From assembly GCA_021805825.1 (NCBI GenBank), contig JAJZEC010000025.1:1-48670 (forward strand): 48,670 bases of DNA. Direction: 5' to 3'. A program made the position numbers and the translations under genes. Source of the stretch: Pseudomonadota bacterium (GTDB lineage Bacteria > Pseudomonadota > Gammaproteobacteria > Burkholderiales > Burkholderiaceae_C). The notes under the pieces were generated by a model that saw only the letters and a list, made by a program, of their open reading frames with translations, searched no databases and was not told the DNA's origin. Shown piece after piece: positions 1 through 48,670 of the stretch (position 1 is its first letter; the number at the start of each line of letters is the position of its first letter).

Positions 1-14
1 GTCTTGATGCCCAT
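1..14 (-). CDS. Transposase (IstA-like), first codons only
   Basis: On the minus strand an ATG at 14-12 follows a purine-rich GAGGG motif about 8 nt upstream and reads M-G-I-K before leaving the window. Its place about 110 bp inside the element end and its outward orientation suit the first gene of an IS21-type element. The protein is almost wholly outside the window, so the call rests on context. Confidence 0.4.
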
Positions 15-127
15 GGTGATCACCCTCGTTTCCTGCTCAAAAATCGAGCAGATTAGGTCAAACACCCTGGTCAGTTTTCGGTCGGCATCAGGCCCGTCAG
101 ATGGTCAGTTTTCAGTCGGCGTCAACA
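1..127 (-). mobile_element. End of an IS21-family-like insertion sequence
   Basis: The stretch carries two near-identical 22-bp direct repeats (69-90 and 103-124, 20/22 identical, 34 bp apart), both beginning GGTCAGTTTTC. On the minus strand the outer end starts TGTTGACGCCGACTG at 127. Multiple short repeats just inside a TG-starting terminus are typical of IS21-family ends. The boundary falls exactly where the vapC reading frame breaks. A hairpin (33-38 with 46-51) lies between the repeats and the transposase start. Only one end is visible, so the family call is by resemblance. Confidence 0.7.
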
Positions 128-454
128 CATCGGCTCGGTCAACGCCTGCGCGATCAGCATGCGATCGAAGGGATCCTGATGGTGTGGCGGCAACTCCGCG
201 ATCGCCGCGGCATGCTCGGGCTCGATGGCAAGCAGCCGATATCCGGAATCGCGGAAGTAGCGTAGGGCGTCGTGGCCCGACACAGGCATGTCGCCGCGGC
301 CGAGCCCGTGCTTGATCGTGATCTCCCAGATCGTCGCCGCACTGATCCAGACGGACGAGCGCGGCGAACTGATCAGTTCTCGAGCGCGCGTTGCGAGCCG
401 GGGACTGTCGGTGATGGCCCACAGCGCAACATGGGTATCCAGCAGCAGGTTCAT
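122..454 (-). pseudogene. vapC: VapC-like PIN-domain toxin, 3' end removed by IS insertion
   Basis: The 110-residue product starts MNLLLDTHVALW and contains WEI and DPFDRMLIAQAL, giving three acidic positions of a PIN-domain ribonuclease. Intact family members run to about 125-130 residues and end with one more strand carrying the fourth acidic residue; that part is absent. The last native codon is ATG (Met109). The next codons, TGT TGA, are the first bases of the IS terminus, so the insertion itself supplies Cys and the stop. The start codon overlaps the antitoxin stop by ATGA, the usual coupling of such pairs. RNase activity is probably lost or reduced. The PIN assignment is firm; loss of function is inference. 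Confidence 0.85.
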
Positions 455-699
455 GGTGCCGTCGAAACGCCGAAAAGCCGAGCCACCTCGTCGTTGTGCG
501 CGTCGATGTCGTCGGGGACTTCGAAACGGCCCTTGGCGATGCCAACACGCAGGCCCGGCGCCGGCTCACCCACCGCGACAAGCTTCGCTGCAGGCCGCCC
601 GTTGCGAGCGATCACGATTTCCCGTTCACGCCCTTGCTCGATGGCTTCGACCAGGCGCGACAACGAAGACTTGGCATCAAACATGTTGACGGTGTGCAC
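451..699 (-). CDS. vapB: Phd/YefM-family antitoxin (VapB-like)
   Basis: An 82-residue protein of the Phd/YefM antitoxin type. The N-terminal part (MHTVNMFDAKSSLSRLVEAI, then EIVIARNGRPAAKLV) is the usual DNA-binding and dimerisation fold, and the acidic C-terminal tail would wrap the toxin. The start is a GTG at 699 with a perfect AGGAGG 5 nt upstream. It overlaps the toxin gene by 4 nt. A TTAGCTAA palindrome at 745-752, just upstream, could be an autoregulatory operator. The antitoxin looks intact although the toxin is truncated. Confidence 0.85.
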   Translation of the reverse strand: MHTVNMFDAKSSLSRLVEAIEQGREREIVIARNGRPAAKLVAVGEPAPGLRVGIAKGRFEVPDDIDAHNDEVARLFGVSTAP

Positions 700-1000
700 G
701 GTGCCTCCTGGATCGCTGCAATCAAGGATCTATTCTAGTCTGGCTTAGCTAATTTGATGAGATCCTGTCGCTATGGGGACGGGGCGAGGGCCGCAATGCG
801 GATCAGGGGCATCCAGCGCGATCGTCCAGTGCCCAGTTTCGCCCTGATCGGCGAGCCACCCAGGGTGCCAGGCCTGTTCCCCGGTGTCCCTCGGGTGAAC
901 GGGGATGAACCGGCTGCATGGCAGGAGCCATGGGAGGGAGGTGCGCGGTCATCAAACGATATAGCAGATAAGTTTTAGAAAAACAAACTGTTTTACAGGT
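700..1000. other. Intergenic region between vapB and yeiH
   Basis: No gene could be supported. It holds the divergent upstream regions of vapB (minus) and yeiH (plus). Visible structures are the palindrome TTAGCTAA (745-752), a CRISPR-repeat-like split hairpin (874-912), a CATGGC/GCCATG hairpin (917-932), and an AT-rich inverted repeat GTTTT-AGA-AAAAC (972-984) just before the yeiH start that could be a regulator site. Confidence 0.5.
874..912 (+). repeat. CRISPR-repeat-like split hairpin
   Basis: The first 9 bases (CTGTTCCCC) and last 13 bases (CGGGGATGAACCG) resemble the two ends of type I-E CRISPR repeats, but about 10 extra bases sit between them. No second unit with regular spacing follows. 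It may be a degenerate repeat or chance similarity. Confidence 0.3.
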
Positions 1001-2098
1001 ATGAACGCCGTGGCGAAAATGCTCGTCATGACTTCCAGCCGCCATGCCTTCAGCTTCCTGCGCCAGCCCGGTCGACGCGGCGCCGGTTCCATACTGCCCG
1101 GCACCTTGCTGTGCCTTGTCGTCACTGCCGCCGCGACCGCCTTGCAGGCGCTTGAAGCGCGCTGCTTCGGTCGCGTCTGGCTGGAGGCCCTGGTGCTGGC
1201 CATCCTGCTGGGTACCGCGGTGCGTACGCTGTGGGCGCCGGGGCCACGCTGGAGCGCGGGCATCCAGTTCAGCGCCAAGACCCTGCTGGAAGTCGCCGTG
1301 GTGCTGCTGGGAGCCACCATCAGTGCGCGCATGATCCTGCAAGCCGGCGCGGGCTTGCTGCTGGGCATCGCGGGGGTCGTGTTCCTGGCCATCGGCGTGA
1401 GCTACACGCTCGGCAGGCTGTTCGGCCTGTCGCACCATATGTCGACCCTGATCGCCTGCGGCAACTCGATCTGCGGCAACTCGGCGATCGCCGCGGTGGC
1501 TCCGGTGATCGGTGCCGAAAGCGACGACGTCGGCGCCTCGATCGCGTTCACCGCGGTGCTCGGTGTCCTGGTCGTGCTCGTGCTGCCGGCGCTGGCCGAC
1601 TCGGCGCACATGGATCCCCGCATGTTCGGCGTGTTCGCGGGAATGACCGTCTACGCGGTGCCGCAGGTGCTCGCGGCCACCGCCCCGGTGAGCCAGGTGG
1701 CGGTGCAGGTCGGCACCTTCGTCAAGCTGGTGCGGGTGCTGATGCTGGGCCCCGTCGTGCTTTCGTTGTCGCTGGCGGGGCGTGGTCGCGATCGCGCTCG
1801 TGAGGCCGCCGCGGGCATGCCCGGGCTGGGCAAGCTGCTGCCATGGTTCATCATCGGTTTCCTGGTGCTGGTCGGCGCGCGTTCAGCGCAGCTGATTCCC
1901 GCCGTGCTGCTCGGCCCGCTGTCCGCGGTCTCGACCTGGCTGACCATCGTTTCCATGGCTGCGCTCGGCCTGGGCGTCGATGTGCGTGCCATTGCAAAGG
2001 CAGGACCGCGGGTCACGGCCGTGGTGTCGCTGTCCCTGCTCGTGCTGGGCGCGGTGTCGTGGATCATGATCCACTGGATGCACCTCGGCGCGCGCTGA
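1001..2098 (+). CDS. yeiH: YeiH-family putative sulfate exporter
   Basis: A 365-residue hydrophobic protein with about ten predicted membrane helices. It has the family hallmark GNSICGNSAIAAVAPVIGA around residues 157-175 and a conserved C-terminal LTIVSMAALGLGVDVR. The family (UPF0324, TIGR00698) is annotated as putative sulfate export in the inner membrane; E. coli yeiH sits beside a LysR regulator, but none is adjacent here. The ATG at 1001 has only a weak ACAGG ribosome site; ATGs at 1019 and 1028 are alternatives. An AT-rich inverted repeat at 972-984 may bind a regulator. Substrate is unproven even for the family. Confidence 0.85.
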   Translation: MNAVAKMLVMTSSRHAFSFLRQPGRRGAGSILPGTLLCLVVTAAATALQALEARCFGRVWLEALVLAILLGTAVRTLWAPGPRWSAGIQFSAKTLLEVAVVLLGATISARMILQAGAGLLLGIAGVVFLAIGVSYTLGRLFGLSHHMSTLIACGNSICGNSAIAAVAPVIGAESDDVGASIAFTAVLGVLVVLVLPALADSAHMDPRMFGVFAGMTVYAVPQVLAATAPVSQVAVQVGTFVKLVRVLMLGPVVLSLSLAGRGRDRAREAAAGMPGLGKLLPWFIIGFLVLVGARSAQLIPAVLLGPLSAVSTWLTIVSMAALGLGVDVRAIAKAGPRVTAVVSLSLLVLGAVSWIMIHWMHLGAR

Positions 2099-2432
2099 AG
2101 TGTTCCCCGCGCGAGCGGGGCTGAGCCGAATCCATGCAATCCCTGCATGGCGCGAGCACGTGATCGGGTGCGGCGGCCCGAAGGATCATCGGGGATGAGG
2201 GCGTGCCTCCAACCGAAGCCACAAGCCACAAGCCTGGGGCGTTTTGCGTGCGTCGTGCGCGGTCGGCGCAAGCGCCCGCAAGCGCGCGGATTCGGCTTTG
2301 TGCCGGCGCCGAAATATTCGGTGACAACTACCCTCGGCTGCCTGTCGCCGGCGCGTGCCGCGCCTTCGTTCTCAGGCAAGCGGCAGACCCCGCGCGCTGC
2401 CGCGTTCTCCATTCGTCCGCCAAGGAGTCATC
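2099..2432. other. Intergenic region after yeiH
   Basis: About 330 bp with no supportable gene. It contains the CRISPR-repeat-like hairpin at 2100-2128, a second perfect hairpin CCATGCA-ATCCC-TGCATGG (2132-2150), and a small CCGAA/TTCGG dyad near 2308-2320. The ribosome site CAAGGAG of the next gene lies at 2421-2427. A promoter for the downstream four-gene operon must lie here, but no clear -10/-35 pair could be picked. Confidence 0.5.
2100..2128 (+). repeat. Solitary type I-E CRISPR-repeat-like unit
   Basis: A 29-bp unit beginning at the last base of the line that ends yeiH. It matches the common type I-E repeat pattern (GTGTTCCCCGCGCGAGCGGGG then ATGAACCG) at 27 of 29 positions; the tail reads CTGAGCCG. 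The core is a perfect CCCCGC/GCGGGG hairpin with a GCGA loop. There is no second unit about 61 bp away and no cas gene in the window. It may act as a rho-independent-like hairpin after yeiH, although no T-tract follows. Confidence 0.5.
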
Positions 2433-2777
2433 ATGAAGCACCCGAGCCTTGCTCTCCATCGCATGCTGGCCCTCGCGCTGGGCCTGGCTGCCTTGGGCAT
2501 TGCCACGGCCGCGCAGGCCGAAAACCCTTGGGAGGGTGCGCACCCCCGACGGGAACAGGTGTGGGATCGCGCCGGCAACCTGCAGCGCCGCATCGGCCAG
2601 GAGCGCAATGCGGGCGACCTGGCTCCGGCCCGCGCCCACGCGCTGTGGCTGCAGGTGCAGAGCGTGCGCCGGCAGGAGCAGGCGATGGCCGCGGTCAATG
2701 GCGGTTACCTGACCCCGGAACAGCAAACTGCGCTGAACCAGGAGGAGGATCTGATCAGCCGGAGGATCGGCACGTGA
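2433..2777 (+). CDS. Small exported protein of unknown function
   Basis: A 114-residue protein not assigned to a family. A clear Sec signal peptide (about residues 1-29, with A-x-A before ENPWEG) is followed by a charged, probably helical periplasmic part rich in Arg, Gln and Glu (HPRREQVWDRAGNLQRRIGQ). The ATG at 2433 has the ribosome site CAAGGAG 5 nt upstream. It overlaps the next gene by 4 nt (GTGA), so it is translationally coupled to the small lipoprotein and, through it, to the DUF1800 and DUF1501 genes. A helper role in that operon is inference. Confidence 0.75.
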   Translation: MKHPSLALHRMLALALGLAALGIATAAQAENPWEGAHPRREQVWDRAGNLQRRIGQERNAGDLAPARAHALWLQVQSVRRQEQAMAAVNGGYLTPEQQTALNQEEDLISRRIGT

Positions 2778-2968
2778 CGCGCATCCTGCGGAGCCTGCGG
2801 CTCGCAGCGCTCGCCGCTGCAGCTGCCGCGATGCTCAGCGCATGCTATGTCGTCCCGGCGCGCCCGGTGGCCGCGGTCGTGGTTCGTCCGGCCCGGGCCG
2901 CATGCTGGCACCGCGGCTGGTGGGGGCCGTGGGGATGGCACCCCGGGCATTGGGGAGTCTGCCGATGA
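2774..2968 (+). CDS. Small lipoprotein, Trp/His-rich tail
   Basis: A 64-residue predicted lipoprotein. The GTG start at 2774 overlaps the previous stop and is preceded by GGAGGA. The lipobox LSAC is near residue 24. The short mature part is hydrophobic Ala/Val/Pro, then rich in Trp, Gly and His (GWWGPWGWHPGHWG), which suggests surface or metal contact. It overlaps the next gene by ATGA. Function is unknown; small Trp/His-rich lipoproteins of this sort are common in proteobacteria and poorly studied. Confidence 0.65.
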   Translation: MTRILRSLRLAALAAAAAAMLSACYVVPARPVAAVVVRPARAACWHRGWWGPWGWHPGHWGVCR

Positions 2969-4602
2969 GCGCCTTGCGCCGCTTCGCGTTGCCAGCCTGG
3001 GCCTGCGCGCTGACGCTGCTGGCGGCCTGCTCCGCGCAAGGCGCGGTGCCCAGGGCCGCCTCCACAGCGCTTGCACCTGACCCCAGCCTCGATGCCGCGG
3101 CGCGCGCCCATCCGGTGGCCTTTCTCGACCGCCTGGGCTGGGGCGCCGATGCCCGGGAGTTGCGCCAGCTGCGGCGGGAGGGCGCGACGCGCTTCCTGGA
3201 TGCGCAATTGCGGCCGGGGGCGGGGACGGCGCTGCCGGCGGCGTTGGCCAGCCTTCCTGCGCCCGCGCCGCTGCAGGATTGGCTGCCCTCGATGGTGGCG
3301 CGCTTGCGGCGCGATCGCATGCACGTGCGCGCTGCGGCGGATCCGTCCTCCTCCATGCGCGGATCTGCGGTCGCGCAGGATCCGCAGGCTCGGCTGAAAG
3401 CCTTGCAGCAGCGCAGGAACGCGCGCACACGCCAGGCCATGGCACGGCAGCTGCTGCTGGACGTGTACGCCCGCAACCAGTTGCAGCAGCGGCTGACCTG
3501 GTTCTGGATGAATCACTTCAACGTGTTCCGCGGCGGCCTCGTCGGGCCCATGATGGCCGATTACGAGCAGCGGGTGATCGCTCCGCACGCGCTGGGGCAT
3601 TTCCGTGACCTGCTGCAGGCGACGATGTTCTCGCCGCAGATGCTGCTCTATCTGAACAACGCGCAGAACGCGCGCGGCCACATCAACGAGAACTACGCCC
3701 GCGAGCTCATGGAGCTGCACACCCTGGGCGTGGGAGCCGGCTACACGCAGGCGGACGTCACCAACCTGGCCCATGTGCTGACCGGGCTGGGCGTCGATCT
3801 GTTGAACCGGCCGCTTCGCGTGCGGCCTGCCTGGCGCGATCTGGTGTGGCGCAAAGGCCTGGTGGTGTTCAACCCGGCGCGCCACGACCCCCAGCCCGAG
3901 GTGGTGCTGGGCCATACCCTGCAGGGCCGGGGTGTGGGCGAGATCGAGCAGGTGGTGACCCTGCTGGCCGCCGATCCGGCGACGGCCCGGCACCTGAGCT
4001 TCGAACTGGCGCAGTATTTCGTCGCCGACCACCCCGACCCGGCGATGGTCGCGGCGATGGTGCGCACCTGGCGACGCAGCGACGGAGACATCGCCGCCGT
4101 GCTGCGCACCATGTTCCGCAGTCCGCAGTTCATCGCCAGCCTGGGGCAGCCGCAATTCAAGGATCCGATGCGTTACGTGCTGTCGGCGGTGCGCGCCAGC
4201 GTGGGCGACCGCATCATCCGCAACCCGCAGCCGCTGCTGGGCATGCTGGTACGCCTGGGAGAGCCGCTGTACGGACGCAGCACCCCCGATGGCTACCCCA
4301 TCGACGGCGGCGCCTGGGACAGCCCCGGGCAACTGACCACGCGCTTCCAGATCGCTCGCCAGTTCGGCGCGGGGGCGCCGGGGCTTTTCAGCTGCGCGCC
4401 CGCGGATCGGGCCGCGCCGGGCGCGGCCGACACGCCTTGCCGGCGCCGCCGCGTTCGCGCTCCCGAGCTTGCGCACAGCGCGGTGTTCCTGGCTGCCCGG
4501 CCCGTGCTCAGGCCGGCAACCCTGCAGGCACTCGCCCAGGTGCACCAACGATTCCGCTGGAACGCACTGTGGCTGGCATCGCCTGAATTCATGAACGACT
4601 GA
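2965..4602 (+). CDS. DUF1800 family lipoprotein
   Basis: A 545-residue protein with a lipoprotein-type signal (LTLLAAC at the cleavage site). It shows the typical DUF1800 order: a short N-terminal HPVAFLDRLGWGA segment, LTWFWMNHFNVF (about residues 178-189), then NENYARELMELHTLGVG and the following YTQADVTNLAHVLTG. These proteins are exported or surface-attached, of unknown biochemical role, and are almost always paired with a DUF1501 protein, as here. The start is set by the ATGA overlap with the upstream lipoprotein. Part of the C-terminal Pro/Arg-rich section (about residues 470-505) looks loosely structured. Confidence 0.85.
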   Translation: MSALRRFALPAWACALTLLAACSAQGAVPRAASTALAPDPSLDAAARAHPVAFLDRLGWGADARELRQLRREGATRFLDAQLRPGAGTALPAALASLPAPAPLQDWLPSMVARLRRDRMHVRAAADPSSSMRGSAVAQDPQARLKALQQRRNARTRQAMARQLLLDVYARNQLQQRLTWFWMNHFNVFRGGLVGPMMADYEQRVIAPHALGHFRDLLQATMFSPQMLLYLNNAQNARGHINENYARELMELHTLGVGAGYTQADVTNLAHVLTGLGVDLLNRPLRVRPAWRDLVWRKGLVVFNPARHDPQPEVVLGHTLQGRGVGEIEQVVTLLAADPATARHLSFELAQYFVADHPDPAMVAAMVRTWRRSDGDIAAVLRTMFRSPQFIASLGQPQFKDPMRYVLSAVRASVGDRIIRNPQPLLGMLVRLGEPLYGRSTPDGYPIDGGAWDSPGQLTTRFQIARQFGAGAPGLFSCAPADRAAPGAADTPCRRRRVRAPELAHSAVFLAARPVLRPATLQALAQVHQRFRWNALWLASPEFMND

Positions 4603-4631
4603 GTCCGGAACCATCCGGAGGGAGGGTGATC

Positions 4632-5840
4632 ATGCAACGTCGAGCCTTCGTTCGCGCCGCCGCGGCCTCGCTGGCTCTGCCGATGGCCAGGCTGTGGGCA
4701 GCCCCCGTGCCGGGAAGTCCGAAATTCATCCTGGTGTTCCTGCGCGGTGCCTATGACGCGGCCAACGTGCTGATCCCCTACGCCAGCGACTTCTACTACG
4801 AGGCGCGGCCGCACATCGCGGTGCCCCGGCCCGGGAGCGGGGACGACGCGGCCGTCGCGCTCGACGCCGACTGGGCGCTGCACCCGGCGCTGCGTGGCAG
4901 CCTGCTGCCGCTGTGGCAGGCGGGCCAGCTGGCCTTCGTGCCTTTCGCGGGCACCCGCGACCTCAGCCGCAGCCACTTCGAGACGCAGGATCACATCGAG
5001 CTCGGCCAGGGATCGACCGCGCGCGACTACAACGACGGCTTCCTCAATCGCCTGCTGCTGCAACTGCATGGCGATGTCCGTCCGATGGCCTTCAGCGCGC
5101 AGCTTCCCTTGTCCTTGCGTGGCCCGCGGCGTGTGCCCAACATGGCCGTCGCGCAGGCTGGTCGCGGCGCCGTCGGGCCCCGTCAGCAGGCCCTGCTCGA
5201 GACGATGTGGAGCGACACGGCGCAGGAAGGCTCGGTGCGCGAGGGCTTCGCCGTGCAGGCCACGGTGCGCCGCGACATGCACGCTTCTGCGTGGAGCCAG
5301 GAGATGCGCGCGGCAAGCCGCGGCGCCGTGGCTCCGGAGGGATTCGTCGGCGAGGCGGCGCGCATCGGCACGCTGATGCGCGACAGTTTCGACATCGGCT
5401 TCGTCGACGTCGGCGGATGGGATACGCATGTCTTCGAAGCGGGCGCCAACGGCTCCCAGGGTCAGCTGGCCACCAAGCTGCGTTCGCTGGGGGATGGCCT
5501 GGCCACGCTGCGCCAAGCGCTGGGGCCAGCCTGGCGAGACACCACGGTGGTGGTGCTCAGCGAGTTCGGCCGCACCTTCCGCGAGAACGGCAACCGAGGC
5601 ACCGACCACGGCCACGGCAGCGTCTACTGGGTGCTGGGCGGGGGAGTGCGCGGGGGGCGCATCGTCGGCGAGCAGGTCGCGTTGTCGCCAGCCACGTTGA
5701 ACCAGAATCGCGACTACCCGGTGCTGAGCAACGATCGCGATCTGCTGGGGGCCTTGTTCGGCCGCCTCTGGGGCTTGCGCGCGCAGCAGCTGCAGTCCGT
5801 GTTCCCCGACAGTCGGCCGCTCGACCTGCGCCTGCTGTGA
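4632..5840 (+). CDS. DUF1501 family exported protein
   Basis: A 402-residue partner of the DUF1800 protein. It begins MQRRAFVRAAAASLALPMARLW, a signal with an RR pair that could be Tat or Sec. The family belongs to the alkaline-phosphatase/sulfatase-like superfamily. Visible signatures are FLRGAYDAANVLIPY, SRSHFETQDHIELGQG, DVGGWDTH and the C-terminal SEFGRTFRENGNRGTDHGHG. The ATG at 4632 has GGAGGG 5 nt upstream; a GTG at 4626 in the same frame is less well placed. The gene lies 29 nt after the DUF1800 gene. Substrate unknown. Confidence 0.85.
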   Translation: MQRRAFVRAAAASLALPMARLWAAPVPGSPKFILVFLRGAYDAANVLIPYASDFYYEARPHIAVPRPGSGDDAAVALDADWALHPALRGSLLPLWQAGQLAFVPFAGTRDLSRSHFETQDHIELGQGSTARDYNDGFLNRLLLQLHGDVRPMAFSAQLPLSLRGPRRVPNMAVAQAGRGAVGPRQQALLETMWSDTAQEGSVREGFAVQATVRRDMHASAWSQEMRAASRGAVAPEGFVGEAARIGTLMRDSFDIGFVDVGGWDTHVFEAGANGSQGQLATKLRSLGDGLATLRQALGPAWRDTTVVVLSEFGRTFRENGNRGTDHGHGSVYWVLGGGVRGGRIVGEQVALSPATLNQNRDYPVLSNDRDLLGALFGRLWGLRAQQLQSVFPDSRPLDLRLL

Positions 5841-6125
5841 AGCAGGCGCTCGCCCGCCCGCGGTGCGCGTTTCATGTCTTGACGTATCGAAAGTGAGCAA
5901 TCGTGACTTTTGCTCCCGCGAATGCGGGGGCTGAGCGGTCTCGCAGGGCCTCCGAGCGCCGCCAAGGCCCCGCGAAGAACCGTGAAAACCCTTTCTCTGT
6001 CGATTTCGATGTCTTTTTCAGTCATTTGCGATATGTGACAGTAACCCTTGTTTGCACAAGAATCGACGGGTATCACCACCCCGTACGATCGGAGTCACGG
6101 TTCCCATGCGGAATCGGCGCAAGCA
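5841..6125. other. Intergenic region before the two-partner secretion cluster
   Basis: Contains a hairpin at 5912-5938 (GCTCCCGCGAATGCGGGGG then CTGAGCGG) close in sequence to the CRISPR-like unit at 2100-2128. The rest is AT-richer than its surroundings around 5990-6060 and probably holds the promoter of the transporter gene, but no unambiguous -10/-35 pair was found. Confidence 0.4.
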
Positions 6126-7769
6126 ATGCACGTATCGAGACGACTGCCCATGCCCGCCCTGGACTTCGGGTTCGGCGAAGGCCGAAGACCTTGGCTGGCC
6201 CCTGCGGTGCTGGCCTGTCTTGCCTGGTCTTGCCTGAGTACGGCCGCGGCGGCATCGCCGGCCCAGGCCTATGTGTACCGCGTCGACGGCAATACGCTGC
6301 TCCGTGACGCGCAGATCGCGCAGGCCCTCAAGGGGGTGCCGGTAGGCGCCGGCTTGCAGGCCATTCGGCAGGCCGCGCAGCGCCTGCAGCTGGCGTACCG
6401 CGAGGCCGGCTATGGCACCGTGGTCGTGCAGGTTCCCCCGCAGACCATATTGCATCACGAGATTCACCTGCGGGTGATCGAGGGTAGGCTGAGCCAGGTC
6501 GATGTCGCGGGGCTGCGAGCATTCAGCCGTGCGAACGTACTGCGCGGCCTGCCGGCGTTGCGGTTGGGACGGGTGCCGAACCTGGCCGCGCTGGACAGCG
6601 AGTTGCTGATGGACAACGAAAACCCGGCGAAGTCGGTGCGCGTGGTGTTCCAGCCCGGGCAGCGGCTCGGTCAGGTCGATTCCCTGGTCGTCGTGCGCGA
6701 GCGCCCGATCCGGCAGTGGGCCCTGGGCTTCGACAACACCGGTAATTCGGCCACCGGAACCACGCGCGCGACCCTGGCCTACAGGGACGCCAATGTGCTC
6801 GACAGCGACAGCGTGCTGCGCCTGCGGCTGCAGGCATCGACGGATCGGCCCGCCGACGCGGCCAGCCTCAGCACGACCTTGCGCCAGCCCTTGTACGACC
6901 GGCACACCTTCCTGGAATGGTCGGCGCTGCTCTCCAACACCGCCGACCAGCCGATTTCCACGCCTGCCGGCGAGCTGCGCTTCACCGGCAAGGGCTACTC
7001 GGCCGGCGTGCGCGCGCTGTGGCTGCAACCTCTGCTCGGGCGCTACCGGCAGGAATTCTTCGTCGGGGTCGACGCCAGGCGCTACCGCAACAACTGCTCG
7101 CTGGGAAGCTTCGGCGCCGCCGGCTGCGGCGCGGCCGGCGTCTCGCTCGACGTGCTGCCGCTTTCGCTGGGCTACCAGCTGCAGCGCATCGGCGGCCCGA
7201 TGGCGCAGGTGCGTCTGGTGCAGAACCTCCCGGTGGGCAGCGCTGGTGACCAGGCCGCCTTCGACGCAGCGCGTCCAGGCTCCAGCAGCCGCTACCGCCT
7301 GTTGCGACTGGACGCGGGCGGGCGTCACGGCCTGGCGGCGCAGCGCCGCATCGATTGGCGCGTGGATGCGCAGTACAGCGCGCAGCCGCTGGTCTTCGCG
7401 GAACAGTTCGGCGTCGGCGGCGCGCGCAGCGTGCGCGGCTATCCGCAGACCGCGCTGGTCGGCGATTCCGGCGCGTCGGGCAGCCTGCAATTCAGCTTGC
7501 CGCTGGCGCAGCCCGACCGCGGGCGCCAGGGCGTGGCGGAGGCCTTGCGTGCGGTCACCTTCGTCGACGCCGGCACGGTGTCGGATCGCGAGGGCGTCGA
7601 GTGCCAGGCGGGCCGAACCCGCTGCAGCATCTGGGGAGCAGGGTTCGGGCTGCGCATGCGCATTCAGGCAGCGACGCTACGCATGGATCTGGCGCGCGCC
7701 GGCGCGACCGTGGCCGGCACGCAGCGCGGCGACTGGCGGGTGCATGTGGCGATCCGCTTCGCGCTCTGA
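6126..7769 (+). CDS. Two-partner secretion outer-membrane transporter (ShlB/FhaC/HecB family)
   Basis: A 547-residue TpsB-type Omp85 protein that should thread the downstream exoprotein through the outer membrane. After a signal peptide (about residues 9-41, ending near AAAASPAQA) come a POTRA-type domain (about 42-120, with AYREAGYGTVVVQVPPQ) and HLRVIEGRLSQVDV, then a barrel. The VRGY motif of the lid-lock loop is near residue 436. It ends in a typical aromatic or hydrophobic outer-membrane C-terminus (VAIRFAL). The ATG at 6126 has no good ribosome site; 6150 is an alternative. It is 15 nt from the exoprotein gene, so the two form one transcript. Confidence 0.9.
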   Translation: MHVSRRLPMPALDFGFGEGRRPWLAPAVLACLAWSCLSTAAAASPAQAYVYRVDGNTLLRDAQIAQALKGVPVGAGLQAIRQAAQRLQLAYREAGYGTVVVQVPPQTILHHEIHLRVIEGRLSQVDVAGLRAFSRANVLRGLPALRLGRVPNLAALDSELLMDNENPAKSVRVVFQPGQRLGQVDSLVVVRERPIRQWALGFDNTGNSATGTTRATLAYRDANVLDSDSVLRLRLQASTDRPADAASLSTTLRQPLYDRHTFLEWSALLSNTADQPISTPAGELRFTGKGYSAGVRALWLQPLLGRYRQEFFVGVDARRYRNNCSLGSFGAAGCGAAGVSLDVLPLSLGYQLQRIGGPMAQVRLVQNLPVGSAGDQAAFDAARPGSSSRYRLLRLDAGGRHGLAAQRRIDWRVDAQYSAQPLVFAEQFGVGGARSVRGYPQTALVGDSGASGSLQFSLPLAQPDRGRQGVAEALRAVTFVDAGTVSDREGVECQAGRTRCSIWGAGFGLRMRIQAATLRMDLARAGATVAGTQRGDWRVHVAIRFAL

Positions 7770-7784
7770 TCGAGGAGGAACGGT

Positions 7785-10700
7785 ATGCCATCGAGACCCC
7801 ACGCCCTCCGCGGCAGAGAAGGCCGCGGCCGCCGGATTCTGCACCCCCTGGCGCTGAGCGTGGCCGCAGCCCTGGCGTTGATGGCGCGAGGTGGTGCCGA
7901 CGCGGCCGATCTGCCCACCGGCATGCAGGTCGTCGCCGGGCAGGCTCAGTTGTGGCGCCGTGGCGCAGTGATGGATATCCGCACCGGCCAGCGCACGATC
8001 CTGGATTGGAGGAGTTTTTCCATCGGCGCGGGCAAGCAGGTCGTGTTCCAGCAGCCCAGCCCAAGCAGCGCGGTGCTCAACCGCGTACTCGGACAGGATC
8101 CGTCGAACATCCTGGGGGGGTTGCGCAGCAACGGACAGGTCTGGTTGATCAATCCCAACGGCGTGCTGTTCGGCGCTGGCGCGCGCGTCGATGTCGCAGG
8201 TCTGGTGGCCTCGACGCTGGACATCGGCAACCAGGCCTTCGTGTCGGGTGGGGGCCTGCTGTCCGCGCCCGCCGGCGCTTCGGCCGCGGTGCGCAACGAG
8301 GGAAGCATCCGCACGCCCTATGGTGGGCAGGTGCTGCTGGTCGGCTCCAGCGTCGACAACACCGGCAGGATCGATGTGCCCGGCGGGCGCGCGTCGCTGC
8401 TGGCCGCCAGGCAGGTGCAACTGGCCGACAGCAACACGCCGTTCATGAGCTTCCAGGTGGCGTCGCTGTCCGGCTTGGCCAGCCAGGAGGGCTCGGTGGC
8501 CGGTGGCGACGTGGACATCTACGGCACGGTGGTCAACCAGCAGGGCAGCGTGGTCGCGAGGGGCATCGGACGTGACGCCGCTGGGCACGTCGTGCTGCGC
8601 GCGGCAAGTTCCGCCACGCTGGCGGCGGGCAGCCTCACCCAGGCTCAGGGCGGCTCGATCGACGTGGGCAGCCAGGGCGCTGTGAGCGTCGACGGCCGCG
8701 TCGATGCGGGCGCGGTGGCGATGGGCAACGGCGGTGACATCTTCGTCCGCGGGGCATCGATCGTCGTCGGCCGGGACGCGAGCCTGCGGGCTGATGCGGC
8801 CGGTGTCGGAGACGGCGGGCATGTTGCGCTGCGCGCGAGCCACTCGAACACGGTACTCGGCGCATTGAGCGCGCGCGGTGGAGCCACCTCGGGGAATGGA
8901 GGGCTGATCGAGACCTCGGCCGGCAGCAGTCTGGATCTGCAAACGGTGCCCGATGCCTCGGCCGCGAACGGCAGCTCAGGTGAGTGGCTGATCGATCCCT
9001 ACGACGTCACCATCGTCGCCGGCGCCGGCGCCAGCGGAATCAGCTCCAGCAATCCCTTCCAGGCGACTGCGAACAGTGCGCAACTCGGCGCCGGCCTGAT
9101 CGACAACGCGCTGGCGGCGGGAACCAGTGTCACCATTTCCACAGGCGTCGGCGGCGTGACCCAGGCCGGGAACATCACGCTGGCCAGCCCGATCGCAGCG
9201 ACCCTGCCGGCCGGTGGCGCGAGCCTGACGCTGAATGCCTGGAACAACATTCAGGTCGACAGTGGAATTTCGGCCAACGCCGGCGGTGGGCCGTTGGCCT
9301 TGACCCTCAATCCTGATCAGGGCGGGGGAGTCGGGCAGGTGACGTTGCCGGCCGGAGGCAGCATCAGCCTGAACCAGGGCACGTTGACACTTCCGCAAGG
9401 GGCGATGCTGACCGGGGGCGCGCTGCAGAACCTGCAGAGCAGTGGCGGGCCGATCGAGGCCAGGACGGGCACCAGCACCCTGGACAACGTCACCCTGGGC
9501 ACGACCTTGCAGATCGACCCCGGAGCGGTGGTGACGGCGCTCAACACCCTGACCATCCTCGGTGGCCAATCGGTGAATCTGGCCAATCCGTCGCCGTCTG
9601 TCCCCGGACCTGTGCTGAGTCTGCAGGGAGCGGCGCCGCTGATCACGGGTAGCGGCACGGTGAACCTTTTTGACAATTCCACCCTTGCGCTTGGGCCGAA
9701 TGCCACCATCGACAGCGGAATCACGGTGGCCGCAGCGATGACTGGCGGGGGATCGGCCAATGCCGCGATCCTTTCGGTGGCGAACGGGTTTGTGAACCGG
9801 GGCTTCATCAGTTCGCAGTCGGCCTGTCCATCGGGCGTCGGAACCTGCCAGGTCGAGGAGCTTCAGATCGCCGCCAACGGAGTCAGCTGGGACAACGTCG
9901 GCACGATCCAGGCGATGGGAGGCATCGTCGACCTTCAGGGCAACTGGAGCAATGCCGGCGGCACGCTGGATAACGAGGCTGGGCTGATCCTGCTCGACGG
10001 CCATTTTTCCACCGCCGGTCTGGGGTCGGTGCTGAGCAATGGCGGGGCCTATGCGCTGGCCAGCCAGGCCGTGTGGAACAACCAGGGCCAGAACTACAGC
10101 CTCGACGCCATGGGCGGGCTGTTGCTGGCCGGTGGCACGCTGCAGGGAGGCACCTTGAGCAGCCGCCTGGGCAGTGTCATCGAGGCCGCGCCCAACGACC
10201 TGACCCAACTGCCGAGCTTCGGCATGCTGCCGTTGATGACCACCACAGCCTGGGCCTCGACCAGCACCCTGGATGGGGTCACGCTGGCCGCCTCCACCAC
10301 CATCGATCCTGGTGCCACCATCCAGGTTCCGGGTGCGCTGACCCTGAGCGGCCAGGTCGACGTGGCGATGGGCGGATCCGGTGGTGCGTACTACGCCTAT
10401 CCCGGCCCCGAGAACAATCCGGCGCTGCTGGACTTCGGCGGCAGCGGCACCAGCCCCCAACTGCTGGGTAGTGGCACGGTGGATCTGTACGGCAAGGCCG
10501 TCGTGCAGTCCAGCGTGGCAGGCTCGACCTTGCGCATTGGCCCGGGGATCACCGTACGCGGCGACACCCCCGTCGCCAGCATTGTCGGGGGCGCCAGCGC
10601 GAACCTGCTCAACCAGGGCACGTTGCTGGCGCCGGCGGGCGGAGGCTTGCGGCTGGCCGGAGCCACATTGCAAAACCAGGGACTGGTCGAAGCCGGTTCT

Positions 10701-12617
10701 GGCGCCACGCTTTCCACCGGGGGCGTCGACCTGAGCAATGCCGCGGGCGGGAGCGTGCGCGGCGACGGCACCATCGACCTGCGAGCGGCAGCGCCCGGAG
10801 CCGCGGCGGGTACTCTGCGGAACGCCGGAACCATCGATCCCGGCATGGCCGCTGGAACGACCGGTACCCTGACCCTGGTCGGCAACCTGTCGCAGTCTCC
10901 CGGCGGCACCTTGCACCTGGACATCGGCGGCCCGACCGCGGGCAGCGGCTACGACGTGCTCGACGTCACCGGTCTGGCAGCGCTCGGGGGCACGTTGGAC
11001 GTCAGCGGTGTCGGTGCCTACACCCCTGGTGCGACGGACAGCTTCGCCTACCTGCCCTTCGGTACCAGCAGCGGGACATTCTCCAGCGTGCTGTTCCACA
11101 TGCCCGCTGCACAATGGGGGCTGAGCAACGTGCTTCAGGCCTCGGCCTGGGTCTTGCAGCAGCAGTCCTCCGCGGGCGCCTCTTCGGGAAGCGCCGGCGG
11201 CACAGGCAGCGGCATCGCAGGCGGCTCGGGCGGGGCAGGCAGCAGCGGGGCGGGCGTCGCTACCGGCAGCGGCGGATCCGCGGGCGCCACCGGCAGTACC
11301 GGCGGGTCGCAGCTTTCGGCGGGGCCTGCGGCGGCCTCCGGTGTCCTGCGGTCGGTGCTCGGCTTTGCCGAGGTGAGCCCGTCGAATGCGCGGCCAGGCT
11401 CTTCCAGCGCAGCAGCCGGACTTGCGCCTGGGGCGACATCGGGAGCTGCGTCTACGTCGCCATCCCTGTCGACGTCTGGCGCCTCCGGGGCCGGCCTGTC
11501 CGGCGCCTCGGCGTCGATCGTGAACTTCGTTCCGCAGGAGACGCCAGGCGCGCCAGTGGCCGCGGGCCCGGCACCGTCGATGCGGACCCCCGCGAAAGAC
11601 GCCATGACTGCGTCCACCCCGGTGCCGCAGTACCTGTACCTGGACTCCGACCTGTCGAACCTGTACTTCCGCGTGCTGCCCCTGGCGACGATGGGCCGCG
11701 GCCGGATCGGCGACGTACTGGAAGCCCGCAACGCGTACATGCGCCAGCTGTTCGCGCGCGCCAACCACGATCTGGCGGCCCAGCCCGGCTTGGCCGATGT
11801 GCCGGATTGCAGGCCTGGGCAGGATCCGGCCAGTGGGGCCTGCCTGTACGTGCCACCGCGGCATCCGCCGCAGGACAATCGTCCACGGGTGGCGCGCGCC
11901 CTGGTGGTCGGGCTCGACGACTACAGCGACCCGCGCATCCCGCGCCTCATCGGCACCGTGCCCGACGCCACGTCGATCGGCCGGCTGTTGCATGGCGACA
12001 TGGGCTACCGCGTGCAGCTGCTGCGCAATCCAGGCAAGCGCCAGCTGATCGGCGCGCTCAATACCCTGATCGCCCATGCCGGGCCCAACGACAGCATTCT
12101 GGTCTATTACGCCGGCCACGGGGACACGGTCGACAGCACGGGACGGGGGTACTGGATTCCCAGCGATGCCGATCCGGACGATCCGCGGGGCTGGGTGTCC
12201 AACGTGGACATCGATCGCCTGTTGCAGCGCGCACGCAGCCGCCAGATCGCGGTGATCTCGGACAGTTGCTACTCGGGCCAGTTCGTGCAGAACCGCAAGA
12301 TCGTGGACTTGCGCAAGGTGCCGCCGATCGCCGCCCTGCTGCGGCGTCGCGCGGTGACGGTGATGTCCTCGGGCGGCGACGAGCCGGTGGCCGACACCGG
12401 CGATGGTGGTCATTCGGTCTTCGCGGCCGACCTGATGCGCAGTCTGCGCGCCATTTCAGGCTGGCGCAACGGCGACGCCGTGTTTCGCCAGGTTCGCGTC
12501 GGCGTGGAGAGCGTGCTGCCGCAGTCGCCGCGCTACGGCGCGGTGCTCAGCGCGGGGCATCAGCCCGGCGCCGACTATGTGTTCGAGCGCAGCAGCGTGC
12601 CTGGGGTGGCGCGGTGA
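7785..12617 (+). CDS. Two-partner secretion exoprotein with C-terminal caspase-like (C14) protease
   Basis: A 1610-residue protein. It has an extended signal peptide (about 1-41), then a haemagglutinin-type TPS domain (about 42-280) with the secretion motif NPNGVLF at 123-129. A long Gly/Ser/Asn-rich beta-helix-like region follows (about 280-1120), then a Gly/Ser/Ala low-complexity linker (about 1125-1175). After a spacer comes a caspase-like domain (about 1366-1600) with VVGLDDYSDPRIP, the histidine motif YYAGHG (His1445) and the cysteine motif DSCYSG (Cys1495), so the catalytic dyad is present. The ribosome site GAGGAACGGT precedes the ATG. The TpsB gene is 15 nt upstream; the CHASE2 gene overlaps by 4 nt. 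A secreted or surface-displayed protease is inferred. Confidence 0.9.
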   Translation: MPSRPHALRGREGRGRRILHPLALSVAAALALMARGGADAADLPTGMQVVAGQAQLWRRGAVMDIRTGQRTILDWRSFSIGAGKQVVFQQPSPSSAVLNRVLGQDPSNILGGLRSNGQVWLINPNGVLFGAGARVDVAGLVASTLDIGNQAFVSGGGLLSAPAGASAAVRNEGSIRTPYGGQVLLVGSSVDNTGRIDVPGGRASLLAARQVQLADSNTPFMSFQVASLSGLASQEGSVAGGDVDIYGTVVNQQGSVVARGIGRDAAGHVVLRAASSATLAAGSLTQAQGGSIDVGSQGAVSVDGRVDAGAVAMGNGGDIFVRGASIVVGRDASLRADAAGVGDGGHVALRASHSNTVLGALSARGGATSGNGGLIETSAGSSLDLQTVPDASAANGSSGEWLIDPYDVTIVAGAGASGISSSNPFQATANSAQLGAGLIDNALAAGTSVTISTGVGGVTQAGNITLASPIAATLPAGGASLTLNAWNNIQVDSGISANAGGGPLALTLNPDQGGGVGQVTLPAGGSISLNQGTLTLPQGAMLTGGALQNLQSSGGPIEARTGTSTLDNVTLGTTLQIDPGAVVTALNTLTILGGQSVNLANPSPSVPGPVLSLQGAAPLITGSGTVNLFDNSTLALGPNATIDSGITVAAAMTGGGSANAAILSVANGFVNRGFISSQSACPSGVGTCQVEELQIAANGVSWDNVGTIQAMGGIVDLQGNWSNAGGTLDNEAGLILLDGHFSTAGLGSVLSNGGAYALASQAVWNNQGQNYSLDAMGGLLLAGGTLQGGTLSSRLGSVIEAAPNDLTQLPSFGMLPLMTTTAWASTSTLDGVTLAASTTIDPGATIQVPGALTLSGQVDVAMGGSGGAYYAYPGPENNPALLDFGGSGTSPQLLGSGTVDLYGKAVVQSSVAGSTLRIGPGITVRGDTPVASIVGGASANLLNQGTLLAPAGGGLRLAGATLQNQGLVEAGSGATLSTGGVDLSNAAGGSVRGDGTIDLRAAAPGAAAGTLRNAGTIDPGMAAGTTGTLTLVGNLSQSPGGTLHLDIGGPTAGSGYDVLDVTGLAALGGTLDVSGVGAYTPGATDSFAYLPFGTSSGTFSSVLFHMPAAQWGLSNVLQASAWVLQQQSSAGASSGSAGGTGSGIAGGSGGAGSSGAGVATGSGGSAGATGSTGGSQLSAGPAAASGVLRSVLGFAEVSPSNARPGSSSAAAGLAPGATSGAASTSPSLSTSGASGAGLSGASASIVNFVPQETPGAPVAAGPAPSMRTPAKDAMTASTPVPQYLYLDSDLSNLYFRVLPLATMGRGRIGDVLEARNAYMRQLFARANHDLAAQPGLADVPDCRPGQDPASGACLYVPPRHPPQDNRPRVARALVVGLDDYSDPRIPRLIGTVPDATSIGRLLHGDMGYRVQLLRNPGKRQLIGALNTLIAHAGPNDSILVYYAGHGDTVDSTGRGYWIPSDADPDDPRGWVSNVDIDRLLQRARSRQIAVISDSCYSGQFVQNRKIVDLRKVPPIAALLRRRAVTVMSSGGDEPVADTGDGGHSVFAADLMRSLRAISGWRNGDAVFRQVRVGVESVLPQSPRYGAVLSAGHQPGADYVFERSSVPGVAR

Positions 12618-14062
12618 GCCGTGCCAGCCGCCTCGTCGCCCTGCTGCACAACCTCGGTGGACAGTTCCTCTACGAGGCCTTGATCCGCACCCTGCGCGGC
12701 TCGCTGTTCATCGGTGGTGCGGCGGTGGTGCTGTCGTCCACCGGTGCGTGGAAGTACCTGCTCAGCACCTTCTCGGCGCACGATTTCGTGCAGGCCAGTC
12801 GCTTGAGCCAGGTGGTGGGCACGGTTCCCTCGGTGGCCACGGTGCTGATCGACGACGCCGGCTACCGCGACTATTTCGGTGAACGCTCTCCGCTGGATCG
12901 GCAACGCCTGCTGCGACTGATGCGCACCATCGATGCAGCCGCGCCGCAGGCGCGCGCGATCGTCGTCGATTTGGATCTGGCTCCGTTGCCCGGGCACGCG
13001 CAGCGTGCGCTGCTGGATTTCCTGATCGCGCATCGCGCGCGTTGGGTGGTCGCCGCGACGACGCTTGCCGCGCAGCCCTCCACGCCCGGGCGGGCGCGCT
13101 GGCGCCGTGCGCTGTGCCAGGGCGGCGTGCGCATGGGCTGGCCTTACATACCTTATGACTTTGGCTACGCGTCGACGGTGTTCCAGTTTGCAGGCTCGCT
13201 GAGCCAGGCCGCGATCCACCCGCGGCTGAACTGCGACAACCTGGCCAGCACCCTGGTAGCCGGCCGCACGGGCCTTGCAGCGCTGCGCCGCGTCAGCGCC
13301 CCGATGGCGCCGGGCTATCTGCGCAACGGATTCGTGCTGCCCTTCGACGGTGATCTGGGGCAGCTGCGCGCCTTGTTGCAGGCGAGCGCGCCCCAGTGGA
13401 TCGTGCTCGGCGGCAGCTGGGGCAAGAGCGACCTGCAGTCCACCCCGCTGGGACGTCGCTACGGCGCGCAACTGCATGCGGCGGCGATCGCCGGCCATGT
13501 GCGCGGTGAGCACATGGCACCGCTGGGGCTGCAGATCCTGGTCACCTGGCTGTTCCTGGCCTGTGTCGACGTGGTGATCGGTCTGCTCTACCTCGGTGTC
13601 GAGCGTCACATCATGTCGTGGAGCCTGCTGTACGCGGGGCATCGCTTCCTCGTGCAGCGCGTCTGGCCTCTCGCGCTGGTGGGCGTCGTGGTCGTCTCGG
13701 TGCTGCTGGCCTCCGATGCCAGCGCCGAGCTGCGCGTGCACACCGGGTACTGGATTCCCTCGGCGGTGTTGGCGGGCGGGGCGCTGGTTCACCTCGTGTT
13801 CATCTGGAACTGGGGGTGGAACAAGATGGTGCGCTACGACAGCGTGCGCGCGGCGTGGCGCCAGGTGCTCGTCGCACCCATTCGGGACGACTGGCAAGCT
13901 GCGCGGCATGCGCTGCACGTGTTGCGCTGCGGCATCGGTGGGGCTGCGGCAGAGGCGGATCTGAGTGCGCCACGCGCGGCGCTGGAACTGGTGGCGGTGG
14001 CTTCCAGCCTCCTGATCCAGACGATGTTCCCGCTGTTGGTGTTCTGGTCGGCATTGCACTGA
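12614..14062 (+). CDS. CHASE2-domain membrane protein without an output domain
   Basis: A 482-residue protein. The GTG start overlaps the exoprotein stop (GTGA), so translation is coupled. One membrane helix (about 32-52) leads to a large extracytoplasmic CHASE2-type domain (VPSVATVLIDDAGYRDYFGE, then LDRQRLLRLMRTIDAAAPQA and IVVDLDLAPLPG). About three helices follow (near 305-327, 350-370 and 378-400), the arrangement usual after CHASE2. Instead of a kinase, cyclase or EAL/GGDEF domain the rest is a short cytoplasmic stretch and a last hydrophobic segment (about 465-482). CHASE2 is a sensory domain of unknown ligand. Coupling to a caspase exoprotein suggests it anchors, senses or regulates that protein. 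Confidence 0.8.
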   Translation: MSRASRLVALLHNLGGQFLYEALIRTLRGSLFIGGAAVVLSSTGAWKYLLSTFSAHDFVQASRLSQVVGTVPSVATVLIDDAGYRDYFGERSPLDRQRLLRLMRTIDAAAPQARAIVVDLDLAPLPGHAQRALLDFLIAHRARWVVAATTLAAQPSTPGRARWRRALCQGGVRMGWPYIPYDFGYASTVFQFAGSLSQAAIHPRLNCDNLASTLVAGRTGLAALRRVSAPMAPGYLRNGFVLPFDGDLGQLRALLQASAPQWIVLGGSWGKSDLQSTPLGRRYGAQLHAAAIAGHVRGEHMAPLGLQILVTWLFLACVDVVIGLLYLGVERHIMSWSLLYAGHRFLVQRVWPLALVGVVVVSVLLASDASAELRVHTGYWIPSAVLAGGALVHLVFIWNWGWNKMVRYDSVRAAWRQVLVAPIRDDWQAARHALHVLRCGIGGAAAEADLSAPRAALELVAVASSLLIQTMFPLLVFWSALH

Positions 14063-14143
14063 AGATTCCATGGAGCTGCCTGGTGTCCTGTCCCGCTCAT
14101 CACTGTCATTTCGTTCGTGTGCCTGCGGGAGCGATCGGCGGTT

Positions 14144-14186
14144 GCCCGCACAGGGTCAAGACTGGGCGTCTTGACCCTGTGCGGGC
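14144..14186. terminator. Perfect 19-bp stem hairpin
   Basis: GCCCGCACAGGGTCAAGAC at 14144-14162 pairs perfectly with 14168-14186 around the loop TGGGC. There is no T-tract on either side, so it is not a standard rho-independent terminator, but so stable a stem 80 nt after the CHASE2 stop could end or attenuate transcription or protect the 3' end. Confidence 0.5.
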
Positions 14187-14216
14187 GGGCGGCGAGTGCC
14201 CAGTGAAGTGACAGTT

Positions 14217-14242
14217 ATGAACGGGAAAGATGAACGGGAAAG
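14217..14242 (+). repeat. 13-bp perfect tandem repeat
   Basis: ATGAACGGGAAAG occurs twice without a gap (14217-14229 and 14230-14242) just upstream of the next gene. It lies in the right arm of the MITE-like element and duplicates part of that terminal repeat. Confidence 0.8.
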
Positions 14243-14251
14243 GACACTAGC

Positions 14252-15046
14252 ATGACCCTCTCATGTACTCGCCTGCGCGGCGCCCTGTCGGGCCTCGCGA
14301 TCTGCCTGCTGGCGCTTGCCGTGCCGGCGCGCGCCGCAACCCCCTGCATCGTGCTCGGCAAGGCCTCGGCCAGGGTTTCCTCGGTCGAAGGCGTGCGCGC
14401 ACCGGTGTTCGAGACCGCAGACTGCCGGAAACTGCGCCTGGTCTCCGGGCACGCGCTGGCCAGCTGGGTCGATGCGGATGGCAAGCCGCAACTGGTGCCG
14501 ATCACCACCTCCGGCGTGGCCAGCTCGCCCCGGCCGGGAAGCGAAGAGCGTTCGGTTCGCGTGGCGTGGTCGGAGTTGACTTCGACGCGGGCGGATCAGA
14601 AGCCGGCCTACATGCGCGGCATGGGACTGCCGCACCCGGTGGCCGTGTACGTGCCTCGCGGTGGGCTCGACGTGGCCGGCACCGGAGGCAAGGCTGTGCG
14701 GGTGCGCATCGAGCCGCTCGGCGCGGGCGCCGCCGGGCAGCGCGTGCTGGTGGCGGCCTCGGGCCGCGCGGTGCGCCTCGGCCGCAAGTTGTTGCATGCG
14801 GGCAGCGTGTACCAGGTCGAGATCGAAACCGGGGGCAGGAAGACGCAAGGGCAATGGCGCATCGTGTCCGCCCGCGAGCAGGCGGAGATCGATTCCCGCT
14901 TGCAAGGGCTTTCCCGCCAGATCCGGGATCCGATGCAGCGTGCCATCGTGACCGCAATGCTGTACGACCAGCTCAAGTTGGAGACCAACCTGTCGCTGCT
15001 CGCGCCGAAATTGCGCGCGATGCGCGTCGGCAGCAATCCGGGTTGA
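14252..15046 (+). CDS. Secreted protein of unknown function
   Basis: A 264-residue protein with a Sec signal peptide (about residues 1-28, ending VPARAA). No family was recognised. The mature part has two cysteines near the N-terminus (PCIVLG and ADCRKLRL) that may pair, a middle portion of probable beta structure (KLLHAGSVYQVEIETGGRKTQ) and a helical C-terminus. The AAAGGA ribosome site is well placed but belongs to the MITE-like element. It follows the CHASE2 gene in the same direction. Cyanobacterial CHASE2 and secretion loci often carry a secreted DUF928 protein, and this could be a functional counterpart, but no homology is claimed. Confidence 0.75.
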   Translation: MTLSCTRLRGALSGLAICLLALAVPARAATPCIVLGKASARVSSVEGVRAPVFETADCRKLRLVSGHALASWVDADGKPQLVPITTSGVASSPRPGSEERSVRVAWSELTSTRADQKPAYMRGMGLPHPVAVYVPRGGLDVAGTGGKAVRVRIEPLGAGAAGQRVLVAASGRAVRLGRKLLHAGSVYQVEIETGGRKTQGQWRIVSAREQAEIDSRLQGLSRQIRDPMQRAIVTAMLYDQLKLETNLSLLAPKLRAMRVGSNPG

Positions 15047-15128
15047 GGGGACGCCTGCGCCCCGGGGAGGGCTTCCGGCGCCGCCGGGGCTGCAGGATGT
15101 GCGGTTGGCCAGGTGCCCAGGCGTCGAT

Positions 15129-15539
15129 TCAGACGATGCCGTGGCTGTTGAGGTGGGCGGCGTATTTCCTGTCGGCGCCCTGGATGTGGTGGATCAGCCA
15201 GTTCTTCAGGAAATACATGACCTCGAGGGAAAGGGTTGCGCTCGCGCCCTCGCGGAACTTCTGCTGCACGTCGAGCACCTGCTGGCATAGCGCCTGATGC
15301 ATCGCCTTGTGGGCCGCGCCTTCCGGGTAGCCCGTCTGCGCGAGGAGATCCTCCTCGCGCTGGAGATGCTCGACCGTGTACTGGACGAGCCCGTCGAGGA
15401 TGCGGCCCACGGTCTCCTTGCCCTGTTCCGCCTGGATTCCGTCGAACAGGGTGTTGACCATGCCGACGAGCCTCTTGTGGTCTTCGTCCAGGATCCGGAT
15501 GCCCACGCTCATCCGGTCATTCCACGTCATCAGGGGCAT
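15129..15539 (-). CDS. Bacteriohemerythrin
   Basis: A 136-residue single-domain hemerythrin. The full set of di-iron ligands is visible: His21 (EDHKRL), His58 and Glu62 (EHLQREE), His77 and His81 (HKAMH), and His118 with Asp123 (HIQGAD). Such proteins bind O2 reversibly and serve in oxygen delivery, storage or sensing in the cytoplasm. Length is normal. It starts with ATG at 15539 and stands alone between a convergent neighbour and the lpp-like gene. No regulatory sequence was identified. Confidence 0.9.
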   Translation of the reverse strand: MPLMTWNDRMSVGIRILDEDHKRLVGMVNTLFDGIQAEQGKETVGRILDGLVQYTVEHLQREEDLLAQTGYPEGAAHKAMHQALCQQVLDVQQKFREGASATLSLEVMYFLKNWLIHHIQGADRKYAAHLNSHGIV

Positions 15540-15741
15540 GATCTCTTCCTTGTCATGCGGCGCGCTGCAACCCGGTGCCTTCGGGCCGGGCAGCCGCTCG
15601 GCACGGGCAAGGGTCGTGCTGGCTCTACGTCACGGCCATGCGTTTCTTGAGCGGCGCTCGGATGATGCCTCGTGGCGCCCGCTGGATCGGCTGCGGCGAT
15701 GCAACTTGATGTGCCGGGATCAGCAAGGGGGCTGCAAAAGG

Positions 15742-15770
15742 TTGCATTCGGCCCCAGGGCTTTCTCTAGA
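15742..15770 (+). promoter_or_regulatory. Probable sigma-70 promoter of the lpp-like gene
   Basis: TTGCAT at 15742-15747 and TCTAGA at 15765-15770 are spaced by 17 bp, placing a start about 30 nt before the coding sequence. The match to consensus is fair; it is the only such pair in this gap. Confidence 0.45.
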
Positions 15771-15806
15771 CTGGACAATCCTGTCGACACACTCTGGAGA
15801 TACGTC

Positions 15807-16121
15807 ATGCGCAAGACCATGTTCAAGACCCCAGCCTTGCTGCTGGGAGCGGCGCTGGCAGCGGCCCTGCTCGGGGGTTGCGCTTCCACCGGCGACCTGG
15901 CCAAGATCAGCGCCACCGCCGATTCGGCGCAGCAGGCCGCGGCTTCCGCGCAGTCCGAGGCGGCGCAGGCCGGCAAGTCGGCGGATCAGGCCAACCAGAC
16001 GGCCAACGCGGCCATGCAGAAGGCCGATCAGGCCTCGTCGACGGCCGATCAGGCCATGAGCGAGGTGCAGCGCTTGAAGGTGGAAGTCGATCGCATGTTC
16101 AAGAAGACCATGCAGAAGTAA
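15807..16121 (+). CDS. Lpp-like alanine-zipper outer-membrane lipoprotein
   Basis: A 104-residue lipoprotein. The signal ends LLGGC (lipobox), giving a short mature protein whose heptad-like Ala/Ser/Gln pattern (SADQANQTANAAMQKADQA) predicts a trimeric alanine-zipper coiled coil as in Lpp and OprI. It ends in lysine (KKTMQK), the residue by which Braun's lipoprotein is joined to peptidoglycan. The ribosome site CTGGAG lies before the ATG. An L,D-transpeptidase gene of the family that makes this bond starts 10 nt downstream. Covalent attachment to the wall is therefore likely, but inferred. Confidence 0.85.
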   Translation: MRKTMFKTPALLLGAALAAALLGGCASTGDLAKISATADSAQQAAASAQSEAAQAGKSADQANQTANAAMQKADQASSTADQAMSEVQRLKVEVDRMFKKTMQK

Positions 16122-16130
16122 GGCGATCCG

Positions 16131-17291
16131 GTGCAGCACAGCGGGCCGCCGGGGAGGGGTTGCGGCGGGACGCGGGCACGGAGCTCCGCGTGCGCGGCAT
16201 TCGGTGCGTGGGAGCGGTGCGTACGCCACGCAGCCGGCGCTCTGGCGCTGCTGGCTGCGCTCGGCGCACCGGGAGCGGCCCCGGTCGCGGCGGCAGCCAC
16301 CTTCGACCTTCCTGCCGACGGATCGAACATCGTCGGCAGGGTTCAGCTGATCAGGCTGGACAACCCGGCCAACACCTTGCTGGACATCGCCAGGCACTAC
16401 GACCTGGGCTATGAGGAGATCGTGCGTGCCAACCCTGCCGTGTCGGTATGGGTTCCGGGGGCCGGGACGCGGATCGTGGTGCCCACCGAGTTCATCCTGC
16501 CGCCCAGGCCGTGGCGGGGCCTTGTCGTCGATATTCCGCGGCGCAGGCTGTACTACTTCCCGGCGCCGCGTCGCGGGCAACCGGCGCAGGTGATCACCTT
16601 CCCGATCGGCATTGCGCGTCCGGGCTGGCCGACTCCGCTGGGAAGCACCCGCATCGTCGCCAAGTTCCGCAATCCGTCGTGGATCGTCCCCAAGGACATC
16701 CTCGAAGAGCATCGGCGCGAGGGCCAGGCCGATTTCCCCCGGTACTTCCCGCCGGGGCCGGGCAATCCCATGGGGATGCTGGCCATGCAGACAGGCTTTC
16801 CGGGGATTTTCATCCACGGAACCGACAGACCATGGGGCGTGGGCAGGCGGGTCAGCCATGGCTGCATGCACCTGTACCCGGAGGATGCGGCGTTCCTGTT
16901 TCCCCGCCTTCCGGTAGGCACCGTAGTGCGCGTGGTCGACCTGCCGGTGCTGGTCGGAAGCCGTGGCCGGCAGTTGTACGTGAGCGCCTCCATGCCGGTG
17001 GCGGACTACGCCTCGGCGCAAAGCCTTCCCACGCGGGCGGTCGCGGCGCTGGCGCATTGGCGCGCCCGGCACCCCGGCTTGCAGAGGCAGCCGATGCCCT
17101 GGCAGCAATTGCTGGCTGCCGCTTCCGCGCAGCGCATGATGCCGGTGCCGATCGGCGCGCACAGCGGGCAGCGCGACGGGCGCGCGGCTGCGCAAGCGCC
17201 GCTTTCCTATGCGTTCCCGCCCTATGGGGTGGCTGCGAACAACGCGCAGGTTCCGGTTGCGCCAGCATCTGGCGCGGCCAGGGGGCCGTGA
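16131..17291 (+). CDS. L,D-transpeptidase (YkuD/ErfK-YbiS type) with LysM-like domain
   Basis: A 386-residue periplasmic enzyme. After a long N-terminal region and signal helix (about 32-56), a LysM-like segment (about 67-125, with NTLLDIARHYDLGYEEIVRA) precedes the YkuD domain (about 130-270). Its active-site motif is SHGCMHLYP, with His243 and Cys245. Family members form 3-3 crosslinks or attach Lpp to meso-diaminopimelate; an immediate Lpp-like neighbour favours the latter. The start is GTG at 16131, preceded by AAGG. The tail after residue 290 is long, basic and probably disordered. Cotranscribed with the lipoprotein gene. Confidence 0.88.
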   Translation: MQHSGPPGRGCGGTRARSSACAAFGAWERCVRHAAGALALLAALGAPGAAPVAAAATFDLPADGSNIVGRVQLIRLDNPANTLLDIARHYDLGYEEIVRANPAVSVWVPGAGTRIVVPTEFILPPRPWRGLVVDIPRRRLYYFPAPRRGQPAQVITFPIGIARPGWPTPLGSTRIVAKFRNPSWIVPKDILEEHRREGQADFPRYFPPGPGNPMGMLAMQTGFPGIFIHGTDRPWGVGRRVSHGCMHLYPEDAAFLFPRLPVGTVVRVVDLPVLVGSRGRQLYVSASMPVADYASAQSLPTRAVAALAHWRARHPGLQRQPMPWQQLLAAASAQRMMPVPIGAHSGQRDGRAAAQAPLSYAFPPYGVAANNAQVPVAPASGAARGP

Positions 17292-17562
17292 TGCGCGCGA
17301 TCCCCCCGGTTCTTTCGGCAGCCCGACGAAGCAGCCGGGCTGCGCGCGGCGCGGCGCCGCAGCCGCCGCGGACCCTTCATGGTCGCAGCGGAGGTGGAAC
17401 TACCCCGTTCTGGTGGTAGGCAAGCGAGACGAGCCGGCGTATGCTGCGCCGCAGCGTCTGGACAGGGAAGCATTCCCGCCCTGGACATGCCGATCCCGAT
17501 CCTCTCGGGGCCAGGGCATGCGCGGAGAGTGCCCGGCGATGCTTGCAACGGGGGTTGAACAG

Positions 17563-17781
17563 ATGATCCAGCCATTGGGCGACAGCGAGCCGTTCTGGTC
17601 ACGACTTGGCGTTCGCGTGGAGAGTGCCGAGGACGTTCGGCAGTTGCACTGGTTGCTGGAGCGTTTCGATGCTGGCCGCATACGCTTCGTGGCGCGCAGC
17701 CTGCGCCTGCGCGATGCGCCCCGGCCGGAGCGCATCGCCCGCGAGCTCGGGGCGCGCATTCCCGAGACGCAAGCGCAGTAG
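17563..17781 (+). CDS. Small hypothetical protein
   Basis: A 72-residue open frame (MIQPLGDSEPFWSRLGVRVE...) with codon use like its neighbours and a plausible soluble, helical, charged composition. The ATG at 17563 has GGGGG about 8 nt upstream; an in-frame ATG at 17539 would add 8 residues. No family was recognised. It could also be a chance frame in GC-rich DNA. It does not form a clear operon with the transpeptidase gene 270 nt upstream. Confidence 0.4.
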   Translation: MIQPLGDSEPFWSRLGVRVESAEDVRQLHWLLERFDAGRIRFVARSLRLRDAPRPERIARELGARIPETQAQ

Positions 17782-17811
17782 CCTGGACTTCGTCGAGGCC
17801 GCGTGGGCGCC

Positions 17812-18213
17812 TCAGGCGCGTTCGCGTTGCAGTTCGAGCACGTAGGTTCCGCGCTTGCGGTCATCCGCGCGCATTCCGGGGCGCGAGGACAGCACATGGC
17901 AGGCGGCATTCGGCTTGGGCCCGCGAAGCTGCAAGCGCTTGTCCAGGCGCAGTCGCTGCCCCTGGTTGAGAGCAAAATCGGCCAGCACGATCAGGATGTT
18001 TCCCGGGCGCGAGCCCACCAGCGTGGCCTCCGCTCCGGTACTCAGGCCCTGGGCGTCCTGCCACAGCGTCACCGCGGTGGGCTGGAAGGTGCCACGACGA
18101 TCCAGACCGACGTGTTCCCAACCGTCGAGCAGGCACTGCAGGGTCAGCGGATCGCTGCCTGCGGCGGCCCCGGGAGGGCGCGCACGCAGCAGCGCGGGGC
18201 GGCGAGAAGCCAT
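17812..18213 (-). CDS. Hypothetical protein
   Basis: A 133-residue soluble protein, basic overall, starting MASRRPALLRARPPG. No domain is recognised with confidence. The middle part alternates hydrophobic and polar residues (PGNILIVLADFALNQGQRLRLD) as in a small beta-barrel. The ATG at 18213 has GAAGGA about 10 nt upstream. The frame extends further upstream to 18360 without a better start. It is divergent from the candidate small RNA. The reading frame is likely real, its role unknown. Confidence 0.5.
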   Translation of the reverse strand: MASRRPALLRARPPGAAAGSDPLTLQCLLDGWEHVGLDRRGTFQPTAVTLWQDAQGLSTGAEATLVGSRPGNILIVLADFALNQGQRLRLDKRLQLRGPKPNAACHVLSSRPGMRADDRKRGTYVLELQRERA

Positions 18214-18390
18214 GGGCTTGGCATCCTTCGAGTATCCAGAACCGGAAGTCCCCGGGCCAAGCGGCTGATGTCCCGAGGGTTTTGGCCAAGGATAGTCCGG
18301 AAAGCCCGCTGAATCCAGCAAAACCTGCCTTGCATCGACCGGCGATGCGCGCTGCTGCACGTGCCTGGAACGTGGCAGGCGCCGCGCATT

Positions 18391-18517
18391 GCGGGCTTTT
18401 CCGACACGAAAATGTCACCGAAGCCCGCTACGGTTCGTGTTGCGGGAACCGGAGGCTGTACGCGCGGGGAACGCACGAGCGAACCTTCGACCCGCCGAAC
18501 GTGGCGGGTTTTTCTTT
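18391..18517 (+). ncRNA. Candidate small RNA with intrinsic terminator
   Basis: Three structured parts in a row. A long stem GCGGGCTT (18391-18398) pairs with AAGCCCGC (18421-18428), with an inner GACA/TGTC stem. CGGTTC (18431-18436) pairs with GAACCG (18446-18451). The last is a rho-independent terminator, CCCGCC/GGCGGG followed by TTTTTCTTT (18491-18517). No plus-strand gene lies upstream for the terminator to serve, since the genes on both sides run on the minus strand. No known RNA family was recognised. Confidence 0.5.
18491..18517 (+). terminator. Rho-independent terminator
   Basis: CCCGCC-GAACGT-GGCGGG followed directly by TTTTTCTTT on the plus strand. The T-run exists only in this direction, so it ends a plus-strand transcript. 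Confidence 0.8.
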
Positions 18518-18570
18518 GGGCGGCGGACGGCGGGCGCCTTCCGCCGCGCAGCATCGGGATGCCGCTGTGC

Positions 18571-18771
18571 TCAGCGTGCGCCCGCGTGCCCGCCGAGTCC
18601 CCCGGAGGTCGACCATGTGTCCGGGATATGCCGATGGCTTTCGGTTTCCAGATCCAGCATGCGGCGCTCCAGGTCGCTGAGGTCCGTGGCTTGGGCCAGG
18701 TACGCCTCGTCGCGGCGCTGCTGGGGATCGAAGTGAAGCAGATCGTCAAGAAATTTGGCAGGGTTGAACAT
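18571..18771 (-). CDS. DUF3563 family small protein
   Basis: A 66-residue protein, MFNPAKFLDDLLHF..., with the family core EAYLAQATDLSDLERRMLDLE. DUF3563 proteins are short, mostly found in Burkholderiales and of unknown role. The ATG at 18771 was chosen over an upstream in-frame ATG at 18855 because it has AAGGGAG 6 nt upstream and starts where the family does. The perfect palindrome at 18812-18829 lies 41 nt upstream, next to a TATATT element, so repression by a dimeric regulator is likely. Confidence 0.8.
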   Translation of the reverse strand: MFNPAKFLDDLLHFDPQQRRDEAYLAQATDLSDLERRMLDLETESHRHIPDTWSTSGGLGGHAGAR

Positions 18772-18811
18772 GGTCGACTCCCTTGTAGGGATCAAGCGCC
18801 CGGTTCCGGGC

Positions 18812-18829
18812 ATTGGGGTTAACCCCAAT
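18812..18829. promoter_or_regulatory. Perfect 18-bp palindrome, probable operator
   Basis: ATTGGGGTTAACCCCAAT is fully self-complementary. On the minus strand it directly follows a TATATT -10-like element of the DUF3563 gene, a position where a bound dimer would block transcription. It could also affect the divergent metallophosphoesterase gene. The regulator is unknown. Confidence 0.6.
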
Positions 18830-18955
18830 ATAGTCGATGCCGGGAATTTTTGCATGAAGAGATGTCATTTCCCGATGTGAAAAATTGACGTGGGTGCGCC
18901 TCGCGGCCCGCTGCGCGCGCGCCGCGAGGCGCCGCAACCGACGCACAATCCCGCC

Positions 18956-19762
18956 ATGCTCATCCAGCTTGCCTCGGATCTTCACCTGGATCGTCTCGGG
19001 CCGCGCTTCGCGGGCCAGACCCTGATCCGCCCGGCCGCCGCCGCCGATCTGCTGGTGCTGGCCGGGGACGTGTCCGCGACGGTCGACGGCGTCGCGCGCT
19101 TTGCCCATTGGCCGGTGCCGGTGCTGTACGTGCCGGGCAATCACGAGTATTTCGATGCCGACTGGGCCGTCACCCGCCGGGAACTGGCGCTTGCCGCACA
19201 GGGCACGGCGGTCACCGTGCTCGATTCAGGGCAATGGGTGTACGCGGGTGTGCGCTTCCTTGGGTGCACGCTGTGGACCGACTATGCGCTCGAGACCGAG
19301 GCCAGCCAGGCCGAGCAGATGCGCCGCTGCGGCCAACGCATCCGCGACCATGCGGTGATCCATGTCGGGTCTCGGCTGTTCACGCCCGAAGACGCGCTGG
19401 CCGAGCATCTGCGCTGCCGCCGCTGGCTGGAGCAGTGCCTGGCGCAGCCCTTCGACGGCCCGACGGTGGTGATCAGCCACCATGCACCGAGCCCGCGCTC
19501 GGTGCACCCGCGCTTCGCCGGACATCCGGTGAACCCCGCCTACGCCAGCCGTCTGGACGACCTGGCCTGCGCTGCCGACCTCTGGCTGCACGGACATGTG
19601 CACGACAGTTTCGACTACGTGCTTCGCGCGGGAGACGCGCGCGCCTGCCGCGTCGTGGCCAACCCCTGCGGCTATGCGCGGCGCCGCGATCAGGCGCTGC
19701 AGGCGCGGGATCTCTCTCTGGAGAACGAGGCCTTCGCCTGGGAGTGCCTGCTGCGAATCTGA
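18956..19762 (+). CDS. Calcineurin-like metallophosphoesterase
   Basis: A 268-residue cytoplasmic enzyme with the metal-binding motifs in order: SDLHLD (residues 8-13), GDVS (near 40), GNHEY (about 61-65), a single SHHAPS and GHVHDSFDY near the C-terminus. The family hydrolyses phosphomono- or diesters with two metals; substrate cannot be told from sequence. The ATG at 18956 is the first start matching the family N-terminus ([10 protein letters not shown]). It is divergent from the DUF3563 gene, with the 18-bp palindrome between them. Confidence 0.88.
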
Positions 19763-19844
19763 ACGAAGGCCTTTGCGCCTGTTGCTCAAGTCGGCCCGCG
19801 ACGTGCCGTTCTTTCCATGGAAACCTGACGCCTGGCGAATCCCG

Positions 19845-21773
19845 ATGGCTCCTACTGCCCTTTCTCCCGCTGCCTGGTCGATGCTGTGCCAGGTGCTGAA
19901 CGCCTTGCCCGGTTGCGAACTCCTGGTCGAGCCCCTTGGTTCCTCGGCGGCGGGCCGCATCGTCTACATCAATCCGGCGGCAGGCGAGTTTTTGCGCGGG
20001 CATGGGGTGGAGGAGGGCGCCGGGCTGACGGCCTGGATCGACGCGCTGGAGGTTGATCCCATGCAATGCATGGGGGCCTGGCGGGAACTCACGGTGACCG
20101 GCCGCGAACGCGCCCTGCTGGAATGTGCCGGTCGCGAGGGCATGCTGCAGTTGCGTATGCAGTCGCTGCGCGATGAACAGGGGGCGCTCGCCCTCGTGCA
20201 ATGGTCCTGGCAGCCGTTGGGGCAGCTTGCCCCGGCACCGCCCGCGGCTTCCATGGCAGCGGGCGTTCCAGCGCCATCTGCCGACGATGCGCGCGCCCGC
20301 GCCCTCGTGCAGGTGCTGGGTCAGCGACCGGTCGATGCCACGTCGGAACAGATCGCCCGCTTCGAGGGCCCGGAGCAGGCCATCCTGGAGTTCCTGCGCG
20401 CCAAGGCGCTGGCCTGGGAAGAGGGTTCGACCAAGGTCGGCCTGGCTGCCGCGCGGGGCTATTTTTCTCCCAAGGGCTCGGTTTCCCTGTTCGAGACGCG
20501 ACGCAGCGAACAGGAAATCCTGATCACGCGTGTGGGTCAGGGCGTGGAGGAGGTGGTCGAGGCGAACCAGGCGATGCAGAGCAACATGGCCCAGGCCGCC
20601 GAACGCGCACGCGGCATGTCCGAAGTGGCCGAGGCGCGGCAGCGCGATGTCGGCGCCGCGCGCCAGCAATTCGAGTCGCTGGCGGAGGAGGCCGCGCGCA
20701 ATGGCGAACACCTGGAGCGCATCCGCAACCATACCCAGGGAATCGTCCGGGTGCTCGACGTCATCCAGGAGATCGCCGGCCAGACGAATCTCCTCGCCCT
20801 CAACGCGGCCATCGAGGCTGCTCGGGCCGGCGAGGCCGGGCGCGGTTTTGCCGTGGTTGCCGACGAGGTGCGGCGCCTGGCCACCAAGGCCTCGCAGACC
20901 GTGGTCAGCGCTGGGGAGTCGGTGGATGCCATCCGGCAGTCGGTCGCGGTGGCCGACCGCTCGGCGCATACCCTCGGTGACGCAGTGGCGCGCAGTTCGG
21001 AACAGATGCGCGGCGTGCTCCAGGGCTTTGCCGACATCCGCGAGGGCATCGACAGCAACCAGCAGTTGTTCGAACAGGTGTCGCGTCTCGGACACAAGGC
21101 GCATGAGGCCATCGGCGAACTCGCGGCCAGCTTCGAGCAGATGGCCGCCGGCGTGCGCGAGGCCAACCAGCAGGGCATCGAGGCGGCGCAGGAGATTGCC
21201 GGTCAACTGCTCGAGACGCTGAACCAGAACAAGATCCTGCTCGAGATGAATCTGGATTTCGATACAGGCTCGGTGCTCAGCGTGGCCTCGCGTGCCACCC
21301 AGCAGGGCGCGCTGGACATCGGTCGCGCGCTCGAGCAGGCACTGGCCGAGGGCGCCATCGACGAGGCCTCGCTGTTCGACGAGGATTACGTCCCGATCGC
21401 CGGCAGCCAGCCGCCCAAGTTCCGCACCCGCGCCAGCGCCTTGTTCAAGCAGCGGGTGCAGCCGCTGCTCGATCAGGTACTGGGGCGCAGCCCCCTGTTG
21501 CGCTTCGCCTTCGCCGTCGATCGCAACGGCTACACGCCGACGCACAACACCATCTATGACCAGCCGCTGACCGGGGATCCGCAGAAGGATCTGGTGGGCA
21601 ACCGTGCGATGCGCATCTTCAACGATGCCGCGGGTCTGGAGGCCGCGCACAACTCCAAGCCCATTCACCTGATGATCTATGCCCGCGACACCGGCGAGGT
21701 GCTGCGCGAGTTGGACGTTCCGATCCGCGTCGGCGCGCGCCAGTGGGGCAACTTGCGGGTGGGATTCCAGTAA
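19845..21773 (+). CDS. Soluble methyl-accepting chemotaxis protein with C-terminal sensor domain
   Basis: A 642-residue chemoreceptor with no membrane helix. The N-terminal part (about 1-125) looks like a PAS-type domain ([18 protein letters not shown]). The signalling coiled coil carries the hairpin-tip hallmark [20 protein letters not shown] (from about residue 309) followed by [13 protein letters not shown]. The C-terminal 120 residues ([19 protein letters not shown], then [16 protein letters not shown]) form a cache/PAS-like sensor found at the end of some cytoplasmic receptors. So sensory domains flank the signalling core, and the ligand is likely intracellular. It stands alone, without che genes nearby. 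Confidence 0.88.
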
Positions 21774-21782
21774 GGCGCCGCG

Positions 21783-21842
21783 GCGGTGCAGGGCCGGCGC
21801 CCGGCCGTGCACCGCTGCGGCTGCCGCCGCAGCGGCAGCCGC
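21783..21842. terminator. Two adjacent strong hairpins between convergent genes
   Basis: The first stem, 21783-21797 with 21801-21815, pairs 14 of 15 bases around CGC. The second, GCGGCTGCCGC at 21817-21827 with 21832-21842, is perfect around CGCA. They fill the gap between the chemoreceptor and the convergent membrane-protein gene, so they probably act as a bidirectional terminator without T-tracts. Confidence 0.55.
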
Positions 21843-21846
21843 GGGC

Positions 21847-22446
21847 TCAGATGGCCACGTGCCAGCCCAGCGACAGGTTCAGCACGATGCCGTAGCACAG
21901 GTACATGAGCAGCAGCCCGGTCAGCGTATGCGCGAGTCCGAGCAGCTTCTTGCTCAGTGGCATGAACAGGTCGAAGCAGTAGAAGAACTCGAAGAAGTAC
22001 ACCGCCATCAGGCCGATGAACAGCCAGGCCACCTGCGTGTCGCCGACGTGGCTGAAGACGATGTAGCCGAGCAGCGAAACCAGGAAGAAGGGTACGCACA
22101 TGTAGCCGTTGGGCACGATCGAGCCGCCCCGCAATCGACTCAGCCCCATGGCCAGCCAGTGGATGCCGAACACCGTGGTTTCGATGCCCGCGGCGTACAA
22201 CGGCGCTCCCTTGAACACCTGCAGCCAGGTCAGGCCGACGAGGATGTAGGTTCCGCAAAGAAACTGCAGCATGCCGGGCATCCAGAAGCCCCACCACGCG
22301 TTGGAGATCTCGGTGGACTCGCTCTTCGCTGGATAACCGAGTATTTCTTGAGGGCCGAAGATCAGGTAGCCGGTACCCAGGCCGAAGAAGGCCAGTCCCA
22401 AGGGAACGTACGCGGAGGTCGGAAGGCTGAATACAGTCGGGGTCAT
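21847..22446 (-). CDS. Six-helix membrane protein, GPR1/FUN34/YaaH-like
   Basis: A 199-residue protein with about six hydrophobic helices. The helix pattern and the motifs SAYVPLGLAFFGLG, FWMPGMLQFLCGTYILVG and AAGIETTVFGIHWLAMG resemble the acetate/succinate carrier family GPR1/FUN34/YaaH, but the classical NPAPLGL motif is not exact. An AmiS/UreI-type carrier was considered and fits less well. The ATG at 22446 has CAGGAGA upstream. A leader of more than 100 nt with a hairpin near 22568-22593 precedes it. Substrate remains open. Confidence 0.5.
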   Translation of the reverse strand: MTPTVFSLPTSAYVPLGLAFFGLGTGYLIFGPQEILGYPAKSESTEISNAWWGFWMPGMLQFLCGTYILVGLTWLQVFKGAPLYAAGIETTVFGIHWLAMGLSRLRGGSIVPNGYMCVPFFLVSLLGYIVFSHVGDTQVAWLFIGLMAVYFFEFFYCFDLFMPLSKKLLGLAHTLTGLLLMYLCYGIVLNLSLGWHVAI

Positions 22447-22712
22447 GCGGGTGTCTCCTGAAGATGGCGAACCCCGCGCGCGAAGGACGCGGATCGGATC
22501 CGTGCCTCCGGCGCGGGCGGGGGTGCGAGCCGTTACCTGGCGGGGCGGCCCGCGCTCACGACACGGGCGGGAACTGCATGGGTTTCCGCCTCGTCGATGC
22601 TTTATATCCTGATCCGCGGACTCGACTCCAGCAGGATGACCCTTGGTTGCGCAAAAAAAGTTCGCCACCCGGCCCTGCCGTGCCCTGCCGGATCCGCAAT
22701 CGACGCAGCCCC
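22447..22712. other. Intergenic region with structured leader
   Basis: On the minus strand a TATAAA element near 22605-22610 is followed by the hairpin formed by 22569-22577 with 22585-22593 (8 of 9 paired) and about 120 nt of GC-rich leader before the membrane-protein start. No known riboswitch consensus was recognised. Confidence 0.35.
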
Positions 22713-23180
22713 CTACAAGCCGAGTTCGCTCAGCCCGGCATGGTCGTCGGGGCGACGTCCGGAAGGCCAGCGGAACTTGCGCTGCGACTCGGAGATCGGA
22801 TGGTCGTTGATGCTCGCATGGCGCGCCTGCATCAGGCCTTGCGGGCTGAACTCCCAATTCTCGTTGCCATGACTGCGGTACCACTGCCCCGAATCGTCGT
22901 GCCATTCGTACACGAAGCGCACCGCGATGCGGTTGTCGGCGCAAGCCCACAGTTCCTTGATCAGGCGATAGTCGAGTTCGCGCGCCCATTTGCGGCGCAG
23001 GAACTCCAGCACCTGCTGGCGACCGTGCAGGAACTCGGCGCGGTTGCGCCATTGCGTATCCGGGGTGTAGACCAGCACGACGCGCTCGGGGTCGCGGGTG
23101 TTCCACGCGTCCTCGGCCATGCGCACCTTCTGGGCTGCGCTGGCTGCCGTGAATGGCGGAAGCGGCGGGCGTTCTTCCAT
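22713..23180 (-). CDS. DUF1348 / nuclear transport factor 2-fold protein
   Basis: A 155-residue soluble protein of the NTF2-like superfamily, closest to DUF1348. It has the N-terminal helix [21 protein letters not shown], the conserved WRNRAEF, and [25 protein letters not shown], ending in [11 protein letters not shown]. Length matches the family. The ATG at 23180 has GCAGGAG 6 nt upstream. These cone-shaped folds bind small molecules; no enzyme activity can be assigned. Confidence 0.85.
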
Positions 23181-23295
23181 GGTGTGCTCCTGCGTTGGCC
23201 CTCGCCGCCGGCACAGCATGATTGCACGCGGGCGGTGTCGGGCATGGATTTTTTGCCCGAATGGTGCCATATGCGCGGCGGGCGCGCACGGCGCT

Positions 23296-24435
23296 TCAGT
23301 TTGCGCCGGTGCCCCTGTGTCGCGCGCGGCGCTGCCCCTGGCGCGGCGTGCGCGCCGCCTGCCCGAGCAGGTCGCCGAAGGCCTGCTCCAGTTCGAACAC
23401 CTGACCGCAATGTCCGGCCTGGTAGCCGGGCAGGAGGTCGATGGCCTCGTGGAAGGACGCGCTGCCCAAGGTGTGCAGCATCTGGCGCAGCAGCGGATCG
23501 TCGAGTCGGCGCTGGTTGCACAGCAGGAAGTAGCGCTCCGTCTGGATGGGAACGAAATCCAGGTTGAAGCGGCGCGCCGGGGTCTCCACGCCCAGGCCGA
23601 CGTCGGCCATGCCGCTGGCCACGTAGGCGGCCACCGCCGCATGCGTCAGTTCGCATTGCTCGTAGCCATTGACCTGGCCGGGCTGAATGCCGGCCTTGCG
23701 CAGCAGCAGGTCGAGCAGCAGCCGCGTGCCGGATCCCGCCTGGCGGTTGATGAAACGCAGATCGCCGCGCGCCAGGTCGTCGATGCCGAAGATCTTCTTC
23801 GGATCGCCGCGCGCGACGATCAGTCCGACGCGCCGCGTGGCCAGTCCGATGACGCGCTGCTTGCCGGGCAGCAGCCAGGCGCGGTAGTGCTGCAGCACCT
23901 CGCGCTCGAACTCCCCGCTGGGGATGTGGAAGCCGGCGAGATCACAGTTGTCCAGCGCCAGTGCTGCCACCGCGTCGCTGCTGCTGCAGTAGCGAAGCTC
24001 GTTGAGCAGACCTGCGCGGCTGAGCCACTGGTGCAGGGCTTCCACGGCGAAGCCGTGGCTGGCGCGGATGCGCAGCAACTGGTCGCGCTCCTGTCGTACG
24101 CGGCCGATTTCCGCCGCCAGTTCCGAGGCCAGCGAGTCCAGCGTCGGTGACAGCCGAGCGGCAATGCGGCGGTCGGCCCACACCAGTTTTTCCGCCAGCG
24201 GGCTGAGCCGCGAGCCCTTGCCGCGCTCCATGCGCAGCAGCGGCAGCCCCAGCAGCGCTTCGGCCTCGCGCACCAGTGCCCAACCGTGGCGGTAGGACAT
24301 GCCGATGGCCGCGCAGGCGCGCAGCAGGCTGCCGTGTTCGGCCACCGCCAGCAGCAGGCCCATCGTGCGCTGCGGCAGGGTCTCCCCGGTGTCCAGGCGC
24401 AGCGACCAGCGGGGTTCGATCGATACCTCGAACAT
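23296..24435 (-). CDS. ModE/LysR-like regulator with periplasmic-binding-protein-like domain, probable fds regulator
   Basis: A 379-residue transcription factor. The N-terminal winged helix-turn-helix is of the ModE/LysR type (about 20-85: [20 protein letters not shown], then [17 protein letters not shown]). The rest resembles a PBP-like substrate-binding domain ([31 protein letters not shown], then [20 protein letters not shown]). It has no molybdate-binding MOP domain. It is divergent from fdsG, so it probably controls the formate dehydrogenase operon in response to formate, molybdate or a related ligand, like the FdsR regulators of this gene neighbourhood. The ATG at 24435 has no ribosome site and may be leaderless. 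Confidence 0.75.
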
Positions 24436-24488
24436 AGGGTTTAGCCTTATGAACGGGAACTCTTATGGAATAAGCCGGCTCCAACATA
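24436..24488. promoter_or_regulatory. Repeats in the regulator-fdsG divergent region
   Basis: Between the divergent starts, CTTATGAA (about 24447) and CTTATGGAA (about 24462) form a direct repeat, and GCCTTAT pairs with ATAAGCC in 6 of 7 bases. Their place just upstream of the fdsG promoter suits binding by the divergent regulator. No experimentally defined motif was matched. Confidence 0.35.
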
Positions 24489-24517
24489 TTGCACAAGTGC
24501 TAGGTGGAACCTACAGT
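24489..24517 (+). promoter_or_regulatory. Probable sigma-70 promoter of the fds operon
   Basis: TTGCAC (24489-24494) and TACAGT (24512-24517) are separated by exactly 17 bp, a good match to a housekeeping promoter, about 80 nt before fdsG. Confidence 0.55.
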
Positions 24518-24603
24518 GAAGAGAACAGACTCGCACTTCGACTGCGGTGGCCACCGACGCCGTGCCGGGAACAGGCTTCCCGCAGTCCATGCACGGAGAC
24601 AAC

Positions 24604-25106
24604 ATGCGCCACAATGAGCAAGGCGAGGCCACGTTCGACGACGTGGCATCCCGGGCACTTTCCCGCTGGGCCGATGAACCGGGTGCGCTGCTGCCCATCC
24701 TGCACCAGATCCAGGACACCATCGGCTACATACCGCAACAACTCGTGCCGAAAATCGCCAGCGCCCTCAACCTGTCGCGCGCCGAAGTCCACGGGGTGAT
24801 CAGCTACTACCAGCATTTTCGCACCGAGGAGCCGGCACGGCATGTGGTGCAGGTGTGCCGCGCCGAGAGTTGCCAGGCCATGGGGGCCGATCCGCTGTAT
24901 CGGCACGCGCTGCAGCGCACCGGTTGCGCCGACGCGGCGCCCGGCGCGCACCGCTGCCGCAGCGGCGACGGCAGTTACGAGGTCGAAGCGGTGTATTGCC
25001 TTGGCCTGTGCGGGGCTTCGCCTGCGCTCAGCGTCGACGGCACGCTGCATGCGCGCATGAGTCCGCAGCGACTGGACGGCCTGCTCGATGGCCTGGAGGA
25101 AGCGCG

Positions 25107-25110
<4 letters not shown>
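24604..25110 (+). CDS. fdsG: NAD-dependent formate dehydrogenase gamma subunit
   Basis: A 168-residue NuoE-like thioredoxin-fold subunit with one [2Fe-2S] cluster. Cysteine motifs are CRAESC (about residue 83) and CLGLC (about 137). It carries electrons between the diaphorase and catalytic subunits of cytoplasmic formate dehydrogenase. The ATG at 24604 was chosen because GGAG lies 6 nt upstream; in-frame ATGs at 24547 and 24589 are possible. It overlaps fdsB by ATGA and opens the operon in the order fdsG-fdsB-fdsA-fdhD-fdsD, as in other Burkholderiales. Confidence 0.92.
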
Positions 25111-26675
<1,565 letters not shown>

Positions 26676-26711
26676 CAGGCTTCGACCCACAGCCATTCGG
26701 AGACACAAGCC

Positions 26712-29648
26712 ATGCTCGAGCAACTCAAGCAAGCCGACCTCGGTACCCCGCGACGCGAATCCGAGCGCGAGGTCACGCTGGAAATCGATGGCGTGCAGGT
26801 CACGGTGCCCGCGGGCACCTCGCTGATGCGCGCTGCCGCCGAGGCGGGGGTGATGGTGCCCAAGCTGTGCGCGACCGACAGCCTCGAGCCCTTCGGTTCG
26901 TGCCGGTTGTGCCTGGTGGAGATCGAGGGCCGCAAGGGCTTCCCCGCCTCCTGCACCACTCCGGCCGAGGCCGGCATGACGGTGCGCACGCAGTCGCCCC
27001 GGCTGCAGGAACTGCGCAAGGGGGTCATGGAGCTGTACATCTCCGACCACCCGCTGGATTGCCTGACCTGCGCGGCCAACGGCAACTGCGAGCTGCAGGA
27101 CATGGCCGGGGTCACCGGCCTGCGCAACGTGCGCTACGGCTACGCCGGCGCCAACCACCTGCGCGACGCCAAGGATCAGTCGAACCCGTATTTCACCTAC
27201 GACCCCTCGAAGTGCATCGTGTGCAATCGCTGCGTGCGCGCCTGCGAGGAAGTGCAGGGAACCTTCGCGCTGACGATCAGCGGCCGCGGCTTCGAGTCGC
27301 GCGTGGCGGCCGGGATGAGCGAATCCTTCATGGAGTCCGAGTGCGTCAGCTGCGGCGCCTGCGTGCAGGCATGCCCGACTGCGACCCTGATCGAGAACAC
27401 GGTGATCGATCGCGGCCAGGCCGAGCACAGCGTGACCACCACCTGTGCCTACTGCGGCGTCGGCTGCGGCTTCCAGGCCGAGATGAAGGGCAACGAGGTC
27501 ATACGCATGGTGCCGTGGAAGGACGGCGCGGCCAACGAAGGCCATAGTTGCGTCAAGGGGCGCTTCGCCTGGGGCTACGCGACGCACAAGGATCGCATCA
27601 CCAAGCCGATGATCCGCAAGAGCATCACCGACCCCTGGCAGGAGGTCAGCTGGGAGCAGGCGATCGCCTACGCGGCCTCGGAGTTCCAGCGCATCCAGGC
27701 CAAGCACGGGCGTGGATCCATCGGGGGCATCGTGTCCTCGCGCTGCACCAACGAGGAAGGCTACCTGGTGCAGAAGCTGGTGCGTGCGGCGTTCGGCAAC
27801 AACAACGTGGATACCTGCGCGCGGGTCTGCCATTCCCCGACCGGCTACGGGCTCAAGCAGACGCTGGGGGAATCGGCGGGTACGCAGACCTTCCGCTCGG
27901 TCGCGCAGTCCGATGTCATCCTGGTCATCGGCGCCAACCCGACCGACGGCCACCCGGTGTTCGCGTCGCGGCTGAAGCGCCGCCTGCGCGAGGGAGCGCG
28001 CCTGATCGTCATCGATCCGCGGCGCATCGATCTCGTGCGCGCCCCCCACGTGCAGGCGCAGTACCACCTGGCGCTGCGGCCGGGTACCAACGTGGCGGTG
28101 CTCAACTGCCTGGCGCACGTCGTGGTCACCGAGGGGCTGGTCGACGAGAGTTTCGTCGCCGAGCGCTGCGAGTCCAAGGCCTTCGCGCAGTGGAGGGAAT
28201 TCGTGTCCCGCGCCGAGCATGCGCCCGAGGCGATGGAGGCCGTGACCGGAGTGCCGGCGGATCTGCTGCGCGCCGCGGCCAGGATGTTCGCCACCGGCAA
28301 CGCCGAAGGACGCCTGGGGGCTCGGCGCCCGAATTCGGCGATCTACTACGGCCTGGGCGTGACCGAGCACGCGCAGGGTTCGACCGCGGTCATGGCGCTT
28401 GCCAACCTGGCCATGGCCACCGGCAATGTCGGGCGCGAGGGCGTCGGGGTCAATCCCCTGCGCGGGCAGAACAATGTGCAGGGTTCCTGCGACATGGGTT
28501 CCTTCCCGCACGAACTGCCCGGCTACCGCCATGTCTCCGACGGCACGGTGCGCGGGCAATTCGAGCAGATCTGGGGGGTTACGCTGGAACCGGAGCCTGG
28601 ATTGCGCATTCCGAACATGCTCGACGCCGCGCTCGACGGTTCGTTCCTGGGGCTGTACTGCCAGGGTGAGGACATCGTGCAGTCCGATCCCGACACGCAA
28701 CATGTGGCGTCGGCGCTGGCGGCGATGGAATGCATCGTGGTGCAGGACATCTTCCTCAACGAGACCGCCAAGTACGCCCATGTCTTCCTGCCGGGTTCGT
28801 CCTTCCTCGAGAAGGATGGCACCTTCACGAACGCCGAGCGCCGCATTTCGCGGGTGCGGCAGGTGATGCCGCCACTGGCCGGCTATGCCGACTGGGAGGT
28901 CACGCAACTGCTGTCCAACGCGCTGGGCTATCCGATGCGGTACACACACCCCGCGCAGATCATGGACGAGATCGCCGCGCTGACCCCGACCTTCCACGGC
29001 GTCAGTTTCGATCTCATCGACCGTCTGGGCAGCGTGCAGTGGCCGTGCAACGAGGGGGCGCCCGCGGGCACGCCGACGATGCACGTCGGTTCCTTCGTGC
29101 GCGGCAAGGGGCGCTTCATGTTGACCGCCTATGTGCCCAGCGACGAGAAGGTCACGCCCAAGTACCCGCTGCTGTTGACCACGGGTCGCATCCTGTCGCA
29201 ATACAACGTCGGCGCGCAGACGCGCCGCACCGACAACAGCCGCTGGCATGGGGAGGATCGTCTGGAGATCCACCCGCACGACGCAGAGGATCGCGGGATC
29301 CGCGACGGGGACTGGGTGGGGGTGAGCAGCCGATCCGGCGAGACGGTGCTGCGCGCCGAGGTCAGCGAGCGCATGCAGCCGGGGGTCGTGTACACGACCT
29401 TCCACTTCCCCGAGTCCGGTGCCAACGTGATCACCACCGACAGTTCCGACTGGGCCACGAACTGCCCCGAGTACAAGGTGACGGCGGTGCAGGTGAGCCC
29501 GGTGTCGCAACCGTCGAGCTGGCAGCGTGCCTACACGCGCTTCAGTCGCACGCAGGAGGAACTGCTTGCGCAGCGACGCGCTGCGCATGCGCTGGGCGAG
29601 GCCGTGGCCGCGGCGGCGCAGGGCGATCGCGAGGTGGCGGCCACATGA
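26712..29648 (+). CDS. fdsA: NAD-dependent formate dehydrogenase alpha (catalytic) subunit
   Basis: A 978-residue molybdenum enzyme oxidising formate to CO2. The N-terminal NuoG-like part binds a [2Fe-2S] cluster (CATDSLEPFGSCRLC) and a His/Cys [4Fe-4S] cluster (HPLDCLTCAANGNC), followed by two ferredoxin-type motifs (CIVCNRCVRAC, CVSCGACVQAC). The catalytic half begins TTCAYCGVGC and binds bis-MGD. The Mo ligand is a cysteine (Cys373, in VCHSPTGYG), not selenocysteine. The size equals other soluble Fds enzymes. The C-terminal molybdopterin domain holds LLLTTGRILSQYN. Confidence 0.95.
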   Translation: MLEQLKQADLGTPRRESEREVTLEIDGVQVTVPAGTSLMRAAAEAGVMVPKLCATDSLEPFGSCRLCLVEIEGRKGFPASCTTPAEAGMTVRTQSPRLQELRKGVMELYISDHPLDCLTCAANGNCELQDMAGVTGLRNVRYGYAGANHLRDAKDQSNPYFTYDPSKCIVCNRCVRACEEVQGTFALTISGRGFESRVAAGMSESFMESECVSCGACVQACPTATLIENTVIDRGQAEHSVTTTCAYCGVGCGFQAEMKGNEVIRMVPWKDGAANEGHSCVKGRFAWGYATHKDRITKPMIRKSITDPWQEVSWEQAIAYAASEFQRIQAKHGRGSIGGIVSSRCTNEEGYLVQKLVRAAFGNNNVDTCARVCHSPTGYGLKQTLGESAGTQTFRSVAQSDVILVIGANPTDGHPVFASRLKRRLREGARLIVIDPRRIDLVRAPHVQAQYHLALRPGTNVAVLNCLAHVVVTEGLVDESFVAERCESKAFAQWREFVSRAEHAPEAMEAVTGVPADLLRAAARMFATGNAEGRLGARRPNSAIYYGLGVTEHAQGSTAVMALANLAMATGNVGREGVGVNPLRGQNNVQGSCDMGSFPHELPGYRHVSDGTVRGQFEQIWGVTLEPEPGLRIPNMLDAALDGSFLGLYCQGEDIVQSDPDTQHVASALAAMECIVVQDIFLNETAKYAHVFLPGSSFLEKDGTFTNAERRISRVRQVMPPLAGYADWEVTQLLSNALGYPMRYTHPAQIMDEIAALTPTFHGVSFDLIDRLGSVQWPCNEGAPAGTPTMHVGSFVRGKGRFMLTAYVPSDEKVTPKYPLLLTTGRILSQYNVGAQTRRTDNSRWHGEDRLEIHPHDAEDRGIRDGDWVGVSSRSGETVLRAEVSERMQPGVVYTTFHFPESGANVITTDSSDWATNCPEYKVTAVQVSPVSQPSSWQRAYTRFSRTQEELLAQRRAAHALGEAVAAAAQGDREVAAT

Positions 29649-29670
29649 TGCGGCAGCGCGGGGTGTCGCG

Positions 29671-30522
29671 GTGAGCGTCCAGGTTCCGGGAGCGCAGCGC
29701 GCCTCGGTCGTGCGCTGGCGCGGCGCGCAGCGCCAGGCCGCGCGCGACTGGCTTGCCGAGGAAGTCGCCGTGGCCCTGCAGTACAACGGGGTCTCGCATG
29801 CGGTGATGCTGGCCACGCCGCTGGATCTGGAGGACTTCGCCTTCGGTTTCAGCCTCAGCGAAGGCATCATCGAATCCTCGCAGCAGGTCTACGACTGCGA
29901 GGTCGTGCAGCAGCCACTGGGTATCACCGTGCAGTTGGAAGTGGCCACCCGCTGCTTCGAGGCGCTGCGCGAGCGTCGGCGCAGCCTGGCCGGACGCACC
30001 GGCTGCGGACTGTGCGGAACCGACAGCCTGGATCAGGCCTTGCGTCCGCCGCCCCGCCTGCCGCGACGCGAAGCTCCCGCCTTCACGGCGGTCGCGCTGG
30101 CGCAGGCGGTGGGCCGATTGCATGCGCTGCAGCGGCTGAACCTGGCTACTGGAGCGGTGCATGCGGCGGCGTGGTGCGATCGCGACGGCAGGGTGCTGCT
30201 GCTGCGCGAGGACGTCGGGCGACACAATGCGCTGGACAAGCTGATCGGCGCGCTGGCGCGCCGCGGCCTGGATGGCAGCCAGGGTTTCGTGGTCGTCACC
30301 AGCCGCGCCAGCGTGGAAATGGTGCAGAAGGCCGCGCAGGCCGGCATGCCGCTGCTGGTGGCCGTCTCGGCGCCGACAGCGCTGGCCGTGCGCACCGCGC
30401 GCGAGGCCGGCATGGGCCTGGTCGGCCTGGCGCGCGGAGACGACCTGGTGATCTACTGCGGCGAGCAGCTCATCGAGCTGCCAACCCCCACGGCATCCAC
30501 GAGCAGCCTGCTTTCCCTATGA
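29671..30522 (+). CDS. fdhD: Formate dehydrogenase sulfur-transfer accessory protein FdhD (FdsC)
   Basis: A 283-residue FdhD-family protein that moves sulfur from the cysteine desulfurase to the molybdenum cofactor, which active formate dehydrogenase needs. The CxxC motif (CGLC, Cys112 and Cys115) is present, as are the LREDVGRHNALDKLIG and SRASVEMVQKAA segments of the family. The start is GTG at 29671. A 9-codon ATGATG frame (29645-29674) links the fdsA stop to this start and probably couples translation. It overlaps fdsD at its end. Confidence 0.88.
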   Translation: MSVQVPGAQRASVVRWRGAQRQAARDWLAEEVAVALQYNGVSHAVMLATPLDLEDFAFGFSLSEGIIESSQQVYDCEVVQQPLGITVQLEVATRCFEALRERRRSLAGRTGCGLCGTDSLDQALRPPPRLPRREAPAFTAVALAQAVGRLHALQRLNLATGAVHAAAWCDRDGRVLLLREDVGRHNALDKLIGALARRGLDGSQGFVVVTSRASVEMVQKAAQAGMPLLVAVSAPTALAVRTAREAGMGLVGLARGDDLVIYCGEQLIELPTPTASTSSLLSL

Positions 30523-30743
30523 AAATCGACCACCTGATTTCGATGATCAACCGCATCGGCCAGTACTTCGCCTCCTTGCCCGATCGCAGCGAGGCCCTGG
30601 AGGGCATTGCGATGCATGTCAAGCGCTCCTGGGATCCACGCATGCGGCGCGCATTGCTCGAGCATCTCGACCAGCAGCAGGGCAGGGGAATCGACCCCGT
30701 GGTGCTCGAGGCCTTGCGACAGCATCGGCAATTGCTGGCTTGA
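30519..30743 (+). CDS. fdsD: Formate dehydrogenase delta subunit
   Basis: A 74-residue protein typical of the last gene in fds operons: ISMINRIGQYFASLPDR, then the MHVKRSWDPRMRRAL core. FdsD binds the molybdenum cofactor or the alpha subunit and helps assembly. The ATG at 30519 overlaps the fdhD stop. A hairpin (30760-30778) follows the stop and may end the operon. Confidence 0.9.
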   Translation: MKIDHLISMINRIGQYFASLPDRSEALEGIAMHVKRSWDPRMRRALLEHLDQQQGRGIDPVVLEALRQHRQLLA

Positions 30744-30759
30744 CGCGCAGGCTGCGCTG

Positions 30760-30778
30760 AAGGCCGGGCGCCGGCCTT
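30760..30778 (+). terminator. Hairpin after the fds operon
   Basis: AAGGCCGG-GCG-CCGGCCTT is a perfect 8-bp stem 17 nt after the fdsD stop. No long T-run follows, so the terminator call is moderate. Confidence 0.5.
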
Positions 30779-30780
30779 GC

Positions 30781-30811
30781 TTGTGCAGGCCCACCCGGGT
30801 CGGGCAATAAT
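30781..30811 (+). promoter_or_regulatory. Possible promoter of tamA
   Basis: TTGTGC (30781-30786) and AATAAT (30806-30811) are 19 bp apart, about 50 nt upstream of the tamA start. The spacing is longer than optimal. Confidence 0.3.
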
Positions 30812-30862
30812 GGCAGCGTCCGGCATGCGCGCCGCCGTTGGCCGGCCCGGTTTTGCCTGCCG

Positions 30863-32707
30863 ATGCCCTGCGAACGCCCGTACCCCGCCAAGCGCCCTTC
30901 TCCCGCGGGTTTCGTGCCCGCATCGTCCGCCGTCCCGGGCTTCGTGCGCGCCAGCGTCGCGCTGTGCGCCCTGTGCCTTGCGTTGCTGCTCGGCTGTCCG
31001 GCGAGGGCCGCGCCGGCTGGCGCGGCGCAGCCGGCCCGGGCGCAGCTGCGCATCACCGTGGAGGCGCCGGTAGCGCTGCGTGCCGCGCTGGAGCAGGGCC
31101 TGGATCTCGCCCGCTGGCAGCGTCTGGCCGACGCGCGCCAGGCGCAGCTCGGTGCCTTGCGGCTGCAACTGGCGCGGCAGACGCGGCAGCTGCTGGAGGC
31201 CCTGGGCTACTTCTCTTCCCGTGTTCAGGTCGCACTGCAGGGCGGGGCGGCATCGCCGCGCGTGGTCGTCCGCGTCGAACCCGGGCCGCCGACGCGGGTC
31301 GCGCAGGTCAAGGTGCGCGTGCGTGGCCCGCAGGGGCAGCCGATGCCGACGATGCAGCAGGCCCTGCTGCGGGACTGGAAGCTCCCGGTCGGCAAGGTGT
31401 TCGTCAGCGCGCAGTGGCGCCAGGCCAAGGCCGATGCCCTGCTGCACCTGAGCACCCGGCGTTACGCGGCGGCGCGCCTGGTGTCGAGCCGAGCGCTGGT
31501 CGACCCGGCGCGGCAGCAGGCCCGCCTGTACGTGGACTTCGACAGCGGGCCGTCCTACCGCTTCGGTGTCCTGCGCGTGCAGGGCCTGCACCGTTACCCG
31601 GAGTCGGTGGTGCGCAACCTCGTGGCCTGGCGGCCCGGCGAGGTCTACAGCCAGACGCGCCTGCTGCAGTTGCAGGCACGCCTGCAGAACACGCGGTATT
31701 TCCGCTACGCCACCGTTGCCGCGCCGCTGGCCGACGCACAGGGCGATGAACTCCCCGTGCTCGTCGACGTCGCCGAGCAGCGGGCGCAGAAGCTGGGGCT
31801 GGGCATCGGCTACAGCAGCAACACCCGCGCACGCACGCAGTTCGACTACAGCAACCTCGACCTGTTCGGGCGCGCCTGGCGACTGGACAGCCAGATCAAG
31901 CTGGAGACCCTGCAGCAGAGCTTCCATGTCGGCCTGGCCTTTCCCCAGCGCCCGGATGGCTCCGACTACAGCCTGGGAGTCCAGATCCAGCACGCGGACA
32001 TCCAGGGCCTGACTACGCGCAGCCAGACGCTGGGCCTGCAGCGCCAGCGTACCCGCGGAATCTTCGAAACCGCCGAGTCGCTCCAATTCATCAACGAGCA
32101 GCAGCAGATCAGCGGCGGCTCGGTCAGTTCCGACACCGCGCTCGTCCCCGGGCTGCGCTGGACGCGCCGCGGCCTGGACAGCAGCCTCGACCCCACGCGG
32201 GGCAGCCTGCTCGAGCTGCAACTGGCGGCTGGACTGCGCAGCCTGCTGTCGGCCCAGGACTTCCTGCGCATCGACTTGCATGGCCTGCAATATGTCTGGC
32301 TGACGAAGACGAACCAGTTGATCCTTCGGGGTGAGATCGGAAAGGTATTCAGCGCTTCGGCGCAGGGAATCCCCCAGCAGGAGCTCTTCCGGGCCGGTGG
32401 CGTCGGCTCGGTGCGGGGTTATGCCTACCAGAGTCTGGGCGTGGAGCAGGGCGGTGCGGTGGTCGGCGGACGCGCGCTGCTGACGGCCAGCGTCGAGGCC
32501 GTGCACTGGCTGCTGCCGCGCTGGGGCGCCGCGCTGTTCGTCGATGCGGGCAACGCGGCCGATAGCTTCCAGGCCTTGCACCCGGTGCTGGGCTATGGTG
32601 TCGGCCTGCGGTGGCGCAGCCCGGCCGGGCTGCTGAGCATCAACCTGGCGCATGGACGCGCCACCGGAGCGACCCAACTCGAATTCAACGTCGGGGTGAG
32701 CTTCTAG
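30863..32707 (+). CDS. tamA: Translocation and assembly module outer-membrane protein TamA
   Basis: A 614-residue Omp85-family protein. A signal region (about 28-50) is followed by POTRA domains (about 60-270, with EALGYFSSRVQVAL and GPSYRFGVLRVQGLHRYPES) and a 16-strand-type barrel from VDVAEQRAQKLGLGIGYSS. The VRGYAYQS motif of the inner loop is near residue 517. It ends ...FNVGVSF, a normal outer-membrane tail. Its partner TamB follows 54 nt downstream. The two genes help insert or move envelope proteins and lipids. The long N-terminus suggests that a later start is possible. Confidence 0.92.
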   Translation: MPCERPYPAKRPSPAGFVPASSAVPGFVRASVALCALCLALLLGCPARAAPAGAAQPARAQLRITVEAPVALRAALEQGLDLARWQRLADARQAQLGALRLQLARQTRQLLEALGYFSSRVQVALQGGAASPRVVVRVEPGPPTRVAQVKVRVRGPQGQPMPTMQQALLRDWKLPVGKVFVSAQWRQAKADALLHLSTRRYAAARLVSSRALVDPARQQARLYVDFDSGPSYRFGVLRVQGLHRYPESVVRNLVAWRPGEVYSQTRLLQLQARLQNTRYFRYATVAAPLADAQGDELPVLVDVAEQRAQKLGLGIGYSSNTRARTQFDYSNLDLFGRAWRLDSQIKLETLQQSFHVGLAFPQRPDGSDYSLGVQIQHADIQGLTTRSQTLGLQRQRTRGIFETAESLQFINEQQQISGGSVSSDTALVPGLRWTRRGLDSSLDPTRGSLLELQLAAGLRSLLSAQDFLRIDLHGLQYVWLTKTNQLILRGEIGKVFSASAQGIPQQELFRAGGVGSVRGYAYQSLGVEQGGAVVGGRALLTASVEAVHWLLPRWGAALFVDAGNAADSFQALHPVLGYGVGLRWRSPAGLLSINLAHGRATGATQLEFNVGVSF

Positions 32708-32761
32708 TGTCCGCACACCAGGTTGTTGAACAGTCTGCTCGCGCCCCGTGTCTTGTGCAGC

Positions 32762-35700
32762 ATGTCGCATCCGAATCCGTCTCCCACCTCCCTGCATAGC
32801 CCTCGCGCACCCCGCTGGCGACGCATGCTGCGCCTGGGCGGTGGGGGTCTGCTGCTGCTGGCGCTGCTGTGCGGGGCGGCCGTGGCATGGCTGGGCAGCG
32901 CCGACGGTGTGCGCTGGCTGGCGGCCCGATCCGCAATCCGCTTGCAGTCCGTCCAGGGCACACTCTGGAGCGGGCTGCGGGTGGGTACCCTGCAGTGGCA
33001 GGACGCATCGATCGAGGTGCGCGCGCAGGGGGTGCTGCTGCGCTGGCAGCCGCGCGCCTTGTTGCGCGCGCGCCCGCTGCTGCACCTGCGGCAACTGCGG
33101 GTCGAGCGGCTCGTGGTGCTGCAGGCGCACCCGGACTCGGCTGTGCCGGCCAGGCATGCGCCGCCGGATCTGCTTGTCCCGCTGGATCTGCGCATCGACC
33201 AGTTGCGCATCGGCGCAGTGGAGTTGCGTCGTCCCGGGCAGTCGCAGGCGCTCGACCTCGGCGGGCTGCAGGCCAGCTTGCTAGGCGATGCCCGGCGGTG
33301 GCTCCTGCGGATGCAGTGGCGCGGTCCGTGGGGGCCGCTGCGGGCCGTGGCCAGCCTGCAGGCGCGGGCGCCGTACGCGTTGCGCGGCCGCATCGACGGC
33401 GTCCTGCACTGGCAGCAGCGGGCCCTGGCCTTGCGCGCGCGGCTGGGCGGAACCCTGCCGCATACGCGGCTGCGCGTCCTCCTGCGCTCGCCACAGTCCG
33501 CACAGGCGCGGGGCAGGGTGCGAGCCGAGCTGCATCCCTTCGATCGGGCTTGGCTGCATGCGCTGCAGTTGCGCGCCCAGGGCCTGGATCCCGGACAGTT
33601 CGACCCCGGTTGGCCGCGCGCGCGGCTGACGCTGGACGCCGAGCTTCGCGCCGCCAGCGATGGCGGGCTGCAGGGTCACCTCGCGCTGCGCAACACCGCC
33701 AGCGGCAGCCTGGATGCGCAGCGCCTGCCGCTGCAGGCCTTGCGCAGCAAGCTCGAACTGCGGCATGGGGTGCTGCAGGCCGAGGATCTGCGCGTCGCGC
33801 TTGCCGGAAACGGGTTCCTCGATGGACAGTTGCGCTGGCCCCTGGGCGGCCGCGCAGCCTTGCAACTGCAGGTGCAGGCGCTGGATCTGCACGCTCTGTA
33901 CGCACGCCTGGCGCCGACACGCTTGCAGGGTAGCCTGGACGCGCAGGGCGACGCGGCGGCGCAGCGTGTCGACCTGGCGCTCGCGCAGCCCGCGTGGACG
34001 CTGGACATGCAGGCGCGCCACGACGCGACGGGTTTCGTGCTGCGCCGGGCCACCTTGCTGGCGCATGCGGCACGCGTGGAACTGCAGGGGCGCCTGGGCA
34101 CCGGCGCCGGGCAGCCCTTCTCGGTGCATGCTCGGGTGCGCAACCTGCGTCCCGAGCGTTTCGGTCGCTGGCCGCGTGCGCGCCTGAGCCTGCAGCTGCG
34201 GGCGCAAGGCAGCCTGGATCGGCGGGCGTTGCGCTTCGCGCTGCAGTTGCAGCCCAGCAGATGGCGCGGCAGCACCTTGCTCGGCCAGGCGCGTGGACGC
34301 ATCGATGCACAGGGCCTGCGCGACCTGCAGGCCGCGTTGCGCCTGGGCAGCAACAGCCTGCAGGCCCATGGAGGATTCCCAGGCAGCCACCCCGGTCTGC
34401 GGCTGGTGCTGCGGGCTCCGAGGCTGGATCAGCTGGGCCCGGGCTGGGCTGGGCAGATCGATGCACAAGCGCTGCTGCAAGGCCCCGCTGCGCGCCCTGC
34501 GGGCCAGCTGTGGCTGCAGGCCCGGGGGCTGCGTGGCCCGCGGGCCTTGCGCCTGCAGTCCTTGCAGGCCACCGTCGATATGCCTCAGGGATGGCGCGGT
34601 GCGCTGCACCTGGGTCTGCACGCCGCCGGCCTGGGCTTCGGACGATGGCATCTGTCCGAGGCCTCGCTGCAGTTGCAGGGCACCCTGCGCGCGCAGCAGA
34701 TCCGGCTGCAGTTGCGGCAGCCGCAGGGCCTGCAGCTGCGGGCTCGTGCCCGCGGCGGCTGGCGCGCCTCCTCCGGCTGGAGCGGGCGCATCGAGGCCTT
34801 GCGCAACAGCGGTCGCTATGCCTTTCGGATGCAGGCGCCGGCCACGCTGCGCATCGGCCCCGGGGCGGACTTCGATCTGCGCAACCTGGACTTGCGCAGC
34901 GTCGCCGGCAGCGTGCTGATGCAGTCTGTTCGGCATGCCGGCAGCCACTGGCATAGCCAGGGGCAAGTGCTCGATCTCGATCCGGCCTACTGGCTGCGGG
35001 CGGCGGGGGTCGAGCTGCCGGATCTGCGTTCCAGCCTGCGTCTGGATGCCAGCTGGGCTTTGCGCAGCGCACCGCAGCCGCAGCTGCAACTGCTCGTGCA
35101 GCGGCGCAGCGGAGACCTCGGGCTCGGCGGCGAGCAGCCGCTCGACCTCGGCCTGTCAGCGTTGCGGCTGCAGGTGCATGTGGCCGACGCGCGGCTGCAG
35201 GCCCGCTTCCACGCCGCCGGCAGCCATCTCGGCAGCGTGCAGGCGCAGGCCGAGGTGGCGCTCGGCGCTGGCGCGGGAGGCTGGGGTGTGGCGCCCGACG
35301 CCGCGCTGCAGGGCAGCGCCCGCCTGCGCATGCCCGACATCGCCTGGGCCGACACCTGGCTGCCACGGCATGCCCGCGTCGGGGGCAGCCTGCAGGCCGC
35401 GCTGCGCCTGCACGGCACGGCCGCCGCGCCGGCGCTGGACGGCAGGTTCCGGGGCAGCGCGCTGTCCCTGGCGCTGCCGCAGTACGGCCTGGATCTGCGC
35501 GGCGGGACGATCGACGCCGTTCTGGCCGGCCCGCGGCTGCAGTTGCGCTCGCTGCTGCTGCACGACGCATCGGGAGCGGGCGCATTGCGCGCCAGCGGCA
35601 GCCTCGCGCTGTCCGGTCGATCTCCGGACGGCAGCGTGGACATCCAGCTCCAGCACCTGCGCGTGCTGGATCGGCCGGGGGAGGAACTGCGGCTGAGCGG

Positions 35701-36571
35701 CGAGGGCAGGCTGCAGGGTTCGCGCGGCGGGGTCGGCCTGGACGCCCGCCTGCACGTGGACAGTGCGCGCATCGAACTGGCCGGAGGCGACGCGCCGCGG
35801 CTGGCCAGCGACGTGGTCGTCGAGGGGCGGACGCGGCCCGCCGCAGGGCCACCGGCGATGCCGCTGCGTGCGGTGGTGCGCGTGGATCTGGGCCAGCACT
35901 TCGTGTTCCGCGGCCACGGCGTGCACGCGCAGCTGGGCGGCGCGCTGCTGCTGCGTGCCGATGCCGGGCAGCCTTTGCGCGCCGAAGGCAGCATCGTGGT
36001 GCGCAGCGGCAGCTACAGCGCCTACGGCCAGCAGTTGCGCCTGGTGGAGGGCGGCAGTGTCAATTTTTCCGGCCCCGTGGACAACCCCGGCTTGAACCTT
36101 TCGGCGCAGCGCGACCACCTGCCGGTGCAGGTGGGGGTGCGCATTTCCGGAACCCTGCGCACCCCGCAGGTCGTGTTGACCTCGACGCCGATCATGCCCG
36201 AGTCCTCGATCCTGTCGTGGCTGGTGCTGGGGCAGGATCCCAGCACGCTGAGCGCCGACCAGACGCCGATGCTGCAGGCGGCCGCGGTGGCTCTGCTGTC
36301 GCGCGGGCAGTCGACGCCGCTGACCGAGCGCGTCGCGCACGCGCTGGGGCTCGATCAGCTCAGCGTGGGTGGTCAGGGCGGGCTGCAGAACAGCGTGCTG
36401 ACCATTGGCAAGAACCTGAGCTCCCGGCTCAGCGTCAGCGTCGAACGCGGGCTGGCAGCCGCCGGAGCCTTGTTCGACGTGCGTTACCAACTCAGCCCGC
36501 GCCTGTCGCTGCGCCTGCAGTCGGGCACCGACAATGCGGTAGATCTGTTCTACCTGTTCCGCTTCGACTGA
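32762..36571 (+). CDS. tamB: Translocation and assembly module inner-membrane protein TamB
   Basis: A 1269-residue protein. One N-terminal membrane helix (about 27-48) anchors a very long Gln/Leu/Arg-rich repetitive beta-groove region, ending in the conserved DUF490 domain (from EGSIVVRSGSYSAYGQQL to YQLSPRLSLRLQSG and DLFYLFRFD). It is thought to bridge inner and outer membranes with TamA. The ATG at 32762 was preferred; a TTG at 32723 would add 13 residues, and neither has a strong ribosome site. Confidence 0.92.
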   Translation: MSHPNPSPTSLHSPRAPRWRRMLRLGGGGLLLLALLCGAAVAWLGSADGVRWLAARSAIRLQSVQGTLWSGLRVGTLQWQDASIEVRAQGVLLRWQPRALLRARPLLHLRQLRVERLVVLQAHPDSAVPARHAPPDLLVPLDLRIDQLRIGAVELRRPGQSQALDLGGLQASLLGDARRWLLRMQWRGPWGPLRAVASLQARAPYALRGRIDGVLHWQQRALALRARLGGTLPHTRLRVLLRSPQSAQARGRVRAELHPFDRAWLHALQLRAQGLDPGQFDPGWPRARLTLDAELRAASDGGLQGHLALRNTASGSLDAQRLPLQALRSKLELRHGVLQAEDLRVALAGNGFLDGQLRWPLGGRAALQLQVQALDLHALYARLAPTRLQGSLDAQGDAAAQRVDLALAQPAWTLDMQARHDATGFVLRRATLLAHAARVELQGRLGTGAGQPFSVHARVRNLRPERFGRWPRARLSLQLRAQGSLDRRALRFALQLQPSRWRGSTLLGQARGRIDAQGLRDLQAALRLGSNSLQAHGGFPGSHPGLRLVLRAPRLDQLGPGWAGQIDAQALLQGPAARPAGQLWLQARGLRGPRALRLQSLQATVDMPQGWRGALHLGLHAAGLGFGRWHLSEASLQLQGTLRAQQIRLQLRQPQGLQLRARARGGWRASSGWSGRIEALRNSGRYAFRMQAPATLRIGPGADFDLRNLDLRSVAGSVLMQSVRHAGSHWHSQGQVLDLDPAYWLRAAGVELPDLRSSLRLDASWALRSAPQPQLQLLVQRRSGDLGLGGEQPLDLGLSALRLQVHVADARLQARFHAAGSHLGSVQAQAEVALGAGAGGWGVAPDAALQGSARLRMPDIAWADTWLPRHARVGGSLQAALRLHGTAAAPALDGRFRGSALSLALPQYGLDLRGGTIDAVLAGPRLQLRSLLLHDASGAGALRASGSLALSGRSPDGSVDIQLQHLRVLDRPGEELRLSGEGRLQGSRGGVGLDARLHVDSARIELAGGDAPRLASDVVVEGRTRPAAGPPAMPLRAVVRVDLGQHFVFRGHGVHAQLGGALLLRADAGQPLRAEGSIVVRSGSYSAYGQQLRLVEGGSVNFSGPVDNPGLNLSAQRDHLPVQVGVRISGTLRTPQVVLTSTPIMPESSILSWLVLGQDPSTLSADQTPMLQAAAVALLSRGQSTPLTERVAHALGLDQLSVGGQGGLQNSVLTIGKNLSSRLSVSVERGLAAAGALFDVRYQLSPRLSLRLQSGTDNAVDLFYLFRFD

Positions 36572-36602
36572 GTCGCAGCCCTTCCGGAATGCCCATCGGC
36601 TG

Positions 36603-37112
36603 TTACGGGAAGGCCGGGATGTCGGGTTCGGTGCCTTCGATCTGCAGGCGTGGCTCGGCGGCCTGCAGCATCTGACGGATCTCGTCGACACGATGCGCGG
36701 GCAGGTCGACCATCATCAGCAGTTTGCCGCGCTCGATGGCCTGCGCGAAGGGCTTGAGCCGGGGGCTTTCGACGCTGATGCCGATCATGCTGCTGGCCCA
36801 GGCGCCGACCGCGCCGCCGGCCAGTGCCAGGCCCAGCACCATGGCGCCGGCGGAGACCACCGCTGCGCCGGGAATGGCGATCGCCACCAGCCCGGCCAGC
36901 GAGCCGGTGACGCCACCGAGCTCGATCCCGCGCTCGATCGCCGCGATGAGGTCGGTCTTCTGCGCCAGGCCGGCCGGAGGCAGGCTGCCCAGCGGGGTGC
37001 CTTCGCGCGCCACGACATGGATGCGCGTCTCGGGCACGCGGGCCAGCAACAGGCGGTCGACCACCGAGGCCGCGCATTCGGCATCGGGAATCAGGAAGTA
37101 GAGGCGTCGCAT
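36603..37112 (-). CDS. DUF1269-like membrane protein with glycine-zipper segment
   Basis: A 169-residue protein beginning MRRLYFLIPDAECAASVVDRLL, a small alpha/beta start that recurs in DUF1269-type proteins. A Gly/Ala-rich hydrophobic region (about 66-112: GGVTGSLAGLVAIAIPG, then LALAGGAVGAWASSM) follows, and a soluble C-terminus. It begins 17 nt after the aminotransferase stop on the same strand, so the two are probably cotranscribed. Function unknown. Confidence 0.7.
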   Translation of the reverse strand: MRRLYFLIPDAECAASVVDRLLLARVPETRIHVVAREGTPLGSLPPAGLAQKTDLIAAIERGIELGGVTGSLAGLVAIAIPGAAVVSAGAMVLGLALAGGAVGAWASSMIGISVESPRLKPFAQAIERGKLLMMVDLPAHRVDEIRQMLQAAEPRLQIEGTEPDIPAFP

Positions 37113-37129
37113 CGCAGTGGGCCAGGACA

Positions 37130-38482
37130 CTAGCGGGTCTGCTCGAGCGCCTGGCGCAGGATGTGCGTCAGTTGCTCGATCTGGCCGGACTCGATGATCA
37201 GCGGGGGCGACAGCGCGATGATGTCGGCCGTGAAGCGAACCAGCGCGCCGTGGTCGAAGCAGCGGTGGAAGACCTCGCGCGCGCGTCGCCCCGGTGCCTG
37301 CGGGTCGGGGTGCAGTTCCACCGCTCCCATGAGCCCGATGTTGCGAATGTCGCGTACGTGCGGAGCGTCGCGCAGCGCATGCAGCGCCTGCTCCCAGTGG
37401 CTGTCCAGGCCGTCGCGACGCACCCTTTCGAGCAGGCCCTCGTCGGCGTAGAGCTTCTGCGTCGCCAGCGTGGCGGCCGCGGCCAGCGGGTGCCCCGACG
37501 AGGTGTAGCCATGAGGCAGTTCGATGGCGCCGTCCGCGGCTGCGTCGAGCACCGTCTGCATCAGGTCGTCGCGCACGAACACCGCGCCCAGCGGCACGCT
37601 GCCGTTGTTCACCGCCTTGGCACTGATCAGGATGTCGGGCATGACACCCAGCGCCTGCGCGGCGAAGGGCGCGCCCAGTCGACCGTAGCCGGTGATCACC
37701 TCGTCGAACACCAGCAGCAGCTGGTGCTTGTCGCACAGCGCGCGCAGGCGCTGCAGGTAGCCGCGCGGGGGCACGAGCACCCCGGTCGATCCGGCTACCG
37801 GCTCGACGATCACCGCGGCGATGTTCGAGGCATCGTGCAGTTGCACCAGGCCTTCGAGTTCGTCCGCCAGGTGCGCGCCCCATTCAGGCTGGCCGCGCGA
37901 AAAACCCTGGTGCTCGAGGTCGTAGGTGTGCGGCAGGTGGTCGACCTGCGGCAGCAACGCGCCGTGGAACATCTTGCGGTTGCCGGCGATGCCGCCGACC
38001 GAGATGCCGCCGAAACCGACGCCGTGGTAGCCGCGCTGGCGCCCGATGAACACCAGGCGCTGGCCCTGGCCGCGCGCGCGATGGTAGGCAAGGGCGATCT
38101 TCAGCGCGGTCTCGACGCCTTCGGATCCCGAGTTGGTGAAGAACACGCGCTTGAGCCTGCCCGGCGCGACGCGCGCCAGCGCCTCGGCGGCCTCGAACTC
38201 CACCGGGTGGCCGAGCTGGAACGAAGGCGCGTAGTCGAGCTGCGCGGCCTGCTGCTGGATCGCGCGCACGATGGGCTCGCGGCAGTGCCCGGCGTTGACG
38301 CACCACAGGCCCGCGGCGCCGTCGAGGATGCTGCGCCCGTCACTGCTGCGGTAGTGCATGCCTTGCGCAGCGCTCAGCAGGCGGGGCTCGCTCTGGAAGG
38401 AGCGCTGGGCCGTGAAAGGCATCCACAGCGCCTGCGCATGCGGTTCGGCGGGTGGCTGCTCGCGGGTACGATCGTCGGTCAT
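37130..38482 (-). CDS. Class III omega-aminotransferase (beta-alanine--pyruvate type)
   Basis: A 450-residue PLP-dependent enzyme. The pattern includes FFTNSGSEGVETALKIAL (cofactor phosphate), FDEVITGYGRLG (Asp260) and the PLP-binding lysine in SAKAVNNG (Lys289). The similarity is to omega-amino acid:pyruvate aminotransferases that act on beta-alanine and similar amines, but specificity cannot be read from sequence. The ATG at 38482 follows GAGGAAG; an upstream in-frame ATG at 38518 is less likely. It is divergent from the molybdopterin-domain gene. Confidence 0.88.
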   Translation of the reverse strand: MTDDRTREQPPAEPHAQALWMPFTAQRSFQSEPRLLSAAQGMHYRSSDGRSILDGAAGLWCVNAGHCREPIVRAIQQQAAQLDYAPSFQLGHPVEFEAAEALARVAPGRLKRVFFTNSGSEGVETALKIALAYHRARGQGQRLVFIGRQRGYHGVGFGGISVGGIAGNRKMFHGALLPQVDHLPHTYDLEHQGFSRGQPEWGAHLADELEGLVQLHDASNIAAVIVEPVAGSTGVLVPPRGYLQRLRALCDKHQLLLVFDEVITGYGRLGAPFAAQALGVMPDILISAKAVNNGSVPLGAVFVRDDLMQTVLDAAADGAIELPHGYTSSGHPLAAAATLATQKLYADEGLLERVRRDGLDSHWEQALHALRDAPHVRDIRNIGLMGAVELHPDPQAPGRRAREVFHRCFDHGALVRFTADIIALSPPLIIESGQIEQLTHILRQALEQTR

Positions 38483-38594
38483 CGTGGCTTCCTCGGAATG
38501 CGGAACAATGTACGCCATCGCATGTTCCCTGGCGGCGTGGCCGGAATGACCCGGCCGCGATGCGCCGTTCCCTTCGTTCCAGCGCTCGACCACC

Positions 38595-39380
38595 ATGCCC
38601 CTCGGTCTGTACATCATCGGCGACGAAATCCTGTCCGGCAAGAGGCAGGACAAGCATTTTTCGAAGGTGCAGCAACTTCTGGCAGCGCGCGGCATGCAGC
38701 TGCAGTGGGCGCAGTACCTGGGCGACGACCCGCAGGCGCTCGAGCGGGCGCTGCGGGCGAGTTTCGAGCGGGGCGACACCGTGCTGAGCTGCGGGGGCAT
38801 CGGAGCCACGCCCGACGACCACACCCGCGCTGCCAGCGCCCGCGCGCTGGGCCTGCCGCTGCAACTGCACCCGCAGGCTGCCGAGCTCATCCGCCAGCGC
38901 ATCGGGGCGGCTGCGATGGGCGACCCCGATTCCCCGCTGAACCAGCAGCGCCTGCAGATGGGCGTGTTCCCCGCGGGCAGCGACATCATTCCCAACCCCT
39001 ACAACCAGATTCCGGGGTACTTCCTTCGCGACCATTACTTCGTTCCCGGCTTCCCGGTCATGGCCTGGCCGATGATCGAATGGGTGCTCGACACCCGGCT
39101 GCGCGCGCTGCAGCGCCCCGCCGGCTACCTGGAGCGCGGCATGATCGTGCAGGGAGTCGTGGAGTCGGAGATCACGCCGCTGCTCGAAGGGATCGAGCGC
39201 GAGCACCAGGCGGTCAAGGTCTACAGCCTGCCCAGCGTCGACGACCCGCAGTGGGGGCGCCACATCGAAGTTGGCGTCAAGGGCGATCCGGCGGCGGTCG
39301 AGCAGGCCTTCGACAGCCTGCGCCAGGGACTGCTCGCACTGCGCGCCGCCATACGCACCGAAACAGTGCGTTCGATCTGA
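38595..39380 (+). CDS. MoaB/CinA-type molybdopterin-binding-domain protein
   Basis: A 261-residue protein with the MoCF-biosynthesis fold. GDEILSG (residues 9-15) and GGIGATPDDHTR (about 67-78) are its signatures, as in CinA N-terminal domains and MogA/MoaB. It lacks the CinA deamidase half. It may bind a nucleotide or pterin; a link with molybdenum cofactor use is possible since a Mo-enzyme operon is nearby, but similar proteins are often unrelated to it. Its last codons overlap the first NtrC-type site of glnA. Confidence 0.85.
   Translation: MPLGLYIIGDEILSGKRQDKHFSKVQQLLAARGMQLQWAQYLGDDPQALERALRASFERGDTVLSCGGIGATPDDHTRAASARALGLPLQLHPQAAELIRQRIGAAAMGDPDSPLNQQRLQMGVFPAGSDIIPNPYNQIPGYFLRDHYFVPGFPVMAWPMIEWVLDTRLRALQRPAGYLERGMIVQGVVESEITPLLEGIEREHQAVKVYSLPSVDDPQWGRHIEVGVKGDPAAVEQAFDSLRQGLLALRAAIRTETVRSI
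39353..39371. promoter_or_regulatory. NtrC-type binding site 1 (upstream of glnA)
   Basis: ACGCACC-GAAAC-AGTGCGT is an inverted repeat matching the NtrC core GCACC-N5-GGTGC in all but one arm base. It lies within the end of the upstream gene, about 126 bp before the predicted glnA start point. Confidence 0.6.
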
Positions 39381-39381
39381 A

Positions 39382-39400
39382 ACGCACCATGATGGTGCGT
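39382..39400. promoter_or_regulatory. NtrC-type binding site 2 (upstream of glnA)
   Basis: The perfect dyad ACGCACCA-TGA-TGGTGCGT contains GCACC-N5-GGTGC, the NtrC core. It is centred 29 bp (about three helix turns) after site 1, the usual spacing for cooperative NtrC binding, and about 97 bp upstream of the start point. Confidence 0.75.
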
Positions 39401-39461
39401 TGCGCTCCTTCGCGGAGCATGGCAGCGCGCGCTGCGCAGGAGGGGCGCCGACGGCGGTCGA

Positions 39462-39477
39462 TGGCATGGATTCTGCT
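39462..39477 (+). promoter_or_regulatory. Sigma-54 promoter of glnA
   Basis: TGGCATGGATTCTGCT has the invariant GG and GC exactly 10 bp apart (39463-39464 and 39475-39476) and agrees well with the -24/-12 consensus TGGCACG-N4-TTGCT. Transcription would start near 39488, about 130 nt before glnA. Confidence 0.75.
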
Positions 39478-39617
39478 AGATTTGCGCTCGGGGCCGCAGC
39501 GGCGCGCGGCAAGGCTGCGCGCATGCATCATGCCGGCCGCCGCCCGGGCAGATCCGGCCGCTCGCCGACCCGCAGCCAGGCCCACCGGACAACCGATACC
39601 ACCCTTGGAGAACGTGC

Positions 39618-41033
39618 ATGACCAGACAAGTTGCTGACGTACTGAACATGGTGAAGGAGAACGACGTCAAGTTCGTCGACCTGCGCTTCACCGACACCCG
39701 CGGCAAGGAACAGCACGTGAGCGTTCCGGTGTCGGCTTTCGATGAAAGCAAGTTCAGTGAGGGTCACGCCTTCGACGGATCCTCGGTGGCGGGATGGAAG
39801 GGTATCGAGGCCTCCGACATGCTGCTGATGCCCGACCCGTCGACGGCCAACATCGACCCCTTCATGGACGAGACCACGCTGCTGCTGCAGTGCGACGTGC
39901 TGGAGCCGGGCGACGGCAAGCCCTACGATCGCGATCCGCGGTCGATCGCCAAGAAGGCCGAGGCCTACCTGAAGGCTTCCGGGATGGGCGACACCGCGTT
40001 CTTCGGCCCGGAACCCGAGTTCTTCATCTTCGACCAGGTGCGCTGGAGCGTCGACATGGCCGGCAGCTTCGTGCGCATCGACTCCGACGAGGCCTCGTGG
40101 TCGACCGGGGAGAAGCTCGAGGGCGGCAACATGGGGCACCGCCCGGCGGTCAAGGGCGGCTACTTCCCGGTACCGCCGGTCGACAGCCTGCAGGACATCC
40201 GCTCCGAAATGTGCCTGCTGCTGGAGCAGCTCGGGATCCCGGTGGAAGTGCACCACCATGAGGTCGCGGGCGCCGGACAATGCGAAATCGGCACCAGGTT
40301 CTCCACGCTGGTGCAGCGCGCCGACTGGACGCAGATGCTGAAGTACGTGGTGCACAACGTGGCCCACAGCTACGGCAAGACCGCCACCTTCATGCCCAAG
40401 CCGGTGGTCGGGGACAACGGCTCGGGCATGCACGTGCACCAGTCGGTGTGGAAGGACGGCAAGAATCTGTTCGCCGGCAACGGCTACGCCGGGCTCTCGG
40501 AATTCGCCCTGTACTACATCGGGGGCATCATCCAGCACGCGCGTGCGCTGAACGCCATCACCAACCCGGGCACCAACAGCTACAAGCGCCTGGTGCCGGG
40601 CTTCGAGGCGCCGGTGAAGCTGGCCTATTCGGCGCGCAACCGCTCGGCGTCGATCCGCGTGCCCTACGTGGCCAACGACAAGGCGCGCCGCATCGAGGTG
40701 CGTTTCCCCGATCCCACCTGCAATCCCTACCTGGGCTTCGCGGCCATGCTGATGGCCGGACTCGACGGGGTCGAGAACAAGATCCACCCCGGAGAAGCGG
40801 CCAGCAAGAACCTGTACGACCTGCCGCCCGAAGAGGACGCGAAGATCCCCACCGTGTGCTCCAGCCTCGACCAGGCGCTGGAATACCTCGACAAGGATCG
40901 TGCCTTCCTGACCCGCGGGGGTGTGTTCAGCAACGACTTCATCGATTCCTACATCGATCTGAAGATGGAGGAGGTGACGCGTTTCCGCATGACCACCCAC
41001 CCGCTGGAATTCGACATGTACTACTCGCTGTGA
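39618..41033 (+). CDS. glnA: Glutamine synthetase, type I
   Basis: A 471-residue GSI-beta-type enzyme that makes glutamine from glutamate, ammonia and ATP in the cytoplasm. Catalytic motifs [32 protein letters not shown] and [10 protein letters not shown] are present. The adenylylation tyrosine lies in NLYDLPPEE (Tyr400), so GlnE control is expected. A sigma-54 promoter with two NtrC sites lies upstream and ntrBC downstream, giving classic nitrogen regulation. The ribosome site is CTTGGAGAA. Confidence 0.97.
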
Positions 41034-41098
41034 GTCCTGCGCGGCGCCCGGCCGACCCGCCTGCGGGAACCGCCGGGAGCCGCCTGCAGCAGCGCCCG

Positions 41099-41130
41099 CC
41101 GGCGCCCCGACCGCAAGGTCGCGGCGCCGG
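41099..41130 (+). terminator. Hairpin after glnA
   Basis: A 14-bp stem (13 paired, 41099-41112 with 41117-41130) around GCAA, followed by TTTA. It could end or attenuate transcription between glnA and the downstream ntrB region, keeping regulator levels lower than enzyme levels. Confidence 0.55.
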
Positions 41131-41215
41131 TTTACACTTCGCTCGTGGCCTGGCGGGCCGGCATCTTCGGCGCTGCCGCTGCCGTCCGCCGGCGGGCCGT
41201 CCTTCGAGGTTGACC

Positions 41216-41719
41216 ATGCGCAAAGTCCTGCCCGGCCGCGTCGTCCTGTCTTCCTGCCTGTTCGTGCTGGCCGCGGCGGTTCCGGCGTCGGCGCAGCAAA
41301 GCGACAGCACCCGGGTCTATCGCTGTCCGGACAATTCCTACACCAACATGCTGGGCGTGGTGCGCGAGAAGCATTGCACGCCGGTGGACAATGCCAACAT
41401 CAGCGTGTTGTCCCCGGTGCCGCGGGGCGCGCCCGCGCGCTCGGCCCCCCATGCATCCGGCGCCGATCACGTCAGCTCCGACGTGCAGAGCGAGCGCGAT
41501 GCCGAGGCGCGCCAGTTGCTGCAGGGCGAGCTGCAAGCGCAGCAGGCCAGCCTGCAGCAGCAGCTCGAGGCCTACAACAACGGCAACCCGCCTCGGCTGG
41601 GCAGCGAGCGCAACTACCAGAAGTACCTCGACCGTGTGCAGTCGATGAAACAGCAGATCGACGTCACCCAGTCGAATATCGACGCACTGCAGCGCGAACT
41701 GCAGCGCTACTCCCACTGA
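41216..41719 (+). CDS. Secreted coiled-coil protein (DUF4124-like start)
   Basis: A 167-residue exported protein. A signal peptide (about 1-26, ending ASAQ) precedes a short two-cysteine segment (RVYRCPDNSYTN to KHCTP) resembling the start of DUF4124 proteins. The rest is a Gln-rich, charged coiled coil (LLQGELQAQQASLQQQLEAY). It sits between glnA and ntrB, with the ntrB start 2 nt beyond its stop. Similar small exported genes recur at this place in Burkholderiales. Function unknown. Confidence 0.75.
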   Translation: MRKVLPGRVVLSSCLFVLAAAVPASAQQSDSTRVYRCPDNSYTNMLGVVREKHCTPVDNANISVLSPVPRGAPARSAPHASGADHVSSDVQSERDAEARQLLQGELQAQQASLQQQLEAYNNGNPPRLGSERNYQKYLDRVQSMKQQIDVTQSNIDALQRELQRYSH

Positions 41720-41720
41720 G

Positions 41721-42830
41721 GTGGCACGCGGACGATCGCCGTCGCGCGGTGCGCGCGCCGACGGGGAGTCGGCCACAGCGTCGCGCCTGGCTGCGCTGGA
41801 GTGGCTGGCCACCATGGCCGCGGTGGTCGACGGGCAGGGCAGGGTGCTGCATGCCAACGCCGCGCTGGAGGCCGGGCTCGGCCTGTCGCGCCGACAGCTG
41901 GCCGGGCAGCTGCTGGAGCACTGGCTCGGTCGCCATGCGCTGTTCGCGCAGACGCTGCACCAGGTGCTGGACGAGGAGTTTTCCAGCAAGCGCTTCGATG
42001 ACACCCTGCTGCCCCATCCGGGCGCCGAGGCCTTCCCGGTGCAGGTGATCGTCTCGCGCACCGAGATGGCCCAGAACCTGCTGGTCGAGATCGTCGAGCT
42101 CGGGCAGCACAGCCGACAGGAGCGCGAGGAGCAGTGGCACCGCCAGGCACAGGCAAGCAAGGATCTGATTCGCAACCTGGCGCACGAGATCAAGAACCCC
42201 CTCGGCGGAATACGCGGCGCCGCACAATTGCTGCAGTCCGAGCTGCAGACGCGGGAGCTGCGCGAGTACACGCGCGTGATCATCCACGAGGCCGATCGCC
42301 TGCAGAGCCTGGTCGAGCGCCTGCTGGCCCCGCATCGACGCCCGCATGTGGTGACCGAGCTCAACATCCACGAAGTGCTGGAGCGGGTGCGCTCGGTGAT
42401 CCTTGCCGAGTTCCCGCGCGGTCTCGAGGTGGTGCGCGATTACGATGCCAGCCTGCCCGAGCTGCGTGGCGACCGCGAGCAGTTGATCCAGGCCGTGCTC
42501 AACATTGCCCACAATGCGGCGCTCGCATTGGCCGAGCGCCGCGCCACGGGGGATGCGCGCATGGTGTTTCGTACCCGCGTGGCGCGCCAGGTGACCCTGG
42601 CCAAGCAGCGCCACCGCCTGGCATTGGTCTTGCATGTGATCGACAACGGCCCTGGGATCCCGGAGAGCATCAAGGATCGCCTGTTCTTTCCTCTGGTCTC
42701 GGGGCGGGAAGGTGGATCTGGCCTGGGCTTGACCCTGGCGCAGACCTTCATCCAACAGCACCAAGGGACGATCGAATGCGACAGCCAGCCCGGACACACC
42801 GACTTTCGCATCCTCCTGCCCTTGTCGTGA
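41721..42830 (+). CDS. glnL: Nitrogen regulation sensor kinase NtrB (GlnL)
   Basis: A 369-residue cytoplasmic histidine kinase without membrane helices. A PAS domain (about 28-120) is followed by a dimerisation/phosphotransfer helix with LAHEIKNPLGGIRGAAQ (His155). The ATPase region carries GDREQLIQAVLNIAHNA (N box), DNGPGIP and GSGLGLTLAQ. It phosphorylates NtrC under nitrogen limitation and is controlled by PII protein. The start is GTG at 41721; the gene is 46 nt from ntrC. Confidence 0.92.
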   Translation: MARGRSPSRGARADGESATASRLAALEWLATMAAVVDGQGRVLHANAALEAGLGLSRRQLAGQLLEHWLGRHALFAQTLHQVLDEEFSSKRFDDTLLPHPGAEAFPVQVIVSRTEMAQNLLVEIVELGQHSRQEREEQWHRQAQASKDLIRNLAHEIKNPLGGIRGAAQLLQSELQTRELREYTRVIIHEADRLQSLVERLLAPHRRPHVVTELNIHEVLERVRSVILAEFPRGLEVVRDYDASLPELRGDREQLIQAVLNIAHNAALALAERRATGDARMVFRTRVARQVTLAKQRHRLALVLHVIDNGPGIPESIKDRLFFPLVSGREGGSGLGLTLAQTFIQQHQGTIECDSQPGHTDFRILLPLS

Positions 42831-42876
42831 GGCAGCGCGGGGCCACTGCCGCGCATGGCGTGGGGGGGCGCGGCTC

Positions 42877-44352
42877 ATGAAGCCGATCTGGGTGGTGGAC
42901 GACGATCAGTCGATCCGCTTCGTGTTGCACAAGGCGCTCGAAAGGGCCGGCTTCGCGGTGCGCAGCTTTGCCAGCACCCGCGAGGTGCAGGCGGCGCTGG
43001 GAGCGGACTTGCCGCAGGTGCTGGTATCGGACATCCGCATGCCCGGCGGCAGCGGCATCGGCCTGCTGCAGGAGCTCAAACGCAGCCACCCGCAACTGCC
43101 GGTGATCATCATGACCGCCTACTCGGATCTCGACAGCGCGGTGTCGGCCTTCCAGGGAGGCGCCTTCGAGTACCTGAGCAAGCCTTTCGACGTCGACAAG
43201 GCGGTCGACCTCATCCGTCGCGCCGTCGACGAAAGCCTGCGCGAGCAGGGCGCGGACAGCTCCGGACTGCAGACCCCCGAGCTGCTCGGCCAGGCGCCGG
43301 CGATGCAGGAAGTGTTCCGCGCCATCGGCAGGTTGTCGCCGTCCCAGGTGACGGTGCTGATCACCGGGGAGTCGGGCAGCGGCAAGGAGCTGGTGGCGCA
43401 GGCGCTGCATCGCCACAGCCCGCGCGCGCAGGGCCCCTTCGTGGCCATCAATACCGCGGCCATACCCCGTGACCTGCTGGAGAGCGAGTTGTTCGGCCAC
43501 GAGCGGGGCGCCTTCACCGGGGCGCAGGCGGCGCGCCGCGGGCGCTTCGAGCAGGCCGAGGGCGGAACGCTGTTTCTCGACGAGATCGGCGACATGCCCT
43601 ATGAACTGCAGACGCGCCTGTTGCGGGTCCTGTCCGACGGGCAGTTCTACCGCGTGGGCGGGCACGCGCCGATCCGGGCCAATGTGCGGGTCATCGCCGC
43701 CACCCACCAGAACCTGGAGCAGCGTGTGCGCGACGGCCTGTTCCGCGAGGATCTGTTCCATCGCCTCAACGTCATCCGCCTGCGTCTGCCCCCGCTGCGC
43801 GAACGCGTCGAGGATATCGAGGTGCTGGCGCGCCACTTTCTGCGCAAGAGCGCCGCCGAACTGGGGGTGGAGGCCAAGCGCATGGCGCCGGAGGCGCTGC
43901 GCCTGGTGCAAGGCTACGCCTTTCCCGGCAACGTCCGGGAGCTGCAGAACCTGTGCCACTGGCTTACGGTGATGGCGCCCGGGCAGGTGGTCGATGTCAA
44001 GGATCTGCCTCCAGAACTGCTCGCTTCCGCGGATGGCATGCCGCCGGCAGGCGCAGGCCCGGAGCCCTTGCCGCAGGCGCAGCAGCCGCCGCCGCAGCAG
44101 GCTGTGCAGGCTTGCGCCGCAGAGCCTGTCGCTGCGCAGGCCTGGGAGTCGCAGCTGGCCGAACAGGCGCGCCGGATGTTGCGCGGCGCCGAGTCGCAGG
44201 TCATGGAACAGCTGACGCGGCGCTTCGAGCGCACGCTGATCGAGGCCGCCCTGCAGATCACCCACGGCCGGCGCATCGAAGCCGCGCAGCGCCTGGGCAT
44301 CGGGCGCAACACCATCAGCCGCAAGATCCAGGAGCTGGGGATCGAGGACTGA
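42877..44352 (+). CDS. glnG: Nitrogen regulation response regulator NtrC (GlnG)
   Basis: A 491-residue sigma-54 activator. The receiver domain (1-120) has its phospho-acceptor Asp52 (SDIRMPGG). The AAA+ domain (about 140-380) shows Walker A GESGSGKE (about 165), the GAFTGA loop (about 211-216) and Walker B FLDEIGDM. A Gln/Pro/Ala linker leads to the Fis-type helix-turn-helix (RRIEAAQRLGIGRNTISRKI). It activates the glnA promoter through the two sites described upstream. Confidence 0.95.
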   Translation: MKPIWVVDDDQSIRFVLHKALERAGFAVRSFASTREVQAALGADLPQVLVSDIRMPGGSGIGLLQELKRSHPQLPVIIMTAYSDLDSAVSAFQGGAFEYLSKPFDVDKAVDLIRRAVDESLREQGADSSGLQTPELLGQAPAMQEVFRAIGRLSPSQVTVLITGESGSGKELVAQALHRHSPRAQGPFVAINTAAIPRDLLESELFGHERGAFTGAQAARRGRFEQAEGGTLFLDEIGDMPYELQTRLLRVLSDGQFYRVGGHAPIRANVRVIAATHQNLEQRVRDGLFREDLFHRLNVIRLRLPPLRERVEDIEVLARHFLRKSAAELGVEAKRMAPEALRLVQGYAFPGNVRELQNLCHWLTVMAPGQVVDVKDLPPELLASADGMPPAGAGPEPLPQAQQPPPQQAVQACAAEPVAAQAWESQLAEQARRMLRGAESQVMEQLTRRFERTLIEAALQITHGRRIEAAQRLGIGRNTISRKIQELGIED

Positions 44353-44364
44353 AGTGCCGCCGGC

Positions 44365-45153
44365 TCAGCGGGCGGCGCCCGCCTGCGGCCAATCGATGTC
44401 CACCCATACCGGGGCATGGTCGCTGGGGCGCTCGTTGCCGCGCGGCGCACGGTCGATGGCGCAGCCGCGCACGCTGGCGCGCAGCGCCTGGCCGACCAGG
44501 ACATGGTCGATGCGCAGCCCCTGGTTCCTGCGGAAGGCGAGGTTGCGGTAGTCCCACCAGCTCCAGCTCTTCGCCGGCTGCTCGAACAGCCGGAAGGCAT
44601 CGACCAGGCCGAGATCCAGCAGCCTGCGGAAGTGCTGCCGTTCCTCGTCGGTGCAATGGATCTTGCCCCGCCAGGCTTCGGGATCATGCACGTCGCGATC
44701 CTCCGGAGCGACATTGAAGTCGCCCATCAACACCAGCGCCGGATAGGCGGCCAGTTGCTGCTCCAGCCAGGCCTCCAGGGCCTGCAGCCAGCGCATCTTG
44801 TAGGCGAATTTCTCGCTTCCGGGCTCCTGTCCGTTGGGGAAATAGGCGCCGACCACGCGCAGCCCGCCGACGTTGCCCGCGATCAGCCGCGCCTGGGGCT
44901 CATCGATCCCCGGCAGGTTGCGCTGCACCTCCTGCGCCGGAAGCTTCGACAGCAACGCGACTCCGTTGTAGGTCGGCTGCCCGAGGAACTGTGCATGCCA
45001 GCCGGCGGCCAGCAGTTCGGCCTGCGGAAAGCGCGCGTCGATCAGCTTGGTTTCCTGCAGCACCATGACGTCGGGCTGCTGTGCCCGCAGCCAGTCCAGC
45101 AGCTGCGGCAGGCGCACGGCCAGGGAGTTGACATTCCAGGTGGCGAGTTTCAT
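44365..45153 (-). CDS. xthA: Exodeoxyribonuclease III
   Basis: A 262-residue AP endonuclease/3'-5' exonuclease for base-excision repair. Motifs in order: TWNVNSLAVRLPQLLDWL, LQETKL, MGDFNVAPEDRDV and SDHAPVWVDI, which include the metal and catalytic residues (Asn, Glu, Asp, His). Length is normal. It is the third gene of a minus-strand run fumarase-murI-xthA, with a 45-nt gap from murI. Confidence 0.93.
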   Translation of the reverse strand: MKLATWNVNSLAVRLPQLLDWLRAQQPDVMVLQETKLIDARFPQAELLAAGWHAQFLGQPTYNGVALLSKLPAQEVQRNLPGIDEPQARLIAGNVGGLRVVGAYFPNGQEPGSEKFAYKMRWLQALEAWLEQQLAAYPALVLMGDFNVAPEDRDVHDPEAWRGKIHCTDEERQHFRRLLDLGLVDAFRLFEQPAKSWSWWDYRNLAFRRNQGLRIDHVLVGQALRASVRGCAIDRAPRGNERPSDHAPVWVDIDWPQAGAAR

Positions 45154-45198
45154 GAGAGGCGGGCAATGGGATGCGGCATGGCCCCAGCACGCATCGGG

Positions 45199-46077
45199 CT
45201 ACACGGCAGGGGTGTGGCAGGGCGCGGCGAGCTGCGGCTGTGCGAGCGGCGCAACCTCCTCCAGCGCGATGCCGCAGGCTGCCGCCACGCGGCGCAGCAG
45301 CTGCGGGTCGCCGTTGCTCCATGCCTGCAGCGCGCCTTGCGGCTGCGTGTCCCGCGGATCCTCGGCGCCAGGAGGCGCGAGCCCCTGCGCCAGCCGCTGC
45401 GCCTGTGCGGCCACCGCGTCCGCGGGGTCGAGCAGTTCCACCCCGGCTCCCCCCAGGGCGTCGCGGATCGCCTGGGCCAGCAGGGGGTAGTGGGTGCAGC
45501 CCAGCACGACCCGTGTGCAGCCCGCGCGCCGCAGTGGCGCGCAGTAGGTGTGCACCAGGTTCAGGGTGCGCGGATGCTGCGGCCCGAGGGCCTCGACGGC
45601 CTCGGCCAGTCCCGGGCAGGGCTGCAGCAGTACAGCCGGATCGTCACCTTGCTGCCGCAGCAGCGCGCGGAACCGGTCGCTGCCCAGCGTTGCCGGGGTG
45701 GCCAGCACGCCCACCGGGCCCTCGCCGTCGCGGCGTGCCGCCAGTGCCGGCTTGATCGCCGGCTCGATGCCGACGAAGGGCAGCGCGGGCCAGCGCGCAC
45801 GCAGTTCGGCAATGGCCAGCGCGGTGGCCGTGTTGCAGGCGACGACCAGCAGCTGCGCCCCCTGCGCGTGCAGGAAGGATGCCAGCAGCAGCGAGCGCTG
45901 CTGCACGTAGGCCGCGTCGCGTTCGCCGTAGGGTGCGTAGGCGGAATCAGCCGCGTACAGCAGCCGCGCCGCCGGCAGGCGGCGGCGCAGGGCGCCCAGC
46001 ACGGTGAGTCCGCCGAGGCCGGAGTCGAAGACCCCGATCACCGGCGTCGCAGGCTGTAGCGGGGCGGGGGTCGTCAC
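45199..46077 (-). CDS. murI: Glutamate racemase
   Basis: A 292-residue enzyme making D-glutamate for peptidoglycan. Both catalytic cysteines are visible: Cys81 (VACNTATAL) and Cys194 (LGCTHYPLL). The FDSGLGGLTVLGAL start is typical. It begins 13 nt after the fumarase stop, so they are probably cotranscribed. Confidence 0.95.
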   Translation of the reverse strand: MTTPAPLQPATPVIGVFDSGLGGLTVLGALRRRLPAARLLYAADSAYAPYGERDAAYVQQRSLLLASFLHAQGAQLLVVACNTATALAIAELRARWPALPFVGIEPAIKPALAARRDGEGPVGVLATPATLGSDRFRALLRQQGDDPAVLLQPCPGLAEAVEALGPQHPRTLNLVHTYCAPLRRAGCTRVVLGCTHYPLLAQAIRDALGGAGVELLDPADAVAAQAQRLAQGLAPPGAEDPRDTQPQGALQAWSNGDPQLLRRVAAACGIALEEVAPLAQPQLAAPCHTPAV

Positions 46078-46090
46078 TGCGGCGCGGTCG

Positions 46091-47620
46091 TCAGGCCGTG
46101 GTCACCGGGATCTTGCCGATCTGCGCGCGCCAATGCGCCGGGCCGCTGCGGTGCAGCGAGTCGCCGCGCGCATCCACGGCCACCGTGACCGGCATGTCGC
46201 GCACCTCGAACTCGTAGATGGCCTCCATCCCCAACTCCGGGAAGGCCAGCAGCCTGGCGCTCTTGATCGCCTTGGAGACCAGATAAGCGGCGCCGCCGAC
46301 GGCGATCAGGTAGGCGCTCTGGTGCTTGCGGATGGCCTCGATGGCCACCGGGCCGCGCTCGGCCTTGCCGACCATCGCCAGCAGCCCGGTTTGCGCCAGC
46401 ATGGCCTCGGTGAACTTGTCCATGCGCGTCGCGGTGGTCGGGCCGGCGGGGCCGACCACTTCATCGCGCACCGGATCCACCGGGCCGACGTAATAGATCA
46501 CCCGGTTGGCAAAATCCACCGGCAGCGGCTCGCCCTTGGCCAGCATCGAGGTGATGCGCGCATGCGCGGCGTCGCGTCCCGTCAGCAGCTTGCCCGACAG
46601 CAGCAGGGTTTCGCCGGGCTGGAAGGCGGCGACCTGTTCGCGGGTCAGGGTGTCGAGGTCGACGCGGCGGCTGCGCTGGGTGTCCGGGGTCCAGTGCACC
46701 TGGGGCCACAGATCCAGGCTGGGCGGCTCCAGGTAGACCGGCCCCTGGCCGTCGAGCACGAAATGGGCGTGCCGCGTCGCCGCGCAGTTGGGGATCATCG
46801 CCACCGGCAGGTTCGCTGCATGACAGGGCCAGTGACGGATCTTCACGTCCAGCACCGTGGTCAGGCCACCCAGCCCTTGCGCGCCGATGCCCAGCGCATT
46901 GACCTTCTCATAGAGTTCGATGCGCAGTTCCTCGAAGCGGTCGCGCGGGCCGCGGCTGAGGAGTTCGCTCATGTCCATGTCGTCCATCAGCGCCTGCTTG
47001 GCCATCAGCATGGCCTTTTCCGCGGTGCCGCCTATGCCGATGCCCAGCATTCCCGGCGGGCACCAGCCGGCGCCCATCGTGGGCACCGTGTTGAGCACCC
47101 AGTCGACCAGGCTGTCGGAGGGGTTGAGCATCGCGAACTTGGACTTGGCCTCCGAACCGCCGCCCTTGGCCGCGACCTGCACGTCGACGGTGTTGCCGGG
47201 GACGAGTTCGACATGCAGCACAGCCGGGGTGTTGTCGCGCGTGTTCTTGCGCTCGAACAGCGGATCGGCGAGTACCGAGGCGCGCAGCTTGTTGTCGGCC
47301 AGGGTGTAGCCGCGCCGCACGCCTTCGTCGACGGCGTCCTGCAGGGTGCCGCTCAGACCCTCGAAGCGCACGTCCATGCCGATGCGCAGGAAGACGTTGA
47401 CGATCCCGGTGTCCTGGCAGATCGGGCGGTGCCCTTCGGCGCACATCCTGCTGTTGGTGAGGATCTGCGCAATGGCGTCCTTCGCCGCCGGGCTGCGCTC
47501 GCGCTCGTAGGCGAGCGCCAGGTGCTTGATGAAGTCGGCCGGGTGGTAGTAGCTGATGAACTGCAGGGCGGCGGCGATCGACTCGACCAGGTCTTCCTGG
47601 TGGATCACGGTGCTGGCCAT
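46091..47620 (-). CDS. Fumarate hydratase, class I (iron-sulfur)
   Basis: A 509-residue single-chain class I fumarase of the TCA cycle. The [4Fe-4S] ligands are in GHRPICQDTG (Cys68) and two later Cys segments (GAGWCPPGMLGIGIGG and PNCAATRHAHFV). It binds fumarate or malate and is oxygen-sensitive. The ATG at 47620 has CAGGAG upstream. Symbol choice between fumA and fumB cannot be made. Confidence 0.93.
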   Translation of the reverse strand: MASTVIHQEDLVESIAAALQFISYYHPADFIKHLALAYERERSPAAKDAIAQILTNSRMCAEGHRPICQDTGIVNVFLRIGMDVRFEGLSGTLQDAVDEGVRRGYTLADNKLRASVLADPLFERKNTRDNTPAVLHVELVPGNTVDVQVAAKGGGSEAKSKFAMLNPSDSLVDWVLNTVPTMGAGWCPPGMLGIGIGGTAEKAMLMAKQALMDDMDMSELLSRGPRDRFEELRIELYEKVNALGIGAQGLGGLTTVLDVKIRHWPCHAANLPVAMIPNCAATRHAHFVLDGQGPVYLEPPSLDLWPQVHWTPDTQRSRRVDLDTLTREQVAAFQPGETLLLSGKLLTGRDAAHARITSMLAKGEPLPVDFANRVIYYVGPVDPVRDEVVGPAGPTTATRMDKFTEAMLAQTGLLAMVGKAERGPVAIEAIRKHQSAYLIAVGGAAYLVSKAIKSARLLAFPELGMEAIYEFEVRDMPVTVAVDARGDSLHRSGPAHWRAQIGKIPVTTA

Positions 47621-47638
47621 GGGTGCGCTCTCCTGTGC

Positions 47639-47660
47639 GGGGATGTTCAGGGTATCCCCC
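47639..47660. terminator. Hairpin between yqhA-like gene and fumarase
   Basis: GGGGAT and ATCCCC (47639-47644 and 47654-47659) can pair across a 9-nt loop in the short gap between two minus-strand genes. It may be a weak attenuator or chance. Confidence 0.3.
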
Positions 47661-47680
47661 GATGTTACGGCCGCGGCCGC

Positions 47681-48319
47681 TCAGGAGCCGGCTTCGGGCT
47701 GCGCTCCCTGCGCCAGGTGGATGGTGCGGGTCATCACGCGGTCGGTCCAGGCGATGGCCAGCGCGGAGACGAGGAAGGTGAGGTGGATCGCAGTCTGCGC
47801 CACCAGCGCCTTGACGCTGTAGGCATCGGCATTGATGAAGGTGCTCAGCAGGTGGATCGACGAAATGCCGATGATGGCCATCGCCAGTTTCACCTTCAGC
47901 ACCGAGGCGTTGACATGCGAGAGCCACTCGGGGTGGTCGGGGTGCTCTTCCAGGTAGGTGCGGGAGACAAAGGTCTCGTAGCCGCCGATGATCACCATGA
48001 TCAGCAGGTTGGCGATCATGACCACGTCGATCAGGCTCAACGCCACCAGCATGATGGTCGTTTCGTCCAGCCGGGGGGTGACCACCCCGTGGCCCATGCC
48101 CTGTACCGAAACCGCCTGCAGCAGATGGTGCAGCGCGGTCGCGTTGCCCAGCGCGGCGCCGACGAGATTGAACAGTTCCCTCCAGAAGTGCACCACGTAC
48201 ACCGCGAGGGCGACGATCAGCCCGAGGTACAGCGGCAACTGCAGCCAGCGGCTGAGGAACAGCAGGCGGGCGATGGCCGGAATCGCGGGCGCGGCAGGCT
48301 TGGGGGACGGCTGGGACAT
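47681..48319 (-). CDS. YqhA / UPF0114 family membrane protein
   Basis: A 212-residue inner-membrane protein with about four helices and the family patterns [19 protein letters not shown], then [20 protein letters not shown] and [10 protein letters not shown]. The ATG at 48319 follows the family start better than an upstream frame extension to 48472. It is divergent from acs. Function unknown in all species I know. Confidence 0.88.
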
Positions 48320-48569
48320 GGAGGCGGTCGGGATTGGGCGCAAGCCCAGGATAAGGCGGGAAAGTCGCAACAGAACATGATGGAATGTCGCAGAGTGTAA
48401 GACCCTAGACGGAAAGCAGCGTTTAGCCCTTTGCGGGGGCGTCAGGGCTCTGTAAGAGCCGGGGATACACAATCGACGTTCAGCAACCTACAGTGCTGCC
48501 GAGGGCGGATCATCGAACCGCCCCGCGCGCGCAAGCCGCGGTCGCGGCATCCATACCCTGGAGACAACG
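48320..48569. other. Divergent intergenic region before acs
   Basis: About 250 bp. It holds a small hairpin GGCTC-TGTAA-GAGCC (48446-48460) and a GTCGCA direct repeat near 48368 and 48387. The acs ribosome site CTGGAG lies before 48570. No clear promoter consensus was identified. Confidence 0.4.
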
Positions 48570-48670
48570 ATGAGCGAACCACAAGCCCCTGAGCACCAAG
48601 CCCTGAAGACCTACTACCCGTCGCAGCAGGCGGTACAGGGGGCGCGCATTTCTGGGATGGACGCGTACCG
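48570..48670 (+). CDS. acs: Acetyl-CoA synthetase, N-terminal fragment
   Basis: The first 33 codons of a protein that continues beyond the window. The segment YYPSQQAVQGARISGMDAYR matches the start of bacterial acetyl-CoA synthetases (acetate + ATP + CoA to acetyl-CoA). The ATG at 48570 is preceded by CTGGAGA. Only a fragment is seen, so the call rests on that short match and the usual length of the N-terminus. Confidence 0.75.
   Translation, partial: MSEPQAPEHQALKTYYPSQQAVQGARISGMDAY

What the first reader, a model, noticed from the sequence alone, without database searches (positions are those of the whole stretch)
6126..15046. Two-partner secretion locus built around a caspase-tipped exoprotein and a CHASE2 membrane protein
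A TpsB transporter, a TpsA with a complete C-terminal caspase-like domain, a CHASE2 protein lacking an output domain and a secreted unknown protein lie in one direction with gaps of 15 nt, an overlap of 4 nt and a 190-nt gap. Each part is known; this combination would place a caspase-like protease outside the inner membrane under a putative envelope sensor. Cyanobacterial loci pairing CHASE2, CHAT (a caspase relative) and TPS genes come to mind, so this may be a proteobacterial counterpart.
Basis: partly seen in the sequence, partly recalled or inferred. Interest (0 to 1): 0.88.

Follow-up and report, generated by a model that had tools for sequence, protein, structure and literature searches.

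The report
Secreted caspase locus with membrane sensor
A group of uncultured bacteria carries a four-gene unit that exports a long surface protein ending in a caspase-like protease, together with a membrane sensor and a small secreted partner; related units in distant relatives suggest that some bacterial caspases work in the cell envelope rather than inside the cell.

Summary
In detail: a TpsB pore, a TpsA exoprotein with an intact C-terminal C14 caspase domain, a CHASE2 membrane protein without output domain, and a secreted protein of unknown family. The unit is real: it recurs in the same order in three other genomes of the genus, in three contexts overall, and TpsA and CHASE2 overlap by 4 nt in 4 of 4 loci. 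The caspase tail is the best conserved part of TpsA, the opposite of a CDI toxin. The 190-nt gap is a repeat inserted in this genome; three relatives have 22 nt. The link recurs: one distant genome has TpsB, TpsA-C14, a small secreted protein and CHASE2-cyclase in a row, and the four Azospirillum strains with plasmid-borne TpsA-C14 carry, on another plasmid, small secreted protein, CHASE2-cyclase and TpsB. Output-less CHASE2 of this type otherwise sits with a secreted protein and an M48 protease (4 of 4 loci found). A conserved cysteine pair before the caspase resembles the disulfide lock that keeps other TpsA tails in the periplasm. Best reading: a tethered exoprotein whose periplasmic caspase tail acts under control of the CHASE2 sensor, perhaps releasing the exoprotein. 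Linkage is well supported; location, control and substrate are inferred.

The parts
6126..7769 (+). TpsB outer-membrane transporter (POTRA_2 + ShlB), 547 aa
   Evidence: Pfam; 76-80% identical in three relatives, one cut by a contig end
7785..12617 (+). TpsA exoprotein with C-terminal caspase domain, 1610 aa
   Evidence: Pfam; EtpA, the best PDB match, aligns over aa 42-393
7902..8597 (+). end of signal region and TPS secretion domain, aa 40-271, with NPNG motif
   Evidence: Pfam PF05860, NCBIfam TIGR01901 7.8e-23; 67% of columns identical in all four
8598..11609 (+). variable shaft and low-complexity linker, aa 272-1275
   Evidence: 31% (aa 272-1130) and 13% (aa 1131-1275) of columns identical in all four
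11808..11843 (+). invariant Cys pair C1342 and C1353 just before the caspase: candidate disulfide anchor loop
   Evidence: the only invariant Cys in four TpsA besides the catalytic one; same 11-residue spacing in G039 TpsA, C1850 and C1861
11895..12509 (+). Peptidase_C14 domain, aa 1371-1575
   Evidence: Pfam 7.7e-17; aa 1276-1602 have 78% of columns identical in all four
12117..12119 (+). codon of catalytic His1445
   Evidence: invariant in four of four
12267..12269 (+). codon of catalytic Cys1495
   Evidence: invariant in four of four
12614..14062 (+). CHASE2 membrane protein without output domain, 482 aa, GTG start, 4-nt overlap with TpsA
   Evidence: Pfam; overlap kept in four of four loci; topology from hydropathy
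12767..13510 (+). divergent CHASE2 domain, predicted periplasmic, aa 52-299
   Evidence: Pfam 30.0 bits, cut-off 26.3; pattern YxxYF...SPLxR shared by seven aligned proteins
14063..14251 (.). inserted foldback repeat between CHASE2 and the fourth gene, absent in three relatives
14252..15046 (+). small secreted partner (P0004), 264 aa, predicted strands then two C-terminal helices
   Evidence: no family; kept next to CHASE2 in four relatives, one a remnant; weak model, mean pLDDT 43

Best explanation
The locus encodes a tethered two-partner exoprotein with a built-in protease that is controlled in the periplasm. TpsB passes the N-terminal TPS domain and shaft of TpsA to the cell surface. A disulfide loop (C1342 to C1353) stops the tail, so the C14 domain stays on the periplasmic side. 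There the CHASE2 receptor of the inner membrane, made by coupled translation from the same mRNA, and the small secreted partner P0004 hold or switch the protease. When CHASE2 senses its ligand or envelope state, C14 becomes active, probably after basic residues, and cuts an extracytoplasmic substrate, most likely the TpsA tail itself, which would release the exoprotein (compare CdrA and LapG). Shown here: the parts, intact active-site residues, conserved order, gene overlap, and recurrence of TPS-C14 with CHASE2 in three lineages (in one of them in trans). Inferred: cotranslation, periplasmic location, control by CHASE2 and P0004, substrate and outcome.
For: Four-gene order in the window, G005 and G010, and in G015 with TpsB cut by the contig end; by my cut-offs only these genes match between the window, G005/G015 and G010 contexts. 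Overlap GTGA or TTGA in 4 of 4. Where TPS and C14 are missing nearby (G007) CHASE2 has lost part of its sensor domain and P0004 its N-terminal part. C14 tail more conserved than the shaft. G494: TpsB, TpsA-C14, small secreted protein, CHASE2-cyclase. Azospirillum: of 42 plasmid records with a match to the C14 tail, four lie in TPS proteins; those 4 of 4 strains carry small protein, CHASE2-cyclase, TpsB on another plasmid, and theirs are the only 4 of 674 records with at least 80% of the G494 CHASE2-cyclase. Output-less CHASE2 of this type outside the genus: 4 of 4 loci found have a small secreted protein and an M48 protease. Cys pair in 4 of 4 plus G039. Precedents: HMW1/HxuA disulfide anchor and CdrA/LapG (PMC5422565 passages; PMC11898600 passages); FhaB prodomain in the periplasm (PMC8263021 passages).
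Against: No experiment. G039 has TpsB, TpsA-C14 and the Cys pair, but FHA and PP2C genes rather than CHASE2 beside it. The G494 and Azospirillum TpsA lack a Cys pair before C14, so that anchor is not general. P0004 is not shown to be homologous to the Azospirillum/G494 small protein (hhalign probability 4.5%, 13 columns) nor to those of the M48 loci (probability 2.8%, P 0.016 over 106 columns); the three small proteins may only share position and export. The 16 large non-TPS C14 exoproteins show no CHASE2 directly beside them by my profiles; one has a CHASE2-like fragment about 8 kb away, and these profiles are not very sensitive. Structure models are poor. The locus is accessory: 5 of 25 genus genomes searched, one a remnant.
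Confidence: 0.42

Rival explanations
1. The caspase is displayed on the surface or released and acts outside the cell, on matrix, neighbours or another organism; CHASE2 and P0004 help assembly or report on it.
For: TpsA is built for export. C14 domains grouping with it sit at the C-terminus of large DUF4347-type exoproteins, five of five tested next to OEP genes, where a type I route (recalled) would put the C-terminus out first. LepA is a TPS-secreted protease (PMC5422565 passages).
Against: Invariant Cys pair before C14 fits a retained tail; conserved overlap with a gene for an inner-membrane protein is hard to explain for a purely external enzyme.
Confidence: 0.27
2. Signal runs inward: C14 or TpsA status is what CHASE2 reads. 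The caspase cuts P0004 or the CHASE2 periplasmic part when the exoprotein is engaged, and CHASE2-cyclase versions turn this into a second messenger.
For: In G494 and Azospirillum the CHASE2 protein carries a cyclase domain, an inward output; in Azospirillum it is next to TpsB.
Against: In the window genus CHASE2 has no output domain, so an inward signal would need an unknown partner.
Confidence: 0.2
3. Contact-dependent (polymorphic) toxin: C14 is the toxic tip and CHASE2 or P0004 the immunity protein.
For: C-terminal catalytic domain on a TpsA with genes directly downstream.
Against: The C-terminus is the most conserved part and the shaft varies, the reverse of CdiA as described in PMC5422565 (passages); no VENN motif in four TpsA; the downstream gene is a 482-aa CHASE2 protein.
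Confidence: 0.05
4. Chance or loose neighbourhood without functional link.
For: CHASE2 is common (226 of 398 phylum genomes).
Against: Same order in three contexts, 4-nt overlap in 4 of 4, co-occurrence in trans in Azospirillum. The CHASE2 subfamily of the window is rare: 5 of 369 class genomes at E 1e-8 and 1 of 359 phylum genomes at E 1e-12, the window's own counted in both.
Confidence: 0.03

Closest known systems
Two-partner secretion (type Vb) with anchored TpsA: HMW1, HxuA, CdrA
   Same: TpsB-TpsA pair, TPS domain with NPNG motif, a Cys pair near the end that could keep the tail in the periplasm (PMC5422565 passages)
   Different: A whole caspase domain follows the Cys pair, and a CHASE2 protein and small secreted protein belong to the unit; CdrA is cut by a separate protease, LapG
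Prokaryotic C14 caspase homologs (orthocaspases/metacaspases)
   Same: C14 family, His-Cys dyad, Asp two before the Cys
   Different: Carried on an exported protein; the CHASE2-fused T. erythraeum metacaspase is predicted to act in the cytoplasm (PMC3501461 passages; fusion also in PMC2853523 passages)
CHASE2 receptors (CHASE2-adenylate cyclase and others)
   Same: N-terminal TM, CHASE2 domain, three following TM segments
   Different: No output domain; divergent subfamily with YxxYF...SPLxR pattern; ends in a further TM segment
Contact-dependent inhibition CdiB/CdiA/CdiI
   Same: TpsB-TpsA with catalytic C-terminus and genes downstream
   Different: Conserved, not variable, C-terminus; no VENN; no small immunity-type gene directly downstream
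Cyanobacterial CHASE2/CHAT/TPS loci
   Different: Not examined here; CHAT and C14 are different families (recalled)

Membership tests
Two-partner secretion | TpsB with POTRA_2 and ShlB barrel | tested here: met
Two-partner secretion | TpsA with N-terminal TPS domain and NPxG motif | tested here: met
   NPNG
Two-partner secretion | Export across the outer membrane | not testable with these tools
   needs experiment
Peptidase C14 (caspase) | Profile match above curated cut-off | tested here: met
   62.2 bits against 21.4; PDB Metacaspase-1 1.1e-5
Peptidase C14 (caspase) | His-Cys catalytic dyad, conserved | tested here: met
   H1445, C1495 invariant in four loci; DSCYSG and GHG in 6 of 6 other TPS-C14 proteins
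Peptidase C14 (caspase) | Proteolytic activity | not testable with these tools
   needs assay
EACC1-associated caspase (NF047832) | Score above curated cut-off | tested here: not met
   69.4 bits against 140
CHASE2 receptor | CHASE2 domain above cut-off | tested here: met
   30.0 against 26.3 bits
CHASE2 receptor | CHASE2 fold in a model | tested here: inconclusive
   mean pLDDT 40
CHASE2 receptor | Cytoplasmic output domain (kinase, cyclase, GGDEF) | tested here: not met
   the protein ends 5 residues after its last hydrophobic segment
CDI polymorphic toxin | Variable C-terminus after VENN | tested here: not met
HMW1/HxuA-type anchored TpsA | Cys pair near the C-terminus forming a disulfide lock | tested here: inconclusive
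   pair invariant in 4 of 4 and in G039 with the same spacing; disulfide and lock not testable; about 260 residues, with C14, follow it
CdrA/LapG/LapD | Separate LapG protease and LapD receptor | not tested
   no search for LapG or LapD made
Cyanobacterial CHASE2/CHAT/TPS | CHAT protease with CHASE2 and TPS genes | not tested
   papers only: searches gave no hit

The most novel reading that the evidence does not exclude
There is a class of extracytoplasmic bacterial caspases: C14 domains that ride at the end of exported exoproteins (two-partner types and large DUF4347 types fall on one side of a supported branch in my tree), and in the two-partner branch they are commanded by CHASE2 receptors and a small secreted partner. 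In the window lineage the caspase is parked in the periplasm by a disulfide lock and triggers release of its own exoprotein on an envelope signal.
Probability: 0.38. Interest if true: 0.86.

Novelty: new variant of a known kind. Interest (0 to 1): 0.74.

Why it matters
Bacterial caspase homologs are mostly discussed as cell-death or stress proteases inside the cell (own knowledge; compare PMC3501461, passages). A conserved unit that exports one on a TpsA and couples it to a CHASE2 receptor would give them a second arena, the envelope, and would give output-less CHASE2 proteins a testable job: control of an extracytoplasmic protease. It would also be a self-contained counterpart to adhesin release by LapG. 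The Azospirillum versions are in named, cultured soil and plant-associated strains, so the idea can be tested directly.

Tried and rejected
Rejected: CDI/polymorphic toxin (conserved tail, no VENN). Rejected: the 190-nt gap as a second promoter region (repeat insert). Not supported: homology of P0004 to the small proteins of Azospirillum/G494 or of the M48 loci. Led nowhere: structure models of P0004 and CHASE2 were too poor to search for folds, so no fold search was run; plasmid search with the window CHASE2 protein gave no match; PDB profile search with CHASE2 gave nothing; PADLOC gave one match, a model named caspase, to TpsA; the promoter and terminator scan gave nothing clearly above its shuffles. 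Cyanobacterial loci were not searched. Two further Azospirillaceae regions with TPS and cyclase genes on one plasmid were looked at (A. brasilense, Niveispirillum): no C14 tail was seen there and the cyclase proteins match the CHASE2-cyclase profile only in their C-terminal part. Sampling limits: CHASE2 was sought in 25 of the 28 genus genomes later seen; of 27 phylum genomes with a C14 match, own genome counted, stretches around 20 places in 17 genomes were taken; Pfam was run on 7 of the 16 large non-TPS exoproteins, all 7 with DUF4347. My own small HMMs contain some of the proteins they hit; the main assignments were rechecked with Pfam.
Full report
What is there. The window carries four genes in one direction: tpsB (6126-7769), tpsA (7785-12617), a CHASE2 gene (12614-14062) and a gene for a secreted protein here called P0004 (14252-15046). 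Pfam finds POTRA_2 and ShlB in TpsB, TPS and Peptidase_C14 in TpsA, CHASE2 in the third protein and nothing in the fourth; NCBIfam finds the TPS-type N-terminal domain and a sub-threshold caspase match, and no output domain in the CHASE2 protein. The C14 domain has its dyad, His1445 and Cys1495, and an Asp two before the Cys; that this Asp favours cutting after Arg/Lys is recalled from metacaspase work. A profile of the tail finds the solved Metacaspase-1 4f6o (1.1e-5; yeast by recall). The TPS part and shaft resemble EtpA.

Is it a unit? In the genus, 5 of 25 genomes searched have the CHASE2 gene. Three besides the window's, G005, G015 and G010, have tpsB, tpsA-C14, CHASE2 and P0004 in the same order; in G015 tpsB is cut by the contig end. 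I compared open frames of the first 26 kb of the window with those of 16-20 kb around each relative's locus (E 1e-20, 35% identity, half length): only these four genes match between the window, G005/G015 and G010, while G005 and G015 share flanks with each other. DUF1501, the upstream neighbour in the window, lies on other contigs in the three relatives, though these are draft genomes. So the unit keeps its content in three contexts. The stop of tpsA and start of CHASE2 overlap by four bases in 4 of 4 (GTGA three times, TTGA once). The fifth genome, G007, has no TPS or C14 match in the 20 kb examined and keeps only a CHASE2 gene missing part of its sensor domain and a P0004 gene without its N-terminal part, as if these two do not last without TpsA.

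The gap before P0004. It is 22 nt in three relatives and 189 nt here. The extra sequence is a foldback (z -7.95) with 15 other partial matches in this genome; one is its own reverse arm, and seven others have E below 1e-6. It is an inserted repeat.

Selection. In the alignment of four TpsA proteins, 67% of columns are identical in the TPS domain, 31% in the shaft, 13% in the linker and 78% in the caspase tail. dN/dS between window and the three relatives is 0.14-0.17 for the C14 tail, 0.17-0.31 for CHASE2 and 0.27-0.41 for P0004. A CDI toxin shows the reverse pattern, a variable end (PMC5422565, passages).

Wider linkage of CHASE2. A class search of 369 genomes with the genus CHASE2 alignment found three more (E 1.9e-19 to 2.6e-12), and a profile with these added found a fourth: G282, G308, G197 and G050. 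All four are output-less CHASE2 proteins followed by a small secreted protein and an M48 metalloprotease gene (Pfam); my profiles find no TPS, TpsB or C14 in the 12-18 kb fetched around each. Their small proteins are not significantly alike to P0004 (hhalign probability 2.8%, P 0.016 over 106 colinear columns). Among 359 phylum genomes only the window's had this CHASE2 subfamily at E 1e-12, although CHASE2 as such occurs in 226 of 398. Thus the rare CHASE2 subfamily of the window keeps company with a small secreted protein and an exported protease, of one family or another.

Wider linkage of TPS-C14. A phylum search with the caspase tail found 27 of 398 genomes, the window's own counted. I took stretches around 20 places in 17 genomes. 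Two are TPS exoproteins by Pfam: G039 and G494. G494 reads TpsB, TpsA-C14, small secreted protein, CHASE2 with a cyclase domain. G039 reads TpsB, TpsA-C14, an FHA gene and a PP2C gene, without CHASE2. In plasmids 42 records match the tail; in four, all Azospirillum and 40-42% identical, the match lies in a protein annotated with a filamentous hemagglutinin N-terminal domain. These TpsA proteins have no TpsB in the gene table of 10 kb either side, a table that may be incomplete; strain 4B's has TPS 1.4e-35 and C14 3.1e-21. I searched plasmids with the G494 CHASE2-cyclase: 674 records match, but only four hold 80% or more, and they belong to the same four strains, on another plasmid. In 4 of 4 the order there is small secreted protein, CHASE2-cyclase, TpsB, with gaps of 10-44 nt. 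The small protein is homologous to that of G494 (36% identity, E 1e-32 as a single comparison), but not demonstrably to P0004. The missing TpsB of the caspase exoprotein therefore probably sits in the CHASE2 operon. Azospirillum chromosomes were not searched.

A group of exported caspases. I built a tree of 35 C14 domains, taken from the best matches to the window's tail, so cytoplasmic caspases are thinly sampled. A branch with support 96/86 (root at the midpoint) sets off 27 of them: 10 TPS types, 16 large exoproteins and one short protein with a signal-like start from G658. Of the 16, the seven tested with Pfam have DUF4347, and the five neighbouring downstream proteins tested have an outer-membrane efflux domain; in one locus two further proteins tested are HlyD-like. 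By my profiles none has CHASE2 directly beside it; one has a CHASE2-like fragment about 8 kb away, at the end of the stretch. Some branches are long, so details of the tree are unsure.

Where the caspase lies. TpsA of the four loci has exactly three invariant cysteines: the catalytic one and a pair eleven residues apart just before the C14 domain. G039 TpsA has the same pair with the same spacing. In HMW1 and HxuA a disulfide loop locks the C-terminus in the TpsB pore, with the tail in the periplasm (PMC5422565, passages); FhaB keeps its prodomain there too (PMC8263021, passages). A caspase behind such a loop would lie in the periplasm, next to the CHASE2 domain and P0004. The Azospirillum and G494 proteins lack the pair, so they may be held otherwise or not at all.

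Mechanism. I favour a tethered exoprotein whose periplasmic caspase tail is under the control of CHASE2 and P0004 and most likely releases the exoprotein or cuts another envelope protein. CdrA, a TpsA cut near its end by periplasmic LapG under c-di-GMP control, is the nearest known logic (PMC11898600, passages; PMC5422565, passages). The parts, order, overlap and recurrence are shown; location, control and substrate are inferred.

Prior work. Of 43 papers with caspase and two-partner secretion, the 15 listed concern, by title and start of abstract, host cells or pathogens' TPS and toxin proteins (listing only). CHASE2 with CHAT and two-partner secretion, CHASE2 with filamentous hemagglutinin, and CHASE2 with CHAT domain gave no papers. 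CHASE2 with caspase gave seven (listing); of these I saw passages of PMC3501461, PMC2853523 and PMC8195603, which describe CHASE2 fused to a cyanobacterial metacaspase or among domains of other systems; the passages mention no exported caspase. DUF4347 gave four papers (listing). A broader search listed 10 of 2,104 papers, none holding the word orthocaspase. The library holds only openly licensed PMC papers, so absence from print is not established.

Noticed in passing
window 14063-14251: Foldback repeat inserted between CHASE2 and P0004, with other partial matches scattered in the genome; looks like a small mobile palindromic element.
   Followed up: partly
L017 8627-11902, L018 4276-7587, L019 9621-12929, L058 7994-11697: Output-less CHASE2, small secreted protein and M48 metalloprotease in a row in four genomes of three families; no description of such a trio came up in the searches made.
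   Followed up: partly
L092 4560-15521; L110 11283-15872, L111 11202-15848, L114 3178-7800, L115 3253-7869: CHASE2-cyclase with a small secreted protein and TpsB; in Azospirillum the caspase-bearing TpsA is on a different plasmid.
   Followed up: yes
L093-L108: Sixteen large exoproteins with a C-terminal C14 domain (DUF4347 in the seven tested: L093, L094, L098, L103-L106), five with an OEP gene downstream: probably type I exported caspases.
   Followed up: partly
L091 2127-13277: TpsB, TpsA with YDG/MBG repeats and C14, then FHA (T6SS_FHA_C) and PP2C genes: a TPS caspase with phospho-signalling neighbours instead of CHASE2.
   Followed up: partly
L090 4543-7142: Two adjacent C14 proteins with signal-peptide-like starts in one genome (Pfam C14 in both).
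   Followed up: no
L010 10995-12819: Remnant of the locus in G007: CHASE2 with an internal loss and P0004 without its start, no TPS or C14 match in the 20 kb examined.
   Followed up: partly
L009 9108-14660: TpsA of G010 is about 230 residues longer than that of the window because of an extra stretch in the shaft that looks like an internal duplication (by eye).
   Followed up: no
window 2842-5840 and 15129-17291: Neighbours are ordinary: DUF1800 and DUF1501 pair upstream; hemerythrin, alanine-zipper lipoprotein and L,D-transpeptidase downstream.
   Followed up: no
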